Of a DNA stretch of 40,585 nt, positions 1-40,585 are shown piece after piece (positions within the stretch are counted from its first letter, which is position 1; each line of letters begins with the position of its first letter). This DNA comes from Dehalococcoidia bacterium (GTDB lineage: Bacteria; Chloroflexota; Dehalococcoidia; GIF9; AB-539-J10). Position numbers and translations under genes: made by a program. Location: NCBI GenBank assembly GCA_030602785.1, contig JAUVZB010000020.1, positions 1 to 40,585 of the forward strand, in the 5' to 3' direction. Below the pieces are notes generated by a model. That model was given only the letters and a program-made list of their open reading frames with translations. It was not told where the DNA came from and searched no databases.

Positions 1-134
1 TCGGTACGAAGGGAGCAGATCGGCCACGGGGCGCAGGAGAACTGAATGCGTACCCTCGGCCTTCGTGAAGTGGTGCACCAACCCTGCCCTACTCTGTGTA
101 GCCTCACCATCAGTGTGGTTATTCCGACAGGCTC

Positions 135-3100
135 CTAGACCCTGCGGGTTCTGAAGATGAGAACGATGACCACGATGATAAGGATGGCGGCCAGCGCAAT
201 CACGACCCAGACCCAAGTGGGAGTGCCGGTGACAGGCTCGGGGAAGTTGATAACGGTCTCAGGAATCTCGGGCGGAGGAGTTGCTTTGGACATAGTCCGG
301 AAGGTGGAGGTGCCCGATTCGCTGAGGACGTTGGAGCCCTTCATGGCATTGACCTGCCACATGTAGGCGGAGTCGTAGTCGAGCTTGGAGCCGAGTACGA
401 AGGAAGTGGCATCGCCGGAGTTGGAGGCGACTTCAGCGCCGGATGCATCCATGAGAATCATCTCGTAGGAAGTTGCATCGGCGACCGCAGTCCAGGTGAA
501 GACGATGTTCTCGAGAGGCACGTTGCTTGCGCCGTCATCGGGAGCGGTGAGCTGAATGGCTCCGCCGGGGCCGGCAGCGATCGTGAATGACCACTTGTCG
601 GACCACCAGGAGCGGTAGATCTCATCGGTCTCGGCGACACGGGCGCGGACGCGCCACCAGTACTGCTGGTTGCAGTCCAGTGTGCCCTCTCCAATGACGA
701 GAGACGGAACACACGGGTCGGAAGGCTTGTAGAAGCTCATCGGGTCTTCGCATGGCTCAAGGACCATGTCGCCACAATCCAGATGGTCAGAGTTGGCCCA
801 TGTGGAGGTGCTGTAGACGATGTGCTTGAAGCCCTCGTCCAGCGCTATCTGGATGTCGTACTCACAGGCATCGCAGAGGCGGTCCCACTCGAGGACGAAG
901 TCCTCGTTGACGCAGGCGCAGGGGTCGGACGGGATGGTCGCGCCATCCTCAACACCGATGAGCTCGGGTCCGCCCTTGGCGAACACGTCGTTGTACTTCC
1001 ACAGTCTGCCGGCGTCGCTGGTGCTGAACTCGGTGTAGCAGCTGTCCCAGCCATCGTAGTAAGAGTCATTCGAATAGGGCAGCACGTCGATGGCCCAGAT
1101 TGTGGAGGCGCCGTCGCTGGCATCGCCGCATATGGCGATGTCGATCGGCTGGCTGACAAACGCAGCACGGGCCCAGAGGCTATCCCAGAGGTAGTCCCAT
1201 GACAGGGCGCCGCAGCAGCTCTGCGCTGCCGGGTTCAGCAGGCGGGCAACGCCACTCATCACTTCGCACCCCGTAACGTTGTACGAGCCGAAGTAGGAGG
1301 CGTACAGGACGCCGCCGGTGGACGTGCTGGTCATGGAGTTGCCATCCGCATCTGAGACGACGATGCCATAGTAGTCGAGGTCACACGCGTTCATGCCCTT
1401 GAAGCTGGCGCCGTCTATGGTGGTGCGGTAGATGCCGTTGTCGCCGCCGGCGACCGCCGCGTAGACGTAGCCGTTGTCATCGAAGTAGGAATCGAACGCG
1501 ACGTGGACTTCACCGGAACCGATGTCGTCCAGCTCGGAGAAGGAGTCGCCGCCATCGTCGGAGTAGGTCACGTCACCAGTGTCGCCAGCGACCAGGACCC
1601 AGTCGCCCTGGCAGATGATGTCGTGGGCAAAGTCGTCGACCTTGGTGTCCGTGGCCGAAGACCAGTGGCGGGCAGTGGTGGTGGACTTGACCATGTCGCC
1701 GTTGAAGTCAACGACGTAGACGGTGGACTCATCGAGGACGGCCATGTCCGCGATTGCATCGAGGCCGGTATTGCGGTCTGTCCAGCACCCGAGGCCGGCG
1801 GGACAGCAGACGCTGCCACCGTCGTTGGATACCCAGACCGTCTCGGTGCCGAGGTCGGCCATGTAGATGGTCTCGGGAACGTTCTCACCGGGAACGAGGC
1901 CAAGGACCATCCACTCCGGACCGCCCATCGGATCACCTTCAAGTTCCTTGTGCCAGATGCGCAGCCATGAGGTGCCGCCATCGCACGACCGCCAGATGCT
2001 GTCGCAGCCGCAGGCCTTGCCTTCTTCGTATAGAAATAGAGGGTTAGCATCCAGTACTTCCACGTTCACGGTCGCGATGTAGAGGCAGGAGCAGGAGGGG
2101 CTGCACTGGTCGCTACCACCGGGGTCGGTGGTAACAGCGACATCAGCGACGAAGTCGATGTCGGTGTCTATGAGGCCTTCCTGGTTCCAGCAGGAACCAA
2201 GCTCACCGGCGTGGCCGCTGATGGAGAAGGCGCTCTCGTCCGACCATCGGCCGACCCAGTGGTCGCCGAACATTCGGCTCTCTCCCTGGGTGCTGGCATA
2301 GACCCAGTCGCCATCGGGAGTCATCCTGACGGTGGCGCAGAACTGACCGCTGGGAGGCTTGGCAGACCAATCCCAGTCGGGACAGCAAACATCGGTTGTC
2401 TCGGACCTGAGCACTTGGATGCCGGCGCAGTGGGGCAAAGCGGGATCCGTGCCGTCACCGCCATACCAGTCCACCAGCTCGTCCATCCTCCAGTCGGAGG
2501 GGAAGGCGAGGCCGACGAGGGTGCGGCCCTCCATGTCGACGTTTCCGTGATAGTCGATTGAGGCGATGTAGGGGTTGTCCTCGTGGTCGAGCATCTCAAG
2601 AGAAAGAGTGGTGTTCTCCACCCAGAAAAGGAACCCGCCATCGTCGACCGTACTCATGGAAACAGGGTTGCCCTCAATTGCATTGACGGCGACCATCAGC
2701 TTGCGGCCGGAGGTGTCATCGCCCATGTAGTCCATCGGCAGGTCGATGTCGCCGAGGTGGCGAACCAGCGGCCCGATGTCCAATACGGAATGGAGACTGC
2801 CGAAGATGGCGGCGAAGAGCGTGTCAACGCCTCGTACAAGAACCGGATAGCCGTCAAACTCTGCCTCGGAGTTCCACGCGTCGATGCTATCCCACGTGCC
2901 TGTCTGGAGCCAGTAAGTCGCAACGGAATCCGGTTCATCGGGTGGCAAATCGCCAACGCACAGTGCGACCAGTGTGTCATCGACATCGAAATTTGGTGAG
3001 AACTCCAGGTCCACAACTGCGTCGCACATCTGCCAACCGGTTCCATAGCCTGCGGCCGGGTCATCAGAGGTGGGCGTGGTCTTGATCCAGTTCGTTGACC

Positions 3101-3827
3101 AGTAGCCGCCAGCCGTGTAGCGCCAGATGGCACCGAGGTCATCTGTGTCATAGTCGGTGGGAAGTTCGCTCAAGGGCGTCCACGTGCCCACAGCTATCTC
3201 GTGCGTGTCATCAACCTCCATCGAGACATCGACGCAGGTGATGAAGCCCTCGACCGTTCCGCAGCCCATGTAGTAGAACTTGCCTGCGCCGTCGTTCGAG
3301 CCCACAACCACAGGGTCTTCATTCGCGTCGTAGCCTGTGATGATCACGAAATCAGGGTCATCCGGCGCTGCGGAAACGGCGGTGAAGTAGACGAAATCGT
3401 CCCAGTCATCACTGGCGTCATAGTCGGGACTGGGCGAGGGAAGATTCTTGGCATCAAGCACCTTGCTTGTCTTGTCGCTCCACGTCACACCACCGTCGGT
3501 GGACTTCCACAACTTCGGTCTGTGCCATCCGTTGTAGAGGTCAGACACACCGTTGACGTTCGCCCACCCGTAGTCCATGCTGTTGCACACGTCGTACCAC
3601 GTGCCGATGGCGTAGATGGCCCTGCCGTCAGCGCCGGTGACATCAAAGTCGGTGATGTCTGAGCCCGGGAGTATGACCAAGTCGTCCTCGGTGGGCGTAC
3701 CCTGCTTCTCCCACTTCGAGGTGCCGGGGTCGGCGCTAACTGAAGGAGCGACGACCAAGGCGCCAAGGATGAAAGAAAGGGCTACGGTCACGTGCAGTGC
3801 ACGTGCGAACCATCTTCCTTTTGTCAT
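135..3827 (-). CDS. Secreted Asp-box beta-propeller surface protein with C-terminal membrane anchor
   Basis: Large exported protein of about 1230 residues. A signal peptide at roughly residues 5-35 ends near VSADPG, and a C-terminal helix (WVWVVIALAAILIIVVIVL) followed by RTRR would anchor it with the bulk outside. The central part carries several Asp-box (BNR) motifs of the type S-x-D-x-G-x-T-W, such as STDGGVTW, SCDGGTSW and SDDGGDSF, typical of sialidase/Vps10-like beta-propellers. Two fibronectin-III-like domains follow in the last 250 residues. It is acidic, rich in Asp and Trp, and unusually rich in cysteine for a secreted bacterial protein, with several CC and CxC motifs. An in-frame GTG lies 9 bases upstream (3836), but the AGGAG site fits the ATG at 3827 with a 7-nt spacer. 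Substrate and role are unknown; adhesion or glycan binding is only a guess. It stands alone behind its own promoter. Confidence 0.85.
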   Translation of the reverse strand: MTKGRWFARALHVTVALSFILGALVVAPSVSADPGTSKWEKQGTPTEDDLVILPGSDITDFDVTGADGRAIYAIGTWYDVCNSMDYGWANVNGVSDLYNGWHRPKLWKSTDGGVTWSDKTSKVLDAKNLPSPSPDYDASDDWDDFVYFTAVSAAPDDPDFVIITGYDANEDPVVVGSNDGAGKFYYMGCGTVEGFITCVDVSMEVDDTHEIAVGTWTPLSELPTDYDTDDLGAIWRYTAGGYWSTNWIKTTPTSDDPAAGYGTGWQMCDAVVDLEFSPNFDVDDTLVALCVGDLPPDEPDSVATYWLQTGTWDSIDAWNSEAEFDGYPVLVRGVDTLFAAIFGSLHSVLDIGPLVRHLGDIDLPMDYMGDDTSGRKLMVAVNAIEGNPVSMSTVDDGGFLFWVENTTLSLEMLDHEDNPYIASIDYHGNVDMEGRTLVGLAFPSDWRMDELVDWYGGDGTDPALPHCAGIQVLRSETTDVCCPDWDWSAKPPSGQFCATVRMTPDGDWVYASTQGESRMFGDHWVGRWSDESAFSISGHAGELGSCWNQEGLIDTDIDFVADVAVTTDPGGSDQCSPSCSCLYIATVNVEVLDANPLFLYEEGKACGCDSIWRSCDGGTSWLRIWHKELEGDPMGGPEWMVLGLVPGENVPETIYMADLGTETVWVSNDGGSVCCPAGLGCWTDRNTGLDAIADMAVLDESTVYVVDFNGDMVKSTTTARHWSSATDTKVDDFAHDIICQGDWVLVAGDTGDVTYSDDGGDSFSELDDIGSGEVHVAFDSYFDDNGYVYAAVAGGDNGIYRTTIDGASFKGMNACDLDYYGIVVSDADGNSMTSTSTGGVLYASYFGSYNVTGCEVMSGVARLLNPAAQSCCGALSWDYLWDSLWARAAFVSQPIDIAICGDASDGASTIWAIDVLPYSNDSYYDGWDSCYTEFSTSDAGRLWKYNDVFAKGGPELIGVEDGATIPSDPCACVNEDFVLEWDRLCDACEYDIQIALDEGFKHIVYSTSTWANSDHLDCGDMVLEPCEDPMSFYKPSDPCVPSLVIGEGTLDCNQQYWWRVRARVAETDEIYRSWWSDKWSFTIAAGPGGAIQLTAPDDGASNVPLENIVFTWTAVADATSYEMILMDASGAEVASNSGDATSFVLGSKLDYDSAYMWQVNAMKGSNVLSESGTSTFRTMSKATPPPEIPETVINFPEPVTGTPTWVWVVIALAAILIIVVIVLIFRTRRV

Positions 3828-4215
3828 TCTATTCACTCCTGGATACCTAATTCTCTTGTTACTTTTCCCTGACCTGGATTCGACTTTCCTTGAGGTCAGG
3901 GGGTCTGTATTCCAACCACTACAAGGTACTTATTACCAACATGCGGCCCGCCTCGTAACCGGGCCTGGCCCTTTCGTCCGTGCCTGCATAGCACATGCCC
4001 GGACCCGGGCTTGATAGTCTCCCCTCTGTTCGGACCGGTCGCTTGTCGCTCCTTCTGCGCTCCATCCCGGGCTCCAACGGTTGGTGAATACCGGGGATGG
4101 AGAGAAAAGCGGGCGAGAGGCCCTCGCTTCGGGACTCAACTCAGTATGCACCACCTCCTTTCAAAGCTATTTGAGCCCTCAGGGACAGCAAAAAGACAAA
4201 CCCCCTCGGGTTCAT
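3828..4215 (-). promoter_or_regulatory. Long structured 5' leader of the surface-protein gene
   Basis: About 388 nt lie between the predicted transcription start near 4215 and the ATG at 3827. Hairpins visible on the transcript strand are a 7-bp stem at 3997-4010 (half-site GCCCGG), a 6-bp stem at 3945-3965 (GGCCCG/CGGGCC), and a perfect 9-bp stem with a 17-nt loop at 3867-3901 (CCCTGACCT/AGGTCAGGG) just before the ribosome-binding site. Near the start, AACCC-GAGG-GGGTT followed by TGTCTTTTT (about 4190-4210) looks like a weak early attenuator. A very strong Shine-Dalgarno sequence (AAAGGAGGT, about 4155-4163) precedes a 73-codon frame (4154-3933) that does not look like a protein and might at most be a leader peptide. 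I recognise no known riboswitch class. Confidence 0.4.
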
Positions 4216-4221
4216 CTTGCC

Positions 4222-4251
4222 AATATATATACGTTGCACCACGGCTGTCAA
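4222..4251 (-). promoter_or_regulatory. Sigma-70-type promoter, TTGACA-18-TATATT
   Basis: On the minus strand a consensus -35 TTGACA (4246-4251) is followed after 18 bp by TATATT (4222-4227) within an AT-rich run that stands out from the GC-rich surroundings. The predicted start is near 4215. It points at the surface-protein gene, with no other gene between. Confidence 0.6.
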
Positions 4252-4278
4252 CAGATCTGGCGAAAGGAAACGACGTTC

Positions 4279-4347
4279 GTGTGGTTCCCGGGGCACGTTG
4301 CACGTGCCCGTGGGGTGGGCATGGACGGTTGGGTGGAATGCCCTGTT
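4279..4347. repeat. Solo REP-like palindromic repeat copy
   Basis: It contains a perfect 8-bp inverted repeat GGGCACGT-TGC-ACGTGCCC (4291-4309), followed by GTGGGGT and later GGTTGGGTGGAATGCCCTGT. The order hairpin, G/T-rich strip, GTTGGGTGG(A/T)AT, CCC-TGT matches the cluster at 9935-10140, where the corresponding strip reads GTTGGGTGGTATTCCCCTGT. I infer a dispersed intergenic repeat family. It lies just upstream of the surface-protein promoter. Confidence 0.5.
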
Positions 4348-4388
4348 TCCGTGTAGATACCATGTTGCCGATCACACTGACATGAGCC

Positions 4389-4408
4389 GGGCCCTTCGCG
4401 AACGGCCC
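4389..4408. other. Near-perfect 20-bp palindrome downstream of dxs
   Basis: GGGCC-C-TTCGCGAA-C-GGCCC is symmetric except for one C/C mismatch pair. It lies about 95 bp beyond the dxs stop codon. There is no T-run on either side, so a simple intrinsic terminator is not supported. It may be an RNA 3' structure or a protein-binding site. Confidence 0.3.
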
Positions 4409-4503
4409 AGTCACCACATCAGATCACGGTTGAAGCCATTGTTGTGGCCACCCGAAACGCCAGCTGCTCGCGGCCGGGCTCCCCCCCCTCACCCTCTCCG
4501 CGG

Positions 4504-6351
4504 CTACACGTGACCGAGTAGCGCCAGGCTCGCCTTCTCGATGCCCTCGGCATCAAGTCCGTATGCTGACAACAAGAGCCCTCTTTCGCCGTGTGGGATG
4601 AACTCGTCGGGCAACGCCACCCGGGCAACCCGGATATCATGCAACCCGGCATCCTGCAGTGCAGCCAGAACCATGGACCCGAACCCGCCGCTGAGAACGT
4701 GCTCCTCCACCGTGACCACTGCCCCATAGTGGCTTGCCTGGCCACAGAGCAGTTCACAATCAAGGGGCCTGGCAAGACACGCGTCCATCACAGCCGCCTC
4801 GATTCCCCGCGAGCGCAGCGCATCCGATGCCTCCAGGGCAGGGCCGACCATCGCCCCCAGCGCGACAATCAGGACGTCCTTGCCGTCCCGGAGCATCTCT
4901 GCCTTGCCATCGTAGGCCGTGGAACCGTGCAGTGGAGCTATAGGGCCGAGCACCCTCGCCCGCGGGTACCGCAGCGCCACCGGTCCGTCAGACCCGACAG
5001 CCCAGCGGAGCATTCGCCGCAGTTGCTCCCCGTCACGCGGCGCAGCCACGGTCATGTGCGGCATCAGCCCGAGATATGCGAGGTCGAAGACCCCCTGGTG
5101 GGTCTTCCCGTCCTCCCCGACAACGCCACTCCTGTCCAGGGCGAACACAACCGGCAAAGCCTGCAGGCAGACATCATGCACCATCTGGTCGAACGCCCTC
5201 TGCAGGAAGGTCGAATAGATGGCCACAACAGGTCTCATACCACCCGCCGCCAGGCCGGCGGCCAGCGTTACCCCATGTTCTTCGGAGATGCCCACATCCA
5301 ACACCCTCCCCGGGAACTCGGCCGCAACTCGTTTCAGGCCTGTACCGTCAAGCATTGCCGCCGTGATGACCACCACGCGCGGGTCCTCGCGGAGCAGACT
5401 CCCTATCGCGTCCGCGAATACGTCGCTGAACGTCTCACCTCCCCTGTCCCGCTCGCCCCTCGGCGCCAGTCCGTGATAGCCGATTGGGTCCGCCTCCGCG
5501 GGCCCGTACCCCTTTCCCTTCTGGGTCACGACGTGCACCACGGTAGCCCTCCGCAGGGTGCGAGCGCGCCGGAGAGAGCTTTCCAGCGACTCGATGTCGT
5601 GACCGTCAACGGGACCGAGATAGGTCAGTCCGAGTTGCTCGAACAGCGTGACAGGGGCGACCACCGCCCTGGCGCCCGCCTTGAGCCTCCTCAGCACCCA
5701 CCTCAGACTTCGTCCTTTCGGAAGCCCGCGCAGAGCGTAATCAATTCGCGACTTGAGCCGCGAGTACAGAGGGCCGGTCCGCAGCATGTGCAGCCGCCGC
5801 GCCAACGAACCCACCGTCGGAGAGATGGACATGCCATTGTCATTCAGGACTACGATGACCCGCGTCCCTGCCTGGCCCACGTGGTTCAACGCCTCGTAGA
5901 GCATCCCGCAGGTCAAGCCGCCGTCACCGACAACGGCAACGACGTCGTGTCTGTCGCCCGCGCGGTCGCGGGCCATTGCCATCCCCATCGCCGCCGAGAT
6001 GCTGGTTCCCGCGTGCCCCGCAACGAACGCGTCGTGCTCGCTCTCCGCCGGCTCCGGAAAACCCGAGAGTCCACCATACTGCCGCAGAGTGCCGAAGAGG
6101 GCGCCCCTTCCAGTGAGAAGCTTGTGCGTGTAGCTCTGGTGCCCTACATCCCAAACGATGCGGTCGACCGGGGAATCGAAGACGCGGTGCAGGGCAACCG
6201 TCAGCTCGACAGCCCCGAGATTCGAGGCGAGATGCCCTCCGGTCTCGGTCACGGTCTGTACGAGCTTTTCCCGCAACTCGGCACACAGCTGCTTCAACTC
6301 ACCGGCGTCGAGCAGCTTCAAGTCCGCGGGGCCGCTCACACGTTCAAGCAC
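4504..6351 (-). CDS. dxs: 1-deoxy-D-xylulose-5-phosphate synthase
   Basis: A thiamine-diphosphate enzyme that condenses pyruvate and glyceraldehyde 3-phosphate to DXP, the first step of the MEP isoprenoid pathway, in the cytosol. The 615 residues match the usual 610-640. Family landmarks in order are GGHLASNLG (38-46), WDVGHQSYTHK (67-77), GHAGTSISAAMG (112-123), the TPP/Mg loop GDGGLTCGM (142-150; usually GDGALTGGM), the catalytic Glu in GISEEHG (about 357; usually AEQHA) and DRSGVVGEDGKTHQG (406-420; usually DRAGLVGEDGPTHQG). The small deviations suggest a divergent but functional enzyme. The start is GTG with GAGGG about 9 bases upstream. It begins 12 bp after the DUF58 gene and is the last gene of the long minus-strand run. 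The geranylgeranyl-reductase-like gene at the head of the run makes a link to isoprenoid metabolism plausible. Confidence 0.95.
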   Translation of the reverse strand: MLERVSGPADLKLLDAGELKQLCAELREKLVQTVTETGGHLASNLGAVELTVALHRVFDSPVDRIVWDVGHQSYTHKLLTGRGALFGTLRQYGGLSGFPEPAESEHDAFVAGHAGTSISAAMGMAMARDRAGDRHDVVAVVGDGGLTCGMLYEALNHVGQAGTRVIVVLNDNGMSISPTVGSLARRLHMLRTGPLYSRLKSRIDYALRGLPKGRSLRWVLRRLKAGARAVVAPVTLFEQLGLTYLGPVDGHDIESLESSLRRARTLRRATVVHVVTQKGKGYGPAEADPIGYHGLAPRGERDRGGETFSDVFADAIGSLLREDPRVVVITAAMLDGTGLKRVAAEFPGRVLDVGISEEHGVTLAAGLAAGGMRPVVAIYSTFLQRAFDQMVHDVCLQALPVVFALDRSGVVGEDGKTHQGVFDLAYLGLMPHMTVAAPRDGEQLRRMLRWAVGSDGPVALRYPRARVLGPIAPLHGSTAYDGKAEMLRDGKDVLIVALGAMVGPALEASDALRSRGIEAAVMDACLARPLDCELLCGQASHYGAVVTVEEHVLSGGFGSMVLAALQDAGLHDIRVARVALPDEFIPHGERGLLLSAYGLDAEGIEKASLALLGHV

Positions 6352-6363
6352 GTTGTCTATCCC

Positions 6364-7983
6364 TCACAATGCCTCCGAGCCGATGTTCAGCACGATGGTC
6401 CGTACTCCCCTCCGCTGCATCTCGCGAATCCCCGTCGCCATCGCCTCGGCGTCATGGCTCATGTTGCTGATAGCGACGCACCATCCGGGAGAGAAGCGGC
6501 GTTGGCCGGCCGCGAGAAGTGAACTGGCCGGGTGCGTACCGACAAGGCCCCTGACTGCCTGTTCCTCCAGGCCAAGTAACTCTCTCAACCGCGCTCCTGC
6601 GTCGCTCCCCACGTCCTGAAGTCGCGCCCTGGCGCGGGCAACATCGTGCAGGCTGGCCACCTTCAGCACCCGGTTCCACCGGGGGCCGGACACGAGTTTC
6701 TTTCCTACGGCAAGCGCCTCCTTCACCAACTCCTTCCCCTCCAGGGGAATACCGAGCACATGAACAGACTCGTCATCATATGAGGCGATTGCGCACCTGA
6801 GTGACATCTGTGCGACAGTCAGTGCCGCGGAAACCAGCTCGTACACAAGGCGGTCTGCCTCATCGGCGTCGGAGACGACAAGATTCACAGCTATAAGTCC
6901 AACCGGGTTGGAATCATCAGCGTAGGTTTTCACAGTGAGCTTCTGCAGCTTCGCCGTGTGTTTCCAGTCCACATCCCTGGCGCTGTCCCCCGGGGCATAG
7001 AGACGGCTGGAAACGTACTCCACCCCTCCTCCCGAAGAGAGGAAACGATGCACCGCGCCTGATAGTGCCGGCGCAGAGAGCCCCCTGACATTCCCCCTCC
7101 CCTCCAGGAAGACACGGGCCGCCCGCCGGGCGACCCGCGCCCGCGGAATCACATCGACGTGCAGCACCGTCAACTCCTGTCTCACGCACACCAGACCCCA
7201 GCTGTCCGAGACCACCGACACCACTCTGACAACCGTTGGGCCTCCAAGGGAAGGCGTGACTTCCACCATCAGCGTCACGCTTGACGACTCCAGGCTGAAA
7301 CGCTCCGGCGTCACCACGACATTTTCCGCAGCGCTGCCAAGCCACGCATGCACACGCGCTGCATCTCGAGACACCACCGGAACGTGAGCCTTCACCGGCT
7401 TCCCCACGACCACAGAAACCAGGGCGGCGTCCACACGTAGCGGACCTCCCCTCAGACGCCTGGCCCCGACAAGCGCTCCGCCGGACAACAGGAGTCCCAG
7501 CAGGCCACAGCCATACAGCAACGTAGTAGACGACACGAAGACCGCGAATACTCCCAATGCCACCAGCGCGAACAGAACAGAGCGCCCGAGGCGCGACAGC
7601 GCCGGTCGCTCGTCAGCCCGGTCCGGAATTGTCATGCGCGCCATCCCCTGCAGCCCTGCGGCCACCGACGGCAGCGCAGGCACCGCTGCAAGGGCAGCCG
7701 CTGCTCCCTGCTCCGGCTGCAGCACAATGGGAATGACCAGCACACACGTGACGCTCGTCACCAGGCTGCCGGGGCGCCACGGCAGCAGCACGCACACAGC
7801 GTGAGCGCCGGCCAGAACCAGGGCAGCAATAGCGGTAGTAAGCACGTCAAGCTGCGAGCCGACAACGAGTACGACCGCCGGGTACAGCAGAAGGAGTGTG
7901 GCGGCAGGGCGACGGAGACGCGGAATCAGGGAGAGTGCATGTATCGCGGTCAATGACTCGGTCCTGCGTTCGTCCGGATTCAC
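6364..7983 (-). CDS. DUF58 domain membrane protein (MoxR partner)
   Basis: About 539 residues. The N-terminal part has several hydrophobic segments (for example PAATLLLLYPAVVLVVG and SVLFALVALGVFAVFV). A central beta-rich region follows, then the DUF58 signature with R-x-Y-x-x-G-D and D-V-D-W-K-H-T-A (SRLYAPGD, RDVDWKHTAKLQKLTVK), near residues 315-345. The C-terminal half resembles a von Willebrand A fold. DUF58 proteins almost always accompany MoxR ATPases, as here, and are thought to be remodelled or activated by them in envelope biogenesis; the exact role is unknown. The frame is open to 8070, but that would overlap moxR by 59 bp, so I chose the GTG at 7983, 28 bp after the moxR stop. The start is uncertain. 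Confidence 0.8.
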   Translation of the reverse strand: MNPDERRTESLTAIHALSLIPRLRRPAATLLLLYPAVVLVVGSQLDVLTTAIAALVLAGAHAVCVLLPWRPGSLVTSVTCVLVIPIVLQPEQGAAAALAAVPALPSVAAGLQGMARMTIPDRADERPALSRLGRSVLFALVALGVFAVFVSSTTLLYGCGLLGLLLSGGALVGARRLRGGPLRVDAALVSVVVGKPVKAHVPVVSRDAARVHAWLGSAAENVVVTPERFSLESSSVTLMVEVTPSLGGPTVVRVVSVVSDSWGLVCVRQELTVLHVDVIPRARVARRAARVFLEGRGNVRGLSAPALSGAVHRFLSSGGGVEYVSSRLYAPGDSARDVDWKHTAKLQKLTVKTYADDSNPVGLIAVNLVVSDADEADRLVYELVSAALTVAQMSLRCAIASYDDESVHVLGIPLEGKELVKEALAVGKKLVSGPRWNRVLKVASLHDVARARARLQDVGSDAGARLRELLGLEEQAVRGLVGTHPASSLLAAGQRRFSPGWCVAISNMSHDAEAMATGIREMQRRGVRTIVLNIGSEAL

Positions 7984-8011
7984 TCTCGGAAGACCCCCGA
8001 CACGCCGGTCC

Positions 8012-8950
8012 TCACAACTCCCTGGGGACAGGCACCTCTTCGACCGCCGCACGGAGCACGCTCTCCACACTCACATCGGCGGCCTCCGCCTCTGCAGTCA
8101 GCACAACGCGGTGAAAGGCGATATACGGAAGAAGGTACTTGATGTCGTCCGGAAGCACGTAGTCGCGCCCCTCAAGCAGCGCCAGTGCACGCCCCGCCTT
8201 GTAGAGTCCAATCGTGGCCCTGGGGCTCAACGGCTCCATTACGGCCTCGCCCCGCCGCACATGCTCAACAAGGGCCAGGGCGTAGTCCACGACGGCATCG
8301 GAGACGTGAATCGCCACCACCTCCTCCCGCAGGGCCAGGATGTCCGCGGGGTTCGCAACAGCCGTCACGTCGCCTTTCTCAATGGCATCGATTCCAGTCA
8401 GGACGCGCCTCTCCTCCTCGATGGTCGGGAGGCCACTCCACACCCTGAGAAGGAAACGGTCCGCCTGTACCGCTGTCAGCGGATATGTCCCCGGGCCGCC
8501 ATAGGGCAACTGACATCCGACCACCATCAGCGGCCGCGGCAGCGAGTGCGTTACGCCGTCCACCGTTACCTGCCCTTCCTGCATCGCCTCAAGTAGAGCC
8601 GCTTGCGTTCTCGGAGTGGTACGGTTCAACTCATCCGCCAGCACGAAGTTCGCGAACAACGGCCCCTTGATGAAGCTGGAGCCGCCGTTCGGTTGGTACA
8701 AGTAGAACCCTGTCACGTCGCTCGGCAGCGTATCCGGGGCGAACTGTATCCTCTTGAAGTCCCCGCCAAGGGCGTGCGCAAAGACCCTGGCCGTGGTCGT
8801 CTTGGCCGTACCCGGCAAACCTTCCACCAGCACATGTCCACCCGAGAGCAAGCCCACCAGCAGCAGCTTCTTCAGTTCCACCTTGCCGACCACGACACGG
8901 TCGACCTCCTCCACAATGCGCCGGGAAACCTCCAGCAACTCAGTTCTCAT
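8012..8950 (-). CDS. MoxR-family AAA+ ATPase
   Basis: A 312-residue AAA+ ATPase of the MoxR branch. Walker A is GLPGTAKT (44-51), Walker B is FVLADE (102-107), and the MoxR-typical LNRTTPRTQAALLEAMQE follows directly. The C-terminal lid contains SPRATIGLYKAGRALA and LPDDIKYLLPYIAFHR, characteristic of the family. MoxR proteins act as chaperone-like ATPases on partner proteins containing vWA or DUF58 domains. The ATG at 8950 overlaps the end of the DUF4350 gene by 11 bp, and the DUF58 gene follows after 28 bp, so the three are probably co-translated. The substrate cannot be named from sequence. Confidence 0.92.
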   Translation of the reverse strand: MRTELLEVSRRIVEEVDRVVVGKVELKKLLLVGLLSGGHVLVEGLPGTAKTTTARVFAHALGGDFKRIQFAPDTLPSDVTGFYLYQPNGGSSFIKGPLFANFVLADELNRTTPRTQAALLEAMQEGQVTVDGVTHSLPRPLMVVGCQLPYGGPGTYPLTAVQADRFLLRVWSGLPTIEEERRVLTGIDAIEKGDVTAVANPADILALREEVVAIHVSDAVVDYALALVEHVRRGEAVMEPLSPRATIGLYKAGRALALLEGRDYVLPDDIKYLLPYIAFHRVVLTAEAEAADVSVESVLRAAVEEVPVPREL

Positions 8951-9821
8951 AATGCCGCTGACGAGTATAACATGCGTGCAGCACCGCCAGGGCGACTATC
9001 GCCAACACCACAGCGGCTACGGCGGCAGTCGTTTCCAGCGCGGAGCGCAGGCCCTGGACATAGCGCTTGCCGCGGTCCACTCCGGGGTCCGGCAGATGCA
9101 CCTGGTCGATAAGCACATCTCCCTGCATGAACTCCTGCAGACAGCGCAGGTTGTCCCCCGCAGGGAGCATGCCGTTGATGAGCAGGCTGGCGTCCGACAC
9201 AACCACGACTTCACCCCTCCCCTTGCGGCACGTGACCGCCACCGGCAGCGGCCCCTGTGGCTCACCCTCATCCCAACTGCCGTCGAAGTTCACGTCACCA
9301 TAACTGAAATGGGACGAGCGCGCCCACACATCTCCCTCATCACCTACAACCAGCCACGTGCCGTGATTCAGAACCATCGTGCATGGCCTTTCTTCACCGT
9401 CATGCATATCCACCACCACCCTGGGCATGTTCTGATTCGTCTGACAGTACAGGGGGTCGAGAAGCGGCGCGCCGCTGAACGTCACATCAACCCCCAATCC
9501 TTCAAGCACTTCGTTTCCGTATCCGAAATCATCCAGCAGGACGAGCACGCCACCGTCGCCCAGGAAGGACTCAAGCACGGCAAGCTCTCCCGGCTTGAGC
9601 GCAACTCGCGGAATCATGATGAGGGTCGCGACTGACTCAAGCCCGGCCAGCTCGTCCAGGGCCAGGATGGGTCGAGCCTCAAGTGTCTCGGCCGCTACCT
9701 CCAGACCACTCCAACGTCCGCTCAGCACGCTGAAATCATCCTGGGCCGGATGCACCCAGGAAAGCAGGACAAGGCTCACCAGGGCCACCAGAGCAAAACG
9801 ACCGTAGAAGAGGAGTCTCAT
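8940..9821 (-). CDS. DUF4350-type membrane protein of the MoxR cluster
   Basis: A 293-residue protein with an N-terminal membrane helix (RFALVALVSLVLLSW) and a C-terminal one (VAAVVLAIVALAVLHACY). The extracytoplasmic domain between them has alternating strands with phrases such as LMIIPRVALKPGELAVLESFLGDGG-VLVLLDD and VVVVSDASLLINGML, which fit the DUF4350 fold. This resembles the class-I glutamine amidotransferase-like fold, but no catalytic triad is evident. DUF4350 genes commonly sit between DUF4129 and moxR genes, as here. The frame is open to 9911, but the ATG at 9821 overlaps the preceding TGA as ATGA and starts with MRLLFYGRF, the same start seen in the duplicated fragment upstream. 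Function unknown. Confidence 0.75.
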   Translation of the reverse strand: MRLLFYGRFALVALVSLVLLSWVHPAQDDFSVLSGRWSGLEVAAETLEARPILALDELAGLESVATLIMIPRVALKPGELAVLESFLGDGGVLVLLDDFGYGNEVLEGLGVDVTFSGAPLLDPLYCQTNQNMPRVVVDMHDGEERPCTMVLNHGTWLVVGDEGDVWARSSHFSYGDVNFDGSWDEGEPQGPLPVAVTCRKGRGEVVVVSDASLLINGMLPAGDNLRCLQEFMQGDVLIDQVHLPDPGVDRGKRYVQGLRSALETTAAVAAVVLAIVALAVLHACYTRQRHYEN

Positions 9822-10171
9822 GCGGACTTGTCGCTCCTCTCGGCCCCCACCAACAGACCGCTCCAGCGTCCGTTCAGCACGCTGAAATCCTCCTGGGGCG
9901 GAAGGGCCCATGACAGCAGGACAAGACGATCAGGGTGGTGCCGTGGTGTTCCGCCGTAGGGGCAGGCTCCCATGCCTGCCCGTTGGGGTTGGGTGGTATT
10001 CCCCTGTAGGAGCGATGGCATGCCTCGCCCGTCGGGTGGTGTGCGATTCACGGTTGTGTTGGCCCCGCGGCGTTGTATGACAACAGAACGACGGGGCAGG
10101 CATGCCTGCCCCCTACATTCGGACCACCCCATGTCCCCACAGCCACATCCATAGTAGAAGAGGAGTCTCAT
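9818..10171 (-). pseudogene. Duplicated N-terminal fragment of the DUF4350 gene with REP insertion
   Basis: This 117-codon frame begins MRLLFYYG, like the intact downstream gene (MRLLFYGR). It then runs through the inserted palindromic element, resumes with LVLLSWALPPQEDFSVLNGRWSGL (intact gene: LVLLSWVHPAQDDFSVLSGRWSGL), and ends ERSDKSA, the same tail as the upstream DUF4129-type protein. Its ATG overlaps the upstream stop as ATGA, and its TGA overlaps the downstream ATG in the same way. The insertion has kept an open frame, so the fragment could still be translated as a coupling spacer. A functional product is unlikely because the membrane helix is interrupted and the domain is missing. 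Confidence 0.7.
9935..10140. repeat. REP-like palindromic element cluster
   Basis: Three palindromic units sit inside the duplicated fragment. Unit 1 has GTAGG leading into an 8-bp stem GGGCAGGC/GCCTGCCC (9960-9981) and then GTTGGGTGGTATTCCCC. Unit 2 is degenerate: GTAGGAGCGA around GGCATGCC (10006-10030), then GTCGGGTGG. Unit 3 is inverted and includes a perfect 20-bp palindrome at 10093-10112, half-site GGGGCAGGCA, followed by CTAC (reverse of GTAG). The ends carry weak inverted repeats (GTGGTGCCG near 9935 and CGGACCAC near 10120). The arrangement looks like REP/BIME or MITE elements, which are normally mobilised in trans; no transposase lies in this window. Confidence 0.65.
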
Positions 10172-12243
10172 GCGGACTTGTCGCTCCTCCCGGCCCTCGG
10201 TGCGCGACCGCCTGTTTTTCTTCTCCCACCCGGGGCGCGACCGCCTGTCTCTCTTCTGACCCCCAGCGCCAGCCAGCGCGCCTGCGCGCTGTCACGCCGT
10301 CCAAACTCGCGCCGTGAGTACAGCGCCTCCTCGGCCAATCTTGTGAGTTCCGCGAGCAACCGCCAGGTGCGTCCGGCCGCACTCCGGCTGATGGCAAGGA
10401 ATTCCCGCAGCGTCGTGCTGGGCTGGCGAACGATGCCCGACGAAGACGTGAGGACGGCGACCACAGTCTCGTACAGGTGCACCACCAGCCTGCGGTACGG
10501 CCCTGCGGCCGACCCGGCCCCCCCACCCATCGACCTACCCCCCCTCGCGACTCGCCCCGCTGCAACAGAGGCGCCCTCAGACCTCCCTGGCTGCACAGTC
10601 AACGCCCTTTTGCGGCGTGCAAGAACGAGCCACAGAAGCAGTCCCCAGAACACCACGGCCCCCGCCCCATAGACCAGCAGGTTCACGACATTGAACGAGA
10701 CCTCCACCGCTACAGGGCGGTGCCACGGCTCTTCCGGCAGCACTTCGGCCTGTACAGAGCTTCGACCCATCATCCATGGCGACACCGGGTACGGCACCAC
10801 AACCTGGAAGTCGCCCCCGGCAACCTCGAAAGTCGTGACTTCGTCATCCCACCGGACGGTGACGCACGGCGACTCGATGGGCAGCGTAGACTGCACCGTT
10901 CCCGACAGCCGTAGTCCTCCGTCCTCGATGCCCGGGCTGTTGCCTCTCCCGCGGAAAACCAGCCAGTCAGGAACAATCACTACTTCGGGACAGTCGATGG
11001 CGAATTCGGGGCTGACCCGCACAACCTTCACTGCGGCCGACTGACTGCATGGAGCAGTCTTTTGACTGCCGTCCTCCTTCACTTCCACGAAAAGCCTGTG
11101 TTCGCCCTCTTCCATATCCGCGGGCACTCGCAACGTGTAGTCGAACGCTCCCGATGCCCCTGTGAGCGTTTGACTTGCCACGACATCATTCAACCGGACT
11201 TCCACAAGGCGCTCTTCCACTCCACCAAGGGAGCGGACGAGGCCAACAAGCTTTACAGTCCTTCCCGGATGCAGCTCCGCCGGCACATCGAACTCAAGGC
11301 TCGACTCGTAGAAGCGCACCGTCAGCACAATGACTTCGCTCTTGGCCACCTGGAACAGCTCCGTATCCGCGCCTCTCGGCGCGTAACGCGCCTGGATATC
11401 TGTGCTCGATTCGTATTCGAATGGCACAAACGAAGTGCGGAAGCTGCCGTCAGCGCCTGAAACGAATCGTTCGGCAACTACGCCATTCACGAACAATTCG
11501 ATTTCCCTCCCCGACATCCCCTCAGACAACGCCGCCAGCGAGCCAGATACGTAGATTGCCTCACCCACCCAGACCGAGTCGCCTTCTGCGGCGAGGCTGA
11601 GGCTTGGCGCGAGAAGCGCACTCCCGGCCTCCACGTCTTCCGCGGTCGCCTCGAGTCTCTCTTCGTACAATCGCGTGAGTTCGCGCAGGCGAAGCAGCGC
11701 CTCCTCAAGGCGATTACGCGCCTCGGCCATGTGCGCCGACGCTGCCGCAGACCCGTGACGGCTGACCGCCGTCAGCACTTCATCGGTTGCCTCCTCCAGT
11801 GCGCCCAGCTCTTCCCCTGCCATCTCCGCGAGGTCCCAGCATTCCACCAGTTCCCGACGTGCGTCCTCCACGTCGTTCGTTTGAAGCAACAACTCGACCT
11901 GCGACAACGCGCTCTCCAGACTGCTCAGCGTCCCCGTCAACTGGTCGCAGAGTTCGACATAGCGGCTGCAGACATGGCGAAGACTGTCAGGTATGTGAGC
12001 GCTCTCGATATCCACATGCGCGAGCAGGTCGCCGGCCGACTCGTAGTCCCCGGTCGCCAGCGAGTCAAGCACGTCTCCCATGTGGAGAAACAGGGTCGCC
12101 ACGTTGAACCGGGAGCGCGCACTCGCAGGATTCTCGTGAGGCGACACGCCGGAATCAGTGTCAACGACGCACCCCGCAGCGAGAAGCGCCAACAACAGCA
12201 CCACAGCCGTCAGTCTCTTCTTCATTCTCCCGAGGCGTCTCAC
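10168..12243 (-). CDS. Lipoprotein with Ig-like domains and C-terminal DUF4129-like domain
   Basis: A 691-residue predicted lipoprotein. The signal sequence MKKRLTAVVLLLALLAAGC has a lipobox (LAAGC, Cys about residue 25). Next come a helical region (about 40-200), two or three beta-sandwich Ig-like repeats (about 205-510), a membrane helix (about 520-543, LVYGAGAVVFWGLLLWLVLA) and a cytoplasmic tail. The tail (about 584-660) includes LREFLAISRSAAGRTWRLLAELTRLAEEALYSRREF, resembling DUF4129, a standard companion of MoxR/DUF58 clusters. That makes it the probable membrane partner of the ATPase downstream. The start may instead be the ATG at 12225, which gives a more typical lipoprotein N-terminus; the GTG at 12243 is used here. 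The last 30 residues contain a tandem repeat and the RSDKSA end that was duplicated downstream. Confidence 0.7.
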   Translation of the reverse strand: MRRLGRMKKRLTAVVLLLALLAAGCVVDTDSGVSPHENPASARSRFNVATLFLHMGDVLDSLATGDYESAGDLLAHVDIESAHIPDSLRHVCSRYVELCDQLTGTLSSLESALSQVELLLQTNDVEDARRELVECWDLAEMAGEELGALEEATDEVLTAVSRHGSAAASAHMAEARNRLEEALLRLRELTRLYEERLEATAEDVEAGSALLAPSLSLAAEGDSVWVGEAIYVSGSLAALSEGMSGREIELFVNGVVAERFVSGADGSFRTSFVPFEYESSTDIQARYAPRGADTELFQVAKSEVIVLTVRFYESSLEFDVPAELHPGRTVKLVGLVRSLGGVEERLVEVRLNDVVASQTLTGASGAFDYTLRVPADMEEGEHRLFVEVKEDGSQKTAPCSQSAAVKVVRVSPEFAIDCPEVVIVPDWLVFRGRGNSPGIEDGGLRLSGTVQSTLPIESPCVTVRWDDEVTTFEVAGGDFQVVVPYPVSPWMMGRSSVQAEVLPEEPWHRPVAVEVSFNVVNLLVYGAGAVVFWGLLLWLVLARRKRALTVQPGRSEGASVAAGRVARGGRSMGGGAGSAAGPYRRLVVHLYETVVAVLTSSSGIVRQPSTTLREFLAISRSAAGRTWRLLAELTRLAEEALYSRREFGRRDSAQARWLALGVRRETGGRAPGGRRKTGGRAPRAGRSDKSA
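10202..10267 (-). repeat. Two 33-bp tandem repeats at the lipoprotein C-terminus
   Basis: GCGCGACCGCCTGT occurs at 10202 and again at 10235, a 33-bp period. It encodes the in-frame repeat RRETGGRAPG / RRKTGGRAPR in the basic tail of the DUF4129-type protein. It directly abuts the duplicated gene junction, so this locus has been expanded more than once. Confidence 0.6.
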
Positions 12244-12286
12244 CGGAGTGCGGCCCTAAGCCCGCTCCGCAACGACAGGTCCACTC

Positions 12287-12549
12287 CTATCCCGTGATGA
12301 TTCGCACCATCGCGGCGATGACAATCACCGCGAAGCACGCCACGAGGATGTATCCAACTCTCCCTGTGCACTCCCGCGCTCTGGAGCTGAGAGACACCGA
12401 AACCTGATTGATGACAAGAACCTCGATGATGTAGATGCTGAGACACAGGTCAAGGCGGGTTTCTCCGTACCATGCGAACACGGCGCTCGTGCCCATCAAC
12501 AGCCCGGTCACCGCGAGTACGTATTTGTCAGTGACCGACAAGTTCGTCC

Positions 12550-12553
<4 letters not shown>
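12287..12553 (-). CDS. Small membrane protein, three predicted helices
   Basis: An 88-residue hydrophobic protein with segments YVLAVTGLLMGTSAVFAWY, LDLCLSIYIIEVLVINQVSV and VGYILVACFAVIVIAAMVRI. No family is recognised. The start is GTG at 12553, overlapping the upstream stop as GTGA, which argues for translational coupling and for a real gene despite its size. A 43-bp gap separates it from the lipoprotein gene. It may be a membrane subunit accompanying the preceding membrane protein, but nothing in the sequence shows a function. Confidence 0.6.
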
Positions 12554-14486
<1,933 letters not shown>

Positions 14487-14525
14487 TCAACCCACGCCAC
14501 GACGCCCGACCAGGTCGTCGTCGCT

Positions 14526-14531
14526 AGTATA
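14526..14531 (-). promoter_or_regulatory. Possible -10 box (TATACT) for the 14447-4504 operon
   Basis: TATACT lies about 80 bp upstream of the flavoprotein start, between it and the ssrA terminator. The hexamer at the -35 distance (GTCTTT) is poor. It is the best candidate seen for transcription of the long run ending with dxs. Confidence 0.3.
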
Positions 14532-14602
14532 TGTCAGCAACACGCCGAAAGACAGGATGCCCGGGCCGGACGCAAACGAAATGGTCCTGTGTGAAGGAGC
14601 GT

Positions 14603-14644
14603 CCGAAGAACGGAAAGCGGGCGCGCCAGGTCAGCGCGCCCGCT
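14603..14644 (-). terminator. Intrinsic terminator of ssrA
   Basis: On the minus strand, 28 bases after the tmRNA 3' end, an 11-bp GC-rich stem (AGCGGGCGCGC pairing with GCGCGCCCGCT, 14616-14644) is followed by TTTCCGTTCTT. Its position and orientation fit termination of ssrA transcription. Confidence 0.8.
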
Positions 14645-14671
14645 CGGTCAACCGGCATTCAGAGAAATGAA

Positions 14672-15022
14672 TGGTGGAGGCGGGGGAGAGTCGAACTCCC
14701 CGTCCAAAAAAGGGTTGCCAGAATCTACTACAGGCTTAGTCGGCCGCCACATGTCTCGCCTGACCACCGTCCGCCGACCGAGTCCGGCCAGGCCAGCCAG
14801 CTTATCTTTCCCGGGTTTCGCCGGCAACTACCCCGGGGCACCCCGGCATTTCGTCGCTCACTCTCAACCCACCGAGGAGAGATTGAGGTGAACGCGCAAC
14901 CTATTTAGGCTGCGACGGGAACTAAGTCGTTCTCGTTTGTTTTTTGCCACCTGTTTTGTGAGGTTGATGGCACCTCAGCCTGCAATCCTGTGGGCCCTCC
15001 CCTGTCGAAACCACGCGCCCCC
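14672..15022 (-). ncRNA. ssrA: Transfer-messenger RNA (tmRNA)
   Basis: A 351-nt tmRNA that rescues stalled ribosomes with SmpB. The 5' end GGGGGCG pairs with the 3' CGCCTCC before ACCA, giving a 7-bp acceptor stem with a G3-U wobble, the alanine identity element. The 5' GTGGTTTCGACAGGGG and the T-arm GGGGAGTTCGACTCTCCCC are typical. The 3' CCA is encoded. The tag frame ends AAC-GAG-AAC-GAC-TTA-GTT-CCC-GTC-GCA-GCC-TAA, giving a tag ending in TNENDLVPVAA. The resume codon is ambiguous among CAA, AAA and ACA. The common LAA ending is replaced by VAA. The gene lies 38 bp downstream of smpB on the same strand, with its own terminator. Confidence 0.95.
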
Positions 15023-15060
15023 ATGAAATCCGTAGATGTCGCTTGCCGGCGCTCCTCCGG

Positions 15061-15525
15061 CTACCTCCTGTTCCTGTCTTTCACCGCGCGGTCGATCTCA
15101 CGGTCCTGATCTCGCCGCGCGATTGTCTCGCGCTTGTCGTACTGCTTCTTGCCCTTCGCCAACGAGAGCGCCACCTTAGCGACTCCACCCTTAATGTACA
15201 GTCGAACAGGAACCAGCGTCAAACTCTTCTGCTTCGTGAGAGCAGCCAGATTGCGCATCTCCTTCTTGTGCAGCAGCAGCTTCCGCGGCCTGCCGGGCTC
15301 GTGTCCGTTGTAGCTCGCGGCATCATACTGCGCGATATGCGTGTTGAAGAGCCAGAGTTCCCCCTTCTCCTCGCGTGCGTACGCGTCGCGCAGGTTCACA
15401 CGACCAGCTCTGACCGACTTGATCTCGGAACCCATCAGGACCAGGCCGGCCTCAATGGTATCCAGGATGAGGTAGTCGTGGTACGCTTTGCGATTGACCG
15501 TGATAGTGCGTGCCTCTCGACCCAT
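15061..15525 (-). CDS. smpB: SsrA-binding protein SmpB
   Basis: A 154-residue SmpB, the usual length. It binds the tRNA-like domain of tmRNA and is essential for trans-translation. Characteristic blocks are NRKAYHDYLILDTIEAGLVLMGSEIKSVR, LRDAYAREEKGELWLFNTHIAQY, RPRKLLLHKKEM and the C-terminal GVAKVALSLAKGKKQYDKRETI, with a basic tail that inserts in the ribosomal mRNA channel. The partner RNA gene follows after 38 bp. No Shine-Dalgarno sequence precedes the ATG. Instead a TAGAAT -10 box ends 6 bases before it, so the mRNA may begin at the A of the start codon. It is divergent from comEA. Confidence 0.97.
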   Translation of the reverse strand: MGREARTITVNRKAYHDYLILDTIEAGLVLMGSEIKSVRAGRVNLRDAYAREEKGELWLFNTHIAQYDAASYNGHEPGRPRKLLLHKKEMRNLAALTKQKSLTLVPVRLYIKGGVAKVALSLAKGKKQYDKRETIARRDQDREIDRAVKDRNRR

Positions 15526-15531
15526 ACACCA

Positions 15532-15537
15532 ATTCTA
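15532..15537 (-). promoter_or_regulatory. -10 box of smpB implying a leaderless transcript
   Basis: TAGAAT on the minus strand ends 6 nt before the smpB ATG, so transcription 7 nt downstream would start at the A of ATG. The hexamer 17 bp further upstream (TTCTTG) is a poor -35. No ribosome-binding site exists for smpB, which fits leaderless initiation. Confidence 0.5.
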
Positions 15538-15572
15538 CAGCACATAGCACCGGGCAAGAAGGAGGGAGACCG

Positions 15573-16085
15573 CTGAGCCGCGCTGACCATGCCTACGTGC
15601 TTGTCGTATTGCTGCTGGCGGCAGCAACGATAGTAGGAATTCGCACTCTGCTCCCCCATCTCCGCGCCGAAGAGGCAACCGCCATCGAATTCAGGGAGAA
15701 CTCCCTCGACGCGACCGAAGCCACGCTCTCGGTAGCCGTCACCGGTGAGGTAGACCACCCCGGCCTCTACAGCATCTGCGAGGCTTCCACCATTGCTGAA
15801 CTGCTGCGAATCTCAGGCGCCGCGGAATCCGAACAGCCTCTCGACATCAACGTGCACGTGCAACGCACCGGAGGCGCATTCCAAGCTCAGAGAGTCGACA
15901 TCAACCGGGCGGAGGCCTGGCTTCTCGAAGCCCTGCCCGGCATCGGGCCGGAACGCGCAACGGCAATAGTCGCCTACCGAGCGATCTACGGGCCGTTCGC
16001 CTGTCCGGAGGAAATCATGCTGGTGGAGGGAATCGGCGAGGGGACCTTCAACTCGCTCGCGGGTTTCATCACGGCCTCTCAGTAG
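15573..16085 (+). CDS. comEA: ComEA-like DNA-binding competence protein
   Basis: About 170 residues. An N-terminal membrane helix (AYVLVVLLLAAATIVGI) is followed by an SLBB-type beta-grasp domain (AVTGEVDHPGLYSICEASTIAELLRISGA). A tandem helix-hairpin-helix domain follows (VDINRAEAWLLEALPGIGPERATAIVAYRAIYGPF and VEGIGEGTFNSLAGFI), the DNA-binding unit of ComEA. It binds incoming double-stranded DNA at the outer face of the membrane for transfer to ComEC, encoded 8 bp downstream. Start choice: an in-frame GTG at 15510 would overlap smpB. A strong GGAGGG (15561-15566) instead lies 6 nt before CTG at 15573, so I propose a CTG start. The helix begins a few residues later, as expected. Confidence 0.88.
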   Translation: MSRADHAYVLVVLLLAAATIVGIRTLLPHLRAEEATAIEFRENSLDATEATLSVAVTGEVDHPGLYSICEASTIAELLRISGAAESEQPLDINVHVQRTGGAFQAQRVDINRAEAWLLEALPGIGPERATAIVAYRAIYGPFACPEEIMLVEGIGEGTFNSLAGFITASQ

Positions 16086-16093
16086 CTCTCGTC

Positions 16094-18502
16094 ATGTGGC
16101 TCCTGACCTTCAGCTGCGCGTTTGTGGCCGGGGTCGCGTGGGCATCGAGCCAGGGCATCCCCTGGATTGCCGCCGGCAGCCTCGTCGTAGCCGCAGCAGT
16201 AATCTTCGCAATCCGCCGCTCGTTCACACTCGCCATTCTGCTGGGAAGTTGCGCCCTTTGCCTGCTGGCCGGCGCAGCTCGCTACGAATCTTCGCTCCCG
16301 GTACAGGACAGCTCCCATATCTCCTTCTACAACGACAGCGGTGAAGTCCTGCTGACAGGGACGATTGTGGACGAACCACGGCAGCGCGGCTTCTATCGCC
16401 AGATAATCATCGATTCGGTGCAACTGGGCGAGGGCGACGACCGAATCTTCCTGTCCGGCCGGCTTCTCGTGAACACCTCCGACCCGCGCCCGTTCCACTA
16501 TGGCGACAGCGTGCTCCTTACCGGAGAGCTTGAGTCGCCACCGTCAGACATTGACTTCGACTTCGACTACGCCTCATACCTGGCACGCCGCGGGATATTC
16601 TCGATAGCCTGGCATCCGCAGATAGAGACCCTGCCCGATCGCGGTGGAAGCCCCGTGCGAGCCTGCCTTCTCTCACTCAACAGTCAGCTCGCCGGTGCGC
16701 TTGGCTCATCACTGCCCGAACCCGAAGCCTCACTTGCACAATCCCTGCTTCTCGGAAGACGTGGTGCGATGCAGCATTCGGTCTCGGATGCATTCAACCG
16801 CACGGGCACGGCTCACCTGCTGGCAGTATCCGGCCTCCATCTCGGCATTCTGCTTGCCGCCGTACTCGCGCTCGCTCTTGCGCTCCTCGGACGTCAGAGA
16901 TACCTCTACGTGTGGATAGCGATAGCATGCGTCTGGGCGTATGCGGCACTCACCGGCATGAGGCCACCGGTTGCCAGGGCTGCGATAATGGCCACAGTGT
17001 TCCTGCTAGCCGAGCTGGCCGGCCGGCAGAAGAATGCACCAACCGCACTCGCATTCGCCGCCGCTCTCATGGTTGCGGTTCAGCCACAACTGCTCTGGCA
17101 CACTTCATTCCAGCTCAGCGTCCTCGCAATGGCTGGTCTCGTGCTTCTTTTCCAACCGCTCCGAGCCGCTATCACAAGTGGCACTGCATTACTGGCCAGC
17201 GATGGTCAGAAGCAGCCCGGAGGACTGCACCTCGTCACTGATATCCTGGCTGCCACCGGCGCAGCGACCCTTGCGGTCTGGCCTCTGACAGCCAACACAT
17301 TCGGCGTGGTGTCAGTCATAGGCCTTCCCGTGTCAGTGCTCACCCTGCCGGTTCTCCCGTTTGCCATCTCGATCTCTGCGGCAACGGCTCTCGCGGGGCT
17401 TGTCTCCCCGATTCTGGCCCAACCCCTGGCGTGGATTGCCTGGCTGTTCCTGACATACATCGTCAACGTGATTCAGGCATTCGCCACGCTCCCTTGGGCG
17501 GCGCTGGAGATGAGTCTGCAGTCGAGCTTCATCATCGGCTACTACGCCCTCCTCCTCGCAGGGGCGTTCTGGTGGAGCCGCTCTGCACATCGCCGACGCG
17601 AAGACGAACACAAGCCACAGCGCGCCGTGACCACCACAGGCTCCCGAATCCGCTGGGCCAGCCCTCCGCTGTTGCTGTCAGCGGCTCTCGTCTGGTCCGC
17701 AGTCCTTGCAGCGCCCGACGGTCAACTCCACGTCATCTTCCTCGACGTCGGCCAGGGTGACGCCATTCTCATCGTCTCGCCATCCGGCCGCACGGTCCTT
17801 GTTGATGGTGGTCCTGATGGCCAACGCATCGGCCCCCTCGTGGACAAGCACATCCCCTTCTGGGACCGGAGCCTGGACGCAATCATTGCCACACAGCCAC
17901 ATGCAGACCACCTCGGTGGACTGCTTGCCATAGTGGAGCGGTATAGGGTCGACACCGTTATTCAGTTTCGACCCGGCTACGACTCACTCCTGTCCTCCGA
18001 ATGGGAAAGACGGCTCGCTTCAAACGGGACACTACCTGTGCAAGCGACCAGAGGTCAAAGCATGGACCTGGGAGACGGCACGGTACTCATGTTTCTCAAC
18101 CCACCTGCGCAGTCGGTGGTGGGGACAAGCGACGACACTGACAACAACGGCGTGGTAGTACGTGTGAGCTACGGCGACGTCAGTTTCCTGTTGTCAGCCG
18201 ACGTCAGGCTCGAGACGGAGAGGCAACTGGTGCACGACAACGTTCGCATCGACAGCACCGTCCTGAAGGTAGCCCATCATGGAAGCGACACTTCCTCCAG
18301 TGCCCGGTTCCTCGCCACAGTCAGCCCGGAAGTGGCGGTCATCTCGGTGGGAGAGAACAACCCACACGGCCACCCCAGTGCCTCCGTCGTGGGGCGCCTC
18401 CGCGCCCTGCCAGCCGAGGTGTACACCACGGCGCAGTGCGGAGCCATCGAGTTCGTCACAGACGGGGATTCGCTCTGGGTCAAGACCGAAAAGGACTCGT
18501 GA
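16094..18502 (+). CDS. comEC: ComEC/Rec2 DNA-uptake channel protein
   Basis: A full-length, 802-residue ComEC. The N-terminal DUF4131 region (about 1-190) precedes the multi-helix Competence domain (about 200-490), which includes the signature FNRTGTAHLLAVSGLHLGILLA. The C-terminal metallo-beta-lactamase-like domain (about 540-800) begins HVIFLDVGQGDAILI and holds the metal motif THxHxDH variant TQPHADHLGG near 600 and VAHHGSDTS near 726. ComEC forms the membrane pore for single-stranded DNA, and the lactamase-like domain is a proposed nuclease for the non-transported strand. comEA is 8 bp upstream, so the two form an operon. No pilus genes are present here, so competence itself is not shown. 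Confidence 0.93.
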   Translation: MWLLTFSCAFVAGVAWASSQGIPWIAAGSLVVAAAVIFAIRRSFTLAILLGSCALCLLAGAARYESSLPVQDSSHISFYNDSGEVLLTGTIVDEPRQRGFYRQIIIDSVQLGEGDDRIFLSGRLLVNTSDPRPFHYGDSVLLTGELESPPSDIDFDFDYASYLARRGIFSIAWHPQIETLPDRGGSPVRACLLSLNSQLAGALGSSLPEPEASLAQSLLLGRRGAMQHSVSDAFNRTGTAHLLAVSGLHLGILLAAVLALALALLGRQRYLYVWIAIACVWAYAALTGMRPPVARAAIMATVFLLAELAGRQKNAPTALAFAAALMVAVQPQLLWHTSFQLSVLAMAGLVLLFQPLRAAITSGTALLASDGQKQPGGLHLVTDILAATGAATLAVWPLTANTFGVVSVIGLPVSVLTLPVLPFAISISAATALAGLVSPILAQPLAWIAWLFLTYIVNVIQAFATLPWAALEMSLQSSFIIGYYALLLAGAFWWSRSAHRRREDEHKPQRAVTTTGSRIRWASPPLLLSAALVWSAVLAAPDGQLHVIFLDVGQGDAILIVSPSGRTVLVDGGPDGQRIGPLVDKHIPFWDRSLDAIIATQPHADHLGGLLAIVERYRVDTVIQFRPGYDSLLSSEWERRLASNGTLPVQATRGQSMDLGDGTVLMFLNPPAQSVVGTSDDTDNNGVVVRVSYGDVSFLLSADVRLETERQLVHDNVRIDSTVLKVAHHGSDTSSSARFLATVSPEVAVISVGENNPHGHPSASVVGRLRALPAEVYTTAQCGAIEFVTDGDSLWVKTEKDS

Positions 18503-18611
18503 CAGGCCCTGGGCGCACCACGTGACCCACAGCCTTCGTATGTCTCCGGCTCGCGTCTCTACGCCACTCCGACGGCTGCCGCTTGCACCGGCCAATCATC
18601 ACCGCGTCTCG

Positions 18612-19382
18612 CTAGCGCGCCAGCCAGCCACCATCAACAGGCAGCACCACTCCGTGCACGTAGGACGATGCCTCGGAAGCCAGGAACACCGCAGCACCCT
18701 GCAGGTCCGTCGGCGTACCCCATTGCCCTGCAGAGATGCGGTCAAGAATGAACTTGTTCGTCTCCGGGTTTGCTCTCAACTCCGGATTCATGTCGGTGGC
18801 GATGTAGCCCGGCGCGATTGCGTTCACATTCACGCCTCTGGGAGCCCACTCGTTCGCAAGCGCCTTCGTCAGCTGCGCGATGGCGCCCTTGCTCGCCGTG
18901 TAGCTCGGTATCAGCAAGCCGCCGTGGAAGCTCATCATTGATGCGGTGAACACTATCTTCCCGGCGCCACGCGCAACCATGTCCTTGCCGAACTCACGGG
19001 CAAGCACGAAATGCGAGGACAGGTTGATCTCGATGATGCGATCCCATACCTCGTCAGAGTGTTCAACAGCCGGCGACCGCGATATCGCCCCAGCATTGCT
19101 GAAGAGTATGTCAACAACAGGGAAATCGTTCTTCACGCGGCGCACGAGGTCGTAGGTTTCCTCGCGGCTGGACAGGTCGCACCTGTACGCCGTGAACGCG
19201 TGTCCCAGCTCTCTGACTTCGCGCCCCACTTCTCCCCCGTCCCCTTCCAGCGTCGAACTGACACCTAGTATGTCCGCGCCCGCGTCGGCGAGTGCCAGTG
19301 CGAAGCCACGCCCAATCCCCCGCTTGCAACCCGTCACCAGCGCAACCTTTCCATCCAGCCTGAACATGTCAACGATACTCAT
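18612..19382 (-). CDS. Short-chain dehydrogenase, KduD-like
   Basis: A classical SDR of 256 residues. The cofactor motif is TGCKRGIGRG near residue 17, NAG occurs in SNAGAISR, the catalytic Ser lies in TASMM, and the Tyr/Lys pair is YTASKGA. The end GGWLAR is typical. The N-terminus MFRLDGKVALVTGCKRGIGRGFALALADAGAD and the C-terminal QWGTPTDLQGAAVFLASEASSYVHG resemble 2-dehydro-3-deoxy-D-gluconate 5-dehydrogenase (KduD), but the family is broad and the substrate is uncertain. The frame extends to 19526, but the ATG at 19382 has AAGGAGG upstream and starts where SDRs start. The preceding gene on this strand is an APC permease 94 bp away. Confidence 0.82.
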   Translation of the reverse strand: MSIVDMFRLDGKVALVTGCKRGIGRGFALALADAGADILGVSSTLEGDGGEVGREVRELGHAFTAYRCDLSSREETYDLVRRVKNDFPVVDILFSNAGAISRSPAVEHSDEVWDRIIEINLSSHFVLAREFGKDMVARGAGKIVFTASMMSFHGGLLIPSYTASKGAIAQLTKALANEWAPRGVNVNAIAPGYIATDMNPELRANPETNKFILDRISAGQWGTPTDLQGAAVFLASEASSYVHGVVLPVDGGWLAR

Positions 19383-19476
19383 TTCCCGGTCTTCCTCCTT
19401 GTCGCCCAACACAGGTGCACAGGTCGTGCTGTCCCGTATCGTCCGATGGCAGGTCACGCGCAGCCACAGCTCCGAT

Positions 19477-20811
19477 TCAGCGCCACAGGCCGCGTTTCCT
19501 GCTGTAGAACAGGGCCAACCCCACAAGAATGGCCCCCACGAAGATAAGGAACGTCCACTTCAGTGCCACGGCAAGCACCAGCATATACACAAGTTTGATG
19601 GCCACCGCAGCCCGGCAACAGAGCACCAGGAGTCTCGGCCTCACGTGGACAGCCGAGTTCTCATATGTCGCGGGGTGCCGGCGCAAGAGACGCACGGCCG
19701 CGAGCAGCACGAGCGTCACCATGAACAGGAGGCCAAAATTCAGCATTGCACCGATAACCATTAGAGGTGGATTGATGAGCAGCGTCGCAACCGTCATCAG
19801 GTATATCAGAAGAAGCCCGTTATGCGGAGTGCCGAAGCGCTCGCTCACTTGCGAGAAAGCTCTCGGAAAGTACCCGTCAAAGGAGAAGGCCAGTGCATAT
19901 CTGCCTGCCGCAGCGAGCGCCAGGTTGATTGTGGTCATGCTGGCCATGATGCCACCTCCGATGACGAACAGCCCCAACCACCCACCGGACAGGAAAGCCG
20001 CAGCTACGTCACCGAGGGTGCCCGCCGAGAACTGCTCCCATCCAACCACTCCCACAGCCACAATCTCAATCAGGATATACAGCACGAGCACAGTCGCTAT
20101 GCTGATCACGAGCGCCCGCGGAATCACGTGCCGCGCGTTCCGTATCTCATCACCCATCTCGACCCCGAAGAGCCCTCCCGCCAGCAGCGTATACAGGAGC
20201 GCCGACGCTCCCAGGAAGCCAATCGGTCCTCCAGCGAAACGAACTGCGAGGTTATCCACATCGATAGCAGGCATGCCGCCGAAGATGAACGTGAGTAATG
20301 CCACAAGCAGCACCGCGACTCCCACGAACTGCGCTTGCGTGGTGATGCGCACACCCAGCAGGTTGAAGACCGACAGCAGGCTCATCACGCCTATGGCACA
20401 CAGGGTCACCGGCAGCCCGGGGACCAGTACTGCAAGGAGCTTCGCGGAGGCAAGTGCGAACAGCGGCAGCATACCGAGCGGGATGGCAATGAACAGCACC
20501 ATCCAGGCAGCGACGGCCAGCGGCCTGGAGAACAGCTTGGCGTACTGGTAGTTTGCACAGGTGACGGGCAGGGCCGACGAGAGGGCGACGTACGCCGGGA
20601 TGCTGAGCAGGATGGGGGCGGCCGACACGAACTGAGCAATGATGATGGAAGACCCGGTCAACCCCGCCGCCAGGGCAGTCAGCAGGAAGAGCGAGCCCCC
20701 GATATTGAGGCCAATCATTATGGCGATCAACCCCACAAGGCCGATCTCACGCCGCAGATTGCCCGAGACCCGACGCCCGACGAAGAACCTCAGATCGTAG
20801 CCCGTATCCAC
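19477..20811 (-). CDS. APC-family amino acid/polyamine permease
   Basis: A 444-residue polytopic membrane protein with about 12 helices. The first helix region GLVGLIAIMIGLNIGGSLFLLTA carries the glycine-rich G-x-N-I-G-G-S that corresponds to the substrate-binding GxG loop of APC transporters. GLFGVEMGDEIRNARHVIPRALVIS matches the family's conserved loop after helix 6. It probably exchanges or imports amino acids or related amines; the substrate cannot be read from sequence. The GTG start at 20811 is directly adjacent to the plsY stop (no intervening base), so the two are likely co-transcribed. Confidence 0.85.
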   Translation of the reverse strand: MDTGYDLRFFVGRRVSGNLRREIGLVGLIAIMIGLNIGGSLFLLTALAAGLTGSSIIIAQFVSAAPILLSIPAYVALSSALPVTCANYQYAKLFSRPLAVAAWMVLFIAIPLGMLPLFALASAKLLAVLVPGLPVTLCAIGVMSLLSVFNLLGVRITTQAQFVGVAVLLVALLTFIFGGMPAIDVDNLAVRFAGGPIGFLGASALLYTLLAGGLFGVEMGDEIRNARHVIPRALVISIATVLVLYILIEIVAVGVVGWEQFSAGTLGDVAAAFLSGGWLGLFVIGGGIMASMTTINLALAAAGRYALAFSFDGYFPRAFSQVSERFGTPHNGLLLIYLMTVATLLINPPLMVIGAMLNFGLLFMVTLVLLAAVRLLRRHPATYENSAVHVRPRLLVLCCRAAVAIKLVYMLVLAVALKWTFLIFVGAILVGLALFYSRKRGLWR

Positions 20812-21447
20812 TCAACACCTCTCCGAGTCCTGCCGTCCATCCCCGGTTTCCCCGAGAACTCGTCTCGTAATCGAACCGGGATGACGCAGTCCTCTCCTGT
20901 TGCGCAGAGCAACATACGCAATCAGCACCACAGCGTACGCAGTCAGCGTCACAGAATCGTAGACCGCGTACGTGAACACCGGCACAAACGGCGCTCCACA
21001 CGCAACGACAAGGAACAGTCGGCGAGACCCTCCCTTTCGGAGGTTGAACAGCAGGACGATTCCCATCACAGCAAGCGCCAGCCCCATTGACTTGGGCGCA
21101 ATTCCCAGGAACACGCCAATCATGGTGGCAACTCCCTGTCCCCCTCGAAACCCGATGTAGACAGGATAGATGTGGCCAAGCACGGCAGCCAGTCCGGCGG
21201 CCAGAACCCATGGGAGTCCAACGCCGAGCGCCTGCACGGCGAACACGGCTCCTGTGCCCTTGGCTATGTCAGCGACAAGAACAACGATGCCTGCGCGCAG
21301 TCCAACGGCACGCATCACACTACCCGCGCCCGCATTGCCAATGTCGACGTCACGTATGTCGATGCGGCTCTTAGCCCGGGCAATGATATACGCGAACGGG
21401 ACCGAACCCAGGAGGTATGCCAGGACAATAGCCAGTGTCTCTATCAT
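20812..21447 (-). CDS. plsY: Divergent acyl-phosphate:glycerol-3-phosphate acyltransferase (PlsY-like)
   Basis: A 211-residue polytopic protein of the PlsY family, which transfers an acyl group from acyl phosphate to glycerol 3-phosphate in phospholipid synthesis. Motif 1 is LLGSVPFAYIIA. Motif 3 is GHIYPVYIGFRGGQGVAT (usually GHxxPVFxxFKGGKGVAT). Motif 2, normally GSGNxGATNxxR, reads DIGNAGAGSVMR, so the conserved Thr-Asn is replaced by Gly-Ser. The family assignment is secure, but the altered motif and its pairing with an APC permease rather than phospholipid genes suggest a paralogue, possibly with changed substrate. The C-terminus has a hydrophilic extension of about 25 residues. Confidence 0.85.
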   Translation of the reverse strand: MIETLAIVLAYLLGSVPFAYIIARAKSRIDIRDVDIGNAGAGSVMRAVGLRAGIVVLVADIAKGTGAVFAVQALGVGLPWVLAAGLAAVLGHIYPVYIGFRGGQGVATMIGVFLGIAPKSMGLALAVMGIVLLFNLRKGGSRRLFLVVACGAPFVPVFTYAVYDSVTLTAYAVVLIAYVALRNRRGLRHPGSITRRVLGETGDGRQDSERC

Positions 21448-21467
21448 GCTGCAAGCCGTGTCGGGGC

Positions 21468-21497
21468 ACTATAGCCATCACAACATGCCGCTGGCAA
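21468..21497 (-). promoter_or_regulatory. Possible promoter of plsY, TTGCCA-18-TATAGT
   Basis: On the minus strand TTGCCA (21492-21497) and TATAGT (21468-21473) are separated by 18 bp. The predicted start lies about 15 nt before the plsY ATG, which has no clear Shine-Dalgarno sequence. The rest of the gene-free stretch to 21661 shows only a small GAGCGC/GCGCTC hairpin. Confidence 0.4.
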
Positions 21498-21661
21498 GCC
21501 CGGGAGGTTCGTCTGAGAAGGAAACGGCTCCGCAGGAATGACGGACCATCATCCAGGCCCACATTCGCCATCCCCGAGAGCCGCGACTCGAGCGCACGGC
21601 CGGAACAGACCGCCCGGTCACGAGCGCAAGCGCTCAGGTCATCTCTCCAACCTCAGCCCGG

Positions 21662-22597
21662 CTAGATAGACCGTACTTCTTCGCGCATGAACCGGATGTA
21701 GGAGATACCGAAGCAGATGGCGCAGAGCGCGATAATGGTCACAACCTGGGGCCAGATGAGAAGGAGACTATCCATAAGAGGCAGAGGGTTAGCCATACGT
21801 CCGGAGTAGGAACTCAGCACCAGCAGCGTCGGATTCACTGAACCCACTTCCGGAGTCAGCAGAGCAACTATCGCCTCGCCATACAGAGTGCACGGCGAGA
21901 TGCGGGCCAGGGATCCTTCCAGGGAAGCGTTACGGACAATCATCTCAACGCTCGAATTCGCGTCAACAGGCGCGACCGCATTGGCCACAGCTCCCACAAT
22001 CACGGTCAGGAAGAAGAAGAAGAAAATCCACACGGCAAGGGACGCCAGCATCGAGGTTGCCGTCCTCTTGAAGAAGACGGAGAACAGCACCGCAAGAGCC
22101 ATCCAGAAACCCCCGTACACGATGCTCACGGCGACGAAAGCAAGGACGCGCACAACCTCTTCACCGTTTGGCGGCACACCCACGATGCGCAGTCCAAGAC
22201 CTGCCACAATCAGCACCACACCCAGTATCATGATTCCGAGCACCGTGAGGCCGGCAATGAACTTGCCGTTTATCACGGAGTCGCGGTATATCGGCTGAGA
22301 CATGAGCCGACTCAGGTTTCCGCTGCTGCGCTCGCTATTCACAGCGTCAAAACCCAGGGCTATCCCCACAATCGGGATGAACAGCGACAGGAAGAAAAGG
22401 AACGAAGGGAGGTTGTCCCCCGATGTCGTGAACAGCTTGAGGAAGATGAACTCGGTCGTCGGACCGACTACGCTGCGAATCGTCTGAATAGCGATGTAAA
22501 TGGCGAACATCGCCGAAAGGAATACCAGTAGGAACAGGATGATGAAACGCATGCTGCTGATGTGGTCGGCAAGTTCTTTGCGAAATACGGCATACAT
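21662..22597 (-). CDS. ABC-2 type transporter permease
   Basis: A 311-residue membrane protein with six helices, starting MYAVFRKELADHISSMRFIILFLLVFLSAMFAIYI. The phrase FDAVNSERSSGNLSRLMSQPIYRDSVINGKFIAG is a hallmark of NatB/ABC-2 permeases. It has a large extracytoplasmic loop between the first two helices and a second one near VDANSSVEMIVRNASLEGSLARISP. It pairs with the ATPase encoded 5 bp upstream and with the NEW3-domain protein before that. The transported substrate is unknown; related cassettes act in export or in membrane-protein handling. Confidence 0.88.
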   Translation of the reverse strand: MYAVFRKELADHISSMRFIILFLLVFLSAMFAIYIAIQTIRSVVGPTTEFIFLKLFTTSGDNLPSFLFFLSLFIPIVGIALGFDAVNSERSSGNLSRLMSQPIYRDSVINGKFIAGLTVLGIMILGVVLIVAGLGLRIVGVPPNGEEVVRVLAFVAVSIVYGGFWMALAVLFSVFFKRTATSMLASLAVWIFFFFFLTVIVGAVANAVAPVDANSSVEMIVRNASLEGSLARISPCTLYGEAIVALLTPEVGSVNPTLLVLSSYSGRMANPLPLMDSLLLIWPQVVTIIALCAICFGISYIRFMREEVRSI

Positions 22598-22602
22598 ATT
22601 GC

Positions 22603-23535
22603 TTACGCCTCTTTCGAGTATCGCTTGTAGATTCTCTCGAGACTGTACTCCTCCACCCGCATCCCAACCAGAAGAGCCCCGCTGTCAATAATGGCCCGCG
22701 ATATCTGCCCGCGAAGGTCCTTATCTGCCGTGATGCCAAGGACGTTGCCTGTCATCTCGACATCGCGCACACCCTCAACCCGTCGAATCACATCGACGAT
22801 AGCGGGTTGCGCCGCATCCACCTCCGCCTCCATGCGGTATCGGCCGGCGCCGGCCGCCTCCCGTCCAAGCCGGTCGATCGCTCCATCCGCAACCAGATGC
22901 CCCTTGGCAAGAATGCCAACTCTTGAGCACAGCTTCTGCACCTGAGGCAGAAGATGGGAGCAGAAGATGATGGTGATACCTTTCTTCCCCATGTCCGAAA
23001 TCAACTTCAGAATATCGTCGACGCCGTTGGGGTCGATGCCCGTAGTGGGCTCGTCCAGAAAGGCAAGTCTGGGCTCCTTGATCCAGATGTCAGCAATGCC
23101 AAGGCGTTGCTTCATCCCGCGCGAGAAGGTGTTGACAGGGTGATCCGCCACCTCAGACAACCCGACAGTCCCCAGAAGTGACCCGATTCTTTCGGCAGCC
23201 TCAGCGCGCCGAATCCGATTCAGCTCGGCCGTGTAGAACAGGTTCTGCCTGGCGGTCATGTCCTCGTAGAACCCAACTCTTTCCGGCAGATAGCCCACCA
23301 GACGTTTCACATCAATGGGTTCACGGGTCGGGTCTTTCCCGCCGACCCTGACCGAGCCCGAGGTCGGTTCCGTCAGGCCCAGCAGCATGAGAAGAGTCGT
23401 CGTCTTCCCAGCGCCGTTCGCACCGAGGAAACCGAACATCTCCCCTTCATCAATGCGCAGGTTCAGCTTGTCCACGGCGGTGAATCCGTCGTAAACCTTC
23501 GTGAGATCCGTGGTTTCGACAACAGGCTGTCCCAC
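22603..23535 (-). CDS. ABC transporter ATP-binding protein
   Basis: A 310-residue ABC ATPase of the ABC-2/DRA subfamily. Walker A is GANGAGKTT, the signature is FSRGMKQRLGIAD, Walker B is LAFLDEPTTGIDP, and the switch His is in IFCSHLL. A C-terminal domain of about 90 residues follows the nucleotide-binding domain, as in drug or lantibiotic exporters. The GTG start at 23535 has GGAGAT 5 bases upstream and lies 3 bp after the stop of the NEW3 gene, so translation is probably coupled. It supplies energy to the permease encoded next. Confidence 0.92.
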   Translation of the reverse strand: MGQPVVETTDLTKVYDGFTAVDKLNLRIDEGEMFGFLGANGAGKTTTLLMLLGLTEPTSGSVRVGGKDPTREPIDVKRLVGYLPERVGFYEDMTARQNLFYTAELNRIRRAEAAERIGSLLGTVGLSEVADHPVNTFSRGMKQRLGIADIWIKEPRLAFLDEPTTGIDPNGVDDILKLISDMGKKGITIIFCSHLLPQVQKLCSRVGILAKGHLVADGAIDRLGREAAGAGRYRMEAEVDAAQPAIVDVIRRVEGVRDVEMTGNVLGITADKDLRGQISRAIIDSGALLVGMRVEEYSLERIYKRYSKEA

Positions 23536-23538
23536 GGT

Positions 23539-24459
23539 CTATCTCCGTCCAAACTCGCGGAAGGCCCACACGAGCCCGCCAATTACCAGTACGACTATGA
23601 CAGCTCCGATGATGCCCCACGCAGTCTTGGTTGCCACGGAGACCCTGATGTCCAGACTAGGGGGAGCCGAGGACAAAGCCGGATCACCATCGAACTTCAG
23701 CGTGACCATGTAGTCGCCGGCAATCGTCTTGGAGGGCGGAGTGATTGAGACTTCAACCTCCTGTTCCTCGCCGGGTCCCAGATTCTCGATTTTCTCGGGC
23801 TCGTACTTGACGATCCACTGCTCACTAGCGATACCCGAAGGTTTGCTGGATGCAAACGACACCTTGTCGAGCACCGCCGTACCGCTGTTGATGACTTTCA
23901 CGTTGAAGGTTGCCGCGCTGCCGGCCGTCGTCTTCGTGTTAAGTCGGCCGCTGGTCGTCTCGGCGCTTACCCCATAACGCGCGGTAATCGTCGCCGTCAT
24001 GTTCACAACCTCATCCACATTAGGCGAGGTTGCCCTGAACTCAATCGGGTAGTCGCCAGGCTCCGGGTAGAGCCAGAACGGTGCGACAGCAACAACAATG
24101 ACGGGCTGCTTCACCGCGTACGGCTCCAGGTGAATCGCCGATATCTGGCTGTCAAGCTTGTAGCTGGACTCAGCGATGTAGGTGAGCCAGCCCGGCGGAC
24201 CGGACACCGTCAGGTCGAAGTCTTCACCCAGTCTGTTCTGGGTCTTGAAGGTGAACTCCACCTCGAACTTGAACGTGGAGTCAGCCGGTCCCGTCATGGA
24301 CGGAAACTTCGCGTTGATCTGCAGCTCGTCGGGAATCACCGGCGGCGCTTCGGTATCGCCCTCATCAGCCATGACAGCGACAGGAGCGACGAAAGCTGCG
24401 CCTACGAATAGAACACACAGAGCTGCAGTGACGAATCTGACAAACCTGGAGTTACGCAT
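23539..24459 (-). CDS. Secreted NEW3-domain protein with C-terminal membrane anchor
   Basis: A 306-residue exported protein. The signal peptide is VRFVTAALCVLFVGAAFVAPVAVMA, and a C-terminal helix IIGAVIVVLVIGGLVWAF is followed by REFGRR. In between are two beta-sandwich repeats. The second (about 175-270) has the NEW3 (NPCBM-associated) pattern AGSAATFNVKVINSGTAVLDKVSF ... LGPGEEQEVEVSITPPSKTIAGDYMVTLKFDGD. It probably displays an Ig-like domain outside the cell. An upstream in-frame start exists at 24480, but GGAGGT lies 8 bases before the ATG at 24459, which decides the start. It heads the NEW3-ATPase-permease operon and may act as substrate receptor or regulator of that ABC system. Confidence 0.85.
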   Translation of the reverse strand: MRNSRFVRFVTAALCVLFVGAAFVAPVAVMADEGDTEAPPVIPDELQINAKFPSMTGPADSTFKFEVEFTFKTQNRLGEDFDLTVSGPPGWLTYIAESSYKLDSQISAIHLEPYAVKQPVIVVAVAPFWLYPEPGDYPIEFRATSPNVDEVVNMTATITARYGVSAETTSGRLNTKTTAGSAATFNVKVINSGTAVLDKVSFASSKPSGIASEQWIVKYEPEKIENLGPGEEQEVEVSITPPSKTIAGDYMVTLKFDGDPALSSAPPSLDIRVSVATKTAWGIIGAVIVVLVIGGLVWAFREFGRR

Positions 24460-24490
24460 ATACTGTGACCTCCCGAACAATCAGCTTTAC

Positions 24491-24520
24491 ATCATAGCCT
24501 AATTACGTTTACCATAGCAA
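24491..24520 (-). promoter_or_regulatory. Promoter of the NEW3-ABC operon, TTGCTA-18-TATGAT
   Basis: On the minus strand TTGCTA (24515-24520) and TATGAT (24491-24496) are 18 bp apart in an AT-rich patch. The predicted start near 24484 leaves a leader of about 25 nt containing the GGAGGT site. The divergent rph gene begins about 70 bp away. Confidence 0.55.
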
Positions 24521-24590
24521 CTCGAGCGAGTGACTACCGTACCAGACAAATGTCAAATTCCTGTGAAGAACCGCTCGGATGAAAGGCACA

Positions 24591-25304
24591 ATGGCAAGAA
24601 TCGATAATCGTGCAGACGACCAGCTCCGCCCCGTGCGCATCACTCCCGGATACCAGAGTTTCGCTGAGGGCTCCGTCCTGATTGAGCTGGGCAAGACAAT
24701 GGTGCTCTGCGCTGTCACCGTTGAGGAGAGAGTGCCTCCCTTCCTCAAGGGAAGCGGCGAGGGATGGGTGACAGCCGAGTACTCCATGCTACCCCGTTCA
24801 ACGCTCACACGCACGCCGCGTGACAGGAGCGCGGGGCGCAGCTACGAGATTCAGCGCCTCATAGGCAGAAGTCTCCGGGCGGCGACCGACCTCAGAGCCT
24901 TTGGCGAGAGGACGCTGACTGTGGACTGCGATGTCCTCCAGGCGGACGGCGGCACACGCACTGCTGCCATAACCGGCGCTTACGTCGCCCTCTATCAGGC
25001 GTTTCACGCGCTCAAGAAGAAAGGCGTCCTCAACGTCATGCCACTCACCACGATGATTGCCGCCACGAGTGTTGGCATCGTCAAAGGCGCCCCACTGCTG
25101 GACCTCTGCTACGAGGAGGACTTCCGGGCGCAGGTCGATTTCAACGTCGTGATGACTGACCGACAGGAATTTGTGGAGATTCAGGGCACCGCCGAACGCA
25201 AGCCATTCAGCAAGGACGATGCGGACACTCTGCTTTCCCTCGCCCAGCAGGGCATACAGCAGTTGTTCCAGCTTCAGCACACGGCTTTGCGCGAATTCGC
25301 CTGA
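24591..25304 (+). CDS. rph: Ribonuclease PH
   Basis: A phosphorolytic 3'-5' exoribonuclease that trims tRNA 3' ends; homologues form hexameric rings. The 237 residues match the family length. Landmarks are [62 protein letters not shown], the phosphate-binding region [40 protein letters not shown] and [12 protein letters not shown]. An in-frame ATG lies 12 bp upstream, but GAAAGG stands 4 bases before the ATG at 24591, giving the usual MxRIDxR start. It is divergent from the NEW3-ABC operon and convergent with proA. Confidence 0.95.
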
Positions 25305-25339
25305 GCCATCGACCGGATGACCCCACACCGGGCCTCAAT

Positions 25340-26614
25340 CTACTCACGAATCTGGCCGGTGCCGAGAGCGACCCACTTGTAGCTGGTAATCTCCTCAAGG
25401 GCCATGGGACCCCTGGCGTGGAACTTCTGGGTGCTTATGCCGATTTCGGCGCCGAGGCCAAACTGGGACCCGTCGGTGAACCTGGTGCTCGCATTCACAT
25501 AGACGCATGCGGCATCCGCCTCGGCCACAAACCGGTTCGCGGATGAGTAGTCCTCGGTCACAATCGCCTCCGAATGTCCCGACCCATATCGCTCAATGTG
25601 CTCCAGAGCCTCGTCGAGGGACCCCACCACCTTCACAGCAGCTACAAGCGCCAGAAACTCCCGCCCCCAATCCTCCTCCGTTGCCGCTACAGTGCCGCGC
25701 CCCGCGGAGTCACCGAGTAGCGCCAGGACCTCAGTGTCGCAACGCATCTCCACACCCTCCGACTGCCACAGACCAGCCAGGCGAGGGAGAAACGCGTCGG
25801 CAACATCCCTGTGAACGAGCACGCAGTCAAGCGCATTGCAGACGGTCGGACGCTGGACTTTGGCATTGTCGACAATCCGCAGCGCCATATCCAGGTCGGC
25901 GCTCTTGTCCACGTAGGCGTGGCACACACCGATACCTCCGGTGACTACCGCCATCGTCGCGTTGTCTGCAACCAGCCGGATGAGCTCCGCACGCCCCCTG
26001 GGAATCACGAGGTCAACATACTGCCTCATGCGAAGCAACTGCCCCACAAGAGCGTGGTCCGTCGACTCAATGAACTCCACCGCCCCATCCGGCACTCCGG
26101 CCACCCGGCAGGCATCCTGGACAATCGTGACGAGGACCTTGTTCGAGCGCAGCGCTTCCTTGCCTCCCCGGAGGATTGTGGCATTGCCCGACTTCAGGCA
26201 CAGGCTGGAGATATCGATAGTCACGTTGGGCCGGCTCTCGTAAATGGCCGCAATCACGCCGAGCGGGACGCGGCGCTTTGCCAGCTGAAGGCCGTTTGGG
26301 AGTGTCCGCGACCCGAACGTCTGCCCGATGGGGTCCGGCAGCGCCGCCACGGTCAACACATCATCGGCCATGGACTCGATGCGTGACGAGGTCAGCAGGA
26401 GCCGGTCCAGCATGGATTCGCTCATCCCCGAAGCCCTGGCCTCTTCGTAATCCTCCCTGTTAGCCTCAAGCACAGGCTCCCGGGTATCCCGGAGAGCCGC
26501 TGCTATCGCGCGAAGCGCCCCGTTCTTGGTCGCAGTCGGCAGGCAAGCCAGCTTCCGCGTCGCACTTTTCGCCCGCCGCGCCTTGCGTTCCAATTCCTGC
26601 AGCTGTTCGTTCAA
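25340..26614 (-). CDS. proA: Gamma-glutamyl phosphate reductase
   Basis: Second enzyme of proline synthesis: it reduces gamma-glutamyl phosphate with NADPH to glutamate semialdehyde. The 424 residues match the family. Diagnostic stretches are KRRVPLGVIAAIYESRPNVTID, LRGGKEALRSN, the catalytic Cys in VQRPTVCNALDCVLVH, and FGLGAEIGISTQKFHARGPMALEEITSYKW. The frame also has a TTG at 26629 overlapping the proB stop, but GGGAGG lies 4 bases before the TTG at 26614, which I prefer. proB is 11 bp upstream, forming the proB-proA operon that lets the labile phosphate intermediate pass between the two enzymes. Confidence 0.95.
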   Translation of the reverse strand: MNEQLQELERKARRAKSATRKLACLPTATKNGALRAIAAALRDTREPVLEANREDYEEARASGMSESMLDRLLLTSSRIESMADDVLTVAALPDPIGQTFGSRTLPNGLQLAKRRVPLGVIAAIYESRPNVTIDISSLCLKSGNATILRGGKEALRSNKVLVTIVQDACRVAGVPDGAVEFIESTDHALVGQLLRMRQYVDLVIPRGRAELIRLVADNATMAVVTGGIGVCHAYVDKSADLDMALRIVDNAKVQRPTVCNALDCVLVHRDVADAFLPRLAGLWQSEGVEMRCDTEVLALLGDSAGRGTVAATEEDWGREFLALVAAVKVVGSLDEALEHIERYGSGHSEAIVTEDYSSANRFVAEADAACVYVNASTRFTDGSQFGLGAEIGISTQKFHARGPMALEEITSYKWVALGTGQIRE

Positions 26615-26625
26615 GCGTCCTCCCT

Positions 26626-27744
26626 TCAAAGCACCACCATGTTGCTGCGGTGAACAATCTCGTCACCGTATGTGTGCTCCAGCACATCGGCAATCCGCTC
26701 CGAGTGCTGCCCCTTGATGCGCTCAAGGTCTTCAGAACTGTAGTTGACTATCCCCGAGGCTATGCGGGCACCATCTTCAGCGACGATGTCGACTATGTCA
26801 CCCCGTTGGAACCGTCCAAGCACCGAGGTTACGCCCGCGGGAAGAAGACTCCCTGCTCCCCTTCTCAACGCACGCACCGCCCCTTCATCGACAATGACCC
26901 GGCCGTGAGAAGCCAGGCCGCTCAGTATCCAACGCTTCCGGCTCTCCAATTTGCTGACGGACGCCGCGAACAGAGTCCCGACGCTCTCGCCGGCGTCAAG
27001 GCGCCGCAACACATCCGGCTCGTGCCCGTTCGCCACAACCACGTCGATTCCAGAGCAGGTTGCGAGCCTTGCGGCTTCCACCTTCGTAATCATCCCCCCG
27101 ATGCCCTGGCCACTCGACGTCCCACCCGCAAGCGACACAATCCCTTCATCAATGCAATCGACTCGCGGGACCAGCGTCGCATCAGGATGCACCCTCGGGT
27201 CGGCCGTATACAGCCCGTCGGTGTCGGTCAGTATCACAAGCAGGTCAGCATCAACGAGATTCGCAACCATGGCAGAAAGGCTGTCGTTATCGCCGAACTG
27301 CCGTTCCTCCAACTCCTCAACAGCAACCACATCATTCTCGTTCACGATACACACAACATTCATCTCACACAGAGCCAGGAGTGTATTCCTGGCGTTGAGA
27401 TATCCCGCACGGTCGACGAGGCAGTCACGCGTAAGCAGGGCCTGCGCAATCGTTATGTCATGTCGCGCAAACAGCCTCTCATACGTGTTCATCAGATGGC
27501 TCTGGCCGATAGAGGCCAAGACCTGCTTGAACGCCGTGTTCCTGCCCTCCGCCACCTTTCTCCTGAGCAGCCTCTCGCGACCGGCGGCCACTGCCCCCGA
27601 GGACACCACGATCAACTGCCTGCCGCGCGAGTGCAACTCAACAATCTGGTCAACCACCGTGGCCATGACCGAGAGGTCCAGGTGGTCCCCACCCGACGTG
27701 AGGAGGCTCGTACCCAGCTTCACAACAATACGACGATGGGACAC
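26626..27744 (-). CDS. proB: Glutamate 5-kinase
   Basis: First enzyme of proline synthesis, phosphorylating glutamate; usually feedback-inhibited by proline. The amino-acid kinase domain has RIVVKLGTSLLT at the N-terminus, VVSSGAVAAGRERL, NENDVVAVEE, FGDNDSLSAMVANLVDADLLVILTDTDGLYTADPR and GTSSGQGIGGMITKVEAARLAT. A PUA domain follows (about 275-370, ILSGLASHGRVIVDEGAVRALRRGAGSLLPAGVTSVLGRFQRGD). An ATG at 27753 is in frame, but a perfect extended -10 box overlaps that ATG, placing the transcript start at the GTG of 27744, which I take as a leaderless start. It is divergent from mfd. Confidence 0.94.
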   Translation of the reverse strand: MSHRRIVVKLGTSLLTSGGDHLDLSVMATVVDQIVELHSRGRQLIVVSSGAVAAGRERLLRRKVAEGRNTAFKQVLASIGQSHLMNTYERLFARHDITIAQALLTRDCLVDRAGYLNARNTLLALCEMNVVCIVNENDVVAVEELEERQFGDNDSLSAMVANLVDADLLVILTDTDGLYTADPRVHPDATLVPRVDCIDEGIVSLAGGTSSGQGIGGMITKVEAARLATCSGIDVVVANGHEPDVLRRLDAGESVGTLFAASVSKLESRKRWILSGLASHGRVIVDEGAVRALRRGAGSLLPAGVTSVLGRFQRGDIVDIVAEDGARIASGIVNYSSEDLERIKGQHSERIADVLEHTYGDEIVHRSNMVVL

Positions 27745-27751
27745 GCCGCGC

Positions 27752-27760
27752 ATTATAGCA
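27752..27760 (-). promoter_or_regulatory. Extended -10 promoter of proB (TGC-TATAAT)
   Basis: Perfect TGnTATAAT on the minus strand, its last two bases being the AT of the upstream ATG at 27753. Seven nt downstream transcription would begin at 27744-27745, exactly at an in-frame GTG. The -35 hexamer (TGGTTC) is weak, which an extended -10 tolerates. Confidence 0.6.
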
Positions 27761-27793
27761 GCGCGCGAATACGGGAACCATACTATGGGATAT

Positions 27794-27802
27794 TGCTATA
27801 CT
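27794..27802 (+). promoter_or_regulatory. Extended -10 promoter of mfd (TGC-TATACT)
   Basis: TGC followed by TATACT ends 11 nt before the mfd ATG at 27814. The start would be near 27809-27810, leaving 4-5 nt of leader and no room for a Shine-Dalgarno sequence. It lies back to back with the proB promoter in the same short intergenic region. Confidence 0.55.
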
Positions 27803-27813
27803 CAGCCTCGTCT

Positions 27814-30800
27814 ATGCGTCTTCACGGGCTTCTCCCGCTAATACGGGAGACGGATGACTATCAGCTACTCCGCTCACAGATTGCCGAAACGGGCGCTCCC
27901 TGTCACCTCGGACTCCTCGAGGCAGCAACACCCTACTTCCTAGCATCGCTTCAGGACGACCTGAGACGCCCCCTTTCCCTCATCGTCGCCGACCCCGAGC
28001 GGGCCGCAAGCCTTCACGAGGAGCTGCAGAACTGGACAACTTCCGGCACGACCGTCAGGCGACTCATTGAGCCTGATTTCCCATACGCAGGCACAGGGGC
28101 AGGTTCAAGTGAATCGTCTCTGGCACGGGCCGAGCTTGCCGGTCTTCTTGCCCTCCAACGTTCGTCCCACCCCGACCTCATAATCGTGAGTTCGGTTCTC
28201 GGCACGATGGGGTCGCTGCCAGCTGTCACCGACTTCACTTCCGCTACCATCCATCTGCAGCGCGGGATGGCCCTCTCACCGATACCTCTACTCGAGCAGC
28301 TCCAGCGGATGGGCTACGAACACGTGGAGCAGGTCTCATGCGGGGGCGAAATGAGCCGGCGCGGGGGCATCGTTGACGTCTTCTCACCCGCACATGCGGA
28401 ACCCATACGTATCGAGTTCGCGGGGGACGAGGTCGACACCATCCGCTTCTTCGATCCCCTGACCCAACTCACACGAGCGCCAGTCGACAACGCCCTCGCG
28501 ACGCCCACGAACGGAATCGGCGGGCCCTCGTGTTTGCTTGACTATCTCGCTCCCAACTCAATCGTCGTCCTTGAAGACCCTCCCGCGCTCCGGCTGAGAG
28601 CCCTGCGCCTTCAGGCCGAGATGACCGAGTATCTCTCGGGAGCCGGCAAGTCCGATGGCCACATCGACCAGCTACAGACCGGATACGTGGAATGGAGCGA
28701 CATCGAACGACGGCTCTCCACAATGCGGCAGGTCGTTGTTGCTCCCTGGCTTGACTCGACACTCGACGGTCGGACTGCTCTATTCTCGCCACCCCCTTCA
28801 TACGCACAGCACATCGCCGCCCTGAGCGGTGAGATACCCGGAATGCTGAGCAAGGGGCAACGAGTCGTGCTGGTCACACAACAGGCGCGACGGCTGAGCG
28901 AACTCTTCGAAGGATCGGGACTGCCGGTACCCACGAGCGATAATATTGAGTCAGTCCCGGTTGCAGGCTCCCTCTCCCTGCTCCAGGGCTCTCTCCCCCG
29001 GGGCTGGTCTCTCCCCGGGCAGATCCTGCTACTCACGGACACGGAGCTTTTCGGCTTCGTCAAACACGCAAGACGGCCATCAAGGGCACGGACACGCTCG
29101 AAAACACCTGCTCTGTCGTTTCGCCCGGGAGACCTTGTTGTTCACGTGGACCATGGAATCGGTCGCTTCGTCGGCCTCACCAGCCTCAGCACAGGCGGTA
29201 TGGAGCGCGAGTACCTTGAGGTCACCTACCTCAATAGCGACACGCTCTACGTACCGACCGACCAGATACATCGCGTCACCCGCTATGTCGGTGGCGGCGA
29301 GACTGCGCCTCGACTCAGCCGGCTTGGTTCGACGGAATGGGAGACAACGAAACACCGTGTCCGCCAATCAACGAAAGCACTCGCGCAGGAACTCATCAGA
29401 CTGTACGCACGGAGACAGCTTGCCCTCGGCCACGCGTATTCACCGGATACGCTGTGGCAGCAGGAACTCGAGGCCTCGTTTCCCTACGTCGAGACCCCTG
29501 ACCAGCTCGATGCCATATCGGCTGTGAAGGAAGACATGGAAAGCAGCCGCCCGATGGACCGCATCATTTGCGGTGATGTCGGCTACGGCAAGACTGAAGT
29601 CGCGCTGCGGGCGACCTTCAAGGCAGTGATGGACGGAAAACAGGTGGCCGTGCTCACCCCCACGACCGTTCTCGCGCAGCAGCACTTCACCACCTTCTCA
29701 GAAAGGATGGGGGCATTCCCCACCAGCACGGAAGTCCTGAGTCGATTCACCCCACGTGACCGCGAGGCGGAGATTGTCGCTGGACTTGCCGCAGGCAGCG
29801 TCGATGTCTGCATCGGCACCCACAGGCTTCTCCAGAAGGACATCAGGTTCAAGGACCTCGGACTCCTGATTATCGACGAGGAGCAAAGGTTCGGCGTGAT
29901 GCAGAAGGAAGCACTCAGAGCATTACGCTCAGGTCTTGACACTCTCACACTCAGTGCCACGCCCATCCCCAGGACACTTCACATGGCCCTTGCCGGCATA
30001 CGCGACATGAGCACGATGGACACACCGCCGGAGGACAGACTCGCCGTCCGCACACATGTCGGCCCATACGATACGGCTCTCGTGCGGCAGTCAATACTCA
30101 GAGAACTCGAGAGGAACGGCCAGACGTTCTTCGTGCACAACCGAATCGACAGCATCCTTGCAGTCGCTCAAGTCCTCGAGAAGCTTGTACCGGAGGCACG
30201 GTTCGCCGTGGCGCACGGCCGGATGTCCGAAGACCGCCTCGAGAGCACGATGACCGCGTTCACGGCAGGCGAGATAGACGTCCTCGTTGCAACCACTATC
30301 GTCCAGCTCGGCCTCGATATGCCCAACACTAACACCCTGCTTGTCAATCAGGCTGACCGGCTCGGGCTCACACAGCTCTATCAACTGAGGGGGCGCGTGG
30401 GAAGGGGGCGCAACCAGGCATACGCGTGCTTCTTCCACGACAGCCACAGGGAACTCACAACTCAGGCGAGGAGACGCCTTCGAACCATATACGAGGCCAA
30501 CGAGCTGGGCGCGGGACTCGAAATCGCCATGAGGGACCTCGAGATTCGAGGAGCAGGGAGCCTACTGGGCACACGCCAGAGCGGACACATGGCAGCCGTT
30601 GGCTTCGAACTCTACTGTCGAATCCTGGCAGAGGAAGTCGAACTCCTCCAACCGGGCGCACCCATTGCACCCGAGCTAACTCCGAAACAGGCCTTCCCAG
30701 CGCTCGACCTGCCCGTCTCAGCCTACATACCGGACGACTACATCGCTAGTCCGGCCACCCGCATCGCGTTCTACAGGAAACTCGCAGACGCGGCGACTCC

Positions 30801-31146
30801 GGACGACCTTAACGGCGTCGCCAACGAACTGAAAGACAGGTTCGGCCCGCTCTCCACACCGCTGAAAGACCTGCTCTTCGTTGCCAGGATGCGCCTTCTT
30901 GCAGCAGCGGCCGACGTGACCTCCATCACGCGCCAGGGCAGCGACATCGTGCTCGTCCCCCGCAACATGGGAAGCCTCGCCATGAACCTTGACCTGGGTC
31001 CAGCCGTACAAGTCGGCAACACGCAGGTGCGCATCAACACACGCCGCACGGGCGGCAAGTGGCGCGCCCTTCTCGGTCTCCTCCTCCAGAAAAGGGAGGG
31101 GAGCGCTTCCGCGCCCCCCTCGAATCAACACACTTCTGCCAGCTGA
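27814..31146 (+). CDS. mfd: Transcription-repair coupling factor
   Basis: An 1110-residue Mfd, which removes RNA polymerase stalled at lesions and recruits UvrA. The UvrB-like N-terminal region (about 1-400) includes MGYEHVEQVSCGGEMSRRGGIVDVFSP. The CarD-like RNA-polymerase-interacting domain (about 435-500) has FRPGDLVVHVDHGIGRFVGL and YLEVTYLNSDTLYVPTDQI. Helicase motifs are ICGDVGYGKTEVALRATF (Walker A, about 586), LLIIDEEQRFGV (DEEQ, about 686) and LSATPIPRTLHMAL, then the RecG-like TRG motif region and the C-terminal UvrA-masking domain. Length is within the family range. The same frame is open far upstream across the antisense of proB, but the conserved start MRLHGLLPLIRE fits ATG 27814. 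It ends 7 bp from the convergent satP gene. Confidence 0.95.
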   Translation: MRLHGLLPLIRETDDYQLLRSQIAETGAPCHLGLLEAATPYFLASLQDDLRRPLSLIVADPERAASLHEELQNWTTSGTTVRRLIEPDFPYAGTGAGSSESSLARAELAGLLALQRSSHPDLIIVSSVLGTMGSLPAVTDFTSATIHLQRGMALSPIPLLEQLQRMGYEHVEQVSCGGEMSRRGGIVDVFSPAHAEPIRIEFAGDEVDTIRFFDPLTQLTRAPVDNALATPTNGIGGPSCLLDYLAPNSIVVLEDPPALRLRALRLQAEMTEYLSGAGKSDGHIDQLQTGYVEWSDIERRLSTMRQVVVAPWLDSTLDGRTALFSPPPSYAQHIAALSGEIPGMLSKGQRVVLVTQQARRLSELFEGSGLPVPTSDNIESVPVAGSLSLLQGSLPRGWSLPGQILLLTDTELFGFVKHARRPSRARTRSKTPALSFRPGDLVVHVDHGIGRFVGLTSLSTGGMEREYLEVTYLNSDTLYVPTDQIHRVTRYVGGGETAPRLSRLGSTEWETTKHRVRQSTKALAQELIRLYARRQLALGHAYSPDTLWQQELEASFPYVETPDQLDAISAVKEDMESSRPMDRIICGDVGYGKTEVALRATFKAVMDGKQVAVLTPTTVLAQQHFTTFSERMGAFPTSTEVLSRFTPRDREAEIVAGLAAGSVDVCIGTHRLLQKDIRFKDLGLLIIDEEQRFGVMQKEALRALRSGLDTLTLSATPIPRTLHMALAGIRDMSTMDTPPEDRLAVRTHVGPYDTALVRQSILRELERNGQTFFVHNRIDSILAVAQVLEKLVPEARFAVAHGRMSEDRLESTMTAFTAGEIDVLVATTIVQLGLDMPNTNTLLVNQADRLGLTQLYQLRGRVGRGRNQAYACFFHDSHRELTTQARRRLRTIYEANELGAGLEIAMRDLEIRGAGSLLGTRQSGHMAAVGFELYCRILAEEVELLQPGAPIAPELTPKQAFPALDLPVSAYIPDDYIASPATRIAFYRKLADAATPDDLNGVANELKDRFGPLSTPLKDLLFVARMRLLAAAADVTSITRQGSDIVLVPRNMGSLAMNLDLGPAVQVGNTQVRINTRRTGGKWRALLGLLLQKREGSASAPPSNQHTSAS

Positions 31147-31153
31147 GAGTGTC

Positions 31154-31717
31154 CTACTTCGCCAGCCAGCCCTTGCCGAGCGGCAGCTTCCAACCGAAAT
31201 CGACAAGCACAATCGCGGCCATTATGTATAGCGCAGTGAAGCCACACACTATGAGGTCGAACGCCGCGAGAGTAATCCACAGGCTCGAACCACCGAAATG
31301 CCCGATATCCAGAAACACGAACCCCAGCAACAGAGTCACAAACAGAATGGAATGAGCTCCGCTGGCCCTGCAGGCAGCCAGTGTATATACGACCGTGGGC
31401 ACCGTGAATGCCACGAGGAACCAGCCCACATCGGTCGTGGTCGCGGCCAGAATGCCGAAATGACCACCGAGCCAGATGCCGGCCAGCGCCATCCAGAACG
31501 CGCCATAGGTCGTGAAGGCTGCAAACCCGAAGTTGTTCCCGCTTTCGAATTCCTTCAGGCCTGCAAGGAGCTGGGCCATCCCTCCGAAAAACAGGGCCGT
31601 CCACAGGACTACGCCGGTGCCGGCCAGCCCCAGGTTGTGGAACTGCAGGAGCAGCGTCGTAACGCCGAACCCCCCCAGCCCTACCACAGCAGGGTTGCCA
31701 AGTTTTGTGTCCGCCAT
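31154..31717 (-). CDS. satP: Acetate uptake transporter, SatP/YaaH (GPR1/FUN34) family
   Basis: A 187-residue protein with six membrane helices. The family signature NPAPLGL appears as NPAVVGLGGFG near residue 9, and the middle has FGGMAQLLAGLKEFESGNNFGFAAFTTYGAFWMALA, highly typical of acetate/succinate transporters of this family. It would import acetate with protons. GGAGA stands 6 bases before the ATG at 31717, which is preferred over an in-frame GTG 6 bp upstream. It lies 93 bp downstream of acs on the same strand, a common pairing in which acetate is imported and immediately activated. Confidence 0.92.
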   Translation of the reverse strand: MADTKLGNPAVVGLGGFGVTTLLLQFHNLGLAGTGVVLWTALFFGGMAQLLAGLKEFESGNNFGFAAFTTYGAFWMALAGIWLGGHFGILAATTTDVGWFLVAFTVPTVVYTLAACRASGAHSILFVTLLLGFVFLDIGHFGGSSLWITLAAFDLIVCGFTALYIMAAIVLVDFGWKLPLGKGWLAK

Positions 31718-31750
31718 CTGCACTCTCCTTCTCTCGTTCTTACTGCCAAG

Positions 31751-31784
31751 CGGGGCGCCGGGTTTTCGTACCCCCGACGCCCCG
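31751..31784 (-). other. Intergenic hairpin between acs and satP
   Basis: CGGGGCG (31751-31757) pairs with CGCCCCG (31778-31784), and the stem continues imperfectly inward (CCGGG against CCCCG) around TTTTCGTA. No T-run follows on the minus strand, so it is more likely a processing or stability element that separates acs and satP expression than a full terminator. Confidence 0.4.
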
Positions 31785-31810
31785 TGAATGACAAATCAGA
31801 AACGCGCTCG

Positions 31811-33784
31811 CTATATCTTGCCCTTCACCAGATCATCGACAACAGAAGGATCGGCGAGGGTGCTTGTGTCGCCCAGCTCGTCCATCTTGTCGCTGGCAAT
31901 CTTGACAAGCACACGCCGCATTATCTTGCCGCTTCGCGTCTTGGGAAGGCCATCCGCGAACTGGATCTTGTCGGGAGCGGCGATTGGGCCGATCTCCTTG
32001 CGCACGTGCGCAACAAGTTCCTTCTTGAGCGCGTCGCTCTTCTCAACGCCGACATTCAGCGTGACGTACGCGTAGATACCCTGCCCCTTGATCTCATGTG
32101 GCATCCCGACCACCGCGGCCTCTGCCACCAGCGCATGGGACACGAGCGCGCTCTCCACCTCCGCAGTCCCGATGCGGTGACCCGACACGTTGATGACGTC
32201 GTCGATACGGCCCATGAGCCAGTAGTATCCGTCTTCATCCTGACGAGCGCCATCGCCGGTCGTGTACACGCCAGGGAACCTGACGAAGTACGTGTCCTTG
32301 AACTTGGCAGGGTCGCCATAGACACCGCGCATCAGTCCAGGCCATGGCTGCGTGATGGCGAGATATCCACCCTCGTTCGTCTCAACAGGCGTGCCATCCT
32401 CGCGCAGTATCGCCAACTCAACTCCCGGCAATGGCAGTGTTGCGGACCCGGGCTTGATTGGCATCGCGCCCGGAAGCGGGGTGATAAGTATTCCACCGGT
32501 CTCCGTCTGCCACCACGTGTCAACAATCGGGCACTTCGCCTTGCCGATGACGTTGTAGTACCACATCCAGGCCTCGGGGTTGATTGGTTCACCGACGGTT
32601 CCGAGAAGCCTCAAGCTTGACATGTCACGGCCGTTCGGCCAGTCATCGCCTTCGCGCATCAGCGCACGTAGCGCCGTGGGCGCGGTGTAGAAGATGTTGA
32701 CCTTGTACTTCTCCACAATCTCCCAGAACCGGTCGGGCTTCGGGAACGTGGGCACTCCCTCAAACATCAGGCTCGTCGCGCCGGAAGCAAGAGGTCCGTA
32801 GACGATGTAGCTATGCCCGGTCACCCAGCCGATGTCAGCTGTGCACCAGAACGTGTCTTCGTCTTTGTAGTCGAAAACCCACTTGAATGTCTGCATCACG
32901 TAGAGCAGATACCCCGCTGTAGTGTGCAGGACTCCCTTGGGCTTGCCGGTGCTGCCGCTGGTGTAGAGGATGAACAGCGGGTCCTCCGCGTCCATCACCT
33001 CGGGCTCGCAGTGCGAACTGATATCCGGGGCCGACATCTCATCCTGCCACCAGTGATCACGCCCCTCAACCATCGGCACCTCAACCCCAACACGCTTGAC
33101 GACGAAAGACTGCTTCACCACGTCAGGACAGGCCGCCATCGCGGCATCCGCGTTCGCCTTGCTGTTCACAACCTTACCGCTGCGGTAGTAGCCATCGCAG
33201 CAGATGAGAGTGTCAGAACCACAGTCCTGGATTCGATCCCGCAGTGCTTCCGCGCTGAACCCGCCAAACACAACGTTGTGGACGGCCCCAATCCGCGCGC
33301 ATGCCAGCAGGGAGATGGGCAGCTCAGGAATCATCGGAAGGTAAATGGATACGCGGTCGCCCTTCTTCACTCCGTGCTTCTTCAGCACGTTTGCGAAGCG
33401 GCACACCTCGTTGTACAAATCCTGATAGGTGTAGGTTACCCGCTCGCCCTCAGGTTCGCCTTCCCAGATGAGTGCAGCCTTGTTCTTGCGCCAGGTCTTC
33501 AGATGCCGGTCGATGCAGTTGTAGGTGACATTCAGCTTGCCCCCTACGAACCACTCGTGCTTCGCGTTGGCGAAGTCCACCACACGCACCTTGTCCCACT
33601 TCTTGAACCAATCCAGCTGCTCAGCCCGCTCGCCCCAGAACTTGTCGGGGTCGGCAATCGAGCTGTCATACAGCTCCTGGTACTCCTCCATGCTCTTGAT
33701 AACAGCTGCTTCGCTGAACTCCTTTGGGGGTGGGAACACCCTCTTCTCGTCCATCATGGACAGCATTCCTTTGTCCACTGCCAT
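31811..33784 (-). CDS. acs: Acetyl-CoA synthetase (AMP-forming)
   Basis: Converts acetate, CoA and ATP to acetyl-CoA through acetyl-AMP. The 657 residues match the family. Motifs in order are [26 protein letters not shown], the P-loop-like [66 protein letters not shown], and the C-terminal [11 protein letters not shown], whose Lys is the catalytic residue and the usual acetylation site. The Trp of DTWWQTE corresponds to the residue that limits the pocket to acetate in bona fide Acs. The ATG has GGAGGG about 8 bases upstream. It sits upstream of satP and divergent from the folD-folD genes, linking acetate activation with folate C1 metabolism. Confidence 0.96.
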
Positions 33785-33870
33785 AGGTAAGCCCTCCGTA
33801 TTGCGTATTTGAACTCGGATTCAGGAGACGGGGTCGGTTGACCCCTGACACGTCAATAAGTCCACCAAAT

Positions 33871-33899
33871 AATGTAACAGGTGCCTCTTCATTATGCAA
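33871..33899 (-). promoter_or_regulatory. Promoter of acs, TTGCAT-17-TACATT
   Basis: On the minus strand TTGCAT (33894-33899) and TACATT (33871-33876) are 17 bp apart, with TGT before the -10 box. The predicted start near 33864 gives a leader of about 80 nt. The leader contains a perfect 6-bp hairpin GGGGTC-ggtt-GACCCC (33829-33844, read on the plus strand). Confidence 0.55.
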
Positions 33900-33948
33900 T
33901 CCAACCTTCGGAACCACCCCCATCGCTCAGAAGCGCCCAACCGCCCTA

Positions 33949-33957
33949 TGTTAGAAT
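33949..33957 (+). promoter_or_regulatory. Extended -10 promoter upstream of the first folD (TGT-TAGAAT)
   Basis: TGT followed by TAGAAT, with no good -35. The predicted start is near 33964, giving a leader of about 22 nt that holds a GGGGG site before the ATG. It probably drives both folD copies. Confidence 0.45.
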
Positions 33958-33985
33958 TCTGATCACCACGTGAAACGGGGGCACG

Positions 33986-34861
33986 ATGCCAGCCGAAATC
34001 TTGGACGGGCGCTCTATCGCGGCCGCAATCCGGCAGGAATTGAAGGACAGAATCACCGCACTGGAAGGTGCAGTGCCCGGCCTTGCCGTTCTCGTCATAG
34101 GAGATGACCCGGCAGCTCAGTCCTACCTTCGCGGCATCGCGAGGGGATGCGAGGCTGTCGGCATCTACAACGAGACCGTGCGGTTGCCTCAGGACGCCAC
34201 GCAGAAGTCGCTCGAAGACGCCATCTCCAGGCTCAACTCGGACACGCGGTTTCACGGCATCATCCTGCAACTACCACTTCCGAAGCACCTCAACTCTCTT
34301 CGGGCACAGGGCGCCGTATCCCCTGACAAGGATGTAGACGGAACGAATCCTGTCAACTCCGGCAAGCTCCTGCTCGGAGAAGAGACTTTCTTTCCTTCGA
34401 CCGCCTATGGAGTGAAAGAACTCCTCGTTCGAAGCGGTCACAGTCCCGAAGGCCGTCATGTCGTCATCTGTGGTCGAAGCAACATCGTGGGAAAACCGCT
34501 GGCCGGCATCCTTGTTCAGAAGCGGCCCGGGGCGAACGCGACGGTCACGATTTGCCACACCGGCACGCGCAACCTGCCCGAGATAACCCGTAGCGCGGAC
34601 ATTCTCGTGGCTGCGATTGGCCGTCCACGCGCCATAACAGCAGACATGGTCCGCGAAGGCGCAGTCGTTGTCGACGTCGGGGTCAACCAGGTGGAGGATA
34701 CCGCAACCGGCAAGCCACGCCTCGTGGGAGATGTGGATTTCGACGCTGTCGCCGAAAAGGCAGTGGCAATCACCCCGGTACCGGGAGGCACTGGCCCCGT
34801 CACCACGGCCATGCTGCTGACAAATACCGTCGTCGCAGCGGAGAAGTTGCTCGCCAGGTAG
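33986..34861 (+). CDS. folD: FolD paralogue 1, catalytic lysine replaced by isoleucine
   Basis: Family: bifunctional methylenetetrahydrofolate dehydrogenase and methenyltetrahydrofolate cyclohydrolase. The 291 residues are the usual length. Conserved blocks are QSYLRGIARGCEAVGI (45-60), GIILQLPLPKHLN (91-103), SPDKDVDGTNP (112-122), FPSTAYGVKELL and the NADP motif VVICGRSNIVGKPLAG (159-174), then PVPGGTGPVTTAMLL. The YxxxK motif, Tyr50/Lys54 in E. coli, reads Tyr47-L-R-G-Ile51, so the lysine needed for cyclohydrolase chemistry is missing, while Gln95 and Asp118 remain. The cofactor GRS is intact. Inference: a dehydrogenase-only enzyme or a partner of the second FolD encoded 31 bp downstream. 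Confidence 0.92.
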   Translation: MPAEILDGRSIAAAIRQELKDRITALEGAVPGLAVLVIGDDPAAQSYLRGIARGCEAVGIYNETVRLPQDATQKSLEDAISRLNSDTRFHGIILQLPLPKHLNSLRAQGAVSPDKDVDGTNPVNSGKLLLGEETFFPSTAYGVKELLVRSGHSPEGRHVVICGRSNIVGKPLAGILVQKRPGANATVTICHTGTRNLPEITRSADILVAAIGRPRAITADMVREGAVVVDVGVNQVEDTATGKPRLVGDVDFDAVAEKAVAITPVPGGTGPVTTAMLLTNTVVAAEKLLAR

Positions 34862-34892
34862 CATTCCAGCCCCCCGTGAAGGAGACAGAACG

Positions 34893-35777
34893 ATGCCAGG
34901 AGTCATACTCGACGGACGCCAACTCTCCAGAGACATCCGGCAGGAGCTCCGCGAGCGTGTCACGGTGCTGGCCGCGAGCGCTGTTGTCCCCAAGCTCGCA
35001 GGTATCATCGTGGGCGATGACGCCGGCTCCGCCAGCTATGTGCGTCTGAAGGAGAAGGCAACAGCCGAGGTTGGACTCCTCTCAGAGATGTGCCACCTGC
35101 CCCAGGACTACACACAGAGGGACCTCCTCACACGAATCAGCGAGTTGAACCGTCGGGCCGACGTCCATGGCATCTTCGTGCAGCTCCCGCTGCCACCGCA
35201 GTTCAACGAGAGCGCCGTTCTCGCCACAATCTCTCCTGCGAAAGACGTGGATGGTTTTCATCCCGAGAGCGTCGGCAGGTCCTGGCTTGGACAGGAATCA
35301 TTCGTGCCGGCAACGCCTGCAGGCATCATGGAGATGCTGCGCCGGAGCGGCTACGGCGACCTCAGGCATCGCCACGCCGTCATCGTCAACGTGGACAATC
35401 TGGTCGGCAAACCACTCGCGGCCCTCCTGTGCCACGAAAGCGTGAGCGCCAACATCACTCTGTGTCATCCGGACACACCCTGCCTCGCGGACTGGACAAG
35501 GCAGGCAGATCTCCTCGTCGTGGCAGCCAACCGTCCCCGGTTCATCACCGCCGACATGGTCAAGAGGGGGGTTATTGCGGTGGACTTCGGCACAAACTAC
35601 GTGCAAGACACGAGCGCCAAACAGGGCTATCGTCTTGTGGGAGATATCGACTTTGAGCCCGTCAGGGAGAAGGCCGAGGCAATAACGCCCGTGCCCGGCG
35701 GAGTCGGCCCGATGACCGTCACGATGCTCCTTTCGCATACCGTGGAAGCGGCGGAGCGTCTTGCCGCCGTCTCGTGA
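34893..35777 (+). CDS. folD: FolD paralogue 2, catalytic lysine kept but cofactor GRS motif lost
   Basis: A second FolD-family protein of 294 residues. It keeps the active-site set Tyr49-V-R-L-Lys53, Gln97 in GIFVQLPLPPQFN and Asp120 in KDVDGFHP, plus PATPAGIMEML and PVPGGVGPMTVTMLL. The dinucleotide-binding GRSxxVGKP is changed to NVDNLVGKP (166-174), removing the Gly-Arg-Ser that contacts NADP. Inference: cyclohydrolase function may persist with weakened or altered cofactor use, complementing paralogue 1. GGAG precedes the ATG, and the gene is in tandem with paralogue 1 at 31 bp. The two proteins are clearly homologous throughout but far from identical, so the duplication is old. Confidence 0.92.
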   Translation: MPGVILDGRQLSRDIRQELRERVTVLAASAVVPKLAGIIVGDDAGSASYVRLKEKATAEVGLLSEMCHLPQDYTQRDLLTRISELNRRADVHGIFVQLPLPPQFNESAVLATISPAKDVDGFHPESVGRSWLGQESFVPATPAGIMEMLRRSGYGDLRHRHAVIVNVDNLVGKPLAALLCHESVSANITLCHPDTPCLADWTRQADLLVVAANRPRFITADMVKRGVIAVDFGTNYVQDTSAKQGYRLVGDIDFEPVREKAEAITPVPGGVGPMTVTMLLSHTVEAAERLAAVS

Positions 35778-35844
35778 CCCATCGGCCAGTCCGTGCATGG
35801 TGGCTACTCCTTCGGCAACAATGGTTCTGAGCCAGCGTGCCTCG

Positions 35845-35873
35845 TTGACTGTCAGCTTCCGCCGTAATAGAAT
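35845..35873 (+). promoter_or_regulatory. Promoter of fhs, TTGACT-17-TAGAAT
   Basis: TTGACT (35845-35850) and TAGAAT (35868-35873) are separated by 17 bp. The predicted start near 35880 leaves about 119 nt before the fhs ATG, in which I see no known riboswitch. This gives fhs its own promoter, separate from the folD pair. Confidence 0.6.
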
Positions 35874-35998
35874 CGCGGCATTTGGACGGCAAGCCGCCAT
35901 CTACGGTAAGCTCTCGCTCCCCATTGCGAGCGACCGGCCTCGCAGGACGTGGCCCGGTATAAGAAGAACTACTCTACTAACCAGGGAGGACACCCGCG

Positions 35999-37762
35999 AT
36001 GCCATACGACGCCAGTAAGATGCAAGACTGGGAGATTGCCGAGGCCGCAGAGGCCAACCTTCCGACGCCTGACCAGTGGAGAGAACGACTGGGCCTCGAG
36101 AAAGACGAGGTGATTCCCTACGGGCGCCTGTGCAAGCTCGACTTCATGAAGATTATCGAGCGCCTCAAGGCAAGACCAGACGGAAAATACGTGGAAATCA
36201 CCGCCATCACGCCAACCCCTCTCGGCGAAGGCAAGAGCACCACGTCTCTCGGATTGATTGAGGGTCTCGGCAAGCGAGGCAAGAACGCCGGCGGTTGTCT
36301 GCGTCAGCCCTCGGGCGGTCCTACGATGAACATCAAGGGCACTGCCGCCGGAGGTGGGAACGCCCTGCTGATTCCTATGACGGAGTTCTCTATGGGACTC
36401 ACGGGCGATATCAATGACATCACGAACGCCCACAACCTCGCGATGGTCGCACTGACAGCCCGAATGCAGCACGAGCGCAATTACGATGACGAGCAGTTGC
36501 TCGCAAGAACAGGCATGCGCAGGCTTGACGTGGACCCGACCCGGGTGGAGATGAGCTGGGTCATGGACTTCTGCGCCCAGAGCCTCCGCAACATCGTCGT
36601 CGGCCTCGGCGGACGTTTGGACGGCTACACGATGCAGTCCAGGTTCAACATCGCGGTCGGCTCTGAACTCATGGCGATTCTTTCAATTGCAACAGACCTG
36701 GCCGACCTGAGAGAGCGGATAGGGCACATCACTGTCGCCTACGACAGGAAGGGCAACCCGGTCACGACCAGCGACCTCGAGGTTGCGGGAGCCATGACGG
36801 CCTGGATGAGGAACACCATCAACCCGACTCTCTGCTCCACGGTTGAGTACCAGCCCTGCATGGTCCACGCCGGACCGTTCGCGAACATCGCAGTCGGCCA
36901 GTCCTCCATCATCGGCGACAGGATAGGCCTCAAGCTGTTCGACTACCACGTCACGGAGAGCGGCTTTGCCGCCGACATAGGCTTCGAGAAGTTCTGGAAC
37001 GTGAAGTGTCGCTACAGCGGCCTTAAGCCACACGTGTCGGTCTTGACCGCGTCCGTGCGCGCACTCAAGATGCATGGCGGCGGACCGACAGTCGTCCCCG
37101 GCAGGCCGCTGCCCGATGAGTACAGGAAGGAGAACCTCGGGCTCCTTGAGCGCGGGCTGCCCAACCTGATACACCATCTCCACACCATCAAGCTGTCGGG
37201 GATTCGGCCGGTCGTGTGCATCAACTGCTTCGCCACCGATACCGACGAAGAAATCAAGCTGATACGCAGGGCCGCCGAGGCTGTCGGCGTCCGCTGTGCC
37301 GCCGCAACTCACTGGGCAAACGGCGGCGAAGGCGCATTGGAGCTCGCCGATGCGGTTATCGAGGCGGCCGAGGAGGAGACACCATTCGGTTTCCTCTACA
37401 TGATGGACATGAAACTCAGGGACAGGGTCGAGAGGATAGCGCGCACTGTCTACGGCGCTACCGGCGCCACCTGGACTCCTGAAGCCGAGGCCAAGGCGAA
37501 GGCGTTCGAAGCCGATCCCAAGTACGATGACTACGCGACAATGATGGTCAAGACTCACCTCAGCCTCACGCATGACCCGACACTCAAAGGGGTGCCGAAG
37601 GGATGGGTTCTGCCCATCAAGGATGTGCTCGTCTACTCGGGGGCCAAGTTCCTTTGTCCGGTTGCGGGGACCATCAGTCTCATGCCCGGCACCAGCTCGA
37701 ATCCAGCGTTCAGGCGCATTGACGTGGATACGGCGACGGGAAAGGTGCGCGGGCTGTTCTAG
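35999..37762 (+). CDS. fhs: Formate-tetrahydrofolate ligase
   Basis: ATP-dependent ligation of formate to tetrahydrofolate giving 10-formyl-THF, the entry of formate into C1 metabolism and the methyl branch of the Wood-Ljungdahl pathway. The 587 residues are slightly longer than usual. The P-loop [12 protein letters not shown] spans residues 71-82. [21 protein letters not shown] matches the family's M-x-x-I-N-L-H-F-T-G-D-x-H-A-I region, and [18 protein letters not shown] holds the conserved Trp. The loop usually reading LREPSLGPxFGxKGGA is here [16 protein letters not shown], so the Arg-Glu pair has become Arg-Gln: a divergent but apparently complete enzyme. AGGGAGG precedes the ATG. FolD genes lie directly upstream. 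Confidence 0.94.
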
Positions 37763-37890
37763 CCTGCACAGGCCACCTCGGACGCAAGACAGACGAGGGG
37801 TTTTCCGACTACAGCAGCGAGGAATGGGAGACGCTAATCGAGAAGAGAGACAAGGAGTTCCTGCAACGATTGAAGATGCTCTACTGGTGA
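37723..37890 (+). pseudogene. Possible C-terminal remnant of a lost gene
   Basis: Between fhs and the SDR gene a frame open from 37723 to the TGA at 37888-37890 reads, in its last part, KTDEGFSDYSSEEW followed by ETLIEKRDKEFLQRLKMLYW and the stop. Its composition is convincingly protein-like, a charged amphipathic helix with GAG/GAC/AAG codons. It contains no ATG, GTG or TTG until the last few codons, and its upstream part overlaps fhs in another frame. I interpret it as the 3' end of a gene whose 5' part was deleted, but chance cannot be excluded for so short a stretch. Family not recognised. Confidence 0.35.
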
Positions 37891-37924
37891 GCTACGGAAG
37901 GGAGATTGAAGGAGGACAGATAGC

Positions 37925-38893
37925 ATGAACGTGCTCATAACTGGCGGAACCGGCTTCATCGGTGCGCTCCTGGCGCGCAAACTCGTGCAGAGGGGAGACA
38001 AGGTCACGGTTTTCGATGTGGCGCCGGACATGGCGAGGATGGAGGATATCGCAAGCGACATCACGGTGGTCCGGGGGAACCTTGCCTACGCATCCGAGGT
38101 TCTCAATGTCGTGCGTGACAACAACATCGAACGAATTCTGCACCTCGGGTCTATGCTCAGCGCGCCCTCCAACGCCAACCCGTGGGCGTCCTTCCAGGTC
38201 AACGTCGTAGGCACCATGAATGTGCTCGAGGCCGCGCGGCTTTTCGGCGTCTCGCGAGTCGTATTCCCGAGCACGATTGCAACGTACGGCCTCGACACTC
38301 CCTCCACAGCGACCGATACGACCCTTCAGCGTCCGACGACGATGTATGGCTGCGGCAAAGCATACTGCGAGAACCTCGGGCGCTTCTACCGCTCCAAGTT
38401 CGGATTGGACTTCCGTGGCGTCCGACTGCCTTCAGTCATCGGCCCCGGCGCCAAGGTCAGGCACGTATCACAGTACAACGCGTGGATGATTGAGTATCCG
38501 CTCCTGGGCAAGCCTTTTGAGTGCTTCGTCACCGAGGACACAAAGATGCCCACGCTGTATTTCAAAGATGCGGCAAACTGCATCGAGGCCATTGCCGATG
38601 CCCCGCGTGAGGGAATCAAGACCATCAACTACAACATCGCAGGCATCACGCCTACGACGTCCGCAAAGGAAGTCGAGCAGGCCGTGCGCAGGCATGTCCC
38701 CGACGCGAAAATCACCTATGTCCCAGACCCCGTTATCATGGAGTACTACAGGACCTTCCACATAGAGACCTTCGACGACAGCAGGGCAAGAGAGGAATGG
38801 GGCTGGTGTCCGGCCTTCCCTGACATCGACACTGTGCTTGTCGATTTCAAGGCAGAGCTGACCCAACACCCTCAGTGGTACGGGGACTGCTGA
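37925..38893 (+). CDS. NAD-dependent epimerase/dehydratase-family SDR, L-threonine-dehydrogenase-like
   Basis: A 322-residue extended SDR. The NAD motif is ITGGTGFIG (5-13). NVVGTMNVLEAARLFGVSRVVFPSTIATYG follows, and the Tyr/Lys pair lies in RPTTMYGCGKAYCENLGRFY. The latter, together with KMPTLYFKDAANCIEAI and the YNIAGITPT region, resembles SDR-type L-threonine 3-dehydrogenases more than sugar epimerases. Such enzymes oxidise a beta-hydroxy to a beta-keto group. GGAGG lies upstream of the ATG. The next gene, 49 bp away, encodes a beta-keto acid cleavage enzyme, which suggests oxidation of a beta-hydroxy acid followed by cleavage. The actual substrate is unknown. Confidence 0.85.
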   Translation: MNVLITGGTGFIGALLARKLVQRGDKVTVFDVAPDMARMEDIASDITVVRGNLAYASEVLNVVRDNNIERILHLGSMLSAPSNANPWASFQVNVVGTMNVLEAARLFGVSRVVFPSTIATYGLDTPSTATDTTLQRPTTMYGCGKAYCENLGRFYRSKFGLDFRGVRLPSVIGPGAKVRHVSQYNAWMIEYPLLGKPFECFVTEDTKMPTLYFKDAANCIEAIADAPREGIKTINYNIAGITPTTSAKEVEQAVRRHVPDAKITYVPDPVIMEYYRTFHIETFDDSRAREEWGWCPAFPDIDTVLVDFKAELTQHPQWYGDC

Positions 38894-38942
38894 CCCATGC
38901 CGGGTCCAAAGACCAGACATCCTATTGCGAATGGGGAGTGAG

Positions 38943-39860
38943 ATGCCCAAGAAGAGAATAGTCACCGCAGCCGTCACCGGCGGCATACACACGCCTACCA
39001 TGAGTCCCTATCTGCCAGTGACGCCCATGCAGATTGCAGATGACGCAATCAAGGCACACGAAGCAGGGGCAGCGGTTGTTCACGTCCATGCACGCGACCC
39101 GAAGACAGGCAAGCCCTGTGCGGACATGGACGTCTACGCGGAGATCTTTGAGCGCATTCGCGGCGCGTGCAACGTGGTCATCTGCGCCACCACCGGTGGC
39201 GGCCTCGGAATGCCTGTGTCCGAGCGGGTCAAGGTGGTTCCCACTCACAAGCCCGAGCTGGCATCTTTCAACGCCGGCTCAGTCAACTTCGGCCTCTTCG
39301 ACATTCCTGACAAGATGCAGGTGACCGAGTGGAAACACGACTGGGAGAAGCCCTACCTCTACGGAACCAAGGACCTCGTCTACACCAACACCTTCGCGTC
39401 ACTGGAAGAGTTCGCCAGGGTATTTGCCGAGAGCGGCACCAAGCCGGAGGCGGAAGTCTTCGACAGCGGGATGATCAACAACCCCTCCTACCTGATCAGC
39501 AAGGGACTGCTCGCAACCCCGATCTATCTCCAATTCGTGCTCGGAATCCTGGGGGGTATGCCCGCATCAGTCGAGAACCTCCTGTTCCTCTACCAGATGG
39601 CCCGGCGAACCTTCGGCGACGACTTCGAGTGGTCCGTATGTGCGGCAGGCCGGCACCAGATTCCGATGTGCACAGCGGCACTCCTCATGGGAGGCAATGC
39701 CAGGGTCGGACTCGAGGACAGCCTCTACACCGACCGTGGCGTTCTCGCCACATCGAGTGCCCAGCAGGTGGAGAGGGTTGTCAGGATCGCCCGGGAGCTC
39801 GGTGTTGATCTGGCCGACCCGGACGAGGCGAGGGACATACTCGGTCTCCCGCGCCAATGA
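38943..39860 (+). CDS. Beta-keto acid cleavage enzyme (BKACE, DUF849)
   Basis: A 305-residue zinc-dependent TIM-barrel enzyme of the BKACE (3-keto-5-aminohexanoate cleavage) family. Members condense a beta-keto acid with acetyl-CoA to give acetoacetate and a new CoA ester. Diagnostic stretches are TAAVTGGIHTPTMSPYLPVTPMQIADDA, the zinc ligands in VHVHARDP (His47, His49), ICATTGGG, EVFDSGMINN, and GGNARVGLEDSLY with its conserved Glu. The frame starts at 38925, but GGGGAG stands just before the ATG at 38943. With the upstream dehydrogenase it may form a two-step catabolic module. Acetyl-CoA could come from the Acs encoded nearby. Substrate specificity cannot be told from sequence. Confidence 0.92.
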   Translation: MPKKRIVTAAVTGGIHTPTMSPYLPVTPMQIADDAIKAHEAGAAVVHVHARDPKTGKPCADMDVYAEIFERIRGACNVVICATTGGGLGMPVSERVKVVPTHKPELASFNAGSVNFGLFDIPDKMQVTEWKHDWEKPYLYGTKDLVYTNTFASLEEFARVFAESGTKPEAEVFDSGMINNPSYLISKGLLATPIYLQFVLGILGGMPASVENLLFLYQMARRTFGDDFEWSVCAAGRHQIPMCTAALLMGGNARVGLEDSLYTDRGVLATSSAQQVERVVRIARELGVDLADPDEARDILGLPRQ

Positions 39861-39935
39861 CGCCGCCGGCTCCGTTGCACAGGGCGCATTTCGGACAGAG
39901 TGCAGCGGCGTGACAGCGCCAATCCGCCGATGCCC

Positions 39936-40379
39936 CTATTCGTCCAGAGAGAAGGGCGGGTAGATATCCGTGGTAAGCAGGAGCGCATACGCCACCACCC
40001 GCACCTCCCAGCGCGCATAGCCAACCAGGAACTCGAAGAGAGGCTGCGGCTGCCTTCCGGTGAAGAGAATTGCGAACCAGGATGCCACAACGCACACCAA
40101 GGTCGCAATCCCGAGAAAAGCCAGCACGATGAGATGCGGTATCGCAAGCAGCCACTTCACAAGGGGCATCCCCCTGCCCAGTTGCTGTTCCACGTTCGGA
40201 TACGCGATGTCGAGGTGGACCGCCTGTTCCTCATCGGTGGACGGGTACTCGTCGCGCAGAAGTGAAAGATAGGCCGCGACGCGCATTGCGAACCTTGAGA
40301 GGGCCAGATTCCAGTCGAACCACCACCTCGGGTACTTCTGCCGGAAGAGAATCATCAGTACGGTTGGCAGTACGACCAT
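39936..40379 (-). CDS. DUF4389 membrane protein, probably 5'-truncated
   Basis: A 147-codon frame with FRQKYPRWWFDWNLALSRFAMRVAAYLSLLRDEYPSTDEEQAVHLDIAYP, a membrane helix (PLVKWLLAIPHLIVLAFLGIATLVCVVASWFAIL), FTGRQPQPLFEFLVGYARWEVRVVAYALLLTTDIYPPF: a clear DUF4389 domain. Homologues I remember have an earlier half with another YP-x-x-x-x-R/helix unit ending in a GLxSG motif. Here the frame upstream of ATG 40379 still encodes LLGLLSGSSAEWETSPWSVGLASAG without a start codon and hits a stop near 40467; the remaining upstream sequence shows no homologous half in any frame. The gene therefore seems to have lost its 5' end, and the 147-residue product may not be functional. Function of the family is unknown. 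Confidence 0.65.
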   Translation of the reverse strand: MVVLPTVLMILFRQKYPRWWFDWNLALSRFAMRVAAYLSLLRDEYPSTDEEQAVHLDIAYPNVEQQLGRGMPLVKWLLAIPHLIVLAFLGIATLVCVVASWFAILFTGRQPQPLFEFLVGYARWEVRVVAYALLLTTDIYPPFSLDE

Positions 40380-40585
40380 ACCGGCCGAGGCAAGACCGAC
40401 ACTCCACGGGGAGGTCTCCCACTCCGCTGAGCTTCCCGACAGCAGGCCTAGGAGCCTGACTGACTAATCCGTCCTGAACCTTTCGCTATCATCTGTGGTG
40501 GAGATTACCATTGGGAGGTGACGGTCGGAGGTGTCTTGCTTTGCCGGAACGAGGTCTCCTCGGATCGCAGTGGGGTGCGTCCTCG

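Follow-up and report, generated by a model that had tools for sequence, protein, structure and literature searches.

FolD is the textbook bifunctional enzyme that carries out both of its steps, those of methylene-tetrahydrofolate (methylene-THF) dehydrogenase and methenyl-THF cyclohydrolase, in one site. What, then, is the function of two adjacent folD genes when each lacks active-site residues that the other retains? This question is raised by a 40,585-nucleotide stretch of DNA (the window; contig JAUVZB010000020.1) from a Dehalococcoidia bacterium, in which an earlier note had pointed out tandem FolD paralogues with complementary active-site losses. Upon re-reading, the codons, motifs and coordinates of that observation proved exact, and here we report how the two copies are built, how they are distributed and related, and which division of labor between them best explains the pattern.

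Results

Two intact folD genes lie side by side

The two FolD open reading frames, hereafter FolD-A (copy 1) and FolD-B (copy 2), are both intact and full-length and are separated by a 31 bp spacer (Table 1). The PF00763 and PF02882 profiles cover each of them end to end, and the fold models, with pLDDT of 95.2 for FolD-A and 95.3 for FolD-B, match human MTHFD1, MTHFD2 and FolD structures at TM about 0.93 and solved FolD structures at TM about 0.9, respectively; by both full-length domains and the fold, the two proteins belong to the FolD superfamily. The NCBIfam models matching either copy all describe bifunctional FolD, and none reaches its cut-off score; the database label 'bifunctional FolD' is probably wrong for both genes. 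FolD-B is 97% identical to its counterpart in a named near relative within Dehalococcoidia (L053, JAUVYD010000052.1).

Downstream on the same strand lies fhs, the product of which catalyzes the methyl-branch step preceding FolD, and the divergent acs at the 5′ side adjoins the pair also in G003, G004, G005 and G006. Further downstream of fhs, positions 37925-39860 hold an SDR-type epimerase gene and one for a beta-keto acid cleavage enzyme (BKACE), the best NCBIfam match of which, 3,5-dioxohexanoate:acetyl-CoA acetone transferase, falls just under its cut-off; the same two genes likewise lie downstream in G004.

Table 1. Features of the folD-A/folD-B locus (window coordinates; human residues refer to MTHFD1).
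Feature	Position	Strand	Basis or remark
acs, AMP-forming acetyl-CoA synthetase, divergent, 5′ of the pair	31811-33784	-	TIGR02188, 1012 bits
folD-A (copy 1), 291 aa	33986-34861	+	ORF; PF00763+PF02882; A clade; fold model
FolD-A, Y-L-R-G-I at the Y-x-x-x-K motif	34124-34138	+	Tyr47 kept, Lys replaced by Ile51
FolD-A, Gln95 (human Gln100), kept	34268-34270	+	Alignment
FolD-A, NADP loop GRSNIVGKP, intact	34472-34498	+	Alignment
folD-B (copy 2), 294 aa	34893-35777	+	ORF; PF00763+PF02882; B clade; fold model
FolD-B, Lys53 (cyclohydrolase lysine), retained	35049-35051	+	20/20 B copies
FolD-B, Gln97, retained	35181-35183	+	20/20 B copies
FolD-B, Asp120 (human Asp125), retained	35250-35252	+	20/20 B copies
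FolD-B, NVDNLVGKP replacing GRSxxVGKP	35388-35414	+	Asp168 invariant in all B copies
FolD-B, Pro193 at human Ser197 (NADP 2′-phosphate site)	35469-35471	+	Alignment
FolD-B, Asn213 at human Gly217, adjoining listed contact Thr216	35529-35531	+	Alignment
FolD-B, Phe232 at human Cys236	35586-35588	+	Alignment
fhs, formate-THF ligase	35999-37762	+	NF010032, 1060 bits, over cut-off

FolD-A lacks the cyclohydrolase lysine and keeps the NADP loop

The residues of both copies were compared with those of 126 ordinary FolDs (49 from Dehalococcoidia and 77 from other phyla or more distant records), with human MTHFD1 numbering assigned through alignment to the 1A4I sequence. Lys56 and Gly172-Arg173-Ser174 are both present in all 126. 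In FolD-A, the tyrosine of the Y-x-x-x-K motif is encoded by TAC (34124-34126), and an ATC codon (34136-34138) places isoleucine at the lysine position, as the earlier note had read them. This isoleucine occurs at position 56 in 19 of 19 aligned A copies, versus lysine in every ordinary FolD (126/126), and two more A copies, one in G023 and the broken one in G003, also read Y-x-x-x-I; FolD-B retains the lysine. Otherwise, FolD-A keeps its glutamine, Asp118 and the cofactor motif GRSNIVGKP, which is invariant in the alignment of A copies, one Lys excepted.

G099 and G340 have even replaced the catalytic Gln100 of A (by Leu and Phe, respectively), and in the A copy of G023 the same codon is an in-frame TAG (L045:6231-6233), whereas no B copy shows loss of the Lys-Gln pair. 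These glutamine losses fit a relaxed need for the cyclohydrolase pair in A. Following its VDG motif, A has TNP instead of FHP; this looked like another possible loss but carries no meaning, since human MTHFD1 has LTS there.

FolD-B keeps the folate-site residues and has replaced those of the NADP loop

The converse pattern is found in FolD-B, in which Lys53, Gln97 and Asp120 are retained; Tyr52, Lys56, Gln100 and Asp125 in human numbering are all kept in 20 of 20 B copies. The GRSxxVG loop, present in FolD-A, reads NVDNLVG here. At position 172, glycine is replaced by Asn in 19 of the 20 copies and by Asn or Ser overall; Arg173 is present in none of the 20, Val, Ala, Thr or Met standing instead; and Ser174 has become Asp in all 20. 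The changes extend beyond the loop, with Pro at position 197 (20/20, versus Ser or Thr in all ordinary FolDs), Asn or Asp at position 217 (20/20, versus Gly in 126/126) and Phe at position 236 (20/20, where ordinary bacterial FolDs have Val or, rarely, Ile). Four of these positions, Arg173, Ser174, Ser197 and Cys236, belong to the set of 13 NADP-site residues given for human MTHFD1 (PMC3368264). That the B-specific changes are themselves invariant suggests remodelling of the old cofactor pocket, not drift, with stability, a partner or a ligand as possible reasons.

The tandem is a patchy lineage trait of Dehalococcoidia

Such a tandem was found 21 times, in 20 genomes of six Dehalococcoidia families (a count that includes G039), mostly with intergenic gaps of 0-36 bp, which bears out the co-occurrence across related genomes that the earlier note had asked about. 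Within the window's family, 15 genomes carry a B copy; elsewhere in the class, B copies occur in families f20, f53 (where G151 has two tandems), f83 and f84. No single-copy relative bears these substitutions, as the apparently lone A of G039 (family f4) runs into the beginning of a B, cut off within its first codons by the contig end. The copy-B profile separates B copies (E <= 1e-138) from ordinary FolDs (E >= 1e-115). Twelve of 393 genomes drawn from the class have the tandem; the profile found no B copy outside Dehalococcoidia in a draw of 400 genomes from the phylum, and the signature was absent outside Dehalococcoidia records among the best 80 matches of a scan of 85,000 species. The A/B residue pattern is far beyond chance, and the tandem split is a patchy lineage trait, not the quirk of one genome.

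In a tree built without the trait columns (19 A rows, the long-branched G349 copy left out, and 20 B rows), A copies form one clade (support 100/98) and B copies another (100/100), and the two clades are sisters (92/89) among Dehalococcoidia FolDs; most simply, a single duplication was followed by one loss in each copy. Purifying selection acts on both copies, with dN/dS of 0.04-0.23 among A copies, apart from the degenerate G349 copy (0.27), and 0.05-0.28 among B copies, values that, for pairs with saturated synonymous sites, are no more than indicative.

A third intact folD, which would have spoken for decay of the two copies, was not found in the window's genome, where the sole extra match is sub-threshold. 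Among the pair-bearing genomes checked, only G019 has a FolD besides the pair, an ordinary one whose gene is cut by the contig edge, and this exception tells against the explanation preferred below. An FTCD_C-type cyclohydrolase (PF04961) that could serve as a backup was found in none of 13 genomes, 12 of them with the tandem.

A copies with defects occur in three genomes

The A copy of G349 (L171:4260-5126, DUFC01000015.1) keeps Y-x-x-x-I, and it has GGAGKQGKT in place of GRSNIVGKP, CDYKT where CHTGT is expected and a very long branch, in a genome without other FolD; it may represent a cofactor switch or a decaying enzyme. In G003, FolD-A (L035:4600-5263) contains several frameshifts beside an intact FolD-B, with no other FolD match, and is either a pseudogene or an assembly error. 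Together with the TAG of G023, these defects indicate that A is not always conserved, which counts against the explanation preferred below. Reading the TAG as pyrrolysine was rejected because G023 has no convincing PylC, and the codon is probably a stop or an error. A full-score PylC (459 bits) is encoded in G018 (L212, C163:3028-4140), which suggests that pyrrolysine may be used in this Dehalococcoidia lineage.

The pair neighbors Wood-Ljungdahl and redox genes

In G099, G340 and G349 the pair lies inside a Wood-Ljungdahl cluster, with an acetyl-CoA synthase (ACS) match in all three; the best-read order, that of G099, is fhs, RACo, CooC-like ATPase, folD-A, folD-B, CdhD, CODH and AcsB. The window's own genome (G000) gave no CdhC match, and a full Wood-Ljungdahl pathway is therefore not claimed for it. 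The order in G018 is fhs, A, B, a small protein and a MetV/RnfC/51K fusion, and downstream of the pair lie NfnAB-like genes in G010, NuoEF-like genes in G023, and genes for a corrinoid protein and MTTB in G028.

Discussion

Conservation, phylogeny, selection and genome content give strong support to the earlier proposal that the bifunctional enzyme has been divided into one protein leaning toward the dehydrogenase and another leaning toward the cyclohydrolase. Very probably, the pair represents complementary subfunctionalisation, with FolD-A as a predicted NADP-dependent methylene-THF dehydrogenase and FolD-B as a predicted cofactor-free methenyl-THF cyclohydrolase, activities that we infer from published mutants and structures. 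A bifunctional FolD would have been duplicated once in the Dehalococcoidia lineage, and its two activities would have been divided between the copies. FolD-A, with the folate and NADP sites kept and the cyclohydrolase lysine lost, would interconvert methylene-THF and methenyl-THF using NADP(H), while FolD-B, with the Tyr, Lys, Gln and Asp of the folate site kept and the NADP-holding residues replaced, would convert methenyl-THF to 10-formyl-THF and back without a cofactor. With Fhs, the two would make up the THF methyl branch, which in several genomes is encoded within a Wood-Ljungdahl cluster. In Escherichia coli FolD, K54N leaves undetectable cyclohydrolase activity and about 19% of the dehydrogenase activity, and the corresponding values for Q98H are about 1% and 8% (PMC5688156); the cyclohydrolase of MTHFD2 does not require the cofactor (PMC9173628). 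The K54N phenotype and the cofactor-free MTHFD2 reaction point to a dehydrogenase-only A and a cyclohydrolase-only B; however, most of the dehydrogenase activity is also lost in K54N, so that FolD-A could be a weak dehydrogenase unless it is compensated.

The two proteins could also act as one complex. An obligate A/B heterodimer could stand in for the FolD homodimer and offer one site for each activity, the former NADP pocket of FolD-B being used for subunit contact or channelling. Such a complex would be a stronger version of subfunctionalisation, compatible with it, and we put it forward as a tentative possibility. The tandem arrangement at all 21 places with mostly short gaps and the parallel A and B clades agree with it, as do the dimerization of FolD relatives via their NAD-binding domains (PMC9173628) and the approach of the partner subunit to the NADP phosphate in L. 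major (PMC3368264), but tight operons need no complex, and in G003 an intact B stands beside a broken A. It is rather unlikely that all parts hold together, namely a FolD-derived cofactor-free cyclohydrolase B in an obligate heterodimer with A, its rebuilt pocket being newly used, for example, in methenyl-THF channelling or for a regulatory ligand.

The same invariant residues of FolD-B could be read in other ways. Asp168, Pro193, Phe217 and Phe232 of FolD-B are conserved beyond the need of a plain site loss, and spontaneous hydrolysis has been proposed as the reason why E. coli K54N survives (PMC5688156); hence FolD-A alone might do the pathway work while methenyl-THF opens spontaneously, leaving FolD-B as a pseudoenzyme that regulates or senses a ligand and has acquired a new, conserved pocket. 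We consider this improbable, as the Tyr, Lys, Gln and Asp of the folate site, superfluous for a pseudoenzyme, are present in 20 of 20 B copies. Nor does it seem at all likely that FolD-B is a dehydrogenase with a different cofactor preference instead of being cofactor-free: although an Asp near the Rossmann loop can accompany cofactor switching elsewhere, the new Asp is located in the glycine-rich loop, whereas an NAD-selecting Asp usually ends the second strand, and Gly172 and Gly217 are replaced too, with Ser197 turned into Pro in all B copies. Finally, the broken A of G003 and the stop in G023 would be expected of two decaying paralogues with random losses or of assembly artefacts, but we give this reading almost no credence, because the same residues recur across six families and in independent assemblies, with low dN/dS and full-length, confident fold models.

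Complementary subfunctionalisation sets the pair apart from the systems it resembles. With bifunctional FolD, the DC domain of MTHFD1 and MTHFD2 it shares the two-domain fold and the folate site, at 37-47% identity to the nearest solved structures; however, A keeps the NADP site and B the cyclohydrolase residues, neither copy has both, and by prediction the two activities reside on separate proteins. By prediction, FolD-A is like yeast MTD1 (1EDZ), a FolD relative and monofunctional methylenetetrahydrofolate dehydrogenase, reportedly found to be dehydrogenase-only by Barlowe and Appling in 1990 (a study cited in PMC6443876). MTD1 differs in being NAD-dependent and is a distant match (E 1e-8, versus 1e-77 for the nearest ordinary relative), A being far nearer to ordinary FolDs, and we know of no FolD-derived partner cyclohydrolase for MTD1. 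The MtdA and FchA of methylotrophs are likewise separate proteins for these two steps, but they are not a FolD paralogue pair, and FolD-B consists of PF00763 and PF02882 instead of the FTCD_C domain (PF04961) of FchA. An earlier report of a FolD-derived cyclohydrolase-only enzyme was not found in a search of mainly open-access papers, and we know of none. In MTHFD1L, a FolD-derived region that has lost its activities is kept in a fusion (PMC11064299); MTHFD1L retains Fhs activity only, whereas here each copy would keep one FolD activity.

The split is clean, testable and old within a class, in genes that are now annotated as two bifunctional enzymes, and the reading given here would correct the annotation of two genes of a Wood-Ljungdahl-type pathway in uncultured sediment bacteria. 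As a natural and conserved division, it would offer a built-in test of the role of each residue and of the importance of channelling.

G001 belongs to the window's genus but lacks the pair; its one ordinary FolD branches with Myxococcota and Pseudomonadota sequences, which would be expected if a single bifunctional enzyme could take the place of the pair. This gene (L048:4360-5259) lies about 13 kb from an ACS gene.
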